Below are positions 1 to 64,000 of a stretch of DNA of 64,000 nucleotides, piece by piece (within the stretch, counting starts at the first letter, position 1; every line of letters starts with the position of its first letter). The position numbers were made by a program, and so were the translations under genes. Below the pieces are notes generated by a model. It made no database searches and was not told the DNA's origin. It worked only from the letters and a program-made list of their open reading frames with translations. The stretch comes from Vreelandella jeotgali Hwa (GTDB lineage: Bacteria > Pseudomonadota > Gammaproteobacteria > Pseudomonadales > Halomonadaceae), in NCBI RefSeq assembly GCF_000334215.1, contig NZ_AMQY01000011.1, forward strand, positions 124,001 through 188,000, read 5' to 3'.

Positions 1-336
1 GCGCCGGTGGTGGAGCTGGCCGACGTTGCCGGCTCTACCTCGCAGCTGATCAAGGCGGCGAAGGAGCTGCCCAACAAGCAGCTGGTGGTTGCCACCGACC
101 GGGGGATTTTCTTCAAGATGCAGCAGGCGGTGCCGGACAAGACCCTGTTCGAGGCGCCCACGGCGGGCCACGGTGCGACGTGCAAAAGCTGTGCGCACTG
201 CCCCTGGATGGCGATGAACGCGCTGGATAACCTGGCGCAGGCGCTGCGTGAAGGCAGCGGCGAAATCAGCGTCGAAGAAGCGCTGCGCCAAAAAGCCCTG
301 ATACCGCTGGAGCGGATGCTCAACTTCAAGGCGTGA
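1..336 (+). CDS. nadA: Quinolinate synthase NadA, C-terminal part (5' end outside window)
   Basis: This is the last 111 codons of quinolinate synthase, which condenses iminoaspartate with dihydroxyacetone phosphate in NAD synthesis. The frame is open from base 1. The segment [13 protein letters not shown] carries the C-terminal cysteines that, in this family, help hold the oxygen-sensitive [4Fe-4S] cluster. The family is about 350 residues long, so roughly two thirds lie upstream of the window. It converges on bepA across a short gap with a stem-loop. The later NAD-pathway gene nadC is in the same window near 9 kb but is not linked to it. Confidence 0.93.
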
Positions 337-356
337 CGCTAATGCCTGATGCCGTG

Positions 357-376
357 CCGGCTCTTCCGAGAGCCGG
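357..376. terminator. Stem-loop between convergent nadA and bepA
   Basis: CCGGCTCT (357-364) pairs perfectly with AGAGCCGG (369-376) around a 4-nt loop. It sits between two convergent stop codons and could serve both strands. There is no clear T-run, so termination is inferred from position and stem strength. Confidence 0.5.
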
Positions 377-394
377 AGAGCCGGGTCAGGCTTC

Positions 395-1858
395 TCAGGA
401 GAACTCCTCCAGCGCGTCGCGATAGTCGATAAAGGTCTCGCGGCGTGACTTGATGCGAGCTTCAAGCGCCGGATTGTTATCGCTCTGCGCGGCGTCCAGC
501 GCAATATCCAGCTGGCGGATGCCCTTGTCGATACGCCCGGTCAGCTGCAGCTGTTCGGCTCGCGCCAGGTGACCTTCAGCCGTGTGCCCGCTGCGCCCGG
601 CGGCTTCCGAAAGCAGGGTAAAGCCCAGCGGGTATTCCGGGTGTTCGTCGGTGACGTCGCGCAATAGCCGGTAGGCGGCGCCGGGGTCGGTGCCCAGCTG
701 CGCCTGGGCCAGCGTCAGCTGCGCGGGCAGGTAGCCGGGCATCAGGCGCAGCAGCCGCTGGCTGCGGTTGATGGCGTCGTCCACCCGGCGATCGTCCAGC
801 GCAATACGCGCAGCCGACGCCGGCAGCAGCGCAAGGTCCGGATGCTGTTCGGCAAGGCGATCCAGCGTGGTCAGGGCGCTTTGCGTCCGGCCCTTGTCGG
901 CGTCGATCAGCGCCTGTAAGTAAGTGATCGCCGCGCTTTCGGCGTCGTCCTCGCGTAGCCGAGTCAGCGCTTCCTTCGGGGTGTTGTGGTGCAGGTGCTG
1001 TAGCGCCCGGGCCCGCACCATGTCGTAGAGGGTGTCGTCCTGGTAGTCATCGCTGACCTGCATCTGCGCCGAACGCGACTGGGCATCGCTCAGGCGGCTT
1101 TCGCTGACCGGGTGGCTGAGGAGAAATTCCGGCGGCGTGTCGCCCTGGAGGCGCGCCATGCGCTGCATGCCCTTGAACATGCGCACCATGTCGCCGGGCG
1201 GATAGCCGGCATCGGCCAGGGTTTGCATGCCCACCCGGTCGGCTTCCTCTTCAAAGCGCCGGGAGTAGCGCAGCTGATCCTGTAGCATGGCCGCCTGGGA
1301 GCCCATGGCGGCGGCCATACCGGCGCTGCCCGCGCCGCTGGCGGCCAGCACCATGCCGGTGAGCATGGCGGCCATGGCGGGCAGCCGGGTCTGTTCGGCG
1401 CGCTCGCGGCCCCGGGCAAAGTGGCGCTGTGAAAGGTGGCCCAGCTCGTGAGCCAGCACCGAGGCGAAGGCGCCTTCATCCGGAGCGAAGGCGTAAAGTC
1501 CGGCGTTGATGCCCATGACGCCGCCGGGCACGGCAAAGGCGTTGAGCGAGCCGTTATCCACCATCACGCTGACGGGCAGGGCGCCGCTCAGGCCGCTGTG
1601 GGGCATGAGTCGGGCAATCAGCCGGTCGAGATAATAGTGGGCGAGAGGGTCCTGCCACTGCGGTGCCTGAGCACGAAACTGGCGCAGCCAGGCGCGCCCC
1701 AGCTGCTGCTCCTGGTGGCTGGCAGCGGGTGACGCGCTGCCCAGCGTGGGCAGGTGATGGTCGCGGTTGTCGGCGCTCAGCGGCGCGCTCACGGGCAGGC
1801 TGACCGTCAGGACTATGGCGCAAAACCAGGCGCAGGGGGCGTGGCGCAGGCGTAGCAT
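395..1858 (-). CDS. bepA: M48-family periplasmic metalloprotease with TPR tail (BepA/YfgC-like)
   Basis: BepA-type proteins act in the periplasm as chaperone/proteases for outer-membrane protein assembly, notably LptD maturation. The protein has 487 residues from the ATG at 1858, chosen because GAGGA lies just upstream; a longer TTG start at 1879 has no such site. Residues 1-29 form a signal peptide. HELGH (137-141) is the zinc site, with the third ligand probably Glu205 in EADRVG. The C-terminal half is alanine/leucine-rich and fits TPR repeats. The length matches E. coli BepA (487). The gene is single, convergent with nadA and divergent from the tusA-like gene. Confidence 0.88.
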   Translation of the reverse strand: MLRLRHAPCAWFCAIVLTVSLPVSAPLSADNRDHHLPTLGSASPAASHQEQQLGRAWLRQFRAQAPQWQDPLAHYYLDRLIARLMPHSGLSGALPVSVMVDNGSLNAFAVPGGVMGINAGLYAFAPDEGAFASVLAHELGHLSQRHFARGRERAEQTRLPAMAAMLTGMVLAASGAGSAGMAAAMGSQAAMLQDQLRYSRRFEEEADRVGMQTLADAGYPPGDMVRMFKGMQRMARLQGDTPPEFLLSHPVSESRLSDAQSRSAQMQVSDDYQDDTLYDMVRARALQHLHHNTPKEALTRLREDDAESAAITYLQALIDADKGRTQSALTTLDRLAEQHPDLALLPASAARIALDDRRVDDAINRSQRLLRLMPGYLPAQLTLAQAQLGTDPGAAYRLLRDVTDEHPEYPLGFTLLSEAAGRSGHTAEGHLARAEQLQLTGRIDKGIRQLDIALDAAQSDNNPALEARIKSRRETFIDYRDALEEFS

Positions 1859-2053
1859 GGCATCCTCGCGTGTGATCAAAACCGTTGGTCAAAACGGGCG
1901 TCGAACCGGCTGTTATCCGCCGGGCAGAGGGCTGCGGCAGAACCGGGTACGTCAACAGACATTGCGCCGGTGCATGAAGTGCCGTTAAATCGTCTGCCGG
2001 TCCCCCCCAACCGACGGGTACGGGCGCTAAAGTATACGCAATCGTGCAGGCGC

Positions 2054-2095
2054 CAGTGTATGCAAGACAGTGTATGTAAGACAGTGTATGCGAGA
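2054..2095. repeat. Tandem repeat, 3 x 14 nt
   Basis: CAGTGTATGCAAGA, CAGTGTATGTAAGA and CAGTGTATGCGAGA follow each other without spacers at 2054, 2068 and 2082, with one or two differences between copies. The unit is not found at the other repeat loci in this window. Confidence 0.9.
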
Positions 2096-2175
2096 ATGCG
2101 GGGCCGGTGCATAAGGGCCGTGCTCGATCACGCTTGTCACCAGGCAGAATCGAAGAGGTGCCATGCCGGCGCCGG

Positions 2176-2218
2176 GTAACGGGAAATGCCGAATAACGCG
2201 ATATAGCGAGTAACGTGG
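2176..2218. repeat. Degenerate tandem repeat, 2 x 17 nt plus partial
   Basis: GTAACGGGAAATGCCGA (2176-2192) and ATAACGCGATATAGCGA (2193-2209) are followed by the partial unit GTAACGTGG. The array ends just before the tusA-like start codon and merges with its GGGGGT ribosome-binding stretch. Confidence 0.65.
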
Positions 2219-2225
2219 GGGTGTC

Positions 2226-2492
2226 ATGCCGAAACATACGCCGTCGGAGCCGGCAGTCGATCAGGTGCTGGATGCCTGCGGCCTTGCCTGCCCGCTGCCG
2301 CTGCTCAAGGCCCGGCAGGCGCTGCACGGTCTGGCCGGCGGGCAGCTTTTGGAAGTGCGCGCCACCGATGCCGGCTCCTGGCGCGACATGGCCTCGTTTG
2401 CCGAGCAGACCCGCCACCGGCTGGAGGCGCGCGAGCAGGTAGGCGAGGTGTATTATTACTGGATTCGCAAGGCGGAAGGGGGTGAACAATGA
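2226..2492 (+). CDS. TusA/SirA-family sulfurtransferase-like protein
   Basis: A small 88-residue cytosolic protein of the TusA (SirA/YedF) fold, whose members relay persulfide sulfur, for example to tRNA thiolation or molybdenum enzymes. The hallmark CPxP motif is present as CPLP, with the sulfur-carrying cysteine at residue 22. The next gene starts inside its stop codon (ATGA overlap), so the two are surely co-transcribed. The same pairing of a TusA-like protein with an AI-2E-type permease occurs in other gammaproteobacteria, as far as I recall. Which acceptor it serves cannot be told from sequence; paralogs such as TusA proper or YedF are alternatives. Confidence 0.85.
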   Translation: MPKHTPSEPAVDQVLDACGLACPLPLLKARQALHGLAGGQLLEVRATDAGSWRDMASFAEQTRHRLEAREQVGEVYYYWIRKAEGGEQ

Positions 2493-3643
2493 CGCTGCGC
2501 ACCCTGATCAGGGAATGGATCGACCGCTATTTCTCCGACGAGGAAGCCGTCATCCTGCTGCTGGTGCTGATTGCCGGGTTTGCCGCGGTGATCTGGTTCG
2601 GGCGGATGCTGGCGCCGTTTTTTACCGCGCTGATTGTGGCCTTTCTGCTGCAGGGCGCGGTGAATGCGCTGACGCGCCGCCACGTACCGCATCTGCTGGC
2701 GGTGGCGGTGGTCTTCCTGGCGTTTCTCGGCGCGGTGCTGGCGCTGGCGCTTATTCTACTCCCGCTGATCTGGAATCAGCTGGTGGGCCTGGTGCAGGAA
2801 ACCCCGCGCATGTTTGCCAGCGGCCAGAACTGGCTGAGCGAGCTGCAGGCACGCTATCCCAATTTGATTACCCCGGACCAGGTGCAAAGCTGGGTCGGCG
2901 CCGCCAGCCGCCAGATCAGCCAGCTGGGGCAGCGTGCGCTGTCGCTGTCGCTGGCGTCGCTGGGCAACGTCATGGCGTTGATCATCTATCTGGTGCTGGT
3001 GCCGATTCTGGTGTTTTTCATGCTCAAGGATCGCGACGCCCTGGTAGGGTTTACCCTGTCGCTGCTGCCGCGCAAGCGGACGCTGCTGTCGCGTATCTGG
3101 CAGGAAATGGACATGCAGATCGCCAACTATATTCGCGGCAAGTTCATTGAAATCATCATTATCGGCTCGGTGGCCTTCGGCACCTTCGCCTTTCTCGGCG
3201 TGCCGTACTCGGCGCTGTTGGGCGTGCTGGTCGGGCTGTCGGTGCTGGTGCCGTATATCGGTGCGGCGCTGGCGGTATTGCCGGTGGCTGCGGTGGCCGG
3301 CTTTCATTTCGGCCTGAGCGAACAGCTGGCCTATGTGCTGGTGGCCTACGGCGTGATCCAGGCGCTGGACGGCAACGTGCTGGTGCCGGTGATGTTTTCC
3401 GAGGCGGTCAACCTGCACCCGGTGTCGATTATCGTTGCGGTGCTGTTTTTTGGCGGTATCTGGGGCTTTTGGGGGGTGTTTTTTGCCATCCCGCTGGCCA
3501 CGCTGCTCAAGGCGCTGGTGTACGCCTGGCCCCGGGGTATCCAGCAGCGTGACGAGCGCCTGGCGCAACAGCAGGAAGCCGCCGAGGCGCAACATCCGGA
3601 TGCACAGGGCTCGGAAGTACAGCACCCGGAAGGCGGCGCCTGA
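2489..3643 (+). CDS. perM: AI-2E family transporter (PerM-like permease)
   Basis: A 384-residue polytopic inner-membrane protein of the PerM/AI-2E exporter family. Hydrophobic segments cluster at about residues 18-80, at 150-180 and between 210 and 340, giving roughly 7-8 helices. The basic segment around PRKRTLLSR before the second helix cluster, and the glycine-rich LLGVLVGLSVLVPYIGA stretch, are typical of the family. Members have been linked to AI-2 export, permease-like functions and Na+/H+ antiport in halophiles, so the substrate is open. The C-terminal 40 residues are hydrophilic and rich in Gln, Glu and Ala. It overlaps the tusA-like gene by 4 nt. Confidence 0.85.
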   Translation: MTLRTLIREWIDRYFSDEEAVILLLVLIAGFAAVIWFGRMLAPFFTALIVAFLLQGAVNALTRRHVPHLLAVAVVFLAFLGAVLALALILLPLIWNQLVGLVQETPRMFASGQNWLSELQARYPNLITPDQVQSWVGAASRQISQLGQRALSLSLASLGNVMALIIYLVLVPILVFFMLKDRDALVGFTLSLLPRKRTLLSRIWQEMDMQIANYIRGKFIEIIIIGSVAFGTFAFLGVPYSALLGVLVGLSVLVPYIGAALAVLPVAAVAGFHFGLSEQLAYVLVAYGVIQALDGNVLVPVMFSEAVNLHPVSIIVAVLFFGGIWGFWGVFFAIPLATLLKALVYAWPRGIQQRDERLAQQQEAAEAQHPDAQGSEVQHPEGGA

Positions 3644-3673
3644 ATCGCACGCCGCCCGGTCGCTTTCCTGCCG

Positions 3674-4150
3674 TCAGCCGTCAGCGTTCAGCTCTTCGGC
3701 GGCGGCCAGCACCTCGTCAACGTGGCCCGGCACCTTGACGCCGCGCCACTCCCGGGCCAGCTTGCCCTCGGCGTCGATCAGAAAGGTGCTGCGCTCGATG
3801 CCCTGGTGCTCCTTGCCGTACATCTTCTTGAGTTTGATGACGTCAAAGATCCCGCACAGGGTCTCATCCTTGTCGGAAATCAGCGCGAAATTGAAGTCCT
3901 GATTGGCCTTGAAGTTTTCCTGGGCGCGCAGACCGTCCCGGGAGACGCCCAGAATCACGGTGTTGGCGGCGTCAAAGGCCGGCTTGCGGTCGCGGAAATC
4001 GCCGCCTTCGGTGGTGCAGCCGGGCGTACTCGCCTTCGGGTAGAAATACACCACGACCTGCTGGCCGCGAAAGTCCGACAGGGTCACGGTGGTGTCGCCG
4101 GTCGCGGTGGCAGAAAAGTCTTCAACGGGTTGGCCGATGGCAACGCTCAT
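3674..4150 (-). CDS. bcp: Thioredoxin-dependent thiol peroxidase Bcp (PrxQ type)
   Basis: A cytosolic peroxiredoxin that reduces hydrogen and organic peroxides. It has 158 residues, the usual length. The peroxidatic cysteine is Cys45 in ASTPGCTTEG. The resolving cysteine found five residues later in many PrxQ proteins is absent (Gly50); Cys99 in ETLCGIF is the only other cysteine, so a 1-Cys mechanism or an unusual disulfide is possible. The ATG at 4150 follows AAGGAG with an 8-nt spacer. It converges on perM, and dapA is divergent; bcp beside dapA is a common gammaproteobacterial arrangement. Confidence 0.93.
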   Translation of the reverse strand: MSVAIGQPVEDFSATATGDTTVTLSDFRGQQVVVYFYPKASTPGCTTEGGDFRDRKPAFDAANTVILGVSRDGLRAQENFKANQDFNFALISDKDETLCGIFDVIKLKKMYGKEHQGIERSTFLIDAEGKLAREWRGVKVPGHVDEVLAAAEELNADG

Positions 4151-4488
4151 GTAAAAGCTCCTTGAGGATCAATAAGCCGAGGGAGAAAATAACGGTCGGA
4201 AAGGACCGTCAAGCGGAAAAGACGCGGGTCTGACGGTGAAAGGGCCGGGGCGCCGACACCCCGATTACACGCAAGCGGCGGGCCCGTGTCAAAAAATCGG
4301 CCGTGAAACGCCACTCGCTGCGCTTTGCGCTGTACAGCCTTTTATCGCCTGAGTACCATTTGTTATCTGTGGAACCGCAAGGCGTTAACCAGGGCGCCAT
4401 CGCGGCTCCCTGAACCCCGTGTGTGCGTACGCTTGTCTGTTCGAGCGGCGCGTTTCCACCCCTATCTGTGTGTATGAGGTACAAGCGG
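4151..4488. other. Intergenic region between bcp and dapA
   Basis: This 338-nt divergent region must hold the promoters of bcp and dapA. GAGGT at 4476-4480 is the dapA ribosome-binding site. I find no convincing promoter pair, repeat or coding frame. Confidence 0.5.
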
Positions 4489-5379
4489 ATGATCACTGGC
4501 AGCATTGTCGCTCTGGCGACACCGATGAAAGTCAATGGCGATATCGACTGGGATGCGCTGCGTCGCCTGGTGAACTTCCATCTCGATCATGGCACCGATG
4601 CCATTGTAGCCGCCGGCACCACCGGTGAGCCTACCACCATGTCGTTTGCCGAGCACTTTGATGTGATTCGCACCGTGGTGGAGCAGGTGAACGGGCGCAT
4701 CCCGGTGATTGCCGGCACCGGCGCCAACGCCACGTCCGAAGCCGTGGAGCTGGCGCGCTATGCCAGCGAAGTCGGCGCGGATTACTGCCTGTCAGTGTGC
4801 CCCTATTACAACAAGCCCACCCAGGAAGGCCTCTACCAGCATTTCAAGGCCGTGGCCGAGGGCAGCAAGCTGCCGGTTATCCTGTATAACGTGCCGGGCC
4901 GTACCTGCTCCGACCTCTACAACGAAACCGTGATGCGCCTGGCGGACGTTGACAACATCGTCGGCCTCAAGGATGCCACGGGCAACCTGGAGCGCGGCGA
5001 GGACCTGATCGCGCGGCTCAAGGGCAGCGGCTTCATGCTGTACTCCGGCGACGACGGCACGGCCTGCGACTTCATGCTGATGGGCGGTCACGGGGATATT
5101 TCGGTCACCGCCAACGTCGCTCCCGGCGCCATGCACGAGCTGTGCACCGCTGCGGTGGCCGGCGATACGGAAACCGCCCACTCGATCAACACGCGGCTGA
5201 TGCCGCTGCACACCAATCTGGGTATCGAGGCCAACCCGATTCCGGTCAAGTGGTCGCTCAATCGCATGGGCTACGCCGAGGCCGGGGTGCGCCTGCCGCT
5301 GACCTGGCTGTCGGAAAAGTATCACGCCACGATCAGCGAAGCGCTGCAGCTGGCCGGGGTTGTGGAAGATCAGGCCTGA
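4489..5379 (+). CDS. dapA: 4-hydroxy-tetrahydrodipicolinate synthase
   Basis: DapA condenses pyruvate with aspartate semialdehyde, the first committed step to diaminopimelate and lysine. The protein has 296 residues from the ATG at 4489, chosen because GAGGT lies 8 nt upstream and the product begins with the usual MxTGSIVAL; the frame is open further upstream. All key residues align at canonical positions: Thr44 and Thr45 in GTTGEP, Tyr107, Tyr133, Arg138 and Schiff-base Lys161 in GLKDATG. It is followed by bamC and purC, a conserved gammaproteobacterial order. Feedback inhibition by lysine is known for the family; the residues were not examined. Confidence 0.97.
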
Positions 5380-5447
5380 ACAGCCGGGTTGGCGCCCTGC
5401 TCTGACATACGCCCCACGGAATTTGCTCAACGGATTAAGGTGGCTGG

Positions 5448-6413
5448 ATGAACCCTGCGCTTAAATGGATACCCCTGACACTGGCCGGCGCCCTGGCGCT
5501 TGCCGGCTGCGCCCGGGATGGTTTTTATGATGACCGCAACACCGACTATGTTGAGCCGTCGCCGGCGCCGCCGCTGGCCCTGCCCGATACGCGCGACCCG
5601 TCACGCTACCGCAATGCGCTGCCCATGCCCGGCGGCGGCGATCAGTCGGCGCCGCCCGAGGAACCGGTGGAAGCCCATGCGCCACGCGCTCTGACGGTAG
5701 CCAGCGGGCTCGACGAAGACTACGTCACCACCCGGCAGATCAACGATCAGCGCTGGCTGGTGGTGGCCGAAGACGCCGCCGGCGTGTGGCCGCAGCTGGA
5801 GCGTTTTGCCCGCACCCGGGCCGGGGGTATCGAGCGTAGCCGGCCCGCGCGCGGGGTGCTGGAAACACCCGATGCCACGCTGCAGCTCAAGACTGCCGTG
5901 CGTAACGGCACCAGCGAGGTACACTGCCGGCAGGGGGAACAGCCGTCGTCGCGCTGTTTGACCCGCCTGGCCGAGTATCTCAAGACCGGCCAGCGCTCGG
6001 CGAATACGCTGTCCTCGCTGAATGCCCAGCGCGATAACGAGGATAGCGCCGTGCAGCTCAGGCAAAACGGCGACGACGTCAGCGTGAGTATTCCCTATTC
6101 GGCCGACCGTGCCTGGGCCGAAATCGACCACTATCTGGGGCGTGACTTCAGCCAGCCGGACAAGCGTGAGCAACTCGGCAGCGATCCTGACGCGCATACC
6201 TTCACGGTGGACTACCGCACGCTGGAAAATCGCCGGCGGGGCGTGTTTGCCAACCTGAATCCCTTTGCCCATCACGGCACGCAAAAGGTGCGGCTGGTGC
6301 TCGACGCTCGCGGCGGGCAGAGCCGCCTGAAAGCCGAGAGTGCCGACGGGCAGTCGCTCGGTGCCGACTCTCAACGGGAGCTGCTGGAGCGCATTTCCGG
6401 CTATTTACGCTAA
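5448..6413 (+). CDS. bamC: Outer membrane assembly lipoprotein BamC
   Basis: A lipoprotein of the BAM complex that inserts beta-barrel proteins in the outer membrane. It has 321 residues, with a lipoprotein signal peptide ending in the lipobox LAGC (Cys21). A long proline- and aspartate-rich unstructured stretch follows (about 22-75), then two helix-grip domains (about 85-190 and 205-320). The N-terminal stretch corresponds to the BamC segment that binds BamD. It sits between dapA and purC as in E. coli; AAGGTGG lies upstream of the ATG. Sequence conservation in this family is low, so gene order is strong support. Confidence 0.9.
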
Positions 6414-6483
6414 GATTCAACCATCCGGCCGTGTCGATGCGTGGGTGTCGGCACGGCCTGCATTTGACCGCATGGGAGCGACC

Positions 6484-7215
6484 ATGGAGAAGCGTCAGGA
6501 ACTTTACGCCGGCAAGGCGAAGTCCGTTTATACCACTGAAGCGCCGGACCGGCTGGTGCTTGAATTCCGCGACGATACCAGCGCCTTCGACGGCAAGCGC
6601 AAGGAAGCGCTGGCGCGCAAGGGCATGGTCAACAACGTATTCAATGCCTTCATCATGGAGCGCCTGGAAGACGCCGGCATTCCCACCCACTTTGACAAGC
6701 GCCTGTCGGCTACCGAAAGCCTGGTCAAAAAAATGCAGATGATCCCGGTGGAGTGCGTGGTACGCAACATTGCCACTGGCGGGCTGGTCAAGCGGCTGGG
6801 CGTGGAAGAGGGCATTCCCCTGACGCCGCCGACGTTCGAGCTGTTTCTGAAAGACGACGAGCGCGGCGATCCGATAATCAACGAATCGCTGGCCGACACC
6901 TTCGGCTGGGCCACACGCGAGCAGCTCGGCAAGATGCAGGAGCTGACCTTCAAGGTCAATCACGTGCTCAAGCAGCTGTTTGCCCAGGGCGACATGCTGC
7001 TGGTGGATTACAAGCTGGAGTTTGGTCTGTATGACGGCCAGGTAATTCTCGGCGACGAGTTTTCGCCGGACGGCTGCCGGCTGTGGGATGCCAACACCCG
7101 GGAGAAACTCGACAAGGATCGCTTTCGCCAGGGGCTGGGCGGCGTCATCGAAGCCTACGAAGAGGTCGCGCGGCGCCTTGGCGTGGTGCTGCCCGAGGGT
7201 GATACCGACGCCTGA
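6484..7215 (+). CDS. purC: SAICAR synthetase (phosphoribosylaminoimidazole-succinocarboxamide synthase)
   Basis: PurC joins aspartate to CAIR using ATP in purine synthesis. The protein has 243 residues from the ATG at 6484, preceded by GGGAG; an in-frame ATG 12 nt upstream is less consistent with the family N-terminus (xxKRQELYxGKAKxVY). Recognisable segments are YAGKAKSVY (ATP loop), [25 protein letters not shown] and LVDYKLEFG. The length is standard for the bacterial monofunctional enzyme. It ends the dapA-bamC-purC cluster and converges on trmO 35 nt later. Confidence 0.97.
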
Positions 7216-7250
7216 TCGCGCGGGCTACTGCGGAGTCGCCGCCCCGCCGG

Positions 7251-8024
7251 CTAGGAGCCGGCGGCGGCTGACCGGATGGCGACCACGGCCATGAGGGTCG
7301 CCGCGCCTTCCTGCTCCTGCGCCTTGAACGACACATCCACATCGCGCAGGCGCACGCCGTAAACGCGCTCCGGCGCCCGGCGGCCGCGCTGGTAGGCCGG
7401 CCGCGGGTCCTGACGCAATACCTGTTCGATGAGTGCCTTCAGCGAATCGCCGTCCCGACGCCGGTCGAGGGTGGCGCAGGCGTCGGGATAAAACACCACC
7501 GGCAGGGCGTCCGGCGGAGCCGGGGCAAAGCCGGCTGTGGCGTCCGGGCGCGCTTCCACCCAGGGCAGGTAGGGCTTGATGTCGACCACTGGCGTTCCGT
7601 CCACGAGGTCGCAGCCGCCCAGCTCAAGCCTGGCGCCGCCCTCGGTGGCGATCCCTTCCAGCGTCACCAGCGATAGCCCCAGGCGGTTCGGCCGGTTGGG
7701 GCTGCGGCTGGCAAAGACGCCTACCTTCTGATTGCCGCCCAGCCGCGGCGGGCGTACCAGTGGGGTAAAGCGTCCGTCGGCTGCCGGCGTCCGGTGGAAG
7801 ATGAAGGTTAGCCAGAGGTGGCTGAACGCGGACAGGCCGCGCACCGCCAGCGGGTCGTTGTACGGCGGGGTGAGGATCAACGTGGCCCGGGCGGCCGGTG
7901 CCAGCCCCGGTTGACGCGGCACGCCAAACCTGTCCGGGTAGTCGCTGTGGATCACGCCCAGCGGTTCCAGCTGCCAGCGGTGGGCATCGGGTGGCGAGTC
8001 GGGCGGGTATGAAGCATCATGCAT
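7251..8024 (-). CDS. trmO: tRNA (N6-threonylcarbamoyladenosine37-N6)-methyltransferase TrmO
   Basis: TrmO (TsaA/YaeB) uses S-adenosylmethionine to methylate t6A37 in certain threonine tRNAs. The protein has 257 residues from the ATG at 8024. Family hallmarks are LEPLGVIHSDY near the N-terminus, LSAFSHLWLTFIFH, GVFASRSPNRPNRLGLS (the SAM-site signature) and VDIKPYLPW. The C-terminal part matches the extra domain of YaeB-type proteins. The start is the first plausible ATG, but its ribosome-binding site is weak; an upstream in-frame TTG at 8090 would add 22 hydrophilic residues. The window also holds tsaB, which acts earlier on the same modification, but the genes are not linked. Confidence 0.92.
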   Translation of the reverse strand: MHDASYPPDSPPDAHRWQLEPLGVIHSDYPDRFGVPRQPGLAPAARATLILTPPYNDPLAVRGLSAFSHLWLTFIFHRTPAADGRFTPLVRPPRLGGNQKVGVFASRSPNRPNRLGLSLVTLEGIATEGGARLELGGCDLVDGTPVVDIKPYLPWVEARPDATAGFAPAPPDALPVVFYPDACATLDRRRDGDSLKALIEQVLRQDPRPAYQRGRRAPERVYGVRLRDVDVSFKAQEQEGAATLMAVVAIRSAAAGS

Positions 8025-8326
8025 GGGGCGGTCGTCCTGGGATCGGTCGTTCTCGACCCGGTGGTCGAGGTGGCTACTTATAAGCTGCAAATGGAAAGCA
8101 GGGCTGAGTCGGGCATATTGCTGTTAGCTTCAATCCGCGAGCCGTCAACAGGTCGGCGAGGGGGCGCTATCAATCCCTCCCTGGACGCTATCTACGCCAT
8201 CCCTGGCGTAGAACCCCCTCTTCGACCTGTCCCCGGCTCTTCGGATATAGCCCTGAAGGTAGAGTGACGCAGGGTGAAAAAGGCGGCCTCATACCCCTGG
8301 CCGTCTGTCGACCCAATGAGGTAATC
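8025..8326. other. Intergenic region upstream of trmO and the GNAT gene
   Basis: This 302-nt divergent region is dominated by the nested inverted repeat at 8148-8230. The 3' part holds the GNAT ribosome-binding site (GAGGT at 8318-8322). I see no other gene. Confidence 0.5.
8148..8230. repeat. Nested inverted repeat, possible dispersed intergenic element
   Basis: The outer arms are ACAGGTCGGCGAGGGGG (8148-8164) and its complement CCCCCTCTTCGACCTGT (8214-8230), 15 of 17 positions paired. Inside lies a perfect hairpin, CTACGCCA (8192-8199) with TGGCGTAG (8204-8211) and loop TCCC. The two-level structure resembles REP/BIME- or MITE-like elements. Only one copy is visible here, so dispersal is inferred. 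Confidence 0.6.
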
Positions 8327-8851
8327 ATGACGCAACAGAGCGCATCGGCGCATGAAAAAGCGCCGCGAATCCTGTATCGCGAGGCGCGGGTTCAGGATGC
8401 CGCCGATCAGGCCGAGGTGTTTTACCACGCGGTGATGCAGGGGGCGGCGCAGCATTATTCGCTCACCCAACGCCGCGCCTGGGCCAGTGTGCTGCCCCGG
8501 GAGGCCAGCGCCTGGGCGGTTCGCCACTCGCTTTATACCACCCTGGTGGCCGTTTGTGACGGCCGCTGCGTGGGCTTTCTGGAGCTGGACGTGGCGGATG
8601 CCCGGGTAGAGACGCTGTACGTCTGGCCGTCGCTGAGCGGGCGGGGTATCGGCACCACGCTGCTGATCCACGCCGAGCGTCTGCTGCTGGAGCAGGGCAG
8701 CGGCACTATCGCGATCGAGGCCAGCGAGATGCTGGTTGAACGGCTTGAGCGGCGCGGCTGGGAGAACCTGGGAGAGCAGTGGGTCGAGCGCGGGGGCGAG
8801 TCGCTCAGGCGCTACCGGCTGCGTAAATGCCTCAACGCCGTCGAAACCTGA
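8327..8851 (+). CDS. GNAT-family N-acetyltransferase
   Basis: A 174-residue single-domain acetyltransferase of the GNAT superfamily. The acetyl-CoA-binding motif A is visible as GRGIGTTLL after the strand VETLYVWPS, with a YR-rich C-terminal strand. The start at 8327 is chosen because GAGGT lies 4 nt upstream; the frame is open upstream to 8264. The final GWENLGEQWVERGGESLRRYRL is typical of small-molecule or unknown-substrate acetyltransferases. The substrate cannot be named. It converges on nadC; a short hairpin follows the stop codon. Confidence 0.8.
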   Translation: MTQQSASAHEKAPRILYREARVQDAADQAEVFYHAVMQGAAQHYSLTQRRAWASVLPREASAWAVRHSLYTTLVAVCDGRCVGFLELDVADARVETLYVWPSLSGRGIGTTLLIHAERLLLEQGSGTIAIEASEMLVERLERRGWENLGEQWVERGGESLRRYRLRKCLNAVET

Positions 8852-8866
8852 GCCCGGCGTCCGGGC
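8852..8866 (+). terminator. Hairpin directly after the GNAT stop codon
   Basis: GCCCGG (8852-8857) and CCGGGC (8861-8866) flank a 3-nt loop and begin at the base after the stop codon. A short ATGGTTTAA follows rather than a T-run, so this is a weak terminator candidate. Confidence 0.45.
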
Positions 8867-8896
8867 ATGGTTTAACCCGCTCTATGCTGTTCCTCT

Positions 8897-8934
8897 ATCC
8901 TTACCTTTCTCTTCCATCCTCACCTTTCTCTTCT
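8897..8934. repeat. Tandem repeat, 2 x 19 nt, pyrimidine-rich
   Basis: ATCCTTACCTTTCTCTTCC (8897-8915) and ATCCTCACCTTTCTCTTCT (8916-8934) differ at 2 of 19 positions. They lie between the convergent GNAT gene and nadC, within a wider C/T-rich tract to about 8990. Confidence 0.85.
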
Positions 8935-8970
8935 ATCGTCTCCTCCCCCGCTATCCATGTCTTTTCCCTG

Positions 8971-9843
8971 TCAGCTGTTTTCCATGCCGTCGCGTGAGGC
9001 GTCGTCGACCAGGCGCAGGGACAGATCCACGGCCTTGATGTCCTTGGTGATGGCGCCGCTGGAAATGCAGTCGATACCCGTCTCGGCGATGGCCTTGAGC
9101 GTGGTGTCGTCCACGTTGCCCGAGGCTTCGAGCGTGGCGCGCCCCTGCGTGCGGGTCACGGCCCGGCGCAGGTCGTCCAGCGAGAAGTTGTCCAGCATGA
9201 CGGTATCGGCACCTGCGTCCAGCGCCTGGTCCAGCTCGTCGAGATTTTCCACCTCGACTTCCACGGTCAGCCCGCTTGCCAGCCGGCGCGCCTGATCCAC
9301 GGCCCCGGCAATCCCGCCGCAGGCGGCGATGTGATTTTCCTTGATCAAAAACGCATCCCAGAGCCCGGCACGATGGTTGCGGCCGCCGCCGCAGCTGACC
9401 GCGTACTTCTGCGCCAGGCGCAGGTTGGGCAGGGTTTTGCGCGTATCCAGCAGGCGAACGCCGGTGCCGTCGAGAAGGTCCACATAGCGACGGGTGGCCG
9501 TGGCCGTGGCCGATAGCGTCTGCAGCACGTTGAGCGAGGGACGCTCGCCGGTCAGCAGGCCGCGGGCCGGGCCTTCCAGTTCGAGAAAGCCTTGGCCGGC
9601 CGCCAGCCGGTCGCCGTCGGCGGCCTGCCAGTGGAGCCTGATGCGGCTATCCAGCCGGCGAAAAATCTCGTCGACCCAGGCAACCCCGCACAGCACGCAG
9701 GCTTCCCGGGTGATGACCTGCGCCCGGGCCCACTGCGTTTCGGGAATCAGCCCGGCGGTCACGTCGCCGGGCCCCAGGTCTTCGGCCAGCAGGTGGGCGG
9801 CGCTGGCGCGTATGTCTTCAGCGAGAGCTGTATCATGGTGCAT
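8971..9843 (-). CDS. nadC: Nicotinate-nucleotide pyrophosphorylase (carboxylating)
   Basis: NadC (quinolinate phosphoribosyltransferase) turns quinolinate and PRPP into nicotinate mononucleotide, the step after NadA. The protein has 290 residues from the ATG at 9843, supported by GGAAGG 9 nt upstream; the open frame runs on to 9993 through a repeat-coded Ala/Ile/Leu stretch that I regard as non-coding. Motifs seen are [26 protein letters not shown] and LIKENHI. The length is standard. It is divergent from ampD, the usual gammaproteobacterial neighbour. Confidence 0.96.
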
Positions 9844-9927
9844 AGTGGCGGGCCTTCCAGCAGAGAACAGAAACGGGTTGGCCGGCATTATAGCCCACTG
9901 CGGCGCGGGAAAAAGGCCTGCAAGCAG

Positions 9928-9972
9928 AGCAATCGCCGCCAGGGCAATCGTAGCCAGAGCAATCGCTGCCAG
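9928..9972. repeat. Tandem repeat, 3 x 15 nt
   Basis: AGCAATCGCCGCCAG, GGCAATCGTAGCCAG and AGCAATCGCTGCCAG lie back to back at 9928, 9943 and 9958. The array is in the nadC-ampD divergent region and could affect promoter spacing for either gene. Confidence 0.93.
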
Positions 9973-10024
9973 GTACCGGGATGAGCAGTCCACAGGTCAG
10001 GAAAAGGGAAAAACAGGAGACGGC

Positions 10025-10627
10025 ATGAGCGAAGTCGGAAGCGAAGCGGGGCGCTGGACGCAGGCGCGTTGGGTGGCATCCCCCAACGCTGATGAACGGC
10101 CGACCGGCGAGGTATCGCTGGTAGTGCTGCATGCCATCAGCCTGCCGCCGGGGGCGTTCGGCGGCGATGCCGTCGAAGCACTGTTTACCAACCGCCTGGA
10201 TAGCGGCGCGCACCCGTTTTTTGCCCGCCTTGCCGGAGTACATGTCTCGGCGCACTTTCTGATTCGGCGCGACGGCGAGTGCGTGCAGTTTGTCGAGCCC
10301 GAACGCCGCGCCTGGCATGCCGGGCGCTCGTACTGGCGGGACCCGCGAACAGGCGATACGCGTCGGGCGCTCAACGATTTTGCCGTGGGCATCGAGCTGG
10401 AAGGAGACGACGAGACGCCGTTTGCCCGCGCCCAGTACGCGACGCTGGCGGCGCTGCTGGTCTGGCTGATGGCGCGCTATCCGGCGCTGGATACAACCCG
10501 CATTACCGGTCATGCTTATGTAGCGCCGCTACGCAAGACCGATCCCGGACCCGCGTTTGACTGGGCATACGGCTTTCAGCAGCTGTATCGGCACCCGGAG
10601 TGGAGCGCATTGAAAAGGTGGCAGTAA
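10025..10627 (+). CDS. ampD: 1,6-anhydro-N-acetylmuramyl-L-alanine amidase AmpD
   Basis: AmpD is a cytosolic zinc amidase that strips the peptide from anhydro-muropeptides during cell-wall recycling. In species with an AmpR/AmpC system its loss induces beta-lactamase; no ampR or ampC is seen here. The protein has 200 residues from the ATG at 10025 (GGAGA upstream). The zinc ligands are His36, His163 and Asp173, with acidic Glu124 in GIELEG. The usual GHSDIAP segment is changed to GHAYVAP, and RKTDPGP follows as expected. The stop codon lies inside a terminator-like hairpin. Confidence 0.93.
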   Translation: MSEVGSEAGRWTQARWVASPNADERPTGEVSLVVLHAISLPPGAFGGDAVEALFTNRLDSGAHPFFARLAGVHVSAHFLIRRDGECVQFVEPERRAWHAGRSYWRDPRTGDTRRALNDFAVGIELEGDDETPFARAQYATLAALLVWLMARYPALDTTRITGHAYVAPLRKTDPGPAFDWAYGFQQLYRHPEWSALKRWQ

Positions 10628-10646
10628 GTAGTTTAGCTACTTATTT
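10625..10646 (+). terminator. Terminator-like hairpin at the ampD stop codon
   Basis: TAAGTAG (10625-10631, including the stop codon) pairs with CTACTTA (10637-10643) around a 5-nt loop, followed by TTTG. The stem is A/T-rich and only 7 bp, so strength is moderate. Confidence 0.55.
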
Positions 10647-10662
10647 GTCAATTTATAACGTA

Positions 10663-10678
10663 AAAGCGTTAACGCTTT
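10663..10678. promoter_or_regulatory. 16-bp perfect palindrome upstream of aceE
   Basis: AAAGCGTTAACGCTTT is fully self-complementary and lies about 100 nt upstream of the candidate aceE promoter. This suits a dimeric regulator. It does not have the TGGTnnnACCA form of PdhR sites. The regulator is unknown. Confidence 0.5.
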
Positions 10679-10770
10679 GAATATCACCGTTATTGCCCGA
10701 TGTGGCGGGCAGGAAGCCGGCAGTTTGTCAACGCGGTGATTGGCAGCGCTCGGGGTTTGCGGTATGGTTT

Positions 10771-10801
10771 TTGACAGCCAGCAACGTTTTTTTGCTATCT
10801 T
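10771..10801 (+). promoter_or_regulatory. Candidate sigma70 promoter of aceE-aceF
   Basis: A perfect -35 TTGACA (10771-10776) is followed after 19 nt by TATCTT (10796-10801), across a T-rich spacer. The spacing is long for sigma70, so this is only a candidate. The imperfect palindrome at 10804-10818 would overlap the start-site region. Confidence 0.45.
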
Positions 10802-10803
10802 TG

Positions 10804-10818
10804 TGTAGATTTACTACA
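10804..10818. promoter_or_regulatory. Inverted repeat next to the aceE promoter candidate
   Basis: TGTAG (10804-10808) and CTACA (10814-10818) flank a 5-nt spacer immediately downstream of the candidate -10. The position suits a repressor operator, but the short arms could arise by chance. Confidence 0.35.
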
Positions 10819-10845
10819 TTTTGCCGAACGCTGCGTCTTGAATGT

Positions 10846-10863
10846 AGAATGGATTTCCATTCT
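10846..10863. promoter_or_regulatory. 18-bp inverted repeat in the aceE leader
   Basis: AGAATGGA (10846-10853) and TCCATTCT (10856-10863) are exact complements around a 2-bp centre. It is placed 117 nt before the aceE start and downstream of the promoter candidate. The short centre favours a protein-binding operator over an RNA hairpin. Confidence 0.5.
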
Positions 10864-10979
10864 GCGCTGCAAGGCGCACCGACGGACCAAGGCCTGTGGT
10901 GGCACGACGACTGCCGCGGCCGCCCGGGCCCCGGGGTTCGCGGGGTCAATGTCATTTATCGTCATTCGGAGACACATCC

Positions 10980-13661
10980 ATGAGTCTGGAGACACGAGAA
11001 GATCTCGACCCGGTCGAGTCCACGGAGTGGCTTGAAGCCCTGGAGTCGGTGCTGGATCGTGAGGGTGAGGATCGTGCCCGCTACCTGCTGACCCGCCTGG
11101 CGGATCGTATGCGTCGGGACGGCAGCCAGGTGCCTTTCTCGGTGACAACCCCGCACCGCAACACCATTCCGCCACACCGCGAAGCGCCCATGCCGGGTGA
11201 CGCGTCCATGGAGCGCAAGATTCGTTCCCTGATCCGCTGGAACATGGCGGCGATGGTGACCCGCGCCAACCATGCCAACAAGGGCATCGGGGGCCACCTG
11301 GCCAGCTTCATGTCGTCGGCCACGCTGTACGACATAGGTTTCAACCATTTCTTCCGCGCGCCCGAGGGGGACCACGAAGGCGACCTGGTATTTATCCAGG
11401 GCCACAGCTCGCCGGGTATCTATGCGCGCTCCTTCCTGGAAGGTCGCCTGACCGAAGAGCAGATGGACAAGTTCCGCCAGGAAGTCGACGGCGGCCTGTC
11501 GTCCTATCCGCACCCCTGGCTGATGCCGGACTACTGGCAGCTGCCCACCGTGTCCATGGGGCTGGGGCCGATCATGGCCATCTACCAGGCCCACGTCATG
11601 CGCTACCTGCATCAGCGCGGGCTGAAGGACATGCAGGATCGTCAGGTCTGGGCATTCCTCGGCGACGGCGAGTGCGACGAGCCGGAGACGCTGGGCGCCA
11701 TTCACCTCGCCAGCCGCGAGAAGCTCGATAACCTGAACTTCGTCATCAACTGTAACCTGCAGCGTCTGGATGGCCCGGTGCGCGGCAACTCGCGCATCAT
11801 GGACGAGCTCGAAGGCGTGTTCCGCGGCGCCGGCTGGAACGTGATCAAGGTGGTCTGGGGCCGCTTCTGGGACACCATGTTCGAGCAGGACAACAAGGGC
11901 GTGCTGCAAAAGCGCATGGACGAAGCCGTCGACGGCGAATACCAGAACTACAAGTCTTTGGGCGGCGCCTATACCCGGGAGCACTTTTTCGGCAAGTATC
12001 CCGAAACGGCCAAAATGGTCGAGAACCTGTCGGATGACGATATCTTCCGGCTCAACCGCGGCGGCCACGACCCCTACAAGGTGTACGCGGCCTACCACGA
12101 GGCGTTCCACAACGCCAACGGTCGCCCCACCGTGATTCTCGCGCATACCGTCAAGGGCTACGGTCTGACGGCCGAGGGCGGTGAAGCCGATAACGAGGCG
12201 CACCAGGTCAAGGCCATCGACGATCCGGATGTGCTCAAGAAATTCCGCGACCGCTTCGATATCCCGCTCACCGACGAGCAGATCGAAAACGAGATGCCGT
12301 ACTACAAGCCGGCCGAAGACTCGCCGGAAATGAAGTACATGCATCTGCAGCGTGAGCGTCTGGGCGGCTATCTGCCGGCGCGGCGCCGCGATTTCGAGGC
12401 CGTCGACATTCCCGGGCTCGACGACAAGATCTTTGCCTCGCAGACCGGCGGCTCGAAGGGCCGCGAAGTGTCCACGACCATGGCCTTCGTGCGCATCCTC
12501 AACGGCCTGGTCAAGAACAAGAGCTTTGGCAAGCAGGTAGTGCCCATTGTCCCCGACGAGGCGCGTACCTTCGGCATGGAAGGCATGTTCCGTCAGCTGG
12601 GCATTTATTCCGCCGGCGGCCAGAAGTACGAGCCCATGGACAAGGGCCAGCTGATGTTCTATCGCGAGGACACCGCCGGCCAGGTGCTGGAAGAAGGCAT
12701 CACCGAAGCGGGCGCGATGTCGTCCTGGATCGCGGCGGCCACGTCCTACTCCAACCACGGCCTGCCGCTGCTGCCGTTTTACATCTATTATTCGATGTTC
12801 GGCTTCCAGCGTATCGGCGATCTGGCCTGGGCGGCCGGCGATATGCAGGCGCGCGGCTTCATGGTCGGCGGCACCGCCGGGCGTACCACGCTCAACGGCG
12901 AAGGCCTGCAGCACCAGGACGGTCACAGCCTGGTGCAGGCGTCGACCATTCCCAACTGCCGCAGCTACGACCCGACCTATGCCCATGAGATAGCGGTCAT
13001 CCTGCAGGACGGTCTGAAGCGTATGTATACCGACAAGGAAAACTGCTTCTACTACCTGACCGTGATGAACGAAAACTACGAGCATCCCGCGCTGGATGAG
13101 GTGCCGGCCGACGATATCGTCAAGGGCCTGTACCGGCTGCGCGAGACCCAGGGCAAGAAGGGCAAGGGCCACGTTCAGCTGCTGGGCTCCGGCACCATCC
13201 TGCGCGAGGTCGAAGCGGCAGCCGAGCTGCTCGCCGAGGACTGGGGCGTGGGCAGCGATATATGGAGTGCCACCAGTTTCAACGAGCTGCGCCGTGAAGC
13301 CCTCGAGATCGACCGTCAGGCGTTTCTCAAGCCCGATGACGAGCCGCTCAAGCCGCATGTGACCGCGTGTCTCGAAGGCCATGCAGGGCCGGCCATCGCC
13401 GCGACCGACTACATGAAACTTTACGCGGACCAGGTGCGCGCCTGGGTGCCGACGGATTATCATGTCCTCGGTACCGACGGCTACGGCCGTTCCGATACCC
13501 GTGAGAAGCTGCGTTACTTCTTCGAGGTGGATCGCTACTTCGTCACCGTGACGGCGCTGAAAGCGCTGGCCGACCGTGGCGACATCGACCGCAAGGTCGT
13601 GGGCGAGGCGCTCGGGAAGTATGGCATCGATGCCGACAAGCCCAACCCGCTGACCAGCTGA
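10980..13661 (+). CDS. aceE: Pyruvate dehydrogenase E1 component, homodimeric type
   Basis: AceE is the thiamine-diphosphate-dependent E1 subunit that decarboxylates pyruvate and acetylates the lipoyl groups of AceF. The protein has 893 residues from the ATG at 10980, with CGGAGA upstream; this matches the E. coli homodimeric E1 (887). The thiamine/Mg2+ motif appears as GDGECDEPE, ending with NFVINCNLQ. Segments such as HFFRAPEGDHEGDLVFIQGH and YYLTVMNENYEHP are typical of the family. It is followed at 61 nt by aceF. A dihydrolipoamide dehydrogenase gene is not in the window. Confidence 0.98.
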   Translation: MSLETREDLDPVESTEWLEALESVLDREGEDRARYLLTRLADRMRRDGSQVPFSVTTPHRNTIPPHREAPMPGDASMERKIRSLIRWNMAAMVTRANHANKGIGGHLASFMSSATLYDIGFNHFFRAPEGDHEGDLVFIQGHSSPGIYARSFLEGRLTEEQMDKFRQEVDGGLSSYPHPWLMPDYWQLPTVSMGLGPIMAIYQAHVMRYLHQRGLKDMQDRQVWAFLGDGECDEPETLGAIHLASREKLDNLNFVINCNLQRLDGPVRGNSRIMDELEGVFRGAGWNVIKVVWGRFWDTMFEQDNKGVLQKRMDEAVDGEYQNYKSLGGAYTREHFFGKYPETAKMVENLSDDDIFRLNRGGHDPYKVYAAYHEAFHNANGRPTVILAHTVKGYGLTAEGGEADNEAHQVKAIDDPDVLKKFRDRFDIPLTDEQIENEMPYYKPAEDSPEMKYMHLQRERLGGYLPARRRDFEAVDIPGLDDKIFASQTGGSKGREVSTTMAFVRILNGLVKNKSFGKQVVPIVPDEARTFGMEGMFRQLGIYSAGGQKYEPMDKGQLMFYREDTAGQVLEEGITEAGAMSSWIAAATSYSNHGLPLLPFYIYYSMFGFQRIGDLAWAAGDMQARGFMVGGTAGRTTLNGEGLQHQDGHSLVQASTIPNCRSYDPTYAHEIAVILQDGLKRMYTDKENCFYYLTVMNENYEHPALDEVPADDIVKGLYRLRETQGKKGKGHVQLLGSGTILREVEAAAELLAEDWGVGSDIWSATSFNELRREALEIDRQAFLKPDDEPLKPHVTACLEGHAGPAIAATDYMKLYADQVRAWVPTDYHVLGTDGYGRSDTREKLRYFFEVDRYFVTVTALKALADRGDIDRKVVGEALGKYGIDADKPNPLTS

Positions 13662-13722
13662 TCCGCTGCCCGGCGGGGCGTTGGACCCCGCCGGCCCGAC
13701 CCGATTTGGAAGGAGCGCGACC

Positions 13723-15759
13723 TTGAGTAGCGAAAACATCAAAGTGCCCGACATCGGCGGCGATGAGGTAGAAATCATCGAAATTGCGGTGTCGGAAGGC
13801 GACGTCATCGAAGCGGAAGACGCGCTGATCACTCTCGAATCCGACAAGGCCAGCATGGATGTGCCGTCGCCCAAGGGTGGCAAGGTACGTCAGGTGCTGG
13901 TGAAGGAAGGCGATACGGTGTCCGAAGGCGACGACATCGTTGCCCTGGAAGTTGAAGGCGGCAGCGATGCCGGCGACGACTCGGCCGACGAAGCCCCGGC
14001 ACAGGAAAAGGCTCCGTCACAGGAAAAAGCCCCGGCGAAGGAAGAAACGCCGAAGCAGGAAGAGGCGCCCGGCAAGGACGCCGCCCCTGCCCCGGCCGCC
14101 GGCGGCAAGCAGACCGTTGACGTCAAGGTGCCCGATATCGGCGACAGCGCCGAGATCATCGAAGTCACCGTCAGCGAAGGCGATGACGTCGAGGCCGAGG
14201 ACGCGCTGATTACGCTGGAGTCCGACAAGGCCTCGATGGACGTGCCCAGCCCCCATACCGGCAAGCTGGTATCGCTGACCGTCAAGGAAGGCGACAGCGT
14301 CGCCGAAGGCGATGTGATCGGCCGGATGGAAATCGAAGGTGCCGATGACGCCGCGCCGGCGGAAAATGCCCCGGCAGAAGCGCCGGCATCAGAGCAGGCC
14401 GCACCGGCGGCGCCCGAAGCCGAGGCGCCGGCCGCTGACGCACCGGCCGGCGGCGCGCCGCAGCGTCAGGAAATCCGCGTGCCGGATATCGGTGACAGCG
14501 CCGAAATCATCGAAATCGCCGTCAGCGAAGGCGACGAGGTGGAAGAAGAAGACGCGCTGATCACGCTGGAATCCGACAAGGCCTCCATGGACGTGCCCAG
14601 CCCCTACAAGGGCAAGCTTGTGGATATCGCCGTCAAGGAAGGCGACAGCGTCTCCGAAGGCGACGTTATCGGCACGGTGGAAACGGCGGGCAGCGGTCCT
14701 CAACCGGTAGCGGAAAAGCCCGCTGCGGAAGCGGAACAACCCGCCGCCGCGCCGGCACCGCAAACAAGCCGGCCCGCGACGGGCTCTCCGAGCCCCGAGG
14801 CTCAGGTCGCCAGTGCGGCGCCGGAACACAACGGCAAGCGTGTTCACGCCGGTCCCGCCGTGCGCATGCTGGCGCGCGAGTTCGGTGTGGATCTGGCTCA
14901 GGTGCCGCCCACCGGGCCCAAGGGCCGCGTGCTGAAGGAAGACGTGCAGTCGTTCGTCAAGAGCGCGCTCTCCGGCTCCGGCGAAACGTCGACTTCCGGC
15001 CAGGCGGCAGCCACCGGCGGCAGCGGTATTCCGCCGATCCCCGATGTGGACTTCAGCCAGTTCGGCGAGGTGGAAGAGAAGCCCATGGGGCGCCTGATGA
15101 AAATGGGTGCCAACAACCTGCACCGCAGCTGGGTCAACGTGCCCCATGTGACGCAGTTCGACGATGCCGACATCACCGAGCTGGAAGCCTTCCGCAAGTC
15201 GATGAAGGCCGAGGCTGAAGCCCAGGGCGCGAAGCTGACGCCGCTGCCGTTCCTGGTCAAGGCGTGCGCCTTTGCGCTCAAGCAGTTCCCGCAGTTCAAC
15301 GTCAGCCTCAAGAGCGACGGCGAAACCCTGGTGGTGAAAAAGTACGTCCACATCGGCATCGCCGTGGATACGCCCGATGGCCTGATGGTACCGGTAGTGC
15401 GCAATGCCGACCGCAAATCGCTGCTGGAGCTGGCCCGGGAAATGGGCGAGCTGGGCCAGAAAGCCCAGAACAAGAAGCTCAAGCGCGAGGACATGAGCGG
15501 TGGCTGCTTTACGATCTCCAGCCTGGGCTCGATTGGCGGAACGGCGTTTACGCCCATCGTCAACGCCCCGGAAGTGGCTATTCTGGGGGTTTCCAAAGCG
15601 CAAATGCAGCCGGTATGGGACGGCGCGGAGTTCCAGCCGCGTCTGATGATGCCGCTGTCGCTGTCCTACGACCACCGTGCCGTCAACGGAGCCGACGCCG
15701 CGCGCTTCACGGCGTTTCTGGCCAACGTGCTGACCGATATACGGCGCCTGCTGCTGTAA
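13723..15759 (+). CDS. aceF: Pyruvate dehydrogenase E2 (dihydrolipoamide acetyltransferase), three lipoyl domains
   Basis: AceF is the structural core of the pyruvate dehydrogenase complex and transfers acetyl groups to CoA. It has 678 residues from a TTG at 13723, chosen because AAGGAG (13710-13715) lies 7 nt upstream and the lipoyl fold starts right after. Three lipoyl domains follow, each with DKASMDVPSP and lipoyl lysines at 42, 169 and 286, linked by Ala/Pro/Glu-rich hinges. The peripheral-subunit-binding domain is at about 375-412 and the catalytic domain from about 440. The active site is SYDHRAVNG with His651; Asn655 stands where E. coli has Asp, as in Pseudomonas-type E2. Confidence 0.97.
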   Translation: MSSENIKVPDIGGDEVEIIEIAVSEGDVIEAEDALITLESDKASMDVPSPKGGKVRQVLVKEGDTVSEGDDIVALEVEGGSDAGDDSADEAPAQEKAPSQEKAPAKEETPKQEEAPGKDAAPAPAAGGKQTVDVKVPDIGDSAEIIEVTVSEGDDVEAEDALITLESDKASMDVPSPHTGKLVSLTVKEGDSVAEGDVIGRMEIEGADDAAPAENAPAEAPASEQAAPAAPEAEAPAADAPAGGAPQRQEIRVPDIGDSAEIIEIAVSEGDEVEEEDALITLESDKASMDVPSPYKGKLVDIAVKEGDSVSEGDVIGTVETAGSGPQPVAEKPAAEAEQPAAAPAPQTSRPATGSPSPEAQVASAAPEHNGKRVHAGPAVRMLAREFGVDLAQVPPTGPKGRVLKEDVQSFVKSALSGSGETSTSGQAAATGGSGIPPIPDVDFSQFGEVEEKPMGRLMKMGANNLHRSWVNVPHVTQFDDADITELEAFRKSMKAEAEAQGAKLTPLPFLVKACAFALKQFPQFNVSLKSDGETLVVKKYVHIGIAVDTPDGLMVPVVRNADRKSLLELAREMGELGQKAQNKKLKREDMSGGCFTISSLGSIGGTAFTPIVNAPEVAILGVSKAQMQPVWDGAEFQPRLMMPLSLSYDHRAVNGADAARFTAFLANVLTDIRRLLL

Positions 15760-15778
15760 GCGGTATGCGTCTCACGGC

Positions 15779-15812
15779 AACACAGACGGCGCCTGCGGGC
15801 GCCGTTTGTGTT
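15779..15812 (+). terminator. Strong hairpin terminator after aceF
   Basis: AACACAGACGGCGCC (15779-15793) pairs with GGCGCCGTTTGTGTT (15798-15812), 15 pairs with one G-T wobble and loop TGCG. The right arm is T-rich, so the A-rich left and T-rich right flanks work as a terminator for aceEF. Confidence 0.8.
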
Positions 15813-15996
15813 GGCAGCCGAGAAAAAGCGGTATCAGGCTTTTGGAGTGTTGTGTCACCCGTGAGTCGCCGTTATTGTCGAATGCTGTTTTTCCGCCATG
15901 TCTTTTCACTATAGTTTTCCCAGTAGTTTCCCATTATGTTTTGACGTCACCCGGCCAGTTACACCGATCCGGCGTGAATGATGGAAAATCAACTGA

Positions 15997-16691
<695 letters not shown>

Positions 16692-16692
<1 letters not shown>

Positions 16693-17414
16693 TGGCGCTC
16701 AACCTGCTTGCTCTGGACGCCTCATCGGGCGCCTGTTCGGCGGCTCTCCTGCGCCGCCAGGAGGGCCGTGATACCTGCCTGGCGCGTTTTGCCATGACCC
16801 CGCGCGAGCACACCCGGCGTTTGCTACCCATGGTCGATGAGGTGTTGGCCGAGGCCGGGCTGACCCCGGCCGAGCTGGATGCCGTGGCGTTCGGCCGGGG
16901 CCCGGGGTCGTTTACCGGGCTGCGGATTGCCGCCGGCGCCGCCCAGGGGCTGGCCTTCGGCCTGGACGTGCCGCTTTTGGGCGTGTCGACGCTGGAAGCG
17001 CTGGCGCTGCAGGCCGGGTCCCGCTTTGCCGCCGAGCGCGTGGCCACGCTGATCGACGCCCGCATGGGCGAAGTCTACGCGGGCTTTTGGCACTGCGCGG
17101 ACGGTGTGATAACGCCGCGGGGCGATGAAGCGGTCCTGGCGCCGGAGCAGCTGGTGCTGCCCGACGACGCGGACGGCGAAACGGCCGACCGCTGGGTTGC
17201 CGTGGGCTCCGGGCTGGCGCTTTATGAGCGCTTTGCCGCGCCGCTGGCGCAGCGTCTGGCGTTGCCGGCGACCGACGCCGAAGTGCTGGAGCCGCGCGCG
17301 GAAGACATGGCCCGGCTCGCGGCGCGGGATCTTGACGCCGGCGGGGGCCAGCCGGCGCACCGGGTTCAGCCGGTGTACCTGCGTAACGAGGTGGCGTGGA
17401 AAAAGCCGGCATGA
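16692..17414 (+). CDS. tsaB: tRNA threonylcarbamoyladenosine biosynthesis protein TsaB
   Basis: TsaB is the non-catalytic partner of TsaD in making t6A37 on ANN-decoding tRNAs. The protein has 240 residues. The N-terminus ([15 protein letters not shown]) is the first beta-hairpin of the ASKHA fold, and [13 protein letters not shown] is the family signature. The ATG at 16692 overlaps the adk stop as TAATG, and the gene ends in an ATGA overlap with rsmJ, so translation is probably coupled along adk-tsaB-rsmJ. Confidence 0.95.
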
Positions 17415-18151
17415 GCCCCGGAGGGAGCGACTCGGAGATTTCGACGGGGCGCGCTGCGCTGCCGTCGGGCATGGCGCTGGAGCAGCATGAACAAGGGCTG
17501 GTGCTGGTCGCGGATGAACAGCGCTACGGCAAGCCGCTGTACGTGGATTTTGTCGGCGGCAAGGCCGGCCACCGACGCCGCTTTGGCGGCGGGCGCGGCC
17601 AGCTGATTGCCCGGGCCTGCGGGCTGGCCAACGGCGTTACCCCCGGCGTGGTGGACGCTACCGCCGGGCTGGGGCGCGATGCCTTTGTGCTCGCCAGTCT
17701 GGGGGCGCCGGTGTTGCTGGTGGAACGCGTCGAGGCCATTGCGGCACTGTTGGCGGACGGGCTGGCGCGTGCTGCGCAGCATCCCGATACCTCTGCCATC
17801 GCTGCGCGCCTGCGGCTGGTGCCGGGCGATGCCGCCACCGAGCTTGCGGCGTTGGTCGCGGAGGCCGATGTGGCGCCGCAGGTGGTGCATCTCGACCCGA
17901 TGTTCCCCCATCGGGAAAAGTCCGCGCTGGTGAAAAAGGAGATGCGCCTGTTCCGCGAGCTCGCCGGCGACGATGCCGACGCGCCGCGCCTGCTGGAAGC
18001 CGCGCTGGACGTTGCGACCCACCGGGTGGTGGTCAAACGCCCGCGCAAGGCGCCGCCGGTGGACGGCCCGGCGGTAGCGCACTGCGTTGAGGGCAAAACC
18101 AGCCGCTACGATATTTACGTCCACCGTTCGCTGCGCCCCGGGCGGCGTTAA
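17411..18151 (+). CDS. rsmJ: 16S rRNA (guanine1516-N2)-methyltransferase RsmJ
   Basis: RsmJ (YhiQ) methylates G1516 of 16S rRNA with S-adenosylmethionine. The protein has 246 residues from the ATG at 17411, which overlaps the tsaB stop; a GTG 15 nt earlier is also possible. Family features are [20 protein letters not shown], the SAM loop [15 protein letters not shown], and the [18 protein letters not shown] segment with the catalytic DPxFP. The last gene of the adk operon, it converges on the UPF0149 gene with only 3 nt between stop codons. Confidence 0.95.
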
Positions 18152-18154
18152 GCG

Positions 18155-18904
18155 TTAGCGGCGGGGTTTGCCCTTCGCCCGGGTCTTCGGCCGGGGTTTG
18201 GGCTTCTGGCTGCCCGATGTTTCCGGGGGCACGCGGTAGTGCAGGTAGAGGTCCAGCACCAGGTCGGGCAGCTGCGCGGTGAGCGCTTCGAGGCGTTGGG
18301 TATCGCCGGCCAGTTCGGCCATGTCGGCCTCGTCGTCAAACAGCCCGGAAAGCAGCATGAACGGCAGCAACAGGGTCGCGGCGGCTTCCTCGTCGTCGGC
18401 GAACCAGGCGCTTTCATCGCTGAATACGCCCTCCATGAAGCCGGCACACCAGTCACCGATCGGCGTTTCCTCGGGCGCGACGCCGTCCAGCACCAGCTCG
18501 AACGGCAGTTCGGGGAGCCGACCCTGTTCCAGCAGGGCAATGCCGTTGTCTTTCATGGCTCGCAGCACGCCGGTGATATCCTCGCGCTCGGCCGGGTCCT
18601 GGTAGTCGGGTTCGCCCTGAAAGAGCTCGGCAAGCCACTGGTCGTCGGGTATTTCGCCAGGGGCGACGGCCAGCGCCACCATGAAGCCGTGGGCGGAAAT
18701 CAGGTCCAGCGCGTCTTCGTCCACCCGACCGGAAGCGAGAAAATCATCCAGCCGCTCCAGGGCGTCATCGTCGACCAGAGGCGCCGGGGGCATGCCCTCG
18801 GGGGTACTCTCGTCAGGCGTCTGGTGGTTTGGACTCGAGCTCTTGTGAGCGTTGTGTTTGTGAGCGTTCCTGTGAGGGCCTTTGCGGGTAGCTTGCTGTG
18901 ACAT
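18155..18904 (-). CDS. UPF0149 (YecA/YgfB) family protein
   Basis: A 249-residue protein of the UPF0149 family, whose members are small helical proteins of poorly known function. The domain spans about residues 48-215, recognised by LDDFLAS, AHGFMVALAVAPGEIP and the ACAGFMEGVF-like segment WCAGFMEGVF. The first 40 residues are basic, His/Asn/Lys-rich and look disordered. The tail (KPKPRPKTRAKGKPRR) is strongly basic and replaces the SEC-C zinc motif found in E. coli YecA, so nucleic-acid or ribosome contact is conceivable. The ribosome-binding site is weak and the exact start is uncertain. A 3 x 18-nt repeat lies just upstream. Confidence 0.8.
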   Translation of the reverse strand: MSQQATRKGPHRNAHKHNAHKSSSPNHQTPDESTPEGMPPAPLVDDDALERLDDFLASGRVDEDALDLISAHGFMVALAVAPGEIPDDQWLAELFQGEPDYQDPAEREDITGVLRAMKDNGIALLEQGRLPELPFELVLDGVAPEETPIGDWCAGFMEGVFSDESAWFADDEEAAATLLLPFMLLSGLFDDEADMAELAGDTQRLEALTAQLPDLVLDLYLHYRVPPETSGSQKPKPRPKTRAKGKPRR

Positions 18905-18924
18905 CCGGGGTCTCGTGCGTTGGC

Positions 18925-18978
18925 GTTGAGCGTTCGGGAATGATTGAACGTTCGGAAATGGTTAAGCGTTCGGAACCG
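18925..18978. repeat. Tandem repeat, 3 x 18 nt
   Basis: GTTGAGCGTTCGGGAATG, ATTGAACGTTCGGAAATG and GTTAAGCGTTCGGAACCG lie back to back at 18925, 18943 and 18961. The array begins 21 nt upstream of the UPF0149 start codon, hence within its 5' untranslated or promoter region. Confidence 0.92.
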
Positions 18979-19095
18979 ATAGCCGGAGGCTGCCGTTTAA
19001 TGCTGCCGTGCGCCGGCGATTGGCGACCGGGTCTGACCGGCAAGGCAGCCAGCGCCCACCATTCATGACAGGCATCGGGGTACGGGGTCATCCGC

Positions 19096-19668
19096 GTGAC
19101 AAGTTTAGCATCAAATCGCCGCCCGGCTCTGCCCGACTGGGCCGATGAACGCCTGGACGGTCTGGACGCCGCCGAGCTGCAGCAGGCGGCCCGCGAGCGG
19201 GTGGACGAAGCGTTCGCGCTGGCGCGGGAGGTTCACCCCGGGCTGCCGGTGCCGGGGGTCTGGTTTGACCTCAAGGGCGCTTCCGCCGGGCAGGCGCACC
19301 TGGGCCGCGGCGGGCTACGCCTGAACCCTGTATTGCTCGAAGAAAATCGGGCGGCCTTCTTTACCGACGTTATTCCCCACGAAATGGCGCACTGGCTGGT
19401 CTTCCATCTGGCCAACGGGCCACGCCTGAAACCCCACGGGCACGAATGGAAAACGGTCATGTGCGACCTCTTTGGCCTGCCGCCCCGGGTGACCCACCGC
19501 CTCGACGTGAGTCGTGCCCGGTCGGCGCCGTACTGCTATCGCTGCCGCTGTGGCGAGCATTATTTTACCCCGCAGCGGCATGCCCAGCGGCGCAAGGGAA
19601 GGCGCTATCGTTGTCGACAATGTGCTGATACCTTGGTCTATCATGGCCGCTTACCCGCCCAAAATTAA
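19096..19668 (+). CDS. sprT: SprT-family zinc metalloprotease-like protein
   Basis: A 190-residue SprT-like protein, relative of the eukaryotic DNA-protein crosslink protease Spartan; the bacterial role is not well established. The zinc-protease motif HEMAH is at residues 95-99, with a further His in HGHEWK. The C-terminal zinc ribbon is visible as YCYRCRCGEHYF followed by YRCRQCADTL, giving two CxC/CxxC pairs. The start is a GTG at 19096 with GGGGT upstream; no good ATG fits. The acs1 promoter region follows. Confidence 0.88.
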   Translation: MTSLASNRRPALPDWADERLDGLDAAELQQAARERVDEAFALAREVHPGLPVPGVWFDLKGASAGQAHLGRGGLRLNPVLLEENRAAFFTDVIPHEMAHWLVFHLANGPRLKPHGHEWKTVMCDLFGLPPRVTHRLDVSRARSAPYCYRCRCGEHYFTPQRHAQRRKGRRYRCRQCADTLVYHGRLPAQN

Positions 19669-19703
19669 CTGTAAGATACTGATTTTTAAAGATATTGTTT
19701 CGC

Positions 19704-19722
19704 TACCAATGTCTAAGATAAA
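19704..19722. promoter_or_regulatory. 19-nt element upstream of acs1, identical to one upstream of acs2
   Basis: TACCAATGTCTAAGATAAA occurs here and, without a single change, at 21915-21933. It ends 105 nt before the acs1 start; in acs2 the gap is 112 nt. The surrounding sequence is A/T-rich but otherwise not identical. Same element, same place, same kind of gene argues for a conserved activator site, plausibly for the nearby LuxR-type regulator. Confidence 0.7.
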
Positions 19723-19827
19723 CCCTGCCCGGGGAACGCTATGCTGGCCCGAGTCTAGAGCCTGAGACCGGCCCGCCGTCCGGCCGGCCGGTCTCACGAC
19801 AGCCAAGCCGCTATACGGAGAATCCCC

Positions 19828-21783
19828 ATGAGCGAACAACAACAGCAAGACGTTTATCCGGTGCGCGATGATATTGCGGCCCGTGCCTGGGCCGACAGCG
19901 AACGCTACGAGGCCATGTATCAGCGTTCGCTGGATGATCCCGATGGCTTCTGGGCGGAGCAGGCCCAACGGCTGGACTGGATCAGCCAGCCAACCCGCAT
20001 CAAGAACACCTCATTTGACCGCCATGACGTGGATATCCGCTGGTTCGAGGACGGTGAACTCAACGTGGCCGCCAACTGCCTGGACCGTCATCTGGAAAAG
20101 CGCGGTGACCAGACGGCGATCATCTGGGAAGGCGACGACCCCGCCGAATCGCGCCACATCAGCTACCGCGAGCTGTACGAACGCACCAACCAGCTGGCCA
20201 ATGCGCTCAAGGCGCAGGGCATCGGCAAGGGCGATACCGTGACCCTATACATGCCGATGATTCCCGAGACCACCATGGCGATGCTCGCCTGTGCACGCAT
20301 CGGAGCGGTACATTCGGTTATCTTTGGCGGCTTCTCGCCGGATGCCATCGCCCAGCGGGTGATTGGCGCGGAGTCCCGGCTGGTGATTACCGCCGACGAG
20401 TCGGTGCGCGGCGGCAAGCACGTGCCGCTCAAGGACAACGTGGACGCGGCGCTGACCCGCGACGGCACCGACGTGTGCGAGAGCGTGCTGGTGGTCAAGC
20501 GCACGGGCGGTGATATCGATTGGCACGATAGCCGCGATATCGACTTTGCCGATCTGGTCGACGGTCAGTCGGCGGAATGCCCCGCGGAAACCATGAACGC
20601 CGAAGACCCGCTGTTCATTCTCTACACGTCCGGCTCTACCGGCGCGCCCAAGGGGCTCAAGCACACCTCCGGCGGCTACCTGACCTATGTATCGCTGGCG
20701 CACCAGTACGTTTTTGATTACCGCGACGGTGAAGTTTTCTGGTGCACCGCCGACGTCGGCTGGATTACCGGACACAGCTTCGTGGTATATGGCCCGCTGG
20801 TGAACGGCGCAACCACGCTGATGTTCGAAGGCGTGCCGAACTATCCCACCGCCGGGCGGATGGGCGAGATTGTCGACAAGCACCAGGTCAATACGCTCTA
20901 CACCGCGCCGACCGCCATCCGCGCGCTTATGGCGCACGGCGACAGCGTCATGGATTCCAGCAGCCGAGACAGTCTGCGTCTGCTGGGCACGGCGGGTGAG
21001 CCGATCAACCCCGAAGCCTGGGAGTGGTTCCACCGCGTCATGGGCAACGAGCGCTGCCCGATTCTGGATACCTGGTGGCAGACCGAAACCGGCGCTGTGA
21101 TGATCGCGCCGCTGCCGGGTGCCATGTCGCTCAAGCCGGGGTCGGCGACCCGGCCGTTTTTTGGCGTTCGTCCGGCGATCATGGACAGCGCCGGCAACCG
21201 CCTTGAAGGCAAGGCCGAGGGCAACCTGGTGATTCTGGATTCCTGGCCAGGGCAGGCGCGTTCCATCTGGGGCAATCACGAGCGCTTCGTCACGACCTAT
21301 TTCTCGACGTACGAAGGCGTGTATTTCACCGGTGACGGCTGCCGCCGCGATGCCGACGGCGACTACTGGATCACCGGCCGCGTGGACGATGTGCTCAACG
21401 TGTCCGGTCACCGCATGGGCACCGCCGAGATCGAGTCGTCGCTGGTAGCGCACGACGCCGTAGCCGAAGCGGCGGTAGTGGGCTATCCCCACGACATCAA
21501 GGGGCAGGGCATCTATATCTACGTCACCCTGGCCGATACGGTGGAGCCCGGCGAGGCGCTCAAGAAGGAGCTGGCGCAACGAATGCGCCACGACCTGGGG
21601 GCCATCGCGGCGCCGGATATTATTCAGTGGGCGCCGGCACTGCCCAAAACGCGTTCGGGCAAGATCATGCGGCGCATTCTGCGCAAGATCGCCGCCAACG
21701 AGTGCGACGGTCTGGGCGATACCAGCACCCTGGCCGACCCGAGCGTGGTCGACGAGCTGATCGATCAGCGCGTCAACCGTTAG
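19828..21783 (+). CDS. acs: Acetyl-CoA synthetase, copy 1
   Basis: AMP-forming acetyl-CoA synthetase activates acetate to acetyl-CoA via acetyl-AMP; it is the high-affinity route for scavenging acetate. The protein has 651 residues, the standard length. Seen are the AMP-binding loop [11 protein letters not shown], the acetate-pocket segment DTWWQTETG, the hinge/A8 region [13 protein letters not shown] and the C-terminal [10 protein letters not shown], where Lys612 is the residue acetylated by Pat-type enzymes in the family. GGAGA lies before the ATG. A second, closely similar gene follows head to tail, probably by gene duplication. Confidence 0.97.
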
Positions 21784-21833
21784 CCGCCGGGCGCGGGTCG
21801 CCGGTCCGGTGCTGTCCGGGCCGGCCTGTTCTC

Positions 21834-21876
21834 ATGGAGCATATACCCCGCGCGGGCTGCCGGCGATATGCTCCAT
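21834..21876. terminator. Long hairpin between the two acs genes
   Basis: ATGGAGCATAT (21834-21844) and ATATGCTCCAT (21866-21876) are exact complements. The 21-nt interior contains a second palindrome, CCCGCGCGGG (21847-21856). No strong T-run follows, so it may act as terminator or RNA stabiliser for acs1. Confidence 0.6.
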
Positions 21877-21914
21877 GTTGATTTAAGCTATTGTTATTAA
21901 AATAAAAATCTTCA

Positions 21915-21933
21915 TACCAATGTCTAAGATAAA
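21915..21933. promoter_or_regulatory. 19-nt element upstream of acs2
   Basis: TACCAATGTCTAAGATAAA is the exact copy of the element at 19704-19722 and ends 112 nt before the acs2 start. It follows the hairpin that probably ends acs1, so acs2 likely has its own promoter under the same control. Confidence 0.7.
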
Positions 21934-22045
21934 GGGCCTTGGAGGAGGTTTATGCTAAGGTGAAAAAAGGCGATCAAAATAGCGCCGTTCACGTTACTGA
22001 TGACCTTTTTGTTAAAGGCAGTGCATTCCCACGGAGAGGCAATCC

Positions 22046-23998
<1,953 letters not shown>

Positions 23999-24036
23999 AT
24001 CGGCGCATCAGCGTCATGAAATATGGCGTCATACTC

Positions 24037-24063
24037 ATGCCGGCCCCCTGGGCCGGCATTTTC
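24037..24063 (+). terminator. Rho-independent terminator after acs2
   Basis: ATGCCGGCC (24037-24045) pairs with GGCCGGCAT (24051-24059) around a short loop, followed by TTTTC. This is a classic intrinsic terminator 38 nt after the acs2 stop. Confidence 0.85.
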
Positions 24064-24105
24064 TGGTTGTCGCAGGCGGCTTGTCACTTCGCATTATTCT
24101 GTTTT

Positions 24106-24165
24106 CATTCCTTCTTACCTCATCCCTTCCTACCTCATTCCTCCTGGCCTCATTCTTCCTGGCGC
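24106..24165. repeat. Tandem repeat, 4 x 15 nt, pyrimidine-rich
   Basis: CATTCCTTCTTACCT, CATCCCTTCCTACCT, CATTCCTCCTGGCCT and CATTCTTCCTGGCGC occupy 24106-24165 with no spacers. The copies drift progressively, as expected from successive slippage and mutation. It lies downstream of the acs2 terminator. Confidence 0.88.
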
Positions 24166-24544
24166 CTGGGCTCATGGCTTCTGGCAGAAGGGTGTCATCG
24201 GACAGAAAATGCAGCGACTTTCCAGGCCTTGCTTGGGCATGACGAATACCTTGATGTACCATGATTCCCCGACGCTATATACGACAGAACCCTCTCGGCA
24301 GATGCCATCGCGACAGGCGCCGTAACCACGGCCGCCATGGCCTTCAGGATGGTAAGCAACGACGGTCATCGTACGCCAAAAAAGACAGTACCTTGCAGAT
24401 ACTGTGGCCAGGGACCAGGGCAATGGATCCGGTACAACAAGGCTGGCACGACGGAGCTATCGTAGAACATCAACCGACAACGAAAGAGCCGGGCGTTACG
24501 GCGGCGGGCTCTTGACGACTGCTCAAGGAATCGGAGGAGACCCC
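24166..24544. other. Intergenic region upstream of the response regulator
   Basis: With the preceding terminator and repeat this completes a 546-nt gene-free stretch. It holds an inverted repeat ACAGTA/TACTGT (24384-24389 and 24399-24404) and a longer GC-rich pair, AAGAGCC/GGCTCTT (24484-24490 and 24507-24513), close to the regulator start. GGAGGAG is the regulator's ribosome-binding site. I find no coding frame I would defend. Confidence 0.5.
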
Positions 24545-25207
24545 ATGGCTATCGCCCAGAAGTTTATCGTGGCTGACGACCACCCGCTGTTTCGCGCTGC
24601 ACTGACCCAGGCACTTCGCCAGCTGGCACCCCGGGCGGATATTGTCGAAGCCGACACCATGGAGGCCACCGCCGACGTCGTGAACCGACACCCCGACGCC
24701 GACCTGGTGCTGCTGGATTTGCACATGCCGGGGGCCAACGGCTTTTCCGGGCTGATTCAGCTACGCGGGCAGATGCCCGACATTCCGGTAGCGGTGATCT
24801 CGGGCAGCGACGAAGCCTACGTGGTACGCCGGGCACTCGACTACGGCGCGTCCGGATTTATCCCCAAGTCGTCGTCGTTGGCGCTGATTGCCGAAGCCGT
24901 CGGCGAAATTCTCGAAGGCGAAGTCTGGCTCCCCGAAGCGCTGGCCGGTGTGCTGGATGAAACCAACGAAGAAGAAGCGCACTTTGCCGAAGCCATTGCC
25001 TCGCTCACGCCCCAGCAGTTTCGCGTCCTCAACATGCTCACCGACGGCCTGCTCAACAAGCAGATCGCCTTTGAGCTGAACGTCTCCGAAGCCACCATCA
25101 AGGCGCACGTGACCGCGATTCTGCGCAAACTCGGGGTACATTCGCGCACCCAGGCGGTGATCGCGGCACAAAAACTCGAAGTCGAACCGCCCAGGGTCGA
25201 GTCCTGA
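24545..25207 (+). CDS. LuxR/NarL-family response regulator (CrbR/ErdR/AgmR-like)
   Basis: A 220-residue transcription regulator with an N-terminal receiver domain (about 5-125; acidic pocket ADDHP, phospho-acceptor Asp58 in LLDLHMPG) and a C-terminal LuxR helix-turn-helix (about 150-215; LTPQQFRVLNML, NKQIAFELNVSEATIKAHV). The ATG at 24545 follows GGAGGAG; the longer open frame upstream is non-coding. It converges on the symporter-fused histidine kinase and follows two acs genes. CrbR/ErdR-type regulators with such kinases activate acs in Vibrio and Pseudomonas. By context this is the acetate-switch regulator, and the shared 19-nt acs element is its best target candidate. Confidence 0.9.
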   Translation: MAIAQKFIVADDHPLFRAALTQALRQLAPRADIVEADTMEATADVVNRHPDADLVLLDLHMPGANGFSGLIQLRGQMPDIPVAVISGSDEAYVVRRALDYGASGFIPKSSSLALIAEAVGEILEGEVWLPEALAGVLDETNEEEAHFAEAIASLTPQQFRVLNMLTDGLLNKQIAFELNVSEATIKAHVTAILRKLGVHSRTQAVIAAQKLEVEPPRVES

Positions 25208-25240
25208 GCGGGCCGTTAACGCCGTATTCTGCCCGGCATT

Positions 25241-25300
25241 AGATATCCGGAGCTCAGGTATCCGGAGTTCAGGTATTCGGAATTCAGGTATTGGGAGTCT
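25241..25300. repeat. Tandem repeat, 4 x 15 nt, overlapping the kinase stop codon
   Basis: AGATATCCGGAGCTC, AGGTATCCGGAGTTC, AGGTATTCGGAATTC and AGGTATTGGGAGTCT fill 25241-25300. The kinase (minus strand) stops at 25284-25286, so the last unit and the stop codon are coding while the other units lie in the 3' region between the two convergent genes. Confidence 0.93.
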
Positions 25301-28300
25301 GGCGCTGGGCGCCCCGGCTGGCCTGTAGCGTCCGGCTGAGCAGGGCTCGCAGCGCTGCCGGCCGTACCGGCTTGAGCAATAGATGGTGCCCTTCGCGCTT
25401 GATCTCGTCGGCCACTTCCTCGCTGCGGTCGGCGGTGATCACAATGCCGGGCACCGCGCCCGCCAGACGCTCCGCGAGTGCTTCCAGCGCCATGAGTCCG
25501 GTCACGTCGTTACCCAGGTGGTAGTCGGCAAGAATCGCATCCGGGTCGCCGTCCATGTTGCGCAGGATCGATTTGGCGCCGCCGATACTGGTGGCGGTAA
25601 AGACTTCACAGCCCCAGCCCCCGAGCATGGCCGCCATGCCTTCCAGAATCAGCGATTCGTTGTCGATGCAGACGATGCGGGTGCCGGCCAGCCGGTTGCC
25701 GGCCCGGCGTTTGGGAGCCGGCGCCTGGTCGGCCTCGGCGCGGGCCCTGGCTACGGGCACGCTGACGCAGAAAACCGTGCCGGCGCCCTCCCGGGAGCGC
25801 ACGGTCAGCGGGTGTTCCAGCACCCGGCTCATGCGCTCGGCAATCGAGAGCCCGAGCCCCAGGCCTTTTTCGCTTTCGCTGTGGCGTGACACCTGATCCA
25901 GACGCCGAAACTCCTGAAAGATCTCGGCCTGTTTGGCCTCCGGAATCCCCGGGCCGGTATCCCACACCTCGATACGCAGCCGGTCGCCCGCGCGCCGGCA
26001 ACCCAGCAGAACCCGGCCTTCGCGGGTATAGCGTAGAGCGTTGGACAGAAAGTTCTGAATGATGCGGCGCAGCATCTGCGAATCCGAATCCACCCACTGG
26101 TCGGTGGGGATGACGGTCAGGTCCAGCCCGCGGTTTTCCGCCATGACCTCGAACTGGTCGCGTAGCGGACGCATGATATCCGCCAGGGCAAAGTCACTGC
26201 GTCGCGGTGTCAGCGCGCCGGCATCCAGCTTGGAAATGTCCAGCAGCGTGCCCAGCAGCTCTTCGGCCGATTGCAGGGAGTTGTCGATGTGGCCGATGGT
26301 GCCCTGCTGGCCGCTACTCGTGGCGTCATCCTGCATCAGCGCCGAGGTGAACAGGCGGGCGGCGTTGAGCGGCTGCAGCAGGTCGTGGCTGGCAGCGGCC
26401 AGAAAACGCGTCTTGGAAGCGTTGGCGTCTTCGGCGAGCTTCTTGGCCTGGCGCAGCGCCTGTTCGGCCTCGGCGCGTACCCGGTTTTCCTCGCGCAGCG
26501 CGGCGTTGGCGCGCGACAGGGCGCGGGTGCGTTCGTCAACGCGCTCTTCCAGGGTTTCGTTGGTTTCCTTGAGCGCAACCTCGGCCTGGCGGCGTTCGGT
26601 GATGTCCTGATACAGCGCGAAAAAGCCCAGAATCGTGTGGCTGTCATCGAAATGCGGCGTGTAGGTCACCAGCATGTGGCGCCGCTGGCCGTCCAGCGTC
26701 ATCGCCACCTCGAAGCTGACCCGCTCGCCGTTGAGCGTGCGTTTCACCCAGTCCCTGCGTTCATCCACTCTGCCGGGCGGCATGACGTCGTCGAAGCGCC
26801 GGCCGATAACCGCGTGGCGGTCGACGCCGAACGCTTCTTCGTAGGCGTGATTGGTAAACAGGTAGCGGCAGTCCTTGTCGAAATAGGCAATCAGCGCCGG
26901 TACGTTGTCGGTGTAGATGCGGATATTGTTTTCCGAACGGATCAGCGCTTCTTCCACGCGTTTCTGCTGGCTGACGTCCTGGTAGGTATAGACAAAGCCG
27001 CCGCCGGGCATCGGATTGCCCTGGACTTCCAGCACGCTGCCGTCCTGGCGGTAGCGCACGTAGCGGTGCGGCTGGCCCTCGCGAATATTGTTGACCAGCA
27101 GTTCGACGTGCTCTTCGGGGTCGCCGGGGCCGTATTCGCCGCTGTGGGCGTTATAGCGGAAGATACGGTCAATCGGCGTTCCGACGCGAATCAGGTGGTC
27201 GGGGAAGTGAAACAGCTCCAGGTAGCGCTGGTTCCAGACCACCAGACGCAGGTTCTGATCCACCACGCCGATGCCCTGGTTGATGTTTTCCAGCGTGGCC
27301 TGCAGCAGCGCGCGATTGAATTCGAGCACCTGAGAGGCTTCATCGACAATCGAAATAACGTCGGAAATCCCGATGCCGCGCCCCTGTAGCGCCGAGTTGA
27401 CCACAATTCGCGCCGAGGAGGCGCCCAGCACCGAGGCCAGAAAGCGTTCGGTGAACTGGATCACATCGATAGAGGCGCGGGCGTCGCCGGCAAGCGGCGT
27501 GCCATGACGCCGGGCATAGTTGCCGAAGGCCCGCTCGACCTGCCTGGCGCTCAGAAAGCGTTCGCAGAGTGCCTTGAGGTCATTCACCGTGGTGGCGCCC
27601 GTCCAGGGGCGATTGATCGAGGTCTGGCGGGTTTCCACGCTGTCGACGAACAGCGAGGCCTGAATGCGCTCGACAACGCGCTGGGAGCTCAGCTGGGAAA
27701 TGAAGATATAGCAGAACAGGTTCAGCCCCAGCGACAGCATGACGCCGTGGGTAAAGGCATCGCCAACGTGCAGGCCAAACAGCGCCGTCGGTGCGAGCCA
27801 GTCGATGCCCAGCGGCCCCTGGGCGACCCAGCTGCCGGGCAGCACTCCGGCATTGCCCAGCGCCGGGCCCAGCAGGCTATAGGCCCAGATGCCGAACCCG
27901 ACCACCAGGCCGACCATCACTCCCAGCCAGTTGCCGCGCTTCCAATAGAGCCCGCCGAGTAGCGCAGGTGCCAGCTGGGCCGCGGCGGCAAACGACAGCA
28001 TGCCAATGGAGGCCAGCGAGCTGAACTCGGCCAGCATGCGGTAAAAACCGTAGGCCAGGGCCAGCACGGCAACGATGGTCAGGCGTCTGACGCGCAGGAC
28101 CAGGCGGCCATAATCGCGGTTCTGGCTGTCAAACCAGCGCAGGCGAAACAGGGCGGGGATGACGATTTCGTTGGAAATCATGATCGACACCGCCAGGGTC
28201 GCAACCAGCACCATGCTGGTCGATGCCGAAAAGCCGCCGATAAAGGTCAGCAGTGTCAGCCAGTCGTGGCCGGTGGCCATGGAAAGCGCGAGTACATAGG

Positions 28301-29243
28301 CGTCCGGCTCGATATCGGTGGCGCCAAAAAGCCATAGCCCCGCCGCCGCCAGCGGCACAACAAAAAAGGCCACAATGAACAGATAGAGCGGGAACAGCCA
28401 GCGCGCACGGCGCGCGTCGTCGGGGTGAATGTTTTCGACCACGGCGACGTGAAACTGGCGCGGCAGGCAGAATACCGCCAGCATGGCCAGCAGCGTCTGC
28501 GCCCAGAAACTCTGGCCGATACGCTGGTTGGTCAGCTGGCTTTTCAGCTCCAGCTGGCTATTGGCATAGGTGGCCAGCTCGCCCAGGCCGTCAAACATGC
28601 CCCAGGTGACTACCGCGCCGAGAATCAGGAAAGCCGCCAGCTTGATCACCGATTCAAACGCCACGGCATGGATCAGGCCTTCGTGGTGCTCGGTGGCGTC
28701 GGTGTGACGGGTGCCGAACAGAATGGCAAACAGGGCCATGACGCCGGCGATGTAAAACGCCGTATCGCTGAACAGCGGCGCATGAGAGGTGCCGGCTTCG
28801 CCGGTCAGGATACTGAAGGAAGAGGCCACTGCCTTCAGCTGTAGCGCAATGTAGGGCAGCGTACCGACCAGCGCAATCAGGCTGGCGAGTACCGCCAGCG
28901 ACTGCGCCTTGCCGTACCTTGAGGCGATGAAATCCGCAATGGAGGTAATGTTCTGGTGCTTGGCCACACGAATCATCTTGGCGAGCACGGGCCAGAACAG
29001 CAGGAAGGTGAGGATCGGGCCGACAAAGATGCTGGCAAACGACCAGCCCGAGGTCGCCGCCTGCCCGACGGCGCCGTAAAACGTCCAGGAGGTGCAGTAA
29101 ATCGCCAGCGCCAGGCTGTAGATCAGCGGTCGTCTGCGGCTGGCGCCGTGGGTATGTGCCCGACGGTCGCCATACCATGCAATGCTGAACAGCACGGCAA
29201 TATAGGTCAGTGAGACCGCGACAAGTAGCCCTGCGTAAAACAT
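25284..29243 (-). CDS. Hybrid sensor histidine kinase fused to a Na+/solute-symporter domain (CrbS/MxtR-like)
   Basis: A 1319-residue membrane sensor. Residues 1 to about 500 form an SSS-type symporter domain with about 13 helices, followed by a linker with a STAC-like part. Two PAS domains (about 650-750 and 790-880) and a coiled coil precede the kinase core with phospho-acceptor His953 (AAASHDLLQPLN), the N box NFLSNALRY and GLGLGLSI. The C-terminal receiver has Asp1240 in LADYHLG. The ATG at 29243 (AGGAG upstream) is preferred over an adjacent TTG. Homologous CrbS/MxtR kinases sense acetate-related signals; whether the symporter part transports or only senses is unknown. Convergent with its likely partner regulator. 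Confidence 0.93.
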   Translation of the reverse strand: MFYAGLLVAVSLTYIAVLFSIAWYGDRRAHTHGASRRRPLIYSLALAIYCTSWTFYGAVGQAATSGWSFASIFVGPILTFLLFWPVLAKMIRVAKHQNITSIADFIASRYGKAQSLAVLASLIALVGTLPYIALQLKAVASSFSILTGEAGTSHAPLFSDTAFYIAGVMALFAILFGTRHTDATEHHEGLIHAVAFESVIKLAAFLILGAVVTWGMFDGLGELATYANSQLELKSQLTNQRIGQSFWAQTLLAMLAVFCLPRQFHVAVVENIHPDDARRARWLFPLYLFIVAFFVVPLAAAGLWLFGATDIEPDAYVLALSMATGHDWLTLLTFIGGFSASTSMVLVATLAVSIMISNEIVIPALFRLRWFDSQNRDYGRLVLRVRRLTIVAVLALAYGFYRMLAEFSSLASIGMLSFAAAAQLAPALLGGLYWKRGNWLGVMVGLVVGFGIWAYSLLGPALGNAGVLPGSWVAQGPLGIDWLAPTALFGLHVGDAFTHGVMLSLGLNLFCYIFISQLSSQRVVERIQASLFVDSVETRQTSINRPWTGATTVNDLKALCERFLSARQVERAFGNYARRHGTPLAGDARASIDVIQFTERFLASVLGASSARIVVNSALQGRGIGISDVISIVDEASQVLEFNRALLQATLENINQGIGVVDQNLRLVVWNQRYLELFHFPDHLIRVGTPIDRIFRYNAHSGEYGPGDPEEHVELLVNNIREGQPHRYVRYRQDGSVLEVQGNPMPGGGFVYTYQDVSQQKRVEEALIRSENNIRIYTDNVPALIAYFDKDCRYLFTNHAYEEAFGVDRHAVIGRRFDDVMPPGRVDERRDWVKRTLNGERVSFEVAMTLDGQRRHMLVTYTPHFDDSHTILGFFALYQDITERRQAEVALKETNETLEERVDERTRALSRANAALREENRVRAEAEQALRQAKKLAEDANASKTRFLAAASHDLLQPLNAARLFTSALMQDDATSSGQQGTIGHIDNSLQSAEELLGTLLDISKLDAGALTPRRSDFALADIMRPLRDQFEVMAENRGLDLTVIPTDQWVDSDSQMLRRIIQNFLSNALRYTREGRVLLGCRRAGDRLRIEVWDTGPGIPEAKQAEIFQEFRRLDQVSRHSESEKGLGLGLSIAERMSRVLEHPLTVRSREGAGTVFCVSVPVARARAEADQAPAPKRRAGNRLAGTRIVCIDNESLILEGMAAMLGGWGCEVFTATSIGGAKSILRNMDGDPDAILADYHLGNDVTGLMALEALAERLAGAVPGIVITADRSEEVADEIKREGHHLLLKPVRPAALRALLSRTLQASRGAQRQTPNT

Positions 29244-29347
29244 CAAACGCTCCTGCCTGGACGCGTGACAAGCAGCCCGAACCCGGTCGCGACAATGCCC
29301 GTTTCAAGCGCCGGGAGCATGGTCGTCAGGGCGGCTCGGGCGGCGGT

Positions 29348-29872
29348 TTATATCTCCTGGCCCGGCTGACAGGCGGTGAGGTAGAGCCTGGCGTCGTCGC
29401 GCAGGGTGCGTAGCTGGTCAACCGCGGGTTTGCCGCTGTCCTCGTCCAGGGGAACCAGACCCCGGTTATCGCAGTTGATCAGATACGGCGTCGGCGTCAC
29501 GACGTCGGCGTAGTGGCGTTCAAAATGGTAGATGATCAGCTCGGCAACGGTGGTGTTATCGCGGCTTTGACGCTCGATATCGTCGCGGTCCACCACGCTG
29601 AACTCGGTCACCATGGGAAAAATGAAGGTCCAGGGGCGCCAGATGGCGCTGTCCGTCTGGCTCGACAGCACGATGGTGCTGTCCGGTAGCTGCTGCTTTT
29701 TGTGTTCAAACCAGCTGTATTCCGCGTTGACCTGGTAGCCCAGCATGCCAAGCCCGGCGCAGACCGGTACGATCCACCTGGGTAGGCGCTGGCCGCTTAG
29801 TTTGCGCAGTATAAGGCCGATGCCGGCGGCGGCAAGGCCCGAGAAAACAGCGGCGACGAGATGCCAGATCAT
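29348..29872 (-). CDS. Membrane-anchored protein of unknown function next to the sensor kinase
   Basis: I do not recognise this 174-residue protein. It has two N-terminal membrane helices (about 1-22 and 33-47) separated by a basic turn (LRKLSGQRLPRW), then a soluble region of about 125 residues. Notable are a WRPWTFIFP segment, an acidic/arginine stretch (DRDDIERQSRD), and two cysteines near the C-terminus (NCDNRG, TACQPG). GAGGA lies 7 nt before the ATG. It lies 104 nt upstream of the kinase on the same strand and could be co-transcribed. A role as an accessory of the sensor is only a guess from position. Confidence 0.75.
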   Translation of the reverse strand: MIWHLVAAVFSGLAAAGIGLILRKLSGQRLPRWIVPVCAGLGMLGYQVNAEYSWFEHKKQQLPDSTIVLSSQTDSAIWRPWTFIFPMVTEFSVVDRDDIERQSRDNTTVAELIIYHFERHYADVVTPTPYLINCDNRGLVPLDEDSGKPAVDQLRTLRDDARLYLTACQPGQEI

Positions 29873-29922
29873 GGATTCATCCTCTGTGAGAGCGCGGATT
29901 AACGCGACAAGACGTAGGAAAG

Positions 29923-29982
29923 TGACGCAGGGAAACGTGGCGTAGGGAAACGTGGCGCATGAAAAACTGACGCAGGGAAAGG
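29923..29982. repeat. Tandem repeat, 4 x 15 nt
   Basis: TGACGCAGGGAAACG, TGGCGTAGGGAAACG, TGGCGCATGAAAAAC and TGACGCAGGGAAAGG occupy 29923-29982. About 30 nt later AGCTGACGGAAAA is repeated twice at a 13-nt step. The array lies between the small membrane protein gene and the ActP-type gene, both on the minus strand. Confidence 0.9.
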
Positions 29983-30040
29983 TTATAGAAACGCAGACGT
30001 TCTGGAAACAGAAAGCTGACGGAAAAAGCTGACGGAAAGA

Positions 30041-30068
30041 AGGCGGGCTCCCGTCTGGAAGCCCGCCT
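30041..30068 (-). terminator. Terminator of the DUF4212-ActP operon
   Basis: AGGCGGGCT (30041-30049) and AGCCCGCCT (30060-30068) are complementary around a 10-nt loop. On the minus strand the hairpin is followed by TCTTTCC. It lies about 40 nt after the actP stop codon. Confidence 0.75.
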
Positions 30069-30107
30069 GGTCTGAGTGGATGAATGTCAGCGTCGAGCCA
30101 TTTTGAA

Positions 30108-31922
30108 TCAGTGATTCAGTGCCGCGTTGCTGTGCGGTGCGTTGCCGGCCCCTTTCGGGTAGCGAACGCTTTCCACCAGCTCCTGGATTTCCTGCGGCGG
30201 CTCGGCAGTCGCGTTGGCTACCGTGAAGGCAACCGCAAAGTTGAGCATCGCGCCGAGAGCACCAAAGGACTGCGGAGAAATGCCGAATAGCCAGTTTTCC
30301 GGCGTATTGGCCAGCATGTTGGTGCCGGGGATGAAGAACCAGCCCAGGTAGGTGAAGATATACAGCAGCGTGGTCAGCAGACCGACCAGCATGCCCGCCA
30401 CAGCGCCGCGGTTGTTGATGCGCTTGGAGAAGATACCCATCATCAGTACCGGGAACAGCGAGGCACCGGCGATACCGAAGGCCAGCGCCACGGTCTGCGC
30501 GGCAAACCCGGGCGGATTAAGCCCCAGATAAGTCGCCAGCAGAATGGCAAAGGCCATCGATATGCGGGCTGCCAGCATTTCGCCTTTTTCGGTAATATTC
30601 GGGTTGATCGTGTTCTTGATCAGGTCGTGACTGACCGCCGACGAGATGGCCAGCAGCAAACCGGCAGCAGTCGAGAGGGCAGCGGCCACACCGCCGGCGG
30701 CGATCAGGCCGATCACCCAGGGCGGCAGGTTGGCAATCTCGGGGTTGGCCAGTACCAGGATGTCATTGTTGACGGACAGTTCGTTACCTTCCCAACCGCG
30801 TTTTTCGGCCGTGTCGGCAAAGGCAGCGCTGTCGTCGTTGTACATCTGGATACGGTCGTCGCCGTTCTTGTCCTCGAACTGGATCAGGCCGGTGTGCTCC
30901 CAGGAACGAATCCAGCCGGGACGATCTTCATAGCGGATGGGGTTCTGCGCCGCCTTGTCGTAATTCTCGGTCTGGGTGGCCATGTCGGGATAGACAGTGG
31001 TCAGCAGATTGAGGCGCGCCATGGAACCCACGGCCGGTGCCGTCACGTACAGCAGCGCGATAAACACCAGCGCCCAGCCGGCTGACCAGCGTGCGTCAGC
31101 AACCTTGGGAACGGTGAAAAAGCGGATGATAACGTGCGGGAGACCGGCGGTACCCACCATCAGCGACAGGGTAAACAGCACCATGTTGAGCTTGTTGTCC
31201 ACGCCACCGGTGTAGGCGCCAAAGCCCAGCGCGGTCACCACCTGGTCCAGCTTGTCGAGCAGCGGCACGCCGGATTCGGTGTGAGTGCTGAACATGCCGA
31301 ACATGGGGATCGGGTTACCGGTCAGGTGCATGGCGATGAAGATGGCCGGGATGGTGTAGGCAATGATCAGTACGATGTACTGCGCCACCTGGGTATAGGT
31401 GATGCCTTTCATGCCGCCAAAGACCGCGTAGAGGAAGACAATCAGCGCGGCAATCCAGATGCCGGCCGTATTGGAGACTTCCAGAAAGCGCGAAAAGGCC
31501 ACGCCGGCACCGGTCATCTGGCCGATGACGTAGGTCACCGAGGCGACGATCAGGCAGACAACGGCAATCAGGCGCGCCGTATCGCTATAGAAACGATCGC
31601 CGATAAAGGCCGGCACGGTGAACTTGCCGAATTTGCGCAGGTAGGGGGCCAGCAGCATGGCCAGCAGCACGTAGCCACCGGTCCAGCCCATCAGGTAGGT
31701 CGAGTTGGCATAGCCGCCGGCCGCCAGCAGACCCGCCATGGAAATAAACGAGGCCGCCGACATCCAGTCCGCCGCCGTGGCCATACCGTTGGTGATGGGG
31801 TGTACCCCGCCGCCCGCGACGTAAAAGTCCTTGGTGGAACCGGCGCGCGCCCAGACGGCAATACCGATGTACAGCGCAAAGGATGCGCCGACAAAAAGCA
31901 GGTTGATGATGAACTGATCCAT
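30108..31922 (-). CDS. actP: Sodium:solute symporter, acetate permease ActP-type (VC_2705 family)
   Basis: A 604-residue inner-membrane Na+-coupled symporter of the SSS family. About 13 hydrophobic helices are visible; signature segments are DFYVAGGGV, ATAADWMSAASFI, VFGGMKGITYTQ and GTAGLPHVIIRFF. It belongs to the subfamily that is always paired with a small DUF4212 subunit, here encoded 6 nt upstream. The hydrophilic insertion at about 300-400, with an acidic DKNGDDRIQ stretch, is typical of that subfamily. Acetate (or a related carboxylate) is the likely substrate because of the acs genes and sensor nearby. Other monocarboxylates cannot be excluded. Confidence 0.88.
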   Translation of the reverse strand: MDQFIINLLFVGASFALYIGIAVWARAGSTKDFYVAGGGVHPITNGMATAADWMSAASFISMAGLLAAGGYANSTYLMGWTGGYVLLAMLLAPYLRKFGKFTVPAFIGDRFYSDTARLIAVVCLIVASVTYVIGQMTGAGVAFSRFLEVSNTAGIWIAALIVFLYAVFGGMKGITYTQVAQYIVLIIAYTIPAIFIAMHLTGNPIPMFGMFSTHTESGVPLLDKLDQVVTALGFGAYTGGVDNKLNMVLFTLSLMVGTAGLPHVIIRFFTVPKVADARWSAGWALVFIALLYVTAPAVGSMARLNLLTTVYPDMATQTENYDKAAQNPIRYEDRPGWIRSWEHTGLIQFEDKNGDDRIQMYNDDSAAFADTAEKRGWEGNELSVNNDILVLANPEIANLPPWVIGLIAAGGVAAALSTAAGLLLAISSAVSHDLIKNTINPNITEKGEMLAARISMAFAILLATYLGLNPPGFAAQTVALAFGIAGASLFPVLMMGIFSKRINNRGAVAGMLVGLLTTLLYIFTYLGWFFIPGTNMLANTPENWLFGISPQSFGALGAMLNFAVAFTVANATAEPPQEIQELVESVRYPKGAGNAPHSNAALNH

Positions 31923-31928
31923 ACTGAC

Positions 31929-32189
31929 TTACTCCCCGAGGCTGTATTTGGCGTCGAGCTGGTTCATCTTCCAGGCATAGAAGAAAGTCAGCGCGATGAA
32001 GGTCAGAATGGAGCCCTGTTGGGCAAACCAGAAACCGAGGTCCGTACCGCCCACGGGGATTCCCGCCAGCAGCGGGCGAAACAGCATGGCACAGCCATAC
32101 GACACGAATGCCCAGACCACCAGGCACCCGAGTATGGTCCGCACGTTGGATTTCCAGTATTCAGCAGCGTTGGAAGTATCATCTGCCAT
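31929..32189 (-). CDS. DUF4212 small subunit of the sodium:solute symporter
   Basis: An 86-residue membrane protein with two helices (about 18-38 and 52-72) and the short N-terminal NAAEYWKSNVRTIL motif typical of DUF4212. Family members are invariably next to VC_2705-type symporters and are thought to be their second subunit. Six bases separate its stop from the symporter start. It begins the operon; its upstream region is 428 nt long and A/T-rich around 32330-32380. Confidence 0.88.
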   Translation of the reverse strand: MADDTSNAAEYWKSNVRTILGCLVVWAFVSYGCAMLFRPLLAGIPVGGTDLGFWFAQQGSILTFIALTFFYAWKMNQLDAKYSLGE

Positions 32190-32617
32190 AGCGTTGCTCT
32201 CCGCTTGTGTTTATAAGGTTAGGAGACTGCATCAGTGAAACATTAAGCATCATGCGGCCGTTCACTAGGCAAGCAGCTTTGCGTTGAATTGCTCTGGCAC
32301 GATGGCCCTACATGACGTTTTTCATATTGGCTAAAAAAAACCAAAAATAAATCAAGACTTTAGTATTGAAACCAAGGTATCAGCCGCGTCAGGCCGGGGT
32401 TACGTCGACTCCACGGGGCTATCGTGGTTGGCCATGCCCGAAGTGACGGGGAGAGGTCCCCTGCGGCAATGATGCGACGACGAGCACCTTATGACGGATA
32501 AGGAGCACTTTTTTGACGATAGTATAGATGTCGACACGGCCGGTGGCGCCGATACTTTGCAATGCAGCAATGCCAAACAGCAATATCAAACAACAACGCC
32601 AACTTGCCGAGGTCCCC
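32190..32617. other. Divergent control region of the symporter and nucleotidyltransferase genes
   Basis: This 428-nt region includes an A/T-rich tract (32320-32370) and, at 32366-32383, a sequence resembling the acs element: GAAACCAAGGTATCAG on the plus strand shares ACCAAnGTnTnAG with TACCAATGTCTAAG. It may hold the binding site of the same regulator, but the match is degenerate. GAGGT at 32609-32613 serves the nucleotidyltransferase start. No gene is apparent. Confidence 0.5.
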
Positions 32618-34429
32618 ATGGTCGAAGTCGACTTGTCCCACCCGCCTTTTTCGTTACTGGACGCATCCGGCCTGGAGCGTGCCCGACAGGGTCTGGAAGC
32701 GGCGCATTTCGAGAGCGGCGATATCATTCTGGATACTGGTGAGACAGGCAGCTACCTGTTTCTGATCCAGCAGGGAGAGGTGGCCGAAGTGGACCCGACC
32801 CTGCCGGCCGCCACGGCGCGTATCGGGCTTTACACCGTTGGGGATCTGTTTGGTGCCATCAGCATGATCAACGGCCACAGCCGCTATCGCTTTATCGCCG
32901 AGCAGGATTGCCTCTGCTACCGGTTGCCCCGGGCGCTTTTCCGGCAGCTGTGCCAGGCCTGCCCCGAGTTCGATGACTTTTTCCGCCAGACGCTGGCCAA
33001 CAAGGCGCACCGCCTGATGGAGAAACGCACCGAAGGCGGGGTGACCATGGCCGGCTTTATGCTGGCGCAGGTGAGCGAGTGCATGCGCGCGCCGCAGCGC
33101 ACCCGGGCCGATGCCGACATTGCCGACGCAGTTCGCCAGCTCAACGCCAGCCATGACGATAGCCTGCTGGTCGGCGATGAGCAGGCCCTGGGCATGGTGA
33201 CCAAGACCGACCTGCTCAATGCACTGGTCATTCAGCAGCTGGATCAGCAAAGCCCGATTGGCGACATCGCCCGCTATCAACTGGTGACCGTCTCTCCCGG
33301 CCAGTACCTGTTCGAGGCGCTGGTATTGATGACGCGGCACAAGGTCTCGCGTGTGGTGGTCATGGACGGTTCCCGGCTGGCGGGCGTGGTCGAGCTGACC
33401 GATGTGCTGAGCTATTTTTCCAGCCGCAGTTACGTGGTCAGCCTCCAGGTCGAACAGGCAGACGACCTGGAAACGCTGGCCGATGCCAGCCACCGCACGC
33501 CTGAGCTGGTGAGTGCGCTGATGGCGCAGGGCGTCAAGCTGCGCTTTGCCATGGAGCTTCTGGCGGCGCTCAACGGCCGTATCATCCACAAGGCCTGGGA
33601 ATTCTGTGTAGACGCCCGCTATCACGGCGAGAGCTGCCTGATGGTCATGGGCAGCGAAGGGCGCGGCGAGCAGATTCTCAAAACCGACCAGGATAACGGC
33701 GTCATACTCGAGGATACGCTGGAATGGCCGGACATGAGCACGACCATGCAGCAGCTGACCGATACGCTGGTCAGGCTGGGGTATCCGCCCTGTCCGGGGA
33801 ATATCATGGTCTCCAACCCGGAGTGGGTAGGCAGCGTCAGCCAGTGGCAGGCGCGTATCCAGCGCTGGGTCGCGGCCCAGGACGGCGATAGCCTGATGAA
33901 GCTCGCGATCATGCTCGATGCCCACGTGGTCGCGGGTAATCCCACGCTGCTTGAGCGCGTGCGCCAGACTCTGTTCGACCACTGCGCCAGCGATGATCTG
34001 CTGCTGGCCGACTTTGCCCGGGCGGCGCTGCGCTTTTCGACGCCGCTGACACTGTTCGGCTCGCTGAAAAAGCCCCAGCACGGTATCGATATCAAGAAGG
34101 GCGGGATCTTTCCCATTGTCCACGGCGTACGCACCATGGCGCTCGAGCGTCGCATCACCGCGACGTCGACCTTTGATCGCCTGGATGCGCTGGTGGAAGA
34201 CGGCCGTCTCAAACGCGGGTTCGCCGACGACGTGGGCGAAGCGCTGGCGCTGTTCACCGAACTTCGGCTCAAGCGCCAGCTGGAAGCCACCACGGCGGAG
34301 GACAGCCGGGATCGCGTGGTCGTGCAGGCCCTGTCGTCTCTGGAGCGAGACCTACTGCGCGAGGCCCTGCATATCGTCAAGGATCTCAAGCAGCGTCTGT
34401 CGCACCGTTACCATCTTGAATATGCCTGA
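32618..34429 (+). CDS. cNMP-binding / CBS / DUF294 putative nucleotidyltransferase
   Basis: A 603-residue cytosolic multidomain protein. An N-terminal cyclic-nucleotide-binding-like domain (about 10-125) is followed by two CBS motifs (about 155-275). A DUF294 nucleotidyltransferase core has the metal-site motif GSEGRGEQ at 345-352 and TDQDN just after, and an all-helical DUF294 C-terminal domain closes the protein. The ATG at 32618 is chosen for GAGGT upstream; in-frame ATGs lie at 32528 and 32570. In Pseudomonas similar genes sit near acetate symporters, often with a DnaQ-like exonuclease, which is missing here. The target is unknown; GlnD-like protein nucleotidylylation is a possibility. 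Confidence 0.85.
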   Translation: MVEVDLSHPPFSLLDASGLERARQGLEAAHFESGDIILDTGETGSYLFLIQQGEVAEVDPTLPAATARIGLYTVGDLFGAISMINGHSRYRFIAEQDCLCYRLPRALFRQLCQACPEFDDFFRQTLANKAHRLMEKRTEGGVTMAGFMLAQVSECMRAPQRTRADADIADAVRQLNASHDDSLLVGDEQALGMVTKTDLLNALVIQQLDQQSPIGDIARYQLVTVSPGQYLFEALVLMTRHKVSRVVVMDGSRLAGVVELTDVLSYFSSRSYVVSLQVEQADDLETLADASHRTPELVSALMAQGVKLRFAMELLAALNGRIIHKAWEFCVDARYHGESCLMVMGSEGRGEQILKTDQDNGVILEDTLEWPDMSTTMQQLTDTLVRLGYPPCPGNIMVSNPEWVGSVSQWQARIQRWVAAQDGDSLMKLAIMLDAHVVAGNPTLLERVRQTLFDHCASDDLLLADFARAALRFSTPLTLFGSLKKPQHGIDIKKGGIFPIVHGVRTMALERRITATSTFDRLDALVEDGRLKRGFADDVGEALALFTELRLKRQLEATTAEDSRDRVVVQALSSLERDLLREALHIVKDLKQRLSHRYHLEYA

Positions 34430-34591
34430 TGCTGTGGGTCGGCCCGGATTTTCCGGTTCTCGACGGCTCTGCTGGCTTGCAGCGATAAAGGTTGGTGGAG
34501 ACGCGCCGGCTGTTGTTACAATACCGGCCTGCCATGCTGTCATGGCAGCCTAGTGACCATCGCCTTTTCCGACTGATGACGCCGACCTTTC

Positions 34592-35509
34592 ATGCTGCAT
34601 TCCGATACCGTTCAAGCCTTTGAACCCGCCGCCCATGCGCCGTCTTCCCCTGCCGCCGACGCCGATTCGGCCACCACGGAGACCGAGCAAAAGCGCGCCT
34701 TCAACAAGCTGCAAAAGCGTTTGCGGCGTCAAACCGGCAACGCCATCATTGATTACCGCATGATCGAGGAGGGCGACAAGGTGATGGTGTGCCTGTCCGG
34801 AGGCAAGGACAGCTATACCATGCTGGAAATGCTCCGCAGCCTGCAGCGCAGCGCCCCGATACGGTTTTCGCTGGTGGCGGTGAACCTCGACCAGAAGCAG
34901 CCCGGCTTCCCCGAGCATGTGTTGCCCGACTACCTGACGGCGCAGGGCGTGGATTACCACATTCTCGAACGCGATACCTACTCGGTGGTCAAGGAGAAAA
35001 CCCCCGAGGGCAAAACCACCTGCGCGCTGTGCTCGCGGCTTCGCCGGGGCTCCCTTTACGGCTTTGCGGAAGAGATTGGCGCGACCAAAATCGCCCTGGG
35101 CCATCACCGCGAGGACATTCTGGAAACGCTATTTCTGAACATGTTTTTCGGCGGGACGCTGAAGGCGATGCCGCCCAAGCTGCTTTCCGATGACGCCAAA
35201 AATATCATCATCCGCCCGCTGGCCTATTGCAAGGAAGCCGATATTGCCGAATTTTCCCGGCGAATGGACTTTCCGATTATTCCCTGCAACCTCTGCGGCT
35301 CGCAGCCCAACATGCAGCGCCAGAACGTCAAGGCCATGCTCGATGAATGGGACAGGCAGCACCCGGGGCGGCTGGAAAGCATGTTCAAGGCCGTGACCAA
35401 CGTGGCGCCGTCGCAGCTCGCCGACCGTCAGCTGTTTGCCTTCGAGGGGCTGGAAGAGCAGCAGGAAAGCGCGCTTGCCGGCCGTATTCAGGCGCTCAAC
35501 GTCGGCTGA
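34592..35509 (+). CDS. ttcA: tRNA 2-thiocytidine32 synthetase TtcA
   Basis: TtcA is an iron-sulfur enzyme that thiolates C32 of certain tRNAs using ATP. The protein has 305 residues. The PP-loop SGGKDS is at 69-74. Cysteines Cys144 and Cys147 (CALC), together with CNLC near residue 235, correspond to the cluster ligands. The N-terminal 30 residues are Ala/Pro/Ser-rich and probably disordered. The start at 34592 has no clear ribosome-binding site, so a later start is possible. It converges on anr. Confidence 0.95.
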
Positions 35510-35652
35510 AGGCGTCAGGCCGGCCATTAAATCTGGCAGAGGCGTATCAGGCCGCCATCCACCCATGGCGTGGTTCATGAATGAAATGACTCACGAACGG
35601 CGCAGGCAGTAAAGATAGTGGGATATGAATAACGTGGCGCCTGAAGGGCGTG

Positions 35653-35690
35653 TTTACGAAGACGCCACTTCTTTACGAAGATGCCACTTC
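35653..35690. repeat. Direct duplication of 19 nt covering the anr stop codon
   Basis: TTTACGAAGACGCCACTTC (35653-35671) and TTTACGAAGATGCCACTTC (35672-35690) differ at one position. The second copy contains the last codons of anr and its TAA (35673-35675); the first copy, just downstream, repeats the stop codon and coding tail. Confidence 0.95.
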
Positions 35691-36425
35691 CGGGGTTTCT
35701 TCCTCGGCCAGGGCGACGAGACGCTGCATCCCCAGGATGTTGACTTCCCGCCCGGACACCGCGACCACGTCCTGGTTCTGAAAGCGGCTTAATATCCGGC
35801 TGACGGTTTCCACGGCGAGCCCCAGGTAGTTGCCGATATCGGCTCGAGACATGGAAAGCCGGAAACTGAAGGGCGAATAGCCTCGGCGGCGGAAACGATC
35901 GGACAGCGTAATCAGAAAGCTGGCCATGCGCTGGTCGGCGGTTTTCCGCGACAGCAGGCGCATCATGCGTCGATCGTCGCGCATCTCCTTGCTCATGCTG
36001 CGAAACAGCTGGCTCCGCAGGTCGGGCAGTTCTTCCGCCAGCATATCCAGCCGATCGAAGGGAATTTCGCACACGGTGGTGGTTTCGAGCGCAATCACGC
36101 TGCCGGGATAATGTTCCTCGTCGATACCGTCGAGCCCCACCAGCTCGCTGGGCAGGTAGAAGTTGGTCAGCTGGTCGTTACCGCTGCCTTCGGTGGTTAC
36201 CTGCTTGAGGCTGCCCGAGCGCACGGCAAAGACACTGGTGAAGGTTTCATCCTGACGAAACAGCGGCTCGCCTTTCTTCAGCGGGGCGCGCCGGCGGATG
36301 ATGGCGTCGAAATGATCCATGTCCTCCAGCTCGAGGGCAAGCGGCAGGCATAGCGAACTCAAGCTGCACGTCTGGCAGCGTGCTTCGTGTAGCGATGGGC
36401 GCCGACGGCTGAGATGATCCGGCAT
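35673..36425 (-). CDS. anr: Oxygen-responsive regulator Anr/Fnr
   Basis: A 250-residue Crp/Fnr-family regulator that controls the switch to low-oxygen respiration. Cys17, Cys20, Cys26 (CQTCSLSSLC) and Cys119 are the four ligands of the oxygen-sensitive [4Fe-4S] cluster. The C-terminal helix-turn-helix reads SRADIGNYLGLAVETVSRIL, with the E..SR recognition residues typical of FNR. The ATG at 36425 follows GGAGG; an upstream in-frame start at 36449 is less likely. It lies beside hemN and the cbb3 genes as in Pseudomonas. FNR-like boxes upstream of hemN and ccoN are its likely targets. Its stop codon lies in a 19-nt duplication. Confidence 0.97.
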   Translation of the reverse strand: MPDHLSRRRPSLHEARCQTCSLSSLCLPLALELEDMDHFDAIIRRRAPLKKGEPLFRQDETFTSVFAVRSGSLKQVTTEGSGNDQLTNFYLPSELVGLDGIDEEHYPGSVIALETTTVCEIPFDRLDMLAEELPDLRSQLFRSMSKEMRDDRRMMRLLSRKTADQRMASFLITLSDRFRRRGYSPFSFRLSMSRADIGNYLGLAVETVSRILSRFQNQDVVAVSGREVNILGMQRLVALAEEETPEVASS

Positions 36426-36506
36426 GGATTCCTCCGTGAAGTAGGTCACGGGGTCATTATGCGAGCAATTACGGGGTACTCACAAGCCATCGGCAGTGCT
36501 TTACGG

Positions 36507-37889
36507 CTAAAGGTGCGCGTCGAACGCGCCGGCAAGGTGGTTCAGTACCTGCCGCCCGACGGGCATGACGCTGATGATATCGCCCGACTGTTCCACCAGC
36601 CCGTCGCGTTTGGCCGCGTCAAGCCGGCTCAGCGCTAGGGCAAAATAGCGCGATGCATCAATGTTGAAGCGTTGGCCGAGCGCGGCGAGATCCAGCCGGG
36701 CATGGCACATCAGCTGCTGGATGGCCTCCCGGCGGACAAGGTCGTCCTGGGTGAGCTGAATCCCCCGGTCGATGGCCAGCTCCCCCGCGTCCAGCGCACG
36801 GGCATAGTCTTTTACCCGCACGGGATTCTGCGCCTGGACATTGCCGATGTGCGATATGGCCGAAGCGCCCAGGCCGAGCAGGTCGCAGTCGGCGTGGGTG
36901 GCGTAGCCCTGGGGGTTACGCTGGAGGGTGCCGTTGTGCATGGCCTGAACCAGGCTGTCGTCGGGGCGAGCGAAGTGATCCATACCCACCCGGACGTAGC
37001 CGGCCTGGTCGAGACGCTCGGCGGCGTCGCGCAACATCGTCAGTCGAGCCTCGGCAGAGGGCAGTTCGGCGGCGTTGATGCGGCGCTGGGAGGCAAAGCG
37101 CTGCGGCTGATGGGCGTAGTCGGTAATACTGAGCCGAGCGGGGTTCAGCTCGATGACCTGCTCCAGCGTATGGGCAAAGCTCTGAACGGTCTGACGCGGC
37201 AGGCCGCAGGTCAGGTCCAGGTTGAGCGACCGAAAGCCCAGGCGATGGGCCTCTTCCATCAGGGTTTCGGTCATGATCCGCGGCTGTACCCGGTTGATGG
37301 CGCGCTGGACGTCGAGGTCCAGGTCCTGTACGCCCAGACTGATACGGTTGAAGCCCAGCACCTGAAGGTGGCGCAGGGTAAAAACGTCGGCTTCTCGCGG
37401 GTCGATTTCAATGGCGTAATCGCGCTGCGGCGACGACGACAGCCCGAAACGCGCATCCAGCCGGTCGATCAGATCGCCCATCTGGCTCAGCGTCAGAAAC
37501 GTCGGCGTGCCGCCGCCCCAGTATAGCTGCTCGACGGGGCGGTTGCTCTCCAGGTGGCGTGAGGTGAGTACCATTTCACGGTCGAGCCGCGAGAGGTAGG
37601 GTTCAGCGCGCCGGGTATCCTGGGTGGTGATACGGTTGCAGGCGCAGGAAAAGCAGCTTTTGCGGCAGAACGGGATATGCACGTAAAGCGACAGCCCGCG
37701 ACCGTCGGTATGGTTGCTGTGTTCCAGCGCCCGGGTAAAGTCCCGGGCGCCGAATTCAGGCGTCCACGTTGGCGTGGCGGGATACGAGGTATAGCGCGGG
37801 CTAGTGCTCGCATAGCGGCGCATCAATGCCTCATCCCGATCAGCAAGCAACGCTGCGGTACCGGCAGACGAAAGGGCAGCGCTAGCCAT
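36507..37889 (-). CDS. hemN: Oxygen-independent coproporphyrinogen III oxidase
   Basis: HemN is a radical-SAM enzyme that decarboxylates coproporphyrinogen III when oxygen is scarce. The protein has 460 residues, the usual length for true HemN. The cluster motif is CRKSCFSCAC (Cys75, Cys79, Cys82, and Cys84 of the CxxxCxxCxC form that separates HemN from the HemW proteins), followed by GGGTPTFL. A near-consensus Anr box at 37960-37973 lies about 78 nt upstream of the start. anr follows downstream in the same direction. Confidence 0.97.
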   Translation of the reverse strand: MASAALSSAGTAALLADRDEALMRRYASTSPRYTSYPATPTWTPEFGARDFTRALEHSNHTDGRGLSLYVHIPFCRKSCFSCACNRITTQDTRRAEPYLSRLDREMVLTSRHLESNRPVEQLYWGGGTPTFLTLSQMGDLIDRLDARFGLSSSPQRDYAIEIDPREADVFTLRHLQVLGFNRISLGVQDLDLDVQRAINRVQPRIMTETLMEEAHRLGFRSLNLDLTCGLPRQTVQSFAHTLEQVIELNPARLSITDYAHQPQRFASQRRINAAELPSAEARLTMLRDAAERLDQAGYVRVGMDHFARPDDSLVQAMHNGTLQRNPQGYATHADCDLLGLGASAISHIGNVQAQNPVRVKDYARALDAGELAIDRGIQLTQDDLVRREAIQQLMCHARLDLAALGQRFNIDASRYFALALSRLDAAKRDGLVEQSGDIISVMPVGRQVLNHLAGAFDAHL

Positions 37890-37959
37890 GGCAGAAACTC
37901 CAGTGAGGATAGACGATAGAATAACAGCGCTATCCTGGCACCGCCCCGGGATGAAGGAG

Positions 37960-37973
37960 TTGAGCTACATCAA
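37960..37973. promoter_or_regulatory. Anr/FNR box upstream of hemN
   Basis: TTGAGCTACATCAA matches the FNR consensus TTGAT-N4-ATCAA at 9 of 10 fixed positions. It overlaps the end of the preceding safE-like gene and its centre is 77-78 nt from the hemN start codon. Confidence 0.7.
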
Positions 37974-38695
37974 TGATGTGTGCCCTGCATGGCCATATCG
38001 TCCATGCCGGCCATCTGGTAAATCGACCACAGCTGCCACAGGGCGAATGCAATGATGCAGAGTGCCGCAACGGTGCGGGTTGCCGGGTGGCGAATCAGCG
38101 CGCTGAGCTTTCGGGCCGCGAGCCCGGTCGCCAGCAGAGCGGGGAGCGTGCCCAGACCGAAAGCCCCCATCAGCAGCGCGCCCCGTGCCGGGTCGGCCAT
38201 GGCCAGGCTCCAGGCCAGCATGGAATAGACCAGCCCGCAGGGCAGCCAGCCCCAGACCGCGCCCAGGGCAAATGCCTGGGGAACCTTGACCACGGGCATC
38301 AGGCGCCGGCCAAACGGCTCGATATGGCGCCAGAAACGGCGCCCCACGGCCTCGACCTTGAGCAGGCCCTTCCACCAGTCGGCAATGTAGAGCGCCATGA
38401 GAATCAGCATGACGGCAGCGAAGATCTGCAGCGCCATGCGCATCCCCGGCGTCATGGAAAACACCGTACCGAGTACGGCGACCAGCGCCCCGGCGATCAT
38501 GTAGCTGCTGATCCGCCCGAGGTTATAGCCCAGCAGCAATCCCGACAGCCGCGCCGGCTGGCGCATGCTGGGCGGCACGGCAAAGGTCAGTGCGCTCATG
38601 ATGCCGCCGCACATGCCGATGCAGTGGGCGCCGCCCATCAGGCCGAAAACAAAGGCCGCCAGCAGGGGCGGCAGGTCCAGTCCGGTCGGGTTCAT
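37970..38695 (-). CDS. SafE/TauE-family membrane protein of the cbb3 assembly operon
   Basis: A 241-residue polytopic protein with about six helices. The N-terminal FGLMGGAHCIGMCGG segment, with Cys and His in a membrane context, and GWLPCGLVYSMLAWS are hallmarks of the small SafE-like subfamily found beside ccoS/ccoI. Genes of this type in cbb3 clusters are suspected to handle copper, but this is not settled. The start overlaps ccoS by 4 nt (ATGA), so it is the last gene of the ccoGHIS operon. Its end overlaps the Anr box of hemN. Confidence 0.85.
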   Translation of the reverse strand: MNPTGLDLPPLLAAFVFGLMGGAHCIGMCGGIMSALTFAVPPSMRQPARLSGLLLGYNLGRISSYMIAGALVAVLGTVFSMTPGMRMALQIFAAVMLILMALYIADWWKGLLKVEAVGRRFWRHIEPFGRRLMPVVKVPQAFALGAVWGWLPCGLVYSMLAWSLAMADPARGALLMGAFGLGTLPALLATGLAARKLSALIRHPATRTVAALCIIAFALWQLWSIYQMAGMDDMAMQGTHH

Positions 38696-39009
38696 GGTGT
38701 GTCTCGCTGCTGTTGGGGGTGCTCTGTATCCGGCTTGGACTCCGGGGTGTCTGCCACGTCGGTTCTGGTCCCCCCGCCGGGAGGCTGATCAACCCCCTGC
38801 TGTTGGCGGCGGTGGGCCGCTTCGGCGTTTTGCCGGCGGCGCTGGCGCTCTTCCGGTGACAGATCGTTTTCATCCTCGTCGAACAGAATGCGGTAGGCCG
38901 GGCCTTCCAGATCGTCGAACTGGTTGTTTTTCACCGCCCAGAAAAACGCCCAGACGGCAATGCTCAAAAACAGCAGCGAGATGGGAATCAATAAATATAA
39001 AATGATCAT
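38692..39009 (-). CDS. ccoS: Cytochrome oxidase maturation protein CcoS
   Basis: CcoS is a small membrane protein needed to place heme and copper in the cbb3 oxidase. It has 105 residues from the ATG at 39009. One N-terminal helix (about 2-25) is followed by WAVKNNQFDDLEGPAYRILFDED, the family signature, here extended by about 55 hydrophilic residues rich in Gln, Arg and Pro that most CcoS proteins lack. It overlaps both neighbours by 4 nt, which ties ccoI, ccoS and the SafE-type gene together. Confidence 0.92.
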   Translation of the reverse strand: MIILYLLIPISLLFLSIAVWAFFWAVKNNQFDDLEGPAYRILFDEDENDLSPEERQRRRQNAEAAHRRQQQGVDQPPGGGTRTDVADTPESKPDTEHPQQQRDTP

Positions 39010-41519
39010 GGAGCCACCGGAGAGGTGAGAGGAGCCTGGACAACAGGCCGGGTTTTCCAGCGCGTCAGGCGCAAGGCATTGGTGACGACAACCAGCGAGC
39101 TGGCCGACATGCCGATAGCGGCCAGCCAGGGCGGTACCAGACCGGCGGCCGCCAGGGGCAGGGCGGCGACGTTGTAGCACACCGACCATGCCATGTTCTG
39201 ACGCATGATACGCCGCGTGGCGCGGGCAATTTCTACGGCTTCGGCAATGCGCGAAAGCCGCGGGCTCAGCAGCACGGCGTCGGCGCGGGTGCGCGCCAGG
39301 TCCGTCGCGCCATTCATGGCGATGGCGACATCGGCCCCGGCCAGCACGGGCACATCGTTGATGCCGTCGCCGACCATGACCACGCGCTCGCCCGCCTCTT
39401 GCAGTGTCTGAAGGCGCTGCAGCTTGTCCGCCGGCGTCTGGCCGGCACGCCAGTCGGGAATCTCCAGCTCGGCAGCGAGCGCACCCACGGCCTCGCGGTT
39501 ATCGCCGGAGAGCAGCTCAACCTCGAGCCCCCGCGCCTTGAGATCGGCAACCGTGGTGGCAGCGTCGTTGCGAACGCTGTCCTGCAGGCGAAACCAGGCG
39601 CGCGGCCGGCCGTTTTCGGTCAGCAGCAGCCACTGCCCGCTGTCGGGCGCCGCAGGCGTATCGCTTGCCGCCTTGGCCGCCGAGGTCTCATTGCAGCTTT
39701 TTCTAGGGCTTGCTGTGGGCGCGGCGCTGGCAAAATCCGGTTTGCCCAGCCGCCAGTGCGCGCCCTGTATGTTGCCTTCCAGCCCCTGGCCGGTGGTGTT
39801 GTGTATCTCGCTGGCCGCCAGCGTTGCGTCGCGGTAAGGCCGGAAGGCGCGGGCGATGGGATGTTCCGAGCGGGCCTCCAGCGCCGCGGCCAGAGCGCGA
39901 GCCTGCGACGCCGACAGCCTGGCGTCCAGCGGGCGGGTATCGGCGAGCTGCATTTCGCCGCGGGTCAGGGTGCCTGTCTTGTCAAAAATCACCCGGGTCG
40001 CATTCGCGAGGGTTTCCAGCGCATCGGCTCGGGTGACCAGCACGCCCCGTCGCTTGAGCTGGCCGTGACCGGCGGTCAGGGCTGCCGGTGTGGCCAGTGC
40101 CAGCGCACAGGGGCAGGTGACCACCAGCACGGAAAGCACGATCCAGAGCATGCGTGACGGGTCGATGAACCACCAGGCCACGGCCACACCGGCGGCGACC
40201 ATCAGCAGTCGCACCACGAACAGGTGCGCCATGCGTGCCGCCATCTGCGCCAGCCGCGGGCGGCTGGCAAAAGCGCGGTCGGTGAGATCCAGAATGCCGG
40301 CGATGCGTGCGTTCCGGCCGGCATGCGTCACGCGTACCACCAGCGGGTTTTCCATGTTCTGACTGCCGCCGGTCACGCGCTGGCCGGTACCCCGGGTGAC
40401 CGGGAGGTATTCGCCGGTGAGCATGGATTCATCGAGGCTGGACTCGCCCTGTTCGATGGTGCCGTCGGCGGGTACGTCCTGGCCGGGCCGAATCAGTACC
40501 CGGTCGCCCTCGGCCAGGCGGTTGGCGGGCACGATGTGTTCGCTGTCGTCGGCGTCCAGGCGCGTGGCCGAGGTCGGCAGCACGCTGCTCACGGCGTTGC
40601 CGCTCTGGCCGTCTCGCCGGCGTGCGCGGGCCTCGATGTAGCGGCTGAAGAGCAGGAAAAAGGTGAACATGGCCACCGAGTCAAAATACACCTCGCCTTC
40701 GCCGGTAATCACCGACCAGGTGCTGGCCAGCCAGGCGCCGCCGATGGCAATCGAGACCGGTACGTCCATGCCCAGGACTCGAGTTCTGAGGTCGCGCAGC
40801 GCATTGCGGAAGAACGGCTGGGCGGAAAACAGCACCACCGGGGTGGCGAGGGCCAGCGACAGCCAGTGAAACAGGGCGTAGAAATTGGCGGACATGCCCT
40901 CCGACCCGGCGAAATAGATGGGGATGGAAAACATCATCACCTGCATCATGCCCACGGCGGCAACGATCAGCCGGCGGATCGTCATGCGCTCTTCGTGTTC
41001 CAGGCGTTTCTGCGCCCGGTCCGGCTCGTAGGGCTGGGCGCTATAGCCAATGGCGGCCATTTCCGCGAGCAGCCGCGAGAGTTTGACGGCCTGCGGGTCC
41101 CAGCCGATGCGTACCCGGTGGTGGGTCAGGTTGACCGCGCTGGTTTCAACGCCGTTCAGGGCGTTGAGCCGATGTTCGATCAGCCAGGCGCAGGCGGCAC
41201 AGGTAATGCCTTCGACCGCCAGAGTCGCGTGCACGCGGCCGTCGGCATCCGGGTGGACAAAGGACGCCTGAAGTTCGGGGTCGTCAAACACCGCCCAGGT
41301 ATCCGCCCGGGCGGTTTTGCGGGTGTCGGGGCGCTCCGGCAGCTCGGTGCGAAAGCGGTAATAGCTTTCCAGCCCGCCTTCCACGATGGCGTGTGCCACG
41401 GCCTCGCAGCCGGGGCAGCACAGCGGGTGTTGTTCATCGTCGAGCTGTATATACCAGGGCGCCTTGTCGGGCACCGGGGCGCCGCAGTGATAGCACGCGG
41501 CGGATGCGTGGGTCGACAT
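39006..41519 (-). CDS. ccoI: Copper-translocating P-type ATPase CcoI/FixI
   Basis: A P1B-type ATPase that exports copper for cbb3 oxidase maturation. The protein has 837 residues. An N-terminal CYHCGAP zinc/copper-type motif and PLCCPGCEAV are followed by a heavy-metal-associated domain with ITCAACAW. About eight helices follow, with the CPC metal-site VTCPCALA, phosphorylation motif DKTGT and hinge GDGINDVP. Between these lies a variable insert (about residues 600-640, TAAKAASDTPAAPDSG) longer than in most relatives. The start overlaps the ccoH stop by one base. Typical of FixI-type ATPases rather than general CopA. Confidence 0.95.
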   Translation of the reverse strand: MSTHASAACYHCGAPVPDKAPWYIQLDDEQHPLCCPGCEAVAHAIVEGGLESYYRFRTELPERPDTRKTARADTWAVFDDPELQASFVHPDADGRVHATLAVEGITCAACAWLIEHRLNALNGVETSAVNLTHHRVRIGWDPQAVKLSRLLAEMAAIGYSAQPYEPDRAQKRLEHEERMTIRRLIVAAVGMMQVMMFSIPIYFAGSEGMSANFYALFHWLSLALATPVVLFSAQPFFRNALRDLRTRVLGMDVPVSIAIGGAWLASTWSVITGEGEVYFDSVAMFTFFLLFSRYIEARARRRDGQSGNAVSSVLPTSATRLDADDSEHIVPANRLAEGDRVLIRPGQDVPADGTIEQGESSLDESMLTGEYLPVTRGTGQRVTGGSQNMENPLVVRVTHAGRNARIAGILDLTDRAFASRPRLAQMAARMAHLFVVRLLMVAAGVAVAWWFIDPSRMLWIVLSVLVVTCPCALALATPAALTAGHGQLKRRGVLVTRADALETLANATRVIFDKTGTLTRGEMQLADTRPLDARLSASQARALAAALEARSEHPIARAFRPYRDATLAASEIHNTTGQGLEGNIQGAHWRLGKPDFASAAPTASPRKSCNETSAAKAASDTPAAPDSGQWLLLTENGRPRAWFRLQDSVRNDAATTVADLKARGLEVELLSGDNREAVGALAAELEIPDWRAGQTPADKLQRLQTLQEAGERVVMVGDGINDVPVLAGADVAIAMNGATDLARTRADAVLLSPRLSRIAEAVEIARATRRIMRQNMAWSVCYNVAALPLAAAGLVPPWLAAIGMSASSLVVVTNALRLTRWKTRPVVQAPLTSPVAP

Positions 41520-42052
41520 CAGCTCTCCGTACGACCTCCGGGATGCAGTCTGATGGTGTCGTCAGTGGGAAAGCGGGCCTCTCCGACCAGCCGCCATTCG
41601 GGATCGTCGGCGACGGGCTGCAGCTGCAGGTACCAGCGGTACTGCAGATTGTCGGGCCCCTGGGTGACGTAGCGGCCTTCACGCACGTGTTCCAGCTCGA
41701 ACGTCTGGTCGTGATCGCTTTCCGTGGGGAAAATCAGCTTGAGCTCCAGAGCGTCGGGCCGGCGCTCGCCTTCCAGGTCGAATACGATGTCGCTGGTCAG
41801 GGCGTCAACGCGCAGATCGCCGCTGAGATCAAGCTCCCGGGCCCGGTCCTGCTTGGCCAGCACCATGTTGATGGCCTTGCCGCGCTTGTAGTAATCCTCG
41901 GCGATCGCGCCGTCGTAGTATTTAACCGAAAAGATGGCATACATGACGCCAAACGCGACCGATGACAGCAGGATGCTGATCAGAAACCACGGCCAGAACT
42001 GCTTGTACCACGGCTTGATGAGTTCGCTGTCCGACCCGGAAGGGGATGCCAT
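41519..42052 (-). CDS. ccoH: CcoH/FixH family protein
   Basis: A 177-residue membrane-anchored protein needed for stable assembly of cbb3 oxidase. One N-terminal helix (about 20-40, WFLISILLSSVAFGVMYAIF) is followed by the family segment YYKRGKAINMVLAKQDRARE and a periplasmic beta-rich domain. GAGGT lies 8 nt before the ATG. It is the second gene of the ccoGHIS operon, 6 nt after ccoG. Confidence 0.93.
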   Translation of the reverse strand: MASPSGSDSELIKPWYKQFWPWFLISILLSSVAFGVMYAIFSVKYYDGAIAEDYYKRGKAINMVLAKQDRARELDLSGDLRVDALTSDIVFDLEGERRPDALELKLIFPTESDHDQTFELEHVREGRYVTQGPDNLQYRWYLQLQPVADDPEWRLVGEARFPTDDTIRLHPGGRTES

Positions 42053-42058
42053 CGTGTA

Positions 42059-43495
42059 TTACCTCAGGTTGCCGATAAAGCGCGTATCGCGCTCAAGGTG
42101 AATGCTGCCGTCTTTTTTGGCTTCGAGCGTCAGCAGGATGTCATGGCTGGGTTTGTCAGCCACTTCGGGATCCGCCGTGACCGTTACCACGGACTGACGC
42201 GACTCGCCGGCGGCCACGCTGATGCTTTGCTGGTCGATCGACAGGCCGGGCAGCCCGGAGACGCTGAGTCGATAGGTGTGATCGCGCTTGTCCAGGTTGC
42301 GCACCGTCAGGCTGTAGACGTTGCTGATCTGGCCGTCGCTGGTCATCTGATACAGCTGCGTGCGCTCACGCTCGGCGTCGAAGTCCAGCGGCATGCGGTC
42401 TCCCACGGCCCAGGCAAAAGCGCCGATCATGATCGCCAGGGCGATAAAGTAGCCGATCAGGCGCGGGCGCATGATGTGGGTCTTGCGGCCTTCCAGCGAG
42501 TTTTCCGTGGTATAGCGGATGAGCCCACGCGGATAGCCCATTTTGTCCATGACGCTGTCGCAGGCGTCAATGCAGGCCGCACAGGTAATGCACTCGTACT
42601 GCAGGCCATCGCGAATATCGATGCCGGTGGGGCACACCTGGACACAGAGGTCGCAGTCAATGCAGTCGCCGTAGCCGGCTTCCTTGACCTCGTCGTGGGA
42701 GAGCTTCTTCTTGCGCTTGCCGCGCGGCTCGCCCCGGTCGGCGTCGTAGGACACGATCAGGGTATCGCGGTCGAACATGACCCCCTGAAAGCGAGCGTAG
42801 GGGCACATGTAAATGCAGACCTGCTCGCGCAGCCAGCCGGCGTTGAGGTAGGTGAAAACGAAAAAGAAGCCGACCCAGAAAAACGCCCAGCCGCTGGCCT
42901 GCAGAGTCGCCAGATCGGGGACCAGCTGGCGCACGGGGGCAAAGTAACCGACAAAGGTCATCCCGGTCGCCAGCGCAATCAGCAGCCAGGCGATGTGCTT
43001 GGCCGTCTTGCGCTTGAGCTTGTTGGCGTTGAGCGACTGCTTGTCGAGCTTCATCCGGCGGTTGCGCGGCCCTTCAATGCGGTGCTCGATCCAGATGAAC
43101 AAAAACGTCCAGACGCTCTGGGGACAGGTATAGCCGCACCAGACGCGCCCGGCAAAGACCGTGATAAAAAACAGGCCGAAGGCGCAGATAATCAACAGCC
43201 ACGACAGCAGCACAAACTCCTGGGGGTAGAACGTGGCCGCGAAGATATGAAATTCCCGGTGGGGCAGGTCAAACCATACCGCCGGTCGGCCACCGATATT
43301 GATCCATGGAAGCAGGAAGAAGGTAAGCATCAGGGCCCAGTTGGCGCCGCGCCGGAGTTTCTGGAAAAAACCCTTTATTTCGCGCACGTAAATGTGGCGA
43401 CGTTTGGAATACATGGCGCTGTCGGAAGAGCCTTCGGGCGGTGTGTGGTGTCCTACCGGATCCGGTGTGACGTCTTTGCTCGGAATTTTGTCCAT
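42059..43495 (-). CDS. ccoG: Cytochrome c oxidase accessory protein CcoG
   Basis: CcoG is an integral membrane iron-sulfur protein that reduces copper during cbb3 assembly. The protein has 478 residues from the ATG at 43495; a GTG at 43549 would add 18 residues and neither has a strong ribosome-binding site. Four or five membrane helices lie in the first 230 residues. A GRVWCGYTCPQS motif and a conserved MCPYARFQ follow. Two [4Fe-4S] sets are visible as CIDCDLCVQVCP and CITCAACIDACD. A C-terminal Ig-like periplasmic domain follows. It heads the assembly operon, separated from ccoP by a terminator. Confidence 0.95.
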   Translation of the reverse strand: MDKIPSKDVTPDPVGHHTPPEGSSDSAMYSKRRHIYVREIKGFFQKLRRGANWALMLTFFLLPWINIGGRPAVWFDLPHREFHIFAATFYPQEFVLLSWLLIICAFGLFFITVFAGRVWCGYTCPQSVWTFLFIWIEHRIEGPRNRRMKLDKQSLNANKLKRKTAKHIAWLLIALATGMTFVGYFAPVRQLVPDLATLQASGWAFFWVGFFFVFTYLNAGWLREQVCIYMCPYARFQGVMFDRDTLIVSYDADRGEPRGKRKKKLSHDEVKEAGYGDCIDCDLCVQVCPTGIDIRDGLQYECITCAACIDACDSVMDKMGYPRGLIRYTTENSLEGRKTHIMRPRLIGYFIALAIMIGAFAWAVGDRMPLDFDAERERTQLYQMTSDGQISNVYSLTVRNLDKRDHTYRLSVSGLPGLSIDQQSISVAAGESRQSVVTVTADPEVADKPSHDILLTLEAKKDGSIHLERDTRFIGNLR

Positions 43496-43599
43496 GGCGA
43501 TATCGCAGCTCGGAAAGACAGAGGGAAAGGCGGCACCCTGAAGGTGCACCGAAGTGGAATACGTTGTCGAGTTGTCGCCCAGTGTAACGGATTATGCGT

Positions 43600-43629
43600 A
43601 AAAAAAGGTGCGGCTCCCGGCCGCACCTT
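43600..43629 (-). terminator. Rho-independent terminator after ccoP
   Basis: AAGGTGCGGC (43605-43614) and GCCGCACCTT (43620-43629) are complementary around a 5-nt loop. On the minus strand the stem is followed by a run of seven T. It separates the ccoNOQP transcript from ccoG. Confidence 0.88.
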
Positions 43630-43671
43630 GATCCTGCGCTTGCTGTTTACCGCAGCCGGCGCCCGAGGGCG

Positions 43672-44610
43672 TCAGCCTTCCTGGTTGTCATAGCGCAGGC
43701 TGTAAACGTAGGCGGCAACCAGGTGAACCTTGTCCTCGCCGATATAGGTTGCCTGGGCCGGCATGTGACCGTTACGGCCGTTGTGCAGCGTTTGGCGAAT
43801 GGAGTCGGCCACAGACTGTTCGGGCTTTTTGTAGAGCCAGATGTTATCCGTCAGGTTGGCCGAGCCCAGCGAGGTATTGCCGGTCGCATCGGGGCCGTGG
43901 CAGGCAGCGCAGACCGACATGAAGGTGCTTTCGCCCTTGTCGGCACGGGCGCTGTCGTGATCCTCGCCGGACAGCGAGAGCACGTACTGCGTCAGGTTCT
44001 CGATGTTGTCCTCGCCCAGCTGCTGCCAGGACGGCATCAGGCCGTTACGCCCGTTGGTGAGCGTGGTCACGATATTTTGCGGCTCACCGCCGTACAGCCA
44101 GTCGTTGTCGGTCAGGTTGGGGAAGCCGTAGCCGCCCCTGGCGTTGGAGCCGTGGCAGACCGCGCAGTTGTTGAGGAAGATGCGCTCGGCCACCTGCATG
44201 GCTTCCTGATCCTTCGCCAGCTCGGGAATGGGAATTTCCTGATACTGCTCGAAGATCGGCGCAAAACGCTCTTCTGCCTGTGCGACTTCCTGCTCCCACT
44301 GCTTTTCCTGGGACCAGCCGAGAAGCCCCTGGAAGTTGCCCAGCCCCGGATAAAGCACCAGGTAGCCCAGAGCAAAGACGACCGTGCCCACAAACAGCTG
44401 GAACCACCACTTGGGCAGGGCGTTATCGTATTCCTCGATACCGTCGGCGGCATGGCCGGTGGTTTCCACGTTGCCGTCGGCATCGGGGGTCTTGTCGGTG
44501 TGCCGGTTGGAAAACAGCAGCCAGGCGCTGATCCCGATGGTGCCCAGCGAAATGACAATGATCCAGGCACTCCAGAAGCCGGAGAGGGAGTCACCCCATA
44601 GATTGCTCAT
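43672..44610 (-). CDS. ccoP: cbb3-type cytochrome c oxidase, diheme subunit III
   Basis: CcoP is the membrane-anchored diheme cytochrome that feeds electrons to the cbb3 oxidase. The protein has 312 residues. Two N-terminal helices (about 9-30 and 70-90) are followed by two cytochrome c domains with CxxCH at Cys149/Cys152/His153 and Cys234/Cys237/His238. The start overlaps the ccoQ stop (ATGA), so translation is probably coupled. Confidence 0.97.
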   Translation of the reverse strand: MSNLWGDSLSGFWSAWIIVISLGTIGISAWLLFSNRHTDKTPDADGNVETTGHAADGIEEYDNALPKWWFQLFVGTVVFALGYLVLYPGLGNFQGLLGWSQEKQWEQEVAQAEERFAPIFEQYQEIPIPELAKDQEAMQVAERIFLNNCAVCHGSNARGGYGFPNLTDNDWLYGGEPQNIVTTLTNGRNGLMPSWQQLGEDNIENLTQYVLSLSGEDHDSARADKGESTFMSVCAACHGPDATGNTSLGSANLTDNIWLYKKPEQSVADSIRQTLHNGRNGHMPAQATYIGEDKVHLVAAYVYSLRYDNQEG

Positions 44611-44828
44611 GTATTTTTATCTCCCTTGTCTTGTCGGGACTGTGCTGCGTCCTGAGACGCGGCAGGTTTGTCACGGTTGGGCAGCTCATCATCATCGTTG
44701 GCAAAGGGCAGGTTTGCCGCTTCGTCAAACCCCTGCTTGCGTCGCCTGGAATAGGCCCATCCGATGATGCCCAGAAAAGCGATCAGCAGAATCAGCGTGA
44801 TGATGCCCTGAAAATCTCCCGAACTCAT
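44607..44828 (-). CDS. ccoQ: cbb3-type oxidase subunit CcoQ
   Basis: A 73-residue single-helix protein (about 9-25, IITLILLIAFLGIIGWAYS) followed by a positively charged RRRKQGF segment and an acidic tail. CcoQ-type subunits stabilise the cbb3 complex. It is embedded between ccoO (3 nt) and ccoP (4-nt overlap). Confidence 0.93.
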   Translation of the reverse strand: MSSGDFQGIITLILLIAFLGIIGWAYSRRRKQGFDEAANLPFANDDDELPNRDKPAASQDAAQSRQDKGDKNT

Positions 44829-44831
44829 AAC

Positions 44832-45440
44832 TTATCGCGTGTCCTTGAGCACGGTGCCCAGCTGCTGCAGATAGGCGATCAGCGCGGTGATTTCCTGCGT
44901 GCCTTTCACCTCGTCAGTAGCGTTGTCGATTTGCTCGTCGGTATACGGAACGCCCAGCGTCTGGAGCGTGCGCATCTTGGCCGGGGTGTCCTCGCCGTCG
45001 AGCGTGTTTTCAAACAGCCAGGGGTAGGCCGGCATGATCGACTCGGGCACCACGTCGCGCGGGTTGTACAGGTGGGCGCGATGCCAGTCGTCGCTGTAGC
45101 GTCCGCCTACGCGTGCCAGGTCGGGGCCGGTACGTTTTGAACCCCACAGGAAGTTGAACTCGTAAACCTGCTCACCCGCTACGCTATAGTGGCCATAGCG
45201 TTCCGTTTCGGCGCGAAACGGACGGATCATCTGCGAGTGACAGCCCACACAGCCTTCCCGGCGGTAGATGTTGCGACCCTCCAGCTCCAGGGCGGAGAGG
45301 GGCTCCAGCCCCTCGATCGGCTCGTTGGTCTGTTCCTGGAAGAGGAGGGGCACAACCTCGGCCAGCCCGCCAAAACTGATCACGACCAGAATCAAAACGG
45401 CAAGCAGGCCAACGTTTTTTTCAACAATCTCGTGTTTCAT
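44832..45440 (-). CDS. ccoO: cbb3-type cytochrome c oxidase, monoheme subunit II
   Basis: CcoO is the membrane-anchored monoheme cytochrome subunit of cbb3 oxidase. The protein has 202 residues. An N-terminal helix (about 10-30) is followed by [21 protein letters not shown] with Cys64, Cys67 and His68 binding the heme. The segment [19 protein letters not shown] is highly characteristic. It lies 19 nt after ccoN. Confidence 0.97.
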
Positions 45441-45459
45441 TGGTCTTTAATTCCCCGGT

Positions 45460-46887
45460 TTAGGCGGCTTGCGGTGCCGGCTGCTCGCTGACGGCTTCAC
45501 GGCGCTTGACCGTCATGTAGACGTTGTAGGCCATGATCAGCATGCCGGTAACCCAGAAAAGGCCGCCAATCAGGCGCACGAAGTAGCCGGGTGCGCTGGC
45601 TTCAACGGCTTCGACGAAGGTGTACATCAGCGTGCCGTCAGGGTTGATGGCGCGCCACATCAGGCCCTGCATGATGCCGTTGACCCACATTGAGGCGATG
45701 TACAGCACGGTGCCGATGGTGGCCAGCCAGAAGTGCACGGCGATCAGGTTGACCGAGTGCATCTGCACCCGCCCGAACAGGCGCGGAATCAGGTGGTACA
45801 TGGAACCGATGGTAATCATCGCGACCCAGCCGAGAGCGCCCGCGTGAACGTGGCCGATGGTCCAGTCGGTGTAGTGCGACAGCGCGTTGACCGTCTTGAC
45901 CGCCATCATCGGGCCTTCAAAGGTGGACATGCCGTAGAACGACAGTGCCACGACCAGAAAACGCAGAATCGGGTCGGTGCGCAGTTTGTGCCAGGCCCCG
46001 GACAGGGTCATCATGCCGTTGATCATGCCGCCCCAGGAGGGTGCCAGCAGGATGATGGAGAGCACCATGCCCAGCGACTGTGTCCAGTTGGGCAGCGCGG
46101 TGTAGTGCAGGTGGTGCGGGCCGGCCCACATGTACACCATGATCAGCGCCCAGAAGTGGACGATGGACAGGCGATAGGAATACACCGGGCGTTCGGCCTG
46201 CTTGGGTACGAAGTAGTACATCATCCCCAGGAAACCGGCCGTCAGGAAGAAGCCCACGGCGTTATGGCCGTACCACCACTGCACCATGGCATCGACAGCG
46301 CCGGCGTAGATGGAGGTGGAGTACATCGGCGTGACCGGTATGGCGGCGTTGTTGACGATGTGCAGCACGGCGATGGTGAGAATGAACGCGGCGTAGAACC
46401 AGTTGGCCACGTAAATATGCGACGTTTTACGCTGCTTGATGGTCATCAGGAAAACCGCTGCGTAGGTCACCCAGACCACGGCGATCAGGATGTTGATCGG
46501 CCATTCCAGCTCGGCATATTCCTTGGTGGTGGTGTAGCCCAGCGGCAGTGATACCACGGCAGCGACAATAACCGCTTGCCAGCCCCAGAACGTAAAGGCG
46601 GCAAGCTTGTCGGAGAAGAGCCGTGTCTGACAGGTACGCTGGACGACGTAATACGACGTGCCCATGAGCGCCGACCCGCCAAAGGCGAAGATCACAGCGT
46701 TGGTATGCAGCGGACGCAGGCGCCCGAAGCTTGTCCACGGCAGGCCCAGGTTCAGTTGCGGCCAGACCAGCTCGGAGGCAATGATGACGCCCAGCGTCAT
46801 GCCGATAATGCCCCACACAACGGTCATGATCGCGAACTGCCGAACCACCTTGTAGTTGTAGGTCGGATGTTCAAGTGTTGTGTTCAT
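45460..46887 (-). CDS. ccoN: cbb3-type cytochrome c oxidase, catalytic subunit I
   Basis: CcoN is the heme-copper catalytic subunit of the high-affinity cbb3 oxidase. The protein has 475 residues from the ATG at 46887; a start 42 nt earlier is possible. About 12 membrane helices carry the conserved histidines, seen in [41 protein letters not shown] and [16 protein letters not shown]. It leads the ccoNOQP operon. An Anr box lies about 78 nt upstream, and the A/T-rich sequence near 46934-46941 can supply a -10. Confidence 0.98.
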
Positions 46888-46964
46888 TTCATGTTCCCAT
46901 CGAACGCGGTTAGGGGGTACCTCGTACAAGGTAAATATAGTGCACGAGTGCGGCCACCCGCTTG

Positions 46965-46978
46965 ATGATGCAGGTCAA
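46965..46978. promoter_or_regulatory. Anr/FNR box upstream of ccoN
   Basis: ATGATGCAGGTCAA matches TTGAT-N4-(A/G)TCAA with one mismatch. Its centre is about 33 nt upstream of a possible -10 (ACTATA on the minus strand, 46936-46941), close to the -41.5 position usual for FNR-activated promoters. Confidence 0.65.
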
Positions 46979-47059
46979 GATCCAATACGGATTCTAGCGC
47001 AGCCAGGTCGGAAGCTGAACACGTCGAAAGGGTACGTCGACAAAATCAAGGAGCAGAAT

Positions 47060-47842
47060 ATGGCCGAATGCGACTCTCCGGCGTGCTCAGCGCTGGCGGA
47101 AGCGCAGCTGGCAGCAGCGCTTGAAAACAGCCGTGATGCGGCATTTCATGTGGCTGATCACGGCTTTCTGCACGTATGCGGGGCGCCCCGCTACGGGCGT
47201 TTACTCTTTGCTCACGGGGCGGGTGCCGGCATGGAGTCGCGCTTCATGCGGCAATTTGTCGCCTCGCTGGCAAGCCAGGGCATTCAGGTGCTGGGGGTCG
47301 AGTTTGCCTACATGCAGCAGGTGCGCGAGTCCGGCCGACGGCGGCCACCGCCGGCCATCAACGTGCTGGTGGAGGAGTTTGCACGTTGGCAGACGCTAAT
47401 TCAATCCGCTGTGCCGGGCCCGCTATGGCTTGGCGGCAAGTCCATGGGTGGCCGGGCGGCGAGTATGTTGGCGGCCCGGGTGCCGGTCGACGGCCTGGTG
47501 ATTGCCGGATACCCGTTTCACCCGCCGCGTTCGCCGGACAGATTGCGCCTGGCGCACTGGCCCCGGGTTACCTGCCCGGCGCTGATTCTGCAGGGAGAGC
47601 GCGATGCCTTCGGTTCACGAAGTGAAGTGGCAGGCTATACGCTGCCGTCGAATGTCAGCCTGGCGTGGCTGACCGACGGCGACCATGACCTTGTCCCGCG
47701 GCGGCGCTCAGGCAAAAGCCAGCAGAATTTAATTGACGAGGCGGCTCGCCTTGGGGCAGTATTCATCCGCGCTGACGGCAGGAGCCGGCAGGCCAGCAGC
47801 CCCCGGGGCAGGAAGTGCAAAAAGCGAGGTTCGGCAGTATAA
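47060..47842 (+). CDS. Alpha/beta-hydrolase family protein
   Basis: A 260-residue hydrolase of the small KANL3/Tex30-like alpha/beta family. The start at 47060 is preceded by AAGGAG. The oxyanion region FAHGAGAGMES is followed by the nucleophile elbow GGKSMGGRA (Ser128), an acid in QGERDAFG and a histidine in DGDHDLVPRR. The C-terminal 30 residues are basic (SRQASSPRGRKCKKRG). The substrate is unknown; relatives are often called dienelactone-hydrolase-like without evidence. It is divergent from ccoN and followed by the tRNA promoter. Confidence 0.85.
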   Translation: MAECDSPACSALAEAQLAAALENSRDAAFHVADHGFLHVCGAPRYGRLLFAHGAGAGMESRFMRQFVASLASQGIQVLGVEFAYMQQVRESGRRRPPPAINVLVEEFARWQTLIQSAVPGPLWLGGKSMGGRAASMLAARVPVDGLVIAGYPFHPPRSPDRLRLAHWPRVTCPALILQGERDAFGSRSEVAGYTLPSNVSLAWLTDGDHDLVPRRRSGKSQQNLIDEAARLGAVFIRADGRSRQASSPRGRKCKKRGSAV

Positions 47843-47873
47843 GCGAATCCGCCCACCAATCCGGCTCGGCGTG

Positions 47874-47901
47874 TTGACAAGCCTGCGGCAAACTGTAGAA
47901 T
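47874..47901 (+). promoter_or_regulatory. Sigma70 promoter of the tRNA cluster
   Basis: TTGACA (47874-47879) and TAGAAT (47896-47901) are separated by 16 nt. A G/C-rich discriminator (GCAGCGCC) follows, as in stringently controlled stable-RNA promoters. The first tRNA begins 20 nt later. Confidence 0.82.
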
Positions 47902-47920
47902 GCAGCGCCACGTGATCGGC

Positions 47921-47996
47921 GGGTGGTTAGCTCAGTTGGGAGAGCACCAGCCTTACAAGCTGGGGGTCACTGGTTCGAACCCAGTACCACCCACCA
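47921..47996 (+). tRNA. tRNA-Val (anticodon UAC)
   Basis: A 76-nt cloverleaf with acceptor stem GGGTGGT/ACCACCC, anticodon loop CTTACAA, T loop TTCGAAC and encoded CCA. Identical to the copy at 48356. Confidence 0.97.
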
Positions 47997-48139
47997 TACA
48001 AGCGTTATTCAACATTCAACGCTGTGTGGCCAAGCTATCGCGTTGAACGGATAGCGTCCGTTCGCCAGGCAGAAAGCATGCTCATATGCCGACAGGCGCA
48101 GCGACGCATGTGAAAAGGATATGCCGCATTGCATTGTGT

Positions 48140-48216
48140 GGACCGGTAGTTCAGTTGGTTAGAATGCCGGCCTGTCACGCCGGAGGTCGCGAGTTCGAGT
48201 CTCGTCCGGTCCGCCA
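48140..48216 (+). tRNA. tRNA-Asp (anticodon GUC)
   Basis: A 77-nt cloverleaf with acceptor stem GGACCGG/CCGGTCC, anticodon loop CTGTCAC and encoded CCA. First of three identical copies. Confidence 0.97.
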
Positions 48217-48256
48217 GCGCCAATGCCGCATTAAGCCTTTACCCCGTTACTTGAGT

Positions 48257-48333
48257 GGACCGGTAGTTCAGTTGGTTAGAATGCCGGCCTGTCACGCCGG
48301 AGGTCGCGAGTTCGAGTCTCGTCCGGTCCGCCA
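48257..48333 (+). tRNA. tRNA-Asp (anticodon GUC), copy 2
   Basis: A 77-nt gene identical to the one at 48140, 40 nt downstream of it, again with encoded CCA. Confidence 0.97.
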
Positions 48334-48355
48334 CGGTAACACCCCGCTTTATCGT

Positions 48356-48431
48356 GGGTGGTTAGCTCAGTTGGGAGAGCACCAGCCTTACAAGCTGGGG
48401 GTCACTGGTTCGAACCCAGTACCACCCACCA
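48356..48431 (+). tRNA. tRNA-Val (anticodon UAC), copy 2
   Basis: A 76-nt gene identical to the one at 47921. It lies 22 nt after the second tRNA-Asp. Confidence 0.97.
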
Positions 48432-48545
48432 CGTCAGGTTTGAAGACTTCGCTGTTGACTCGGCTGGAGGGAATACCCCCAGGCATGAGCCACGGTATTT
48501 GCACGCTGACGCGCTGCATACTGTCTTCATCCACGGCTTTACAGC

Positions 48546-48622
48546 GGACCGGTAGTTCAGTTGGTTAGAATGCCGGCCTGTCACGCCGGAGGTCGCGAGT
48601 TCGAGTCTCGTCCGGTCCGCCA
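48546..48622 (+). tRNA. tRNA-Asp (anticodon GUC), copy 3
   Basis: A 77-nt gene identical to the other two tRNA-Asp genes. It follows a 114-nt spacer and closes the cluster; a degenerate pyrimidine-rich repeat starts about 20 nt later. Confidence 0.97.
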
Positions 48623-49000
48623 CAACAAGCCACCCCTCAGTATCAAGCGACTTTCCGAATCAAGCCTTTCTGCGGATCCAGCAGCTTTCCGGCTCAAGTC
48701 CTTTCCCGAATTCCGCTTTCCTTGTTTTGATTTTCAAACCCGGCTTTTCAAGCTCTGTCTTCCAAGCTCGTCTTTCCACATCGTGTTTTCCACCCTCGTC
48801 TTTCCAGCCACTGTTTTTCAGACTCTGTTTTCCAGATCCTGTTTTCCAAACCTGGCTTTCCAAAGCAAAACCGGATCAATGCCCGATGAATTTTGGCCCC
48901 GGTGTCACTGCCGTTCAGGGTTGATGGCACGCGCGCGCTTTATTCGGCCATCCGGCCCTGATTGGGACGCCGGATGGCCGCGAGCTGCCGATGGTTTCCG
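48623..49000. other. Gene-free region between the tRNA cluster and glcG
   Basis: This 378-nt stretch is mainly the degenerate array at 48643-48866. The remaining part up to glcG holds nothing I can name. Possible frames across it are low-complexity products of the repeat. Confidence 0.6.
48643..48866. repeat. Long degenerate tandem array, period about 13-15 nt
   Basis: Units such as CTTTTCAAGCTCTGT, CTTCCAAGCTCGT, CTTTCCACATCGTGT, TTTCCACCCTCGT and CTTTCCAGCCACTGT follow each other. The core CTTTCCAnnnnnTGT recurs more than ten times with indels. The plus strand is strongly T/C-rich. It resembles an older, decayed version of the short arrays elsewhere in the window. Confidence 0.8.
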
Positions 49001-49402
49001 CTAGGGCAGTGCGTTGATACCGGCTTCGGCAATTCGGGTGTCCTGATCGGGTTTGACCCCGGAAACCCCTACGCCGCCTACCACGCTGTCGTCGATCACA
49101 ATGGGCACGCCGCCGGCCAGCAGGCCCTTGAGCGGCGCCGACAGAAACGCTGTGCGGCCGTTGTTGATCATGTCTTCAAACACCTGGGTTTTCTTGTGGC
49201 CAACGGCGGCATTGCGCGCCTTGTGGGTCGCGGCTTCGGCGGTGAACGGCGCGGTGCCGTCGAGCCGACGTAGCGCCAGCAGGTGGCCGCCGTCATCGGT
49301 GATGGCGATGGTAACGTCCCAGCTCTGCCGGTTGGCCTCAAGCTGGGCAGCGTCCAGCACCTGGTCAACGTCGGCCTGCGTCAGGATGACTTTGGTTTGC
49401 AT
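49001..49402 (-). CDS. glcG: GlcG/HbpS-family (DUF336) protein
   Basis: A 133-residue DUF336 protein, the family of GlcG in the E. coli glycolate operon and of the heme-binding HbpS. The fold is seen in VTIAITDDGGHLLALRRLDG, a Lys/Ala-rich helix (ATHKARNAAV) and GGVPIVIDDSVVGGVGVSG. The ATG at 49402 follows AAGGA. It is downstream of glcF but beyond a terminator, so it may be read through or have its own promoter. The biochemical role in glycolate use is not known. Confidence 0.87.
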   Translation of the reverse strand: MQTKVILTQADVDQVLDAAQLEANRQSWDVTIAITDDGGHLLALRRLDGTAPFTAEAATHKARNAAVGHKKTQVFEDMINNGRTAFLSAPLKGLLAGGVPIVIDDSVVGGVGVSGVKPDQDTRIAEAGINALP

Positions 49403-49526
49403 GGTTGGGTCCTTTTTGAGGTGCATTTTTTTGTTGAAACGTTGTAGGGATGCACGGACGAGCACGACGTCGGGCGGAGGGTTGCCGCGAATGCGGGGAC
49501 GCTGCAAGCGGCAGGTGCCCACCCAT

Positions 49527-49556
49527 AAAAAGGCTGCACGGGAGCCGTGCAGCCTT
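49527..49556 (-). terminator. Rho-independent terminator after glcF
   Basis: AAGGCTGCACGG (49530-49541) and CCGTGCAGCCTT (49545-49556) are fully complementary around a 3-nt loop. On the minus strand TTTT follows. It ends the lldP-glcDEF direction of transcription 27 nt after glcF. Confidence 0.85.
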
Positions 49557-49582
49557 GAGTGCTCGACAATCTATTGGACCCT

Positions 49583-50815
49583 TTATACCAAGGTATCATC
49601 CACCACTTCAATCCAGTGGCGCACCGGCGTGCGGTTGGCGCCGGCCAGGTGGGTCTGACAGCCGATGTTGGCGGTGACGATCAGCTCGGGATTGTCCGCT
49701 TCCAGGGCGTCGAGCTTTTGATCGCGGAGCTGGTTGGCGAGGCCGGGCTGGGTAATCGCGTAGGTCCCCGCCGAGCCGCAGCACAGGTGGGCATCGCGCA
49801 CCGGCGCCAGCGAGAATCCCAGCGTGGAGAGGACGTTTTCCACGGCGCCGCCCAGCTGCTGTGCATGCTGCAGCGTACACGGGCATTGAAACGCCAGATG
49901 CCGGTCGTCCTTGAGTGTGAGCTGGTCAAGCGGCGCGTCGCGCAGTACCTCGACAAGATCCCGGGCCATGTGGCTGATGGTTTGTGCGCGGTCGGCGTAG
50001 GCCGGGTCGTGCTTGAGCATGTCGCCATAGTCCTTGACGAAGGCGCCGCATCCGCTGGCGGTCTGCACAATCGCTTCGGCGCCCTGCTCCACGTAGGGCC
50101 ACCAGGCATCGATATTGGCGCGCATGCGCTCGCGGGCCTGTTCCTGGGCATTGAGGTGAAAGTCAATGGCACCGCAGCAGCCCGCTTCCGTAACCGGAGT
50201 GACGCTGATGCCCAGGCGATCCAGCACGCGCGCCGTAGCGGCGTTGGTATTGGGTGAAAGCGCCGGCTGCACGCAGCCTTCGAGCATCAGCACCCGCCGC
50301 GAATGCCGGTCGGCAGCGGGCCTTTGGCCGGCATCCACCGGGGCCGGCGGCATTTTATCGCGCAGCGTACCGGGGACCAGCGGTGTAAATGTCTGTCCCA
50401 GCCGCAGCAGTGCCTGAAAGCGGGCGGGGTTGACCAGCATCCGGCGCAGCCCGTAGCGCATCAGGCGTTCCGCTGCCGGGCGCGGGGCGCGCCGCTCGAT
50501 TTCAGCGCGGCCGATATTGAGCAGCTTGTGGTATTCCACTCCCGACGGGCAGGTTGTTTCGCAGTTCAGACAGGTCAGGCAGCGGTCCAGATGCAGGCGC
50601 GTTTCTTCGGTCGTGACGTTGTCGTCATCGGGGCTTTCGAGCAGCTCCTTCATCAAGTAGATGCGCCCGCGGGGGCCGTCGCGCTCGTCGCCCAGCAGCT
50701 GGTAGGTCGGGCAGGTAGCGTTGCAAAAGCCGCAGTGAACGCAGGCGCGCAGCACTTCGTCGGCTTCCTGAATGTGGGGTTTCTGGCGATCGGCATCGCT
50801 AAAGTGCGTTTGCAT
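49583..50815 (-). CDS. glcF: Glycolate oxidase iron-sulfur subunit GlcF
   Basis: GlcF passes electrons from the GlcDE flavoproteins to the quinone pool. The protein has 410 residues, as in E. coli (407). Two [4Fe-4S] ferredoxin motifs are near the N-terminus, CVHCGFCNATCP and CLTCLNCETTCPSG. Two CCG-type domains follow, with GCCGAIDFH and CCGSAGTYA. GGAGG precedes the ATG. Third gene of glcDEF, 15 nt after glcE. Confidence 0.96.
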   Translation of the reverse strand: MQTHFSDADRQKPHIQEADEVLRACVHCGFCNATCPTYQLLGDERDGPRGRIYLMKELLESPDDDNVTTEETRLHLDRCLTCLNCETTCPSGVEYHKLLNIGRAEIERRAPRPAAERLMRYGLRRMLVNPARFQALLRLGQTFTPLVPGTLRDKMPPAPVDAGQRPAADRHSRRVLMLEGCVQPALSPNTNAATARVLDRLGISVTPVTEAGCCGAIDFHLNAQEQARERMRANIDAWWPYVEQGAEAIVQTASGCGAFVKDYGDMLKHDPAYADRAQTISHMARDLVEVLRDAPLDQLTLKDDRHLAFQCPCTLQHAQQLGGAVENVLSTLGFSLAPVRDAHLCCGSAGTYAITQPGLANQLRDQKLDALEADNPELIVTANIGCQTHLAGANRTPVRHWIEVVDDTLV

Positions 50816-50829
50816 GGCGGCCCTCCGGA

Positions 50830-51930
50830 TTAAAACGCGGCGTACAGGCGGCCGGGATTGAAAATGCCCCGGGCGTCGAGCTGCTCTTTCAGCCGGCGAT
50901 GATGCTTTTCCACGACCGGGTGCAAGGGCGTAAAGGGCGAGTCGCTGCCGCCCTGCGCGGCGGGCGTGTAGCAGGTGGCATGCCCGCCGACAGCGCTGCA
51001 GGCGCGGCGCACCGCCTCGTCTTCCAGCGAGGTTTTGACGAATCGCTGGCAGCCGGCCCAGTCGTACAGCGTATCGCTGTGGCTATCGTCGAGCGTCAGC
51101 GGGGCGGTGTTCGGCGGCAGCGATAGCCGCCACAGCGATTGGCCGGGAGACAGAGTAAAGAAATCGTGACGCAGGTCGCGCAACGCCTGCCAGAACCCCG
51201 GCTCCAGCGTCTCGCCGCCGAGCTCCTGGCGGGTCGCGTCAACCGAGCTGCGGCCGCCTTCCAGGCGGAGCAGCAGCTCGCCGTCGTACCAGGCAGCGGC
51301 GGTAATCGGCAGCGGCCGGCGGCCCAGGCGGGCCAGGCGTGACAGAGCCTCGTCCAGCGGCATTGCCAGGCGCAGGTCGCAATGGGCGGCCGGCCGGGGC
51401 AGTACCTTGAACGAGACGTCGGCCAGAACCCCCAGGGTGCCCTGGGCGCCGGTCATCAGCCGGGACATGTCGTAGCCCGCCACGTTTTTCATCACCTCGC
51501 CGCCAAAGCGCAGCAGTTTGCCCTGCTGGGTAATCACTCGGGAGCCCAGCACCAGGTCGCGGGTAGCGCCGGCCCAGGGGCGGCGAGGGCCGGCCATGCC
51601 GCTGGCAACCGCACCGCCCAGGGTGCTCTGCGGGCCAAAACGCGGCGGCTCGAAGCTGAGCATCTGGTGATGTTCGGCCAGCGCGGCCTCCAGGTCTTCG
51701 AGCGGGGTGCCCGCACGCGCGGTCACGATCAGCTCGACCGGGTCGTAGTGAATAATGCCGCGGTGTTCGGCGACGTCCAGCGGGTCGGCCTCCACCGGGC
51801 GGCCATAAAAGGCGCGGGTATCACCGCCGACGATGCGCAGCGGCGCATGGCGCTCATGGGCCTCGCCGACCTGCTCGCACAGGCGGGCGCTGATATCGCG
51901 GTCGGGCAGTGAAGTCGGGCGATCTGTCAT
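50830..51930 (-). CDS. glcE: Glycolate oxidase FAD-binding subunit GlcE
   Basis: GlcE is the smaller FAD-binding subunit of glycolate oxidase. The protein has 366 residues. The FAD-binding PCMH-type domain shows LRIVGGDTRAFYG, the PRFGPQSTLGGAVASG segment and GEVMKNVAGYDMSRLMTGAQGT-like features in order. It is 17 nt after glcD and 14 nt before glcF, so all three are co-transcribed. Confidence 0.95.
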   Translation of the reverse strand: MTDRPTSLPDRDISARLCEQVGEAHERHAPLRIVGGDTRAFYGRPVEADPLDVAEHRGIIHYDPVELIVTARAGTPLEDLEAALAEHHQMLSFEPPRFGPQSTLGGAVASGMAGPRRPWAGATRDLVLGSRVITQQGKLLRFGGEVMKNVAGYDMSRLMTGAQGTLGVLADVSFKVLPRPAAHCDLRLAMPLDEALSRLARLGRRPLPITAAAWYDGELLLRLEGGRSSVDATRQELGGETLEPGFWQALRDLRHDFFTLSPGQSLWRLSLPPNTAPLTLDDSHSDTLYDWAGCQRFVKTSLEDEAVRRACSAVGGHATCYTPAAQGGSDSPFTPLHPVVEKHHRRLKEQLDARGIFNPGRLYAAF

Positions 51931-51947
51931 GGTGTGTCCTGCAATGA

Positions 51948-53447
51948 TCAGAAACGGGGCAGCTCGGGATGGGGCAGCTGATTATGGTGAACGTGCATGG
52001 CACCGAACTCGGCGCAGCGCGCCAGGGTGGGGATATTCTTGCCCGGGTTCAGCAGTGTCTTTGGGTCAAAGGCCGCCTTGAGCGCGTGAAACACCGTGAT
52101 CTCATCGGCGTCGAACTGGCTGCACATCTGGTTGATCTTTTCCCGGCCAACGCCGTGCTCACCGGTAATCGACCCGCCGGCGTTGACGCACAGCTCGAGA
52201 ATCCGGCCGCCGACGTCCTCGGCAAGTTCAAGCTCGCCCTCGCGGTTGGCGTCAAACAGGATCAGTGGATGCATATTGCCGTCCCCGGCATGGAAGACGT
52301 TGGCCACCCGCAGCCCGCTTTCCCGCGAGATCTCGGCGATGCCGTTGAGCACTCGGGGTAACTCCCGGCGGGGAATGGTGCCGTCCATGCAGTAATAATC
52401 CGGCGACAGCCGCCCGACGGCGGGAAAGGCATTCTTGCGCCCCGACCAGAAGACCGCGCGCTCGGCATCATCGCGCGCCTGGCGAATCTCCGTGGCGCCG
52501 GCCTTTTCCAGCACGCCGCGCACGGTCGCGCAATCGTCATCGACATCGGCGAGCACGCCGTCCAGCTCGCAGAGCAGAATGGCGCTGGCATCCAGCGGGT
52601 AGCCGGCATGCACAAAGTCCTCGGCGGCCTGGATGGCGAGCCTGTCCATCATCTCAAGCCCGCCGGGGATAATGCCGGCGGCGATAATATCGCCCACGGC
52701 CTCACCGGCCTTTTCCACGTCGTCGAAGCTGGCCATCAGCACCTTGGCCACTTCCGGCAGCGGCAGCAGCCTGACGGTAATTTCGGTGATCACGCCGAGC
52801 ATGCCTTCCGAGCCGTTGAACAGCGCCAGAAGATCAAATCCCGGTGCGTCGAGCGCCTCCGCGCCCAGCGACATGCGCTCCCCTTCGATGGTAATAACCT
52901 CAACGCGGACCACGTTGTGAACCGTCAGGCCGTATTTCAGGCAGTGCACGCCGCCGGCATTTTCGGCCACGTTGCCGCCGATGGAACAGGCAATCTGGGA
53001 CGAGGGGTCCGGCGCGTAGTACAGCCCGTAGGGTGCTGCCGCCTCGGAGATGGCCAGGTTGCGCACGCCCGGCTGCAGCCGGGCCGTACGCGCGTCGGGG
53101 TCAATGTCGATAATCTCCTGAAAGCGCGACATGACCAGCAGCACGCCGCGTTCCAGCGGCAGTGCGCCGCCGGACAGGCCGGTGCCGGCCCCGCGCGTGA
53201 CCACCGGCACCCCCAGCGCGTGGCAGCGGGCAAGCAGAGTTTCCACGTCCGCCAGGTTGTCGGGCATGGCCACCAGCATGGGCAGCACGCGGTAGGCCGC
53301 CAGGCCATCGCACTCGAAGGGGCGCAGGTCCTCCTCGCGGTGCAAAAGCCTGAGCGTGGGAATGCGGTGCTGCAAATCGCTGAGCACATCGGCCTTGGCA
53401 AACGGCGCCAGGGCGCCGTCGATGGCTTCGTCGTATTGTATGTTCAT
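51948..53447 (-). CDS. glcD: Glycolate oxidase, large FAD subunit GlcD
   Basis: GlcD is the catalytic FAD-linked subunit that oxidises glycolate (and D-lactate) to glyoxylate. The protein has 499 residues, like E. coli GlcD. The FAD domain shows RGAGTGLSGGALP and PDPSSQIACSIGGNVAENAGG; the C-terminal part has NVFHAGDGNMHP and GSITGEHGVG, the catalytic/metal-site signature. GGAG lies before the ATG. A hairpin in the leader (53459-53481) overlaps the space between lldP and glcD. Confidence 0.96.
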   Translation of the reverse strand: MNIQYDEAIDGALAPFAKADVLSDLQHRIPTLRLLHREEDLRPFECDGLAAYRVLPMLVAMPDNLADVETLLARCHALGVPVVTRGAGTGLSGGALPLERGVLLVMSRFQEIIDIDPDARTARLQPGVRNLAISEAAAPYGLYYAPDPSSQIACSIGGNVAENAGGVHCLKYGLTVHNVVRVEVITIEGERMSLGAEALDAPGFDLLALFNGSEGMLGVITEITVRLLPLPEVAKVLMASFDDVEKAGEAVGDIIAAGIIPGGLEMMDRLAIQAAEDFVHAGYPLDASAILLCELDGVLADVDDDCATVRGVLEKAGATEIRQARDDAERAVFWSGRKNAFPAVGRLSPDYYCMDGTIPRRELPRVLNGIAEISRESGLRVANVFHAGDGNMHPLILFDANREGELELAEDVGGRILELCVNAGGSITGEHGVGREKINQMCSQFDADEITVFHALKAAFDPKTLLNPGKNIPTLARCAEFGAMHVHHNQLPHPELPRF

Positions 53448-53458
53448 GCTGTCTCCTG

Positions 53459-53481
53459 CCGGCCGGAAACAATCCGGCCGG
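53459..53481. other. Inverted repeat in the glcD leader
   Basis: CCGGCCGGA (53459-53467) and TCCGGCCGG (53473-53481) are exact complements around AACAA. It lies between the permease and glcD, 12 nt upstream of the glcD start. Without a T-run it may stabilise the mRNA end or modulate glcD translation. Confidence 0.45.
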
Positions 53482-53508
53482 AGTGAACTATCTGCCGAAA
53501 GACGCGCG

Positions 53509-55212
53509 TCAGCCGGTCAGGGCCGCCATCAGCGGATCGTCCAGGCCGAACAGGTAAATCCCGATCAGGCCCAGCAGCCCGGAGGCCACGATATAGTACA
53601 GCGTCGGCAGCAGGGTTTTGCGGATGGTTGTGCCTTCGCGCCCCAGCAGGCCCACGGTGGCCGATGCCGCCACGACGTTGTGGATGGCGATCATGTTGCC
53701 GGCGGCGGCGCCAACGGCCTGGAGGGCGACCAGCATCGCGGTGGAAACCTCCAGCTGGCTGGCCACGTTGAACTGAAAATCTGACAGCATCAGGTTGGAC
53801 ACGGTGTTGGAACCGGCGATAAAGGCCCCCAGCGCGCCCACGGCCGGCGCAAAGAACGGATAGATATTGCCGACGCCTTCCGCCACAAACTGCGCCATGG
53901 CCACCGGCATGGATACGAAGTCCGAACCGTTGACGCCCGAGTTGATCAGAATACGCACCATGGGGATGGTAAAGATCAGCACAAAGCCGGCACCCAGAAT
54001 CGTCCGCGATGAATCGCCGAAGGCAGCTTTCAGCTCGCCGGCTTTCATGCGATGGAGCAGGGCGGTCACCAACACCACCAGCAGCAGGATGCCGCCGGGC
54101 AGATACAGCGGCTGGATGCTCCCGCCGATGCCTTCACCCAGGATGTTTTCCCAGCCCAGTGCCAGCGATGTCAGCGCATTTTTCAGCGGCTCGATGGTGC
54201 GCGAGGCCACCAGAAAGACCGCCAGCAGCACATAGGGCACCCAGCCCATCCAGGTGGCGAGCGGCGTCTTGCCGGTTACGTCGTCCATCTTCAGCTCAAG
54301 CTTGCCGACCCAGTTATCCGGCCAGCTGTCGGACGGCGGGAAGTCCCAGGTATCCCGGGGGAGCAGAAAGCCGCGCCGGGCAGCGGGGATCACAATCGCC
54401 AGGCCGACCATCGCGCCAATCATCGCCGGAAATTCCGGCCCGAGAACCACGCCGGCGATCATGTAGGGGATCACAAAGGCGGTACCGGCAAACAGCGCGA
54501 AGGGGGTGATCGACAGCCCTTCCTTCCAGGAGCGGTTGGCGCCAAAGAAGCGCACCATGATCACGACCATGATCAGCGGCATCAGAATGCCGACAATGCC
54601 GTGAATAATGGATACCTCGCTGACGATCAGGCGGAAATACTCCAGCCAGGTGGCATCGCCGGCCTGTAGCTGCTCGGTGATGCCGGCACGGTCAAGCCCG
54701 CCGGACACCCCGACGACAATGGGAGTGCCCACGGCGCCGAAGGATACCGGCGTCGACTGGATCATCATGCCGACGACCACGGCCGCCAGCGCCGGAAATC
54801 CGAGCGCTACCAGCAGCGGTGCGGCCACGGCGGCGGGGGTGCCGAAGCCGGACGCGCCTTCAATAAAGCAGCCGAACAGCCAGGCGACGATAATCGCCTG
54901 CACGCGGCGGTCGGGGCTGATACCCGAAAAGCCTTTGCGGATCGCGGTAATGCCGCCCGAATGCTTGAGCGTATTGAGCAGCAGAATGGCACCGAAAATG
55001 ATCCACAGAATCGAGACCGTGAGGATAAGCCCCTGAAGCGTGGAAGCCGCTACGCGCGTAAACGTCATATCCCAGGCCAGCAGGCCGATCAGGGCGGTGA
55101 CCACAAAGACGATGGGCATGGCGGTTCGGGCCGCCAGGCGAAAGCCGATCAACAGAATGCCGGCAAGCACCAGAGGCACAAAGGCCATCAGCGCAAGAGT
55201 CGTGTCGTTCAT
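53509..55212 (-). CDS. lldP: L-lactate/glycolate permease (LldP/GlcA family)
   Basis: A 567-residue inner-membrane carrier of the lactate permease family with about 13-14 helices. Family segments are [54 protein letters not shown] and [34 protein letters not shown]-type features in the C-terminal third. E. coli LldP and GlcA take both lactate and glycolate. Since it leads glcDEF, glycolate is the likely physiological substrate here. A TTGGT-N3-ACCAA operator lies about 225 nt upstream of its start. Confidence 0.92.
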
Positions 55213-55436
55213 GTCGGGAACGCTCCCTTTGTTATTGATATGGAGTGTTATGGCGCCGGGCTGCGACAGGGATTGTTATGGCAGCGGTTTATGGCGCTCG
55301 CTGCGCTCATTGCTTGCCGTCAGGGTTCAGGGCAGCGAGGCATCACAGCGATGGAGCCTCACTGCGTCTGTCGCACGGCATGCAGCCCGGAAAGCCAGGA
55401 TACGAAGACGAAAGGTGTATGACTACTGCTGGGTCA

Positions 55437-55449
55437 TTGGTCATACCAA
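55437..55449. promoter_or_regulatory. GntR/FadR-type operator (PdhR/LldR-like) upstream of lldP
   Basis: TTGGTCATACCAA has the exact TTGGT-N3-ACCAA form used by PdhR, LldR and relatives of the FadR branch of GntR regulators. It lies in the lldP upstream region, where an LldR/GlcC-type regulator would be expected. No such regulator gene is in the window. Confidence 0.7.
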
Positions 55450-55607
55450 AATCGGAGGCTAATGCAGCCGGTTGCAACACCCGGGGTGGGTATCAAGCCG
55501 CTGATTTGCAGATATTTTTATCCACCAGGCGGAAAATGCCGCGCTGCGCTATCTTAGACTAATAGTTAATGCCGGCGACGTTGCCCGGCGCGGCTATTCA
55601 GATAACG

Positions 55608-55672
55608 GAGAACGAGGGGGGAGAAGAAAACGAGGAGAACGAAGTGAATGAAAAGGAAACGAGAACAAAGTG
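55608..55672. repeat. Degenerate purine-rich tandem array, period about 15 nt
   Basis: AGAACGAGG, AGAAAACGAGG, AGAACGAAGTG and AGAACAAAGTG recur in an A/G-rich tract with AACGA at roughly 15-nt steps. The copies are too degenerate to fix unit boundaries. On the minus strand it resembles the pyrimidine-rich array at 48643-48866. Confidence 0.55.
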
Positions 55673-55788
55673 TCGGGGTAGTCGAGGATAAGCGGCTGGT
55701 CTGGTCGGGTAAGGATGCCGTGGCGGCAGGGACGTCCGCGCGTTGCGGCGCATTACTGCTACGACAATGTGTTGCCAACAAACCCACA

Positions 55789-55802
55789 TTTTGTATACAA
55801 AA
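55789..55802. promoter_or_regulatory. 14-bp perfect palindrome TTTTGTATACAAAA
   Basis: The sequence is fully self-complementary around GTATAC. A related site, TACTGTATACAATA, is at 56425-56438 on the other side of uraD. GntR-family regulators often bind TGTATACA-type sites. Confidence 0.55.
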
Positions 55803-55813
55803 ATGCGTGACAG

Positions 55814-55840
55814 GGCGCGGCGACATGGCGCCGCCGCGCC
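55814..55840 (-). terminator. GC-rich hairpin after uraD
   Basis: GGCGCGGCG (55814-55822) and CGCCGCGCC (55832-55840) are complementary, 9 bp, with a 9-nt loop. On the minus strand a T-rich stretch (CATTTTTG) follows about 10 nt later. It starts 6 nt after the uraD stop codon. Confidence 0.6.
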
Positions 55841-55845
55841 GGTTA

Positions 55846-56391
55846 TCAGGCGCCTTCTTCGGCGCGTGTGCGCAGGCGGAAGCGGGCAATGTTGATGATC
55901 TGCTCAATGGCCGTGCGGCGCTCTGTGGCCTGGTCGTTTTCCAGGCGCTGCTCAAACGCGGCCAGAATCGCGTGGCGGTCCAGCCCCTTGACGGCGATTA
56001 CAAAGGGGATGCCGAATTTTTCCCGGTAGGCGTTGTTGAGCGTCTCAAAGCGGGCAAATTCCTCCGGCGTGCACTGATCAAGCCCGGCGCCGGCCTGCTC
56101 GCGCGTGGAGTCGCCGGTGAGTTCGCCGGACGTCGCAGCCTTGCCGGCGAGGTCCGGGTGGGCGCGGATGACTTCGATCTGTTGTTCGCTGGAGGCGTTT
56201 TGCAGCATTTCGCCCATGAGATCGGCGAGCGCCTCGGGAACATCCTGTGCCTCGGTGATGCCGGTTTCAAAGGCGTCTTCGGCGACCCAGGGCGAGTGCT
56301 CGTAGACGTCGCCGTAGTGGGCCACGAACTCATCCCGTGACAGGGTGCTGGGGCGAGGATCGAGCGTCGTGAGACTTGCATTGGACGTCAT
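55846..56391 (-). CDS. uraD: OHCU decarboxylase (2-oxo-4-hydroxy-4-carboxy-5-ureidoimidazoline decarboxylase)
   Basis: UraD makes S-allantoin from OHCU, the third step after urate oxidation. The protein has 181 residues from the ATG at 56391, with GGAG 5 nt upstream; the open frame goes further upstream but through the palindrome. Conserved segments are LSRDEFVAHYGDVYEHSPWVAE, IRAHPDLAGKAA (catalytic His), the SREQ-like STREQAGAGLDQ and NNAYREKFGIPFVIAVKG. It is divergent from uraH-puuD-puuE-allE-allA; a TGTATACA-type site lies between them. Confidence 0.95.
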   Translation of the reverse strand: MTSNASLTTLDPRPSTLSRDEFVAHYGDVYEHSPWVAEDAFETGITEAQDVPEALADLMGEMLQNASSEQQIEVIRAHPDLAGKAATSGELTGDSTREQAGAGLDQCTPEEFARFETLNNAYREKFGIPFVIAVKGLDRHAILAAFEQRLENDQATERRTAIEQIINIARFRLRTRAEEGA

Positions 56392-56424
56392 GATGGCTCC
56401 ATTATTGTCGTGAATTAACGTCAA

Positions 56425-56438
56425 TACTGTATACAATA
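56425..56438. promoter_or_regulatory. TGTATACA-type operator between uraD and uraH
   Basis: TACTGTATACAATA has an 8-bp perfect core (TGTATACA) with flanking TA/TA pairing. It is 34 nt upstream of the uraD start and 95 nt upstream of uraH, so one regulator could control both directions. Confidence 0.6.
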
Positions 56439-56532
56439 AAGTTGGCGAACGGTACTCTTGAAGTGCCCATGCGGCATTAGCGTGCTGCTTTCCATCTAAC
56501 AATAACCTGTCGATGACAAACGAGGAGCCACC

Positions 56533-56886
56533 ATGGGTTACTTAACCACCCACGTGCTGGACACGGCTCAGGGCCGCCCCGGCCAGGGTATCAAAATCGA
56601 AGTGTTTCGCATCACCGGCGACGAGCGCCAGGCACTGAAGACCGTTACCACCAACGACGACGGCCGCTGCGACGCGCCGATTCTCGACGGTGATGAATTC
56701 ACCACCGGCTCTTACGAACTGGTGTTTTACGCCGGCGACTACCTGCGCGCCCAGGGCTTTGAAGCGGACGAGCCGCGCTTTCTGGACGTGATTCCGCTGC
56801 GCTTCGGCGTTGCCGATGCCAGCCAGCACTACCACGTACCGCTGTTGGTGTCTCCCTACAGCTACTCCACTTATCGCGGTAGCTAA
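56533..56886 (+). CDS. uraH: 5-hydroxyisourate hydrolase (transthyretin-related)
   Basis: UraH (HiuH) opens 5-hydroxyisourate to OHCU, the second step of urate breakdown. The protein has 117 residues. It begins with the TTHVLDTAQGRPGQGI histidine signature and ends with the diagnostic YRGS tetrapeptide, preceded by HYHVPLLVSPYSYSTYRGS. GAGGAG lies 6 nt before the ATG. First gene of the plus-strand operon. Confidence 0.97.
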   Translation: MGYLTTHVLDTAQGRPGQGIKIEVFRITGDERQALKTVTTNDDGRCDAPILDGDEFTTGSYELVFYAGDYLRAQGFEADEPRFLDVIPLRFGVADASQHYHVPLLVSPYSYSTYRGS

Positions 56887-56901
56887 AGCGGAGCCGTCAT
56901 C

Positions 56902-58104
56902 ATGCAAGCTTATCTTCTTGAAATTGCCAACCTGCTCATGCGTTGGCTGCACGTCATCGCCGCGGTGGCCTGGATCGGCGAATCGATCTACTTCGTCATG
57001 CTCGACAACGGCCTGCGCAAGCCCAAGGCGGAAGAAGACCGCGAGAAGGGCGTGTTCGGGGAAATGTGGGCGGTTCACGGCGGCGGGTTCTACCACAACC
57101 AGAAATACGCCACCGCGCCGGCAAAACTGCCGGAGGATCTGCACTGGTCGTTCTGGAAGGCCTATACCACCTGGCTGACCGGCTTCGGCATGTTCATCCT
57201 GTTCTACATGACCAAGCCCAGCTCGATGACCGGCGGTCAGCAGTCCTGGGAATGGGCAGCCGCGATGAACGGCTGGCAGACCAACGCCGTGGCCGTGCTG
57301 TTCCTGCTGGGCGGCTGGGTCGTCTACAACGAGCTGTGCAAGCGTATCAGCCCCAACATGACACGCGACGGTATTCTGAGCGCTGCCGTGGCGGTCATGA
57401 TGATCGTGGTGTCGTACCTGAGCACGCATATTTTCTCCGGCAAGGCGGCCTTCCTGCTTACCGGCGCGGTAATGGGCACGGCCATGTCGGCCAACGTGTT
57501 TTTCTGGATCATTCCCGGCCAGCGTCGCATGGTCAAGGCGATGAAGGCCGGCGAAGCGCCCAACCCGCTGGACGGCAAGCGCGGCAAGCAGCGTTCGGTG
57601 CATAACACCTACTTTACTCTGCCGGTGCTGTTGCTGATGGTCAGCAACCACTTCTCCGTGCTCTATGCCCACGAGCTGTCGTGGATTCTGATGGCGCTGC
57701 TGATCTTTGCCGGCGCGGTGATCCGCCAGTACTTCGTGCTGATGCACGCCGGCAGCAAGCAGCCGGCGTATCTGGCTGCCGGTGCCGTACTGATCCTGGT
57801 AGCGATAGGGGTCGGCTCCATCAGCAGCGACACGCAAACGGGAGAAGGCACGCCCATTGCCGAGATGGACGTCTCCGGCAAGGACGTCATGCTGCAAATG
57901 GGCAAGCATTGCGTTCAGTGCCACGCCCAGGACCCGTCGAATCAGGCTTATTCCGCGCCGCCGGCCGGCTACGCCTTCGATAACTGGGAAACGGTGCTGG
58001 AGCAAAAGGCCAAGATCAAGCGCCAGGTCGACGGTGGCATCATGCCCCTGGGCAACATGACCGATATGACCCAGGCAGAGCGCGACGTGATTGCCGCCTG
58101 GTAA
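56902..58104 (+). CDS. puuD: Membrane-bound urate oxidase with cytochrome c domain (PuuD)
   Basis: PuuD oxidises urate to 5-hydroxyisourate at the membrane and hands electrons to a fused cytochrome c, so the reaction feeds respiration instead of producing H2O2. The protein has 400 residues. The N-terminal domain has about eight helices with WLHVIAAVAWIGES and MWAVHGGGFYHNQKY. The C-terminal cytochrome c has KHCVQCHAQ (Cys337, Cys340, His341) and the axial Met in GIMPLGN. It is 15 nt after uraH. The stop codon starts a 14-nt tandem repeat. Confidence 0.95.
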   Translation: MQAYLLEIANLLMRWLHVIAAVAWIGESIYFVMLDNGLRKPKAEEDREKGVFGEMWAVHGGGFYHNQKYATAPAKLPEDLHWSFWKAYTTWLTGFGMFILFYMTKPSSMTGGQQSWEWAAAMNGWQTNAVAVLFLLGGWVVYNELCKRISPNMTRDGILSAAVAVMMIVVSYLSTHIFSGKAAFLLTGAVMGTAMSANVFFWIIPGQRRMVKAMKAGEAPNPLDGKRGKQRSVHNTYFTLPVLLLMVSNHFSVLYAHELSWILMALLIFAGAVIRQYFVLMHAGSKQPAYLAAGAVLILVAIGVGSISSDTQTGEGTPIAEMDVSGKDVMLQMGKHCVQCHAQDPSNQAYSAPPAGYAFDNWETVLEQKAKIKRQVDGGIMPLGNMTDMTQAERDVIAAW

Positions 58105-58154
58105 TTATCGTCTGGTGACTGTCGCCCGGTGACTGTTGCCTGGTGACTGTCGCC
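58099..58154. repeat. Tandem repeat, 4 x 14 nt, starting at the puuD stop codon
   Basis: TGGTAATTATCGTC (58099-58112, degenerate, 10 of 14), TGGTGACTGTCGCC (58113), CGGTGACTGTTGCC (58127) and TGGTGACTGTCGCC (58141-58154). The first unit contains the last codon and TAA of puuD. Confidence 0.9.
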
Positions 58155-58252
58155 TGATAACCACCGGCACGGCGCCGACCGTTTCCGGCAACCTCCGGCG
58201 CGCGGCCGTTCGGCCGCGCGCCTCCCGTCCTACCTGACAACGAGTGTGTGTT

Positions 58253-59206
58253 ATGTCGCAACGTGACCCTTCGCGTGACCCTTCTCGAGACTACCCGCGT
58301 GACCTGATCGGCTATGGCAGGAATCCGCCCCAGGCCAACTGGCCGGGCAACGCCAGGATTGCCGTACAGTTTGTGCTTAACTACGAAGAAGGCGCCGAAA
58401 ACTGCGTGCTTCACGGAGATGAAGGCTCCGAGCAGTTTCTTTCCGAAATGGTCGGCGCAGCGTCGTTTCCCGATCGCCACATGAGCATGGAGTCCATCTA
58501 CGAGTACGGCTCGCGGGCGGGCGTCTGGCGCTTTCTGCGTGAGTTTGAAAAGCGCGGTCTGCCGCTGACCGTATTCGGCGTAGCGATGGCGCTTGAGCGT
58601 AACCCGGATGTAGCGCAGGCGTTCAAGGACCTGGGTCACGAAGTGGCGTGCCACGGCTACCGCTGGATCAACTATCAGGAAGTGCCCGAGGACGTTGAGC
58701 GCGAACACCTGAAAAAAGCCATGGAAATTTTCCAGCGGCTTTACGGCGAAAAGCCCGACGGCCTGTATATCGGCCGCGACAGCCCCAACACGCGTCGTCT
58801 GGCGCAGGACGAGGGCGGCTTTACCTACGACAGCGACTACTACGGCGACGACCTGCCGTTCTGGGTCCGCGAAGCCGACAGCCAGGGCGAGGAGCATGAC
58901 CAGCTGGTGGTGCCTTACACCATGGACACCAACGACATGCGCTTTGCTTCCCCCGGCGGCTTCAATACCGGCGAGCATTTCTTCACCTACCTGCGCGATG
59001 CGTTTGACGTGCTTTACGCCGAAGGCGAAGAAACGCCGAAGATGCTCACCATCGGCATGCACTGCCGTATGCTGGGTCGCCCGGGGCGTTTCCGCGCGCT
59101 GCAGCGCTTCCTTGACTATATCCAGTCCCACGACGACGTCTGGATCGCGCGCCGCGTGGATATCGCGCGCCACTGGGCCAGGGAACATCCCGCCCCCGGC
59201 CGCTAA
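58253..59206 (+). CDS. puuE: Allantoinase PuuE (polysaccharide-deacetylase type)
   Basis: PuuE hydrolyses allantoin to allantoate; it is a metal enzyme of the polysaccharide-deacetylase fold, not the amidohydrolase AllB. The protein has 317 residues from the ATG at 58253. Typical segments are PRDLIGYGRNPP, VNYEEGAE-like LNYEEGAENCVLHGD, GHEVACHGYRWINYQ (metal histidines) and TIGMHCRMLGRPGR. The N-terminus has an expanded RDPSRDPSRDYPRD coded by a 12-nt tandem repeat. The start has no strong ribosome-binding site. Confidence 0.95.
   Translation: MSQRDPSRDPSRDYPRDLIGYGRNPPQANWPGNARIAVQFVLNYEEGAENCVLHGDEGSEQFLSEMVGAASFPDRHMSMESIYEYGSRAGVWRFLREFEKRGLPLTVFGVAMALERNPDVAQAFKDLGHEVACHGYRWINYQEVPEDVEREHLKKAMEIFQRLYGEKPDGLYIGRDSPNTRRLAQDEGGFTYDSDYYGDDLPFWVREADSQGEEHDQLVVPYTMDTNDMRFASPGGFNTGEHFFTYLRDAFDVLYAEGEETPKMLTIGMHCRMLGRPGRFRALQRFLDYIQSHDDVWIARRVDIARHWAREHPAPGR
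58262..58297 (+). repeat. Tandem repeat, 3 x 12 nt, in the start of puuE
   Basis: CGTGACCCTTCG (58262), CGTGACCCTTCT (58274) and CGAGACTACCCG (58286), then CGTGACCTG. It keeps the reading frame and extends the N-terminus of PuuE by about 8-10 residues compared with the family start PRDLIGYG. Confidence 0.85.
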
Positions 59207-59237
59207 TCGCTGTTATTGATACGCACAAGGAATTGAC

Positions 59238-60068
59238 ATGAGCCATACGTATTACGCGCCCCACGGCGGCCATCCGCCGCAGTCGCAGATGACGGCCGAC
59301 CGCGCGGTCTTCAAGGAAGCCTACGCGGTGATCCCCCGGGGCGTCATGCAGGATATCGTCACCAGCAACCTGCCGTTCTGGGAAGGCACGCGTCTGTGGG
59401 TGCTGGCGCGCCCGCTGAGCGGCTTTGCCGAGACGTTTTCGCAGTACATCATGGAAGTGCAGCCCGGTGGCGGCAGCGACAAGCCCGAGCCCGACGCCGC
59501 TGCCGAGGCCGTGCTGTTTGTGGTGGAAGGCGAAATGACGCTGACGCTGAAAGGCGAGAAGCACTGCATGACGCCGGGCGGCTATGCGTTTATTCCGCCG
59601 GGCACCGATTGGCAGCTGCGCAACGAAGCCGACGCGCCGGTGCGCTTCCACTGGATTCGCAAGGCCTACGAGTTTGTCGAAGGCATCGACGTCCCCGAGC
59701 CGTTTGTCACCAACGAAAACGACATCGAGCCGACGGCGATGCCGGATACCGACGGCCGCTGGGCGACCACGCGCTTTGTCGAGCCCACCGACGTGCGTCA
59801 CGATATGCACGTGACCATCGTGACCTTCCAGCCGGGTGGCGTTATCCCGTTTGACGAAACCCACATCATGGAGCACGGCCTTTACGTGCTGGAAGGCAAG
59901 GCGCTTTACCACCTCAACCAGGACTGGGTCGAAGTCGAAGCCGGCGACTTCATGTGGCTCCGCGCCTTCTGCCCCCAGGCCTGCTACGCCGGCGGTTCGG
60001 GCCCGTTCCGCTACCTGCTGTACAAGGACGTCAACCGCCATCCGAGTCTCAGGCTCAACGCCCGTTAA
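59238..60068 (+). CDS. allE: (S)-ureidoglycine aminohydrolase AllE (YlbA)
   Basis: AllE converts (S)-ureidoglycine to (S)-ureidoglycolate with release of ammonia. The protein has 276 residues and two cupin halves; the second carries the metal-site residues, seen in PFDETHIMEHGLYVLEGKALYHL. The first cupin shows FVVEGEMTLTLKGEKHCMTPGGYAFIPPG. AAGGA precedes the ATG. It follows puuE by 31 nt and precedes allA by 23 nt. An allantoate amidohydrolase (AllC), which would make ureidoglycine from allantoate, is missing from this cluster. Confidence 0.94.
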   Translation: MSHTYYAPHGGHPPQSQMTADRAVFKEAYAVIPRGVMQDIVTSNLPFWEGTRLWVLARPLSGFAETFSQYIMEVQPGGGSDKPEPDAAAEAVLFVVEGEMTLTLKGEKHCMTPGGYAFIPPGTDWQLRNEADAPVRFHWIRKAYEFVEGIDVPEPFVTNENDIEPTAMPDTDGRWATTRFVEPTDVRHDMHVTIVTFQPGGVIPFDETHIMEHGLYVLEGKALYHLNQDWVEVEAGDFMWLRAFCPQACYAGGSGPFRYLLYKDVNRHPSLRLNAR

Positions 60069-60091
60069 GACGTCACGTCAAGGAGACCCCC

Positions 60092-60583
60092 ATGCTGGAA
60101 CTTGTGGCAGAGCCGTTGACGGCCGATGCTTTTGCGCCCTTTGGCGATGTGATTGATGTACGCACCTCCGACTCCTTTGCCATCAACTCGGGGCTGACCC
60201 AGCGTCACCACGACCTGGCCCGGGTCGAAACCCTGGGCGACAACGCTCACCCGCTGATCAGCATCTTTGTCAGCCAGCCGATCAGCACCCCGCTGGAACT
60301 GGCGTTCCTCGAGCGCCACCCCCAGGGCAGCCAGGCGTTCATGCCGCTCCACGAAGAGCGTTTTATCGTGGTGGTCGCGCCTCCCGGGGACACCATCAAC
60401 CCCGACGATGTGCGCGCCTTCGTGACCGACGGTCGCCAGGGCGTGAACTACGGCGTCGGCGTCTGGCACGCGATTCAATCGGTGCTGGAGCGCGAAGGTG
60501 AGTTTCTCGTTGTGGATCGCGGCGGCGACGGCAACAACTGCGACGAACACCCGCTGGACCTGCGTATTACCCTCGGCGACTGA
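60092..60583 (+). CDS. allA: Ureidoglycolate lyase AllA
   Basis: AllA splits ureidoglycolate into glyoxylate and urea. The protein has 163 residues from the ATG at 60092, with AAGGAG upstream. Family segments are AFAPFGDVIDV, the HDLARVE stretch, ELAFLERHPQGSQAFMPL and GVWHAIQSVLE near the active site. It closes the uraH-puuD-puuE-allE-allA operon, and a terminator follows. Glyoxylate is also the product of the adjacent glycolate oxidase. Confidence 0.95.
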   Translation: MLELVAEPLTADAFAPFGDVIDVRTSDSFAINSGLTQRHHDLARVETLGDNAHPLISIFVSQPISTPLELAFLERHPQGSQAFMPLHEERFIVVVAPPGDTINPDDVRAFVTDGRQGVNYGVGVWHAIQSVLEREGEFLVVDRGGDGNNCDEHPLDLRITLGD

Positions 60584-60612
60584 ATCTCCACATCGTCGCT
60601 TCCCACGCTTCG

Positions 60613-60645
60613 GGGCTGCCGGTCGGCAGCCCTGTCGTGTTTTTG
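60613..60645 (+). terminator. Rho-independent terminator after allA
   Basis: GGGCTGCC (60613-60620) and GGCAGCCC (60625-60632) are exact complements around GGTC, followed by TGTCGTGTTTTTG. It ends the ureide operon 30 nt after the allA stop. Confidence 0.82.
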
Positions 60646-60720
60646 CCCTTCGTATTGTTACCCGCCTTGTTGTTGCCCCCGCGTTGTTACACCTTGCTGC
60701 TGCAGCCTGCTGTTTTCCCG
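60646..60720. repeat. Degenerate tandem array, period about 15 nt
   Basis: After the terminator, units like TTCGTATTGTTACCC, GCCTTGTTGTTGCCC and CCGCGTTGTTACACC recur with a TTGTT core at about 15-nt steps; further copies decay. It lies between allA and the DUF192 gene. Confidence 0.6.
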
Positions 60721-60789
60721 GGGGCTTTTGTGTAGGCTGAAGCCCTGACGCTGTCTGCCGCCGGGGCAGGCCAACACGAGGAAATCGCC

Positions 60790-61299
60790 ATGATGCTGAC
60801 TCGCCGCCGGATGCTCGCGGCCGCTCTCACGCTGCCGGCCGCCGCCCTGATGCCTGCCGGCCTCCTCCAGGCGCAGCCGTCGGAAGCAGCTGAACGCCAT
60901 ACGGCGGTGATTCATACCGATCAGGGGCCCCATCGCCTGCGGGTGGAGGTCGCCCATACTCCCGCCGGTCGCGCGCACGGCCTGATGGGGCGCCAGCACC
61001 TGGGCGCCGAGCGCGGCATGCTGTTTGTCTACGACCGGCGGCAGCCGGCCACCAGCGCGTTCTGGATGTACCGCACGCTGATCCCCCTGGATATAGCCTT
61101 CATCGACCGCGACGGTCGCATCGTCAGCCTGCAAACCATGCCGCCCTGCGAATCGGCGCGCTCCTCGGAATGTCCTGCCTATGCCCCGGGAAGCGGCTAT
61201 TACGCAGCGCTGGAAGTCAACGCCGGCTATTTTGCCGACCGGGGAATACGCGAAGGCGACTGCATCTCGTCGAGGGTGCTCGATGGCCGATGCCAATGA
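60790..61299 (+). CDS. DUF192 family exported protein
   Basis: A 169-residue DUF192 protein of unknown function. The N-terminus MLTRRRMLAAALTLPAAAL has a twin-arginine-like RRR followed by a hydrophobic stretch and an AQ cleavage site near residue 28, so Tat or Sec export is likely. The domain shows HGLMGRQHLGAERGMLFVYDR, FWMYRTLIPLDIAFID and MPPC, the usual family segments. Two or more cysteines (PPCESA, SECPAY, GDCIS) could form disulfides. It is a single gene between the ureide operon and the TRAP genes. Confidence 0.85.
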   Translation: MMLTRRRMLAAALTLPAAALMPAGLLQAQPSEAAERHTAVIHTDQGPHRLRVEVAHTPAGRAHGLMGRQHLGAERGMLFVYDRRQPATSAFWMYRTLIPLDIAFIDRDGRIVSLQTMPPCESARSSECPAYAPGSGYYAALEVNAGYFADRGIREGDCISSRVLDGRCQ

Positions 61300-61528
61300 G
61301 AGCCCGGATAAGAGCCCATACGTTGAAAAACGCGTCATCTTGCATTAATGCTTGTAATCAGCCGAGTGGCGCCCTATTTTGCAGCTTGGCAGAGCCTGAT
61401 ATGTTGTGACCCGGGAGACCCGGCAACATCACGGTCACCATTGGCAAGGTGCTGATTAAAAGGCACTGATGGATTAAAAAGCGCTGTTTGAAAGGTCCTT
61501 GCCAAAAAGACGATGACCCGTCACTCGG

Positions 61529-61558
61529 AAAGACAACACGAGTAAAGACAACACGAGA
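61529..61558. repeat. Tandem repeat, 2 x 15 nt, upstream of the TAXI gene
   Basis: AAAGACAACACGAGT (61529) and AAAGACAACACGAGA (61544) differ only at the last base. The pair ends 15 nt before the TAXI start codon, next to its AAGGGGAAG ribosome-binding site. An older, degenerate repetition of GATTAAAA lies at 61455-61478. Confidence 0.9.
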
Positions 61559-61573
61559 ACAAGGGGAAGACTC

Positions 61574-62554
61574 ATGAAGCGTCATGTAATGTCGACGGCT
61601 GCTTTTTCCGGCGCGCTGCTGGCGGCGGCTACCTTTGCGTCGCCCGCCGTGGCCGCGGAAGAAAGCTTTGTCACTATCGGCACCGGTGGTCAGACCGGCG
61701 TGTACTATGTGGTCGGCCAGTCCGTCTGCCGCCTGGTCAACAAGAGCAACAGTGACGAGAATATCCGCTGTAACGCGCCGTCCACCGGCGGCTCGGTGGC
61801 CAACATCAACGGCATCAAGTCCGGCGATCTGGACATGGGCGTGGTGCAGTCCGACGTGCAGTACCAGGCCTATAACGGCACGGGCAACTTCGAGGATGAT
61901 GCCTACGACGATCTGCGCGCGGTTTTCCGCATCCACGGCGAGCCGCTGACGCTGCTGGCGCGCGCCGACTCGGGTATCGAAAACCTCGATGACCTGGTCG
62001 ACAAGCGCGTCAACATCGGCAACCCGGGCTCCGGCCAGCGCAACACCATGGAAGTGGTCATGGATGCCAAGGGCTGGGACAAGGAAACCTTCGCGCTGGC
62101 GTCTCAGCTGGACGCGGCGGAAATGGCCTCGGCGCTGTCCGACAACAACATCGACGCCATGACCTATGTGGTCGGCCACCCCAACGGGGCTATCCAGGAA
62201 GCGACCACCACCGTGGACTCGAAGCTGATTCCGCTCAACGACGAGGACATCCAGGGCATCGTTGACGAATATCCCTACTATTCGATGTCGACCATCCCCG
62301 GCGGGCTGTACAAGAACAACCCCGAGGACGTGGAAACCTTCGGCGTTGCCGCGACCTTCGTAACCACCGCCGATACCGATGCGGACGTGGTCTACCAGAC
62401 GGTCAAGTCGGTCTTCGACAACTTTGATCGCTTCAAGCGCCTGCACCCGGCGTTTGAAAACCTCGACCCGGAAGACATGGTCACCAGCGGCCTGTCGGCT
62501 CCGCTGCACGAGGGCGCGGCGCGCTACTATCGTGAGCAGGGCTGGATCGAATAG
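61574..62554 (+). CDS. TAXI-family TRAP transporter solute-binding protein
   Basis: A 326-residue periplasmic binding protein of the TAXI family, which serves fused-type TRAP carriers. A signal peptide (about 1-28, ending AVA) is followed by TIGTGGQTGVYYVVGQSVCRLVN, SGGSVANINGI-like TGGSVANINGIKSGDLDMGVVQSD and GNPGSGQRNTME, all typical. The next gene is its TRAP membrane protein. Substrates of TAXI-TRAP systems are mostly unknown; glutamate/glutamine and other carboxylates are known for some. The ribosome-binding site is AAGGGGAAG. Confidence 0.92.
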   Translation: MKRHVMSTAAFSGALLAAATFASPAVAAEESFVTIGTGGQTGVYYVVGQSVCRLVNKSNSDENIRCNAPSTGGSVANINGIKSGDLDMGVVQSDVQYQAYNGTGNFEDDAYDDLRAVFRIHGEPLTLLARADSGIENLDDLVDKRVNIGNPGSGQRNTMEVVMDAKGWDKETFALASQLDAAEMASALSDNNIDAMTYVVGHPNGAIQEATTTVDSKLIPLNDEDIQGIVDEYPYYSMSTIPGGLYKNNPEDVETFGVAATFVTTADTDADVVYQTVKSVFDNFDRFKRLHPAFENLDPEDMVTSGLSAPLHEGAARYYREQGWIE

Positions 62555-62588
62555 CCCCGAAGCGCGTCCATGACCGCTTTCAACCGAT

Positions 62589-62623
62589 GCGCGCGGCTCC
62601 CACGGGGGCCGCGCGTTGTGTTT
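62589..62623 (+). terminator. Terminator-like hairpin between the TAXI and TRAP genes
   Basis: CGCGCGGC (62590-62597) pairs with GCCGCGCG (62608-62615), followed by TTGTGTTT. It may reduce transcription into the membrane component so that more binding protein than permease is made, a common layout. Confidence 0.65.
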
Positions 62624-62810
62624 CAGGCAAGGTCAACGTCGGCGGTACGCGTTGGACGTAAGCTGCTGGTTTATTAGCCGATTGTGTTGAAAAAACAATG
62701 ATTGCACCGGCGGCCAAAGACAACGAAAATCGCCTGCCTCGCGCGCCGGAGCACGGTCTGCCGTCTTCCGGTCACGCGTCTTGTTATCCATTCACGTGCA
62801 GGGCTTGCTT

Positions 62811-64000
62811 ATGACAGAGCACAGCAAACAAGCGCCGGAATCGCTGACGCCAACCGACGCAGCGACCCGGCCATACGTCGATGCGGACGATGGCGGTGAC
62901 AACCTTGACGACATGGTGGCATCGACCGATTCCGGGGCGCGCAAGCCGGACGGCGTGCCGGGAAAACTGCTGGTAGGCATTGCCGCCGTCTGGTCGCTGT
63001 TCCAGCTGTGGATTGCCTCGCCGCTGCCGTTCATCTTCGGTGTCGGCGTGTTCAACGCCACCGAAGCCCGCTCGGTGCATCTGGCCTTTGCCCTGTTTCT
63101 CGCCTACATGGCGTATCCCGCGCTGAAGCGTTCGCCGCGGGACCATATTCCCCTCCAGGACTGGATTCTTGCCGGGCTGGCGGCGTTTTGCGGCGCCTAC
63201 ATGTTTCTGTTTTATGAAAGCCTGGCCCAGCGGCCCAGTGCGCCCCTGATACAGGACGTGGTAGTGGGGGTGGTCGGCATCCTGCTGTTGCTCGAAGCCA
63301 CCCGCCGGGCGCTGGGGCCGCCGCTGATGATCGTGGCCTCGGTGTTTCTGGTGTATTCGCTCGCCGGCCCCTGGATGCCGGGGCTGCTGGCGCACAAGGC
63401 GATTGATATCGACAGCCTGATCAATCACCAGTGGCTCACCACCCAGGGGGTTTTCGGTATTGCCCTGGGCGTTTCCACCAGTTTTGTTTTCCTGTTTGTG
63501 CTGTTCGGCGCGCTGCTGGACAAGGCCGGCGCGGGCAACTATTTCATCAAGGTGGCGTTTTCCATGCTCGGGCACTACAAGGGCGGGCCGGCCAAGGCCG
63601 CCGTGGTCGCCTCGGGGATGACCGGGCTGATTTCGGGCTCGTCGATTGCCAATACCGTCACCACCGGCACCTTTACCATTCCCATGATGAAGCGGGTGGG
63701 CTTTCCTTCGGAAAAAGCCGGCGCCGTTGAAGTGGCATCGTCGGTCAACGGCCAGATCATGCCGCCGGTAATGGGCGCGGCCGCTTTTCTGATGGTGGAA
63801 TACGTCGGCATTTCCTACGTGGAAGTGATCAAGCACGCTTTCCTGCCGGCGCTGATCTCGTATATTTCGCTGATTTATATCGTCCACCTGGAAGCGCTCA
63901 AGGCCAACATGCAGGGGCTGACCAGCAGCAACCCGCCCAAACCCCTGGTGCGCAAGGTGGCCGGCTTCCTCGGCGGTCTGCTGTTGATGATGGTGACCGC
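62811..64000 (+). CDS. TRAP transporter permease, fused DctQ-DctM type (3' end outside window)
   Basis: The first 396 codons of a fused TRAP membrane protein, open to the window end. A hydrophilic, acidic N-terminal stretch (about 1-50) is followed by a DctQ-like region of about five helices and then the large DctM part with TTGTFTIPMMKRVGFP, SSVNGQIMPPVMGAAAF and VEYVGISY, signature segments of TAXI-associated TRAP permeases. These proteins are usually 650-860 residues, so roughly half is missing. It is 256 nt after the TAXI protein gene and separated by a hairpin. The start at 62811 has a weak ribosome-binding site. Confidence 0.92.
   Translation, partial: MTEHSKQAPESLTPTDAATRPYVDADDGGDNLDDMVASTDSGARKPDGVPGKLLVGIAAVWSLFQLWIASPLPFIFGVGVFNATEARSVHLAFALFLAYMAYPALKRSPRDHIPLQDWILAGLAAFCGAYMFLFYESLAQRPSAPLIQDVVVGVVGILLLLEATRRALGPPLMIVASVFLVYSLAGPWMPGLLAHKAIDIDSLINHQWLTTQGVFGIALGVSTSFVFLFVLFGALLDKAGAGNYFIKVAFSMLGHYKGGPAKAAVVASGMTGLISGSSIANTVTTGTFTIPMMKRVGFPSEKAGAVEVASSVNGQIMPPVMGAAAFLMVEYVGISYVEVIKHAFLPALISYISLIYIVHLEALKANMQGLTSSNPPKPLVRKVAGFLGGLLLMMVT

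Follow-up and report, generated by a model that had tools for sequence, protein, structure and literature searches.

GlnD, the PII uridylyltransferase/uridylyl-removing enzyme, is a sensor-controlled transferase opposed by a phosphodiesterase activity and carries HD and ACT domains, while GlnE contains two transferase units of the kind described below and itself reverses its own modification. Covalent nucleotidylation is so far known for a few soluble enzymes and signalling proteins. The closest described relatives of the gene analysed here, PFLU5625 and PP_0354 of Pseudomonas, are described as targets of the response regulator CrbR/ErdR (PMC5715377, PMC8402216, PMC9927547), and the idea that nucleotidylation answers to cAMP or to other signals is already in print for PFLU5625, a paralogue (PMC5715377). 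The same paper reports no phenotype for a pflu5625 mutant. In P. putida, growth on pyruvate is slower when either the exonuclease gene pp_0353 or actP-I is deleted, deletion of pp_0354 gives no phenotype on acetate or pyruvate, and a role in mRNA decay is suggested for pp_0353 (PMC9927547). On propionate, proteome levels of the P. aeruginosa cluster PA3232-PA3235 rise about 16-fold, though PA3233-PA3235 transcripts fell 2-fold after propionate addition (PMC9765439). What is already known, then, comprises the domain family, its membership of the CrbR/ErdR regulon, the location of the exonuclease and of actP beside it in Pseudomonas and the idea of nucleotidylation in general terms; in the open-licence PMC literature we found no report that the clades pair with SSS or BCCT transporters, no report of repeated exonuclease inactivation, and no paper on DUF294 with the exonuclease or on DUF4212, and the one paper returned for BCCT is a halotolerance comparison.

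We analysed a 64,000-nucleotide stretch of Vreelandella jeotgali Hwa (the window) and find that the frame at 32618-34429 (+) is a real, intact and conserved DUF294 gene encoding a protein of 603 residues. The reading frame is open from 32528 and offers two candidate starts, ATG 32528 and ATG 32618; the latter is preferred because an AGG lies five bases upstream and the start aligns with relatives, and because the ATG at 32528 abuts a predicted CrbR site. As originally predicted, the protein joins cNMP, CBS and DUF294 domains: Pfam places, in this order, a cNMP_binding-type domain (32705..32959, residues 30-114; 48.7 bits), a CBS pair (33095..33421, about residues 160-268; 60.9 bits), a DUF294 nucleotidyltransferase domain (33494..33883, residues 293-422; 140.4 bits) and a helical DUF294_C domain, also evident in the predicted fold (34001..34411, residues 462-598; 143 bits), all on the + strand and all above the curated cut-offs. 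The protein thereby belongs to the DUF294 (PF03445) and DUF294_C (PF10335) families, N-terminal cNMP and CBS domains included. A match at E 1e-116 or better occurs in 82/82 genomes of the genus, a few of them fragmentary or interrupted, so the gene is not a chance frame; its closest named relatives, up to 77% identical, are from Vreelandella (formerly Halomonas), Halomonadaceae. PFLU5625 and PP_0354 share its domain architecture and regulon logic (PMC5715377, PMC9927547); PP_0354 has the exonuclease PP_0353 as a neighbour, whereas the window gene has none.

The catalytic core, which had been described as intact, is indeed complete. The stretch from GSEGRGEQ to TDQDN (33650-33697, +) lies within the DUF294 domain, with GS..R.EQ at residues 345-352 and TDQDN at 356-360, and the third conserved aspartate, Asp434 (33917-33919, +), lies just past it, giving the Pol-beta-type set G345, S346, R349, E351, D357, D359 and D434. 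All seven positions are intact in 88/88 of the nearest clade A proteins (those scoring at least 600 bits; clades are defined below) and nearly always in clades A and B alike, the active sites of L083 and L085-L087 having been read in a separate alignment. Neither GlnE nor DrrA is known to have cNMP or CBS domains. A model of the C-terminal half built with 28 sequences (pLDDT 85.9, pTM 0.86; whole-protein model, pLDDT 81.5, pTM 0.69) matches the adenylylation domain of E. coli GlnE with Z 25.0 and 3.2 Å over 291 residues, DrrA with Z 24.6 and the GlnE deadenylylation domain with Z 23.9. These near-tied matches span 291-299 residues, that is, the catalytic and the helical domain, and the next match to span both domains is an aminoglycoside nucleotidyltransferase with Z 9.1. 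At 13-17% identity, GlnE and DrrA (PDB 3k7d, 1v4a, 6yx5) thus share with the window protein both the predicted fold of its entire catalytic half and a Pol-beta-type active site. Sequence searches for solved relatives, by phmmer with the protein (best 60 of 93) and by hmmsearch with a 19-row profile (best 60 of 390), returned only stretches of the cNMP/CBS region and none on the transferase half. GlnD is absent among the structure matches listed, which is no evidence against kinship; Pfam finds only the four families named above and neither an HD nor an ACT domain, and in a system of the window type the activity that GlnD opposes to its own transferase would reside in a separate DEDDh protein. 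Predicted fold and active site together point to nucleotide transfer onto a protein. A toxin-antitoxin reading, considered since DUF294_C belongs to the HEPN clan, was rejected, as the HEPN motif is described as not conserved in the family (PMC3710099).

The two sensor domains fare differently. The position taken to bind ribose in the cNMP cassette is Ala80 in the window protein, holds a glutamate in 0/133 alignable clade A proteins and keeps it in 4/43 clade B proteins, while the arginine position of the cassette is Arg89. The cassette with a ribose-binding Glu that marks cyclic-nucleotide-binding proteins is therefore lacking, so that the proposal of cyclic-nucleotide sensing is not supported and cAMP sensing is rejected as the default role. 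The CBS pair, by contrast, carries the G-h-h-T-x-x-D signature of adenosine ligands, with GMVTKTD in CBS1; Thr195 is present in 133/133 and Asp198 in 130/133 alignable clade A proteins. In CBS2, which is the only repeat that the Pfam CBS model scores, Asp262 is kept in 126/133, and the window protein has Glu for Thr. AcuB, which unlike the window protein is not known to have a transferase, has a similar CBS pair. Structures of AcuB with bound AMP, ADP, ATP or Ap4A (PDB 9s4w-9s52; about 24-31% identity) are among the close folds of the predicted pair. Given these folds and the nearly invariant Thr195 and Asp198, the suggested adenosine-type sensor is plausible.

The gene is divergent from a symporter operon, as had been noted: a DUF4212 small subunit of a sodium symporter (31929..32189, -; TIGR03647) and a VC_2705-family sodium:solute symporter large subunit (30108..31922, -; TIGR03648, 817.9 bits) are read away from it. 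The cluster goes on with a conserved 174-residue protein (29348..29872, -) between CrbS and the symporter, which is conserved next to the symporter and for which Pfam/TIGRFAM-type profile searches gave no family; a CrbS/MxtR-like hybrid histidine kinase with an SLC5-like N-terminal part (25284..29246, -), recognised by kinase domain profiles, with no match to Pfam SSF and a weak internal match to TIGR03648 (22.9 bits); a CrbR/ErdR-like LuxR-type response regulator (24404..25207, +; 264.9 bits to the ErdR model, below its cut-off of 390); and the acetyl-CoA synthetase Acs (22046..23998, +; profile match). Regulatory sites were sought with a weight matrix built on 12 ACTU sites printed in PMC5715377, some of them tested and some predicted, and ranks were taken over all 17-mers on both strands of the whole window. 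Predicted CrbR/ACTU sites rank second (32352..32368, -; nearer DUF4212) and third (32511..32527, -; nearer the DUF294 gene), and another before acs ranks fifth (21912-21928, +); the top match (49583) lies outside the DUF294 promoter region. A search of the window with the ACTU consensus at one mismatch gave 3 matches against 3.73 expected, none in that promoter region. Among related loci, a site above chance (at most 2 of 40 dinucleotide shuffles as good) is found in 42/52 divergent regions, a set from which a filter on frame start left out the window itself, and before DUF4212 in 23/32 same-strand operons; the operon-internal region before DUF294, where none was expected, has one in 3/33. By prediction, then, the gene carries the promoter site of the CrbR/ErdR regulon.

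A DUF294 match at E 0.001 is found in 134/194 genomes of the order, weak ones included, and the strong scores split into clade A, that of the window protein (36% identity or more), and clade B (23-29%), which comprises a main and a divergent group separated at our own cut of 500 bits to the second copy of the window genome. This second full DUF294 gene (L004 6039-8692), 27% identical to the window copy, is followed by its own exonuclease and lies 0.8 kb from a BCCT transporter; in this exonuclease, as in most others of main clade B, the motif II Asp is replaced by Glu. We compared 80 of the loci from genomes of the order and 80 named clade A loci. A lack of co-conservation with the symporter was one half of what would have told against the original prediction, and on that half the prediction holds: a symporter match lies in the flanks of 80/80 named clade A loci (79 at 300 bits or more) and a DUF4212 match in 77/80, and 113/119 clade A loci, a count that includes at least four genomes twice, have an SLC5-type protein within 6 kb, namely an SSS symporter at 109/119 and CrbS alone at 4. 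The same neighbour is found within 6 kb at 10/14 divergent and 3/29 main clade B loci. At main clade B loci the neighbour is instead a BCCT transporter, found within 1 kb at 20/29 and confirmed by Pfam for two examples, as against 0/39 in clade A and 0/14 in divergent clade B; it is absent within 1 kb at the other 9/29, and for one of the 29 the contig is 4 kb long. When the neighbours of 28 main clade B loci were clustered, only the exonuclease (26) and the BCCT transporter (21) recurred in more than seven. Both SSS and BCCT proteins have the LeuT fold and couple transport to sodium.

The association extends beyond the order. Outside it, 94/249 genomes of the phylum, relatives of the order included, have a DUF294 match at E 1e-20, and in 40 out-group loci that we picked down the ranking, skipping several short hits and near-duplicates, 34 lie within 5 kb of an SLC5-type (32) or BCCT (2) protein and 6 do not, such a protein being within 1 kb at 24/40; an exonuclease profile match is near 40/40, some of the matching frames overlapping the DUF294 frame. 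Annotated plasmid records, of which a tenth was left out of the counts as it carries no annotation, show a small-plus-large symporter pair directly upstream of DUF294 in 7/9. Two Paracoccus records have a histidine kinase downstream of DUF294, and the one kinase tested gives a borderline SSF match (22.7 bits, cut-off 22.8). An exonuclease is in range, by annotation or Pfam, in 8/9, Skermanella being the exception. By our rough estimate, from a handful of SSS-like genes per genome, chance linkage would amount to a few per cent. The proposed link to acetate use stands in part: the linkage to the symporter holds, but the tie is to sodium symporters generally, since a paralogous clade adjoins BCCT betaine-type transporters. 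Gene neighbourhood does not prove a physical target, and co-regulation with uptake would also explain the linkage.

These clades bear on how the Pseudomonas data are read. Among seven loci, four of them clade A, the first RACE primer for pflu5625 mismatches L121 at 1 and L119 at 4 of its 24 positions and the five others at 6 or more, and the second mismatches L121 at 3 and L119 at 1 of its 21 positions and the others at 7 or more; the other two of the four published primers tested, the deletion primers, fit none of the seven loci well. Because the RACE primers fit L119 and L121, PFLU5625 is a divergent clade B paralogue and not a clade A protein, and these two loci have no SLC5-type protein within 6 kb. 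A plasmid-borne copy of P. aeruginosa does belong to clade A (about 38% identity to the window protein) and lies in the order DUF485, ActP, DUF294, exonuclease, and from gene order we infer that PA3233 is a clade A gene too. The P. aeruginosa cluster thus has a clade A protein with both a symporter and an exonuclease, unlike the window locus, where the exonuclease is lacking, and its symporter is ActP/DUF485 rather than VC_2705/DUF4212.

The exonuclease partner is missing at the window locus, as had been observed: only 162 bases (34430..34591) separate the DUF294 stop codon from ttcA, relatives carry a DEDDh exonuclease there, and an exonuclease profile search of 34430-34591 gave no match, so the adjacent DUF294-DEDDh pair is not found here. 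Counting by profile, since single-sequence phmmer missed many real partners, we find an adjacent exonuclease at 78/82 DUF294 loci examined across the order, two of the 78 with lost catalytic residues and one (L119) lying in a long overlapping frame. Among 137 distinct clade A loci, the five catalytic residues are intact in 76 and altered in 45, while 16 loci lack the gene, a class that includes L131, whose sequence ends 226 bases after the gene and cannot be judged, and L226, where the nearby exonuclease is on the other strand behind a clade B gene. Within the genus the exonuclease is altered or not found in 30/30 other genomes examined (of 81) and in every one of eight loci named Vreelandella; the residues lost differ among Halomonas and Billgrantia species. 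Across a tree of 88 clade A proteins the exonuclease state changes at least nine times, a figure to be taken as a guide only, as the tree is a quick one with 26 weak forks. Such repeated inactivation in the Halomonadaceae, while the transferase site stays intact, is apparently unreported in the open-licence PMC literature.

The altered exonucleases remain long open frames, with a median dN/dS of 0.082 over 40 pairs (5/40 at 0.5 or more) and of 0.047 for their DUF294 neighbours, compared with medians of 0.272 and 0.244, respectively, in 40 pairs with intact exonucleases (3/40 at 0.5 or more); these values come from pairs that are not independent, with synonymous sites close to saturation. Because their frames are kept open under purifying selection, the altered exonucleases are probably retained as non-catalytic partners. 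In three genomes of genus g5 the functions are split between two clade A copies, the first an intact transferase without an exonuclease and the second a transferase whose TDQDN has become GPLDY, next to an intact exonuclease; this split is one evolutionary event, not three.

We put at about an even chance the reading that the DUF294 protein is a sensor-controlled nucleotidylyltransferase dedicated to the adjacent sodium symporter, with the exonuclease as antagonist. The domains, active site, predicted fold, linkage, regulatory motif and exonuclease loss are computed, and from them we infer the nucleotide, the target, the direction of the effect and the role of the eraser. The symporter is the most likely target because a sodium symporter, or a kinase with an SLC5 domain, tracks the gene across clades, operon types and classes, and with the symporter as target the exonuclease becomes the natural antagonist. 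In this scheme a CrbS/CrbR-type system would raise transcription of the DUF294 gene and the symporter during use of acetate or another monocarboxylate; the CBS pair would read adenine nucleotides, the cNMP-like domain serving as a structural element or a non-cAMP sensor; and the GlnE-like half would modify the symporter, its small subunit or an SLC5-type relative with a nucleotide, most likely AMP, turning sodium-coupled uptake up or down with energy state. The module would then probably switch the uptake pump rather than acetate metabolism itself. In most bacteria the adjacent DEDDh exonuclease would oppose the transferase, plausibly by phosphodiester cleavage; in Vreelandella it has lost its catalytic residues or, in this genome, is gone from the locus, and its task could be taken over by the transferase reversing its own reaction or by dilution. 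The phenotypes given in PMC9927547 fit such an antagonist pair, loss of the eraser holding the symporter off and loss of the writer leaving it free, and the division of functions between two copies in genus g5 also speaks for the reading. Against it stand the absence of a phenotype in the pflu5625 mutant and, on acetate or pyruvate, in the pp_0354 deletion, the 6/40 out-group and 9/29 main clade B loci that lack the expected transporter in range, and the tolerance of exonuclease loss: an eraser that has decayed in 45 and is missing from 16 of the 137 loci can hardly be indispensable unless there is another way of reversal.

More tentatively, and with rather less than even confidence, we extend this to a general writer/eraser switch in Pseudomonadota, in which DUF294 and the DEDDh exonuclease would act on LeuT-fold symporters matched by clade, SSS (with DUF4212 or DUF485) or BCCT, and the eraser would repeatedly have become a pseudoenzyme or been lost in the Halomonadaceae. 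If true, many bacteria would have a further, new level at which the uptake of nutrients and osmolytes is controlled, by a writer and an eraser dedicated to sodium-coupled transporters. A widespread protein family with no function that we could find in print would gain one, and the puzzling published likeness of the exonuclease mutant, but not the transferase mutant, to the symporter mutant would become a matter of simple epistasis.

DEDDh exonucleases usually act on nucleic acids, and a transferase that adds 3'-end nucleotides with an exonuclease that trims them could tune the mRNA of transporters or of acetate/pyruvate metabolism, in line with the mRNA decay suggested in PMC9927547. The predicted fold is far nearer to protein adenylyltransferases (Z 24-25), with TUTase-type matches appearing only at Foldseek E above 0.2, and the linkage tracks transporter protein families rather than a single pathway; we consider action on RNA unlikely. 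A module that combines two sensor domains of nucleotide type with a nuclease partner would also suit a transferase that makes a small nucleotide signal and an exonuclease that degrades it, much as oligoribonuclease does with linear dinucleotides, and HalB-type oligoadenylate synthases are weakly matched in the fold search (Z 6.5-6.9). These matches fall far below GlnE and DrrA, however, and no separate receptor stands out, the exonuclease and the BCCT transporter being alone in recurring at more than seven of the 28 main clade B loci, which makes a signal-producing role very unlikely.

Acs or CrbS/CrbR, all encoded in the same cluster, might instead be modified, such that acetate activation rather than uptake follows energy state, and some clade A copies (L075-L077) do adjoin CrbS and Acs with no symporter in range. 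Acs, however, lies within 6 kb at only 3/119 clade A loci, many of which end before Acs could be reached, and it is the less likely target because the paralogous clade sits beside BCCT transporters, where no acetate link is seen; we judge these targets distinctly improbable, if a little less so than a small signal. Least probable of all, and in our view a slender prospect, is that the DUF294 protein regulates the symporter as an energy-sensing subunit, without catalysis. TDQDN is lost in three clade A proteins that are nonetheless retained, and purifying selection on exonucleases without their catalytic residues makes non-catalytic roles likely in the module, but the seven catalytic positions are intact in all 88 close relatives and nearly always in both clades.

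Returning to the preferred reading, in which the symporter or its small subunit would receive the nucleotide, the DUF4212 protein offers one possible site, Tyr11-Trp12, which is given no weight in that reading. This pair is present in 120/121 distinct DUF4212 sequences, the remaining one being gapped.

Ranking of 17-mers with the weight matrix finds that the top-scoring ACTU-like site (a match to the published CrbR/ErdR motif) of the whole window lies at 49583-49599, flanked on one side by what we take to be a glycolate-oxidase iron-sulfur-type gene (49583-50815, minus strand) and on the other by a small, presumably GlcG/HbpS-like gene (49001-49522, minus strand). The position of this site between these two genes hints that CrbR also controls two-carbon metabolism other than acetate. 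A second Acs-like frame (19759-21780) adjoins acs and has two more ACTU-like sites upstream of it, at 19626-19642 and 19701-19717.

Between the hybrid histidine kinase CrbS and the symporter is a 174-aa protein (29348-29872, minus strand) that matches no Pfam or NCBIfam profile and is kept in this position in almost every Halomonadaceae locus for which the sequence examined extends to this point; it is possibly a partner of the symporter or of the kinase.

In Pseudomonas linyingensis, one symporter locus (L226, 5956-10782) carries DUF294 genes of both clades, A and B, on opposite strands, with a single exonuclease placed behind the clade B gene. Loci of one genus (L063, L064, L066 and L075-L077) exhibit complementary loss across two DUF294 copies, one being a transferase without the exonuclease and the other an altered transferase with it.

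Elsewhere in the window, five tRNA genes form an array in the order Val-Asp-Asp-Val-Asp (47921-48622, plus strand).
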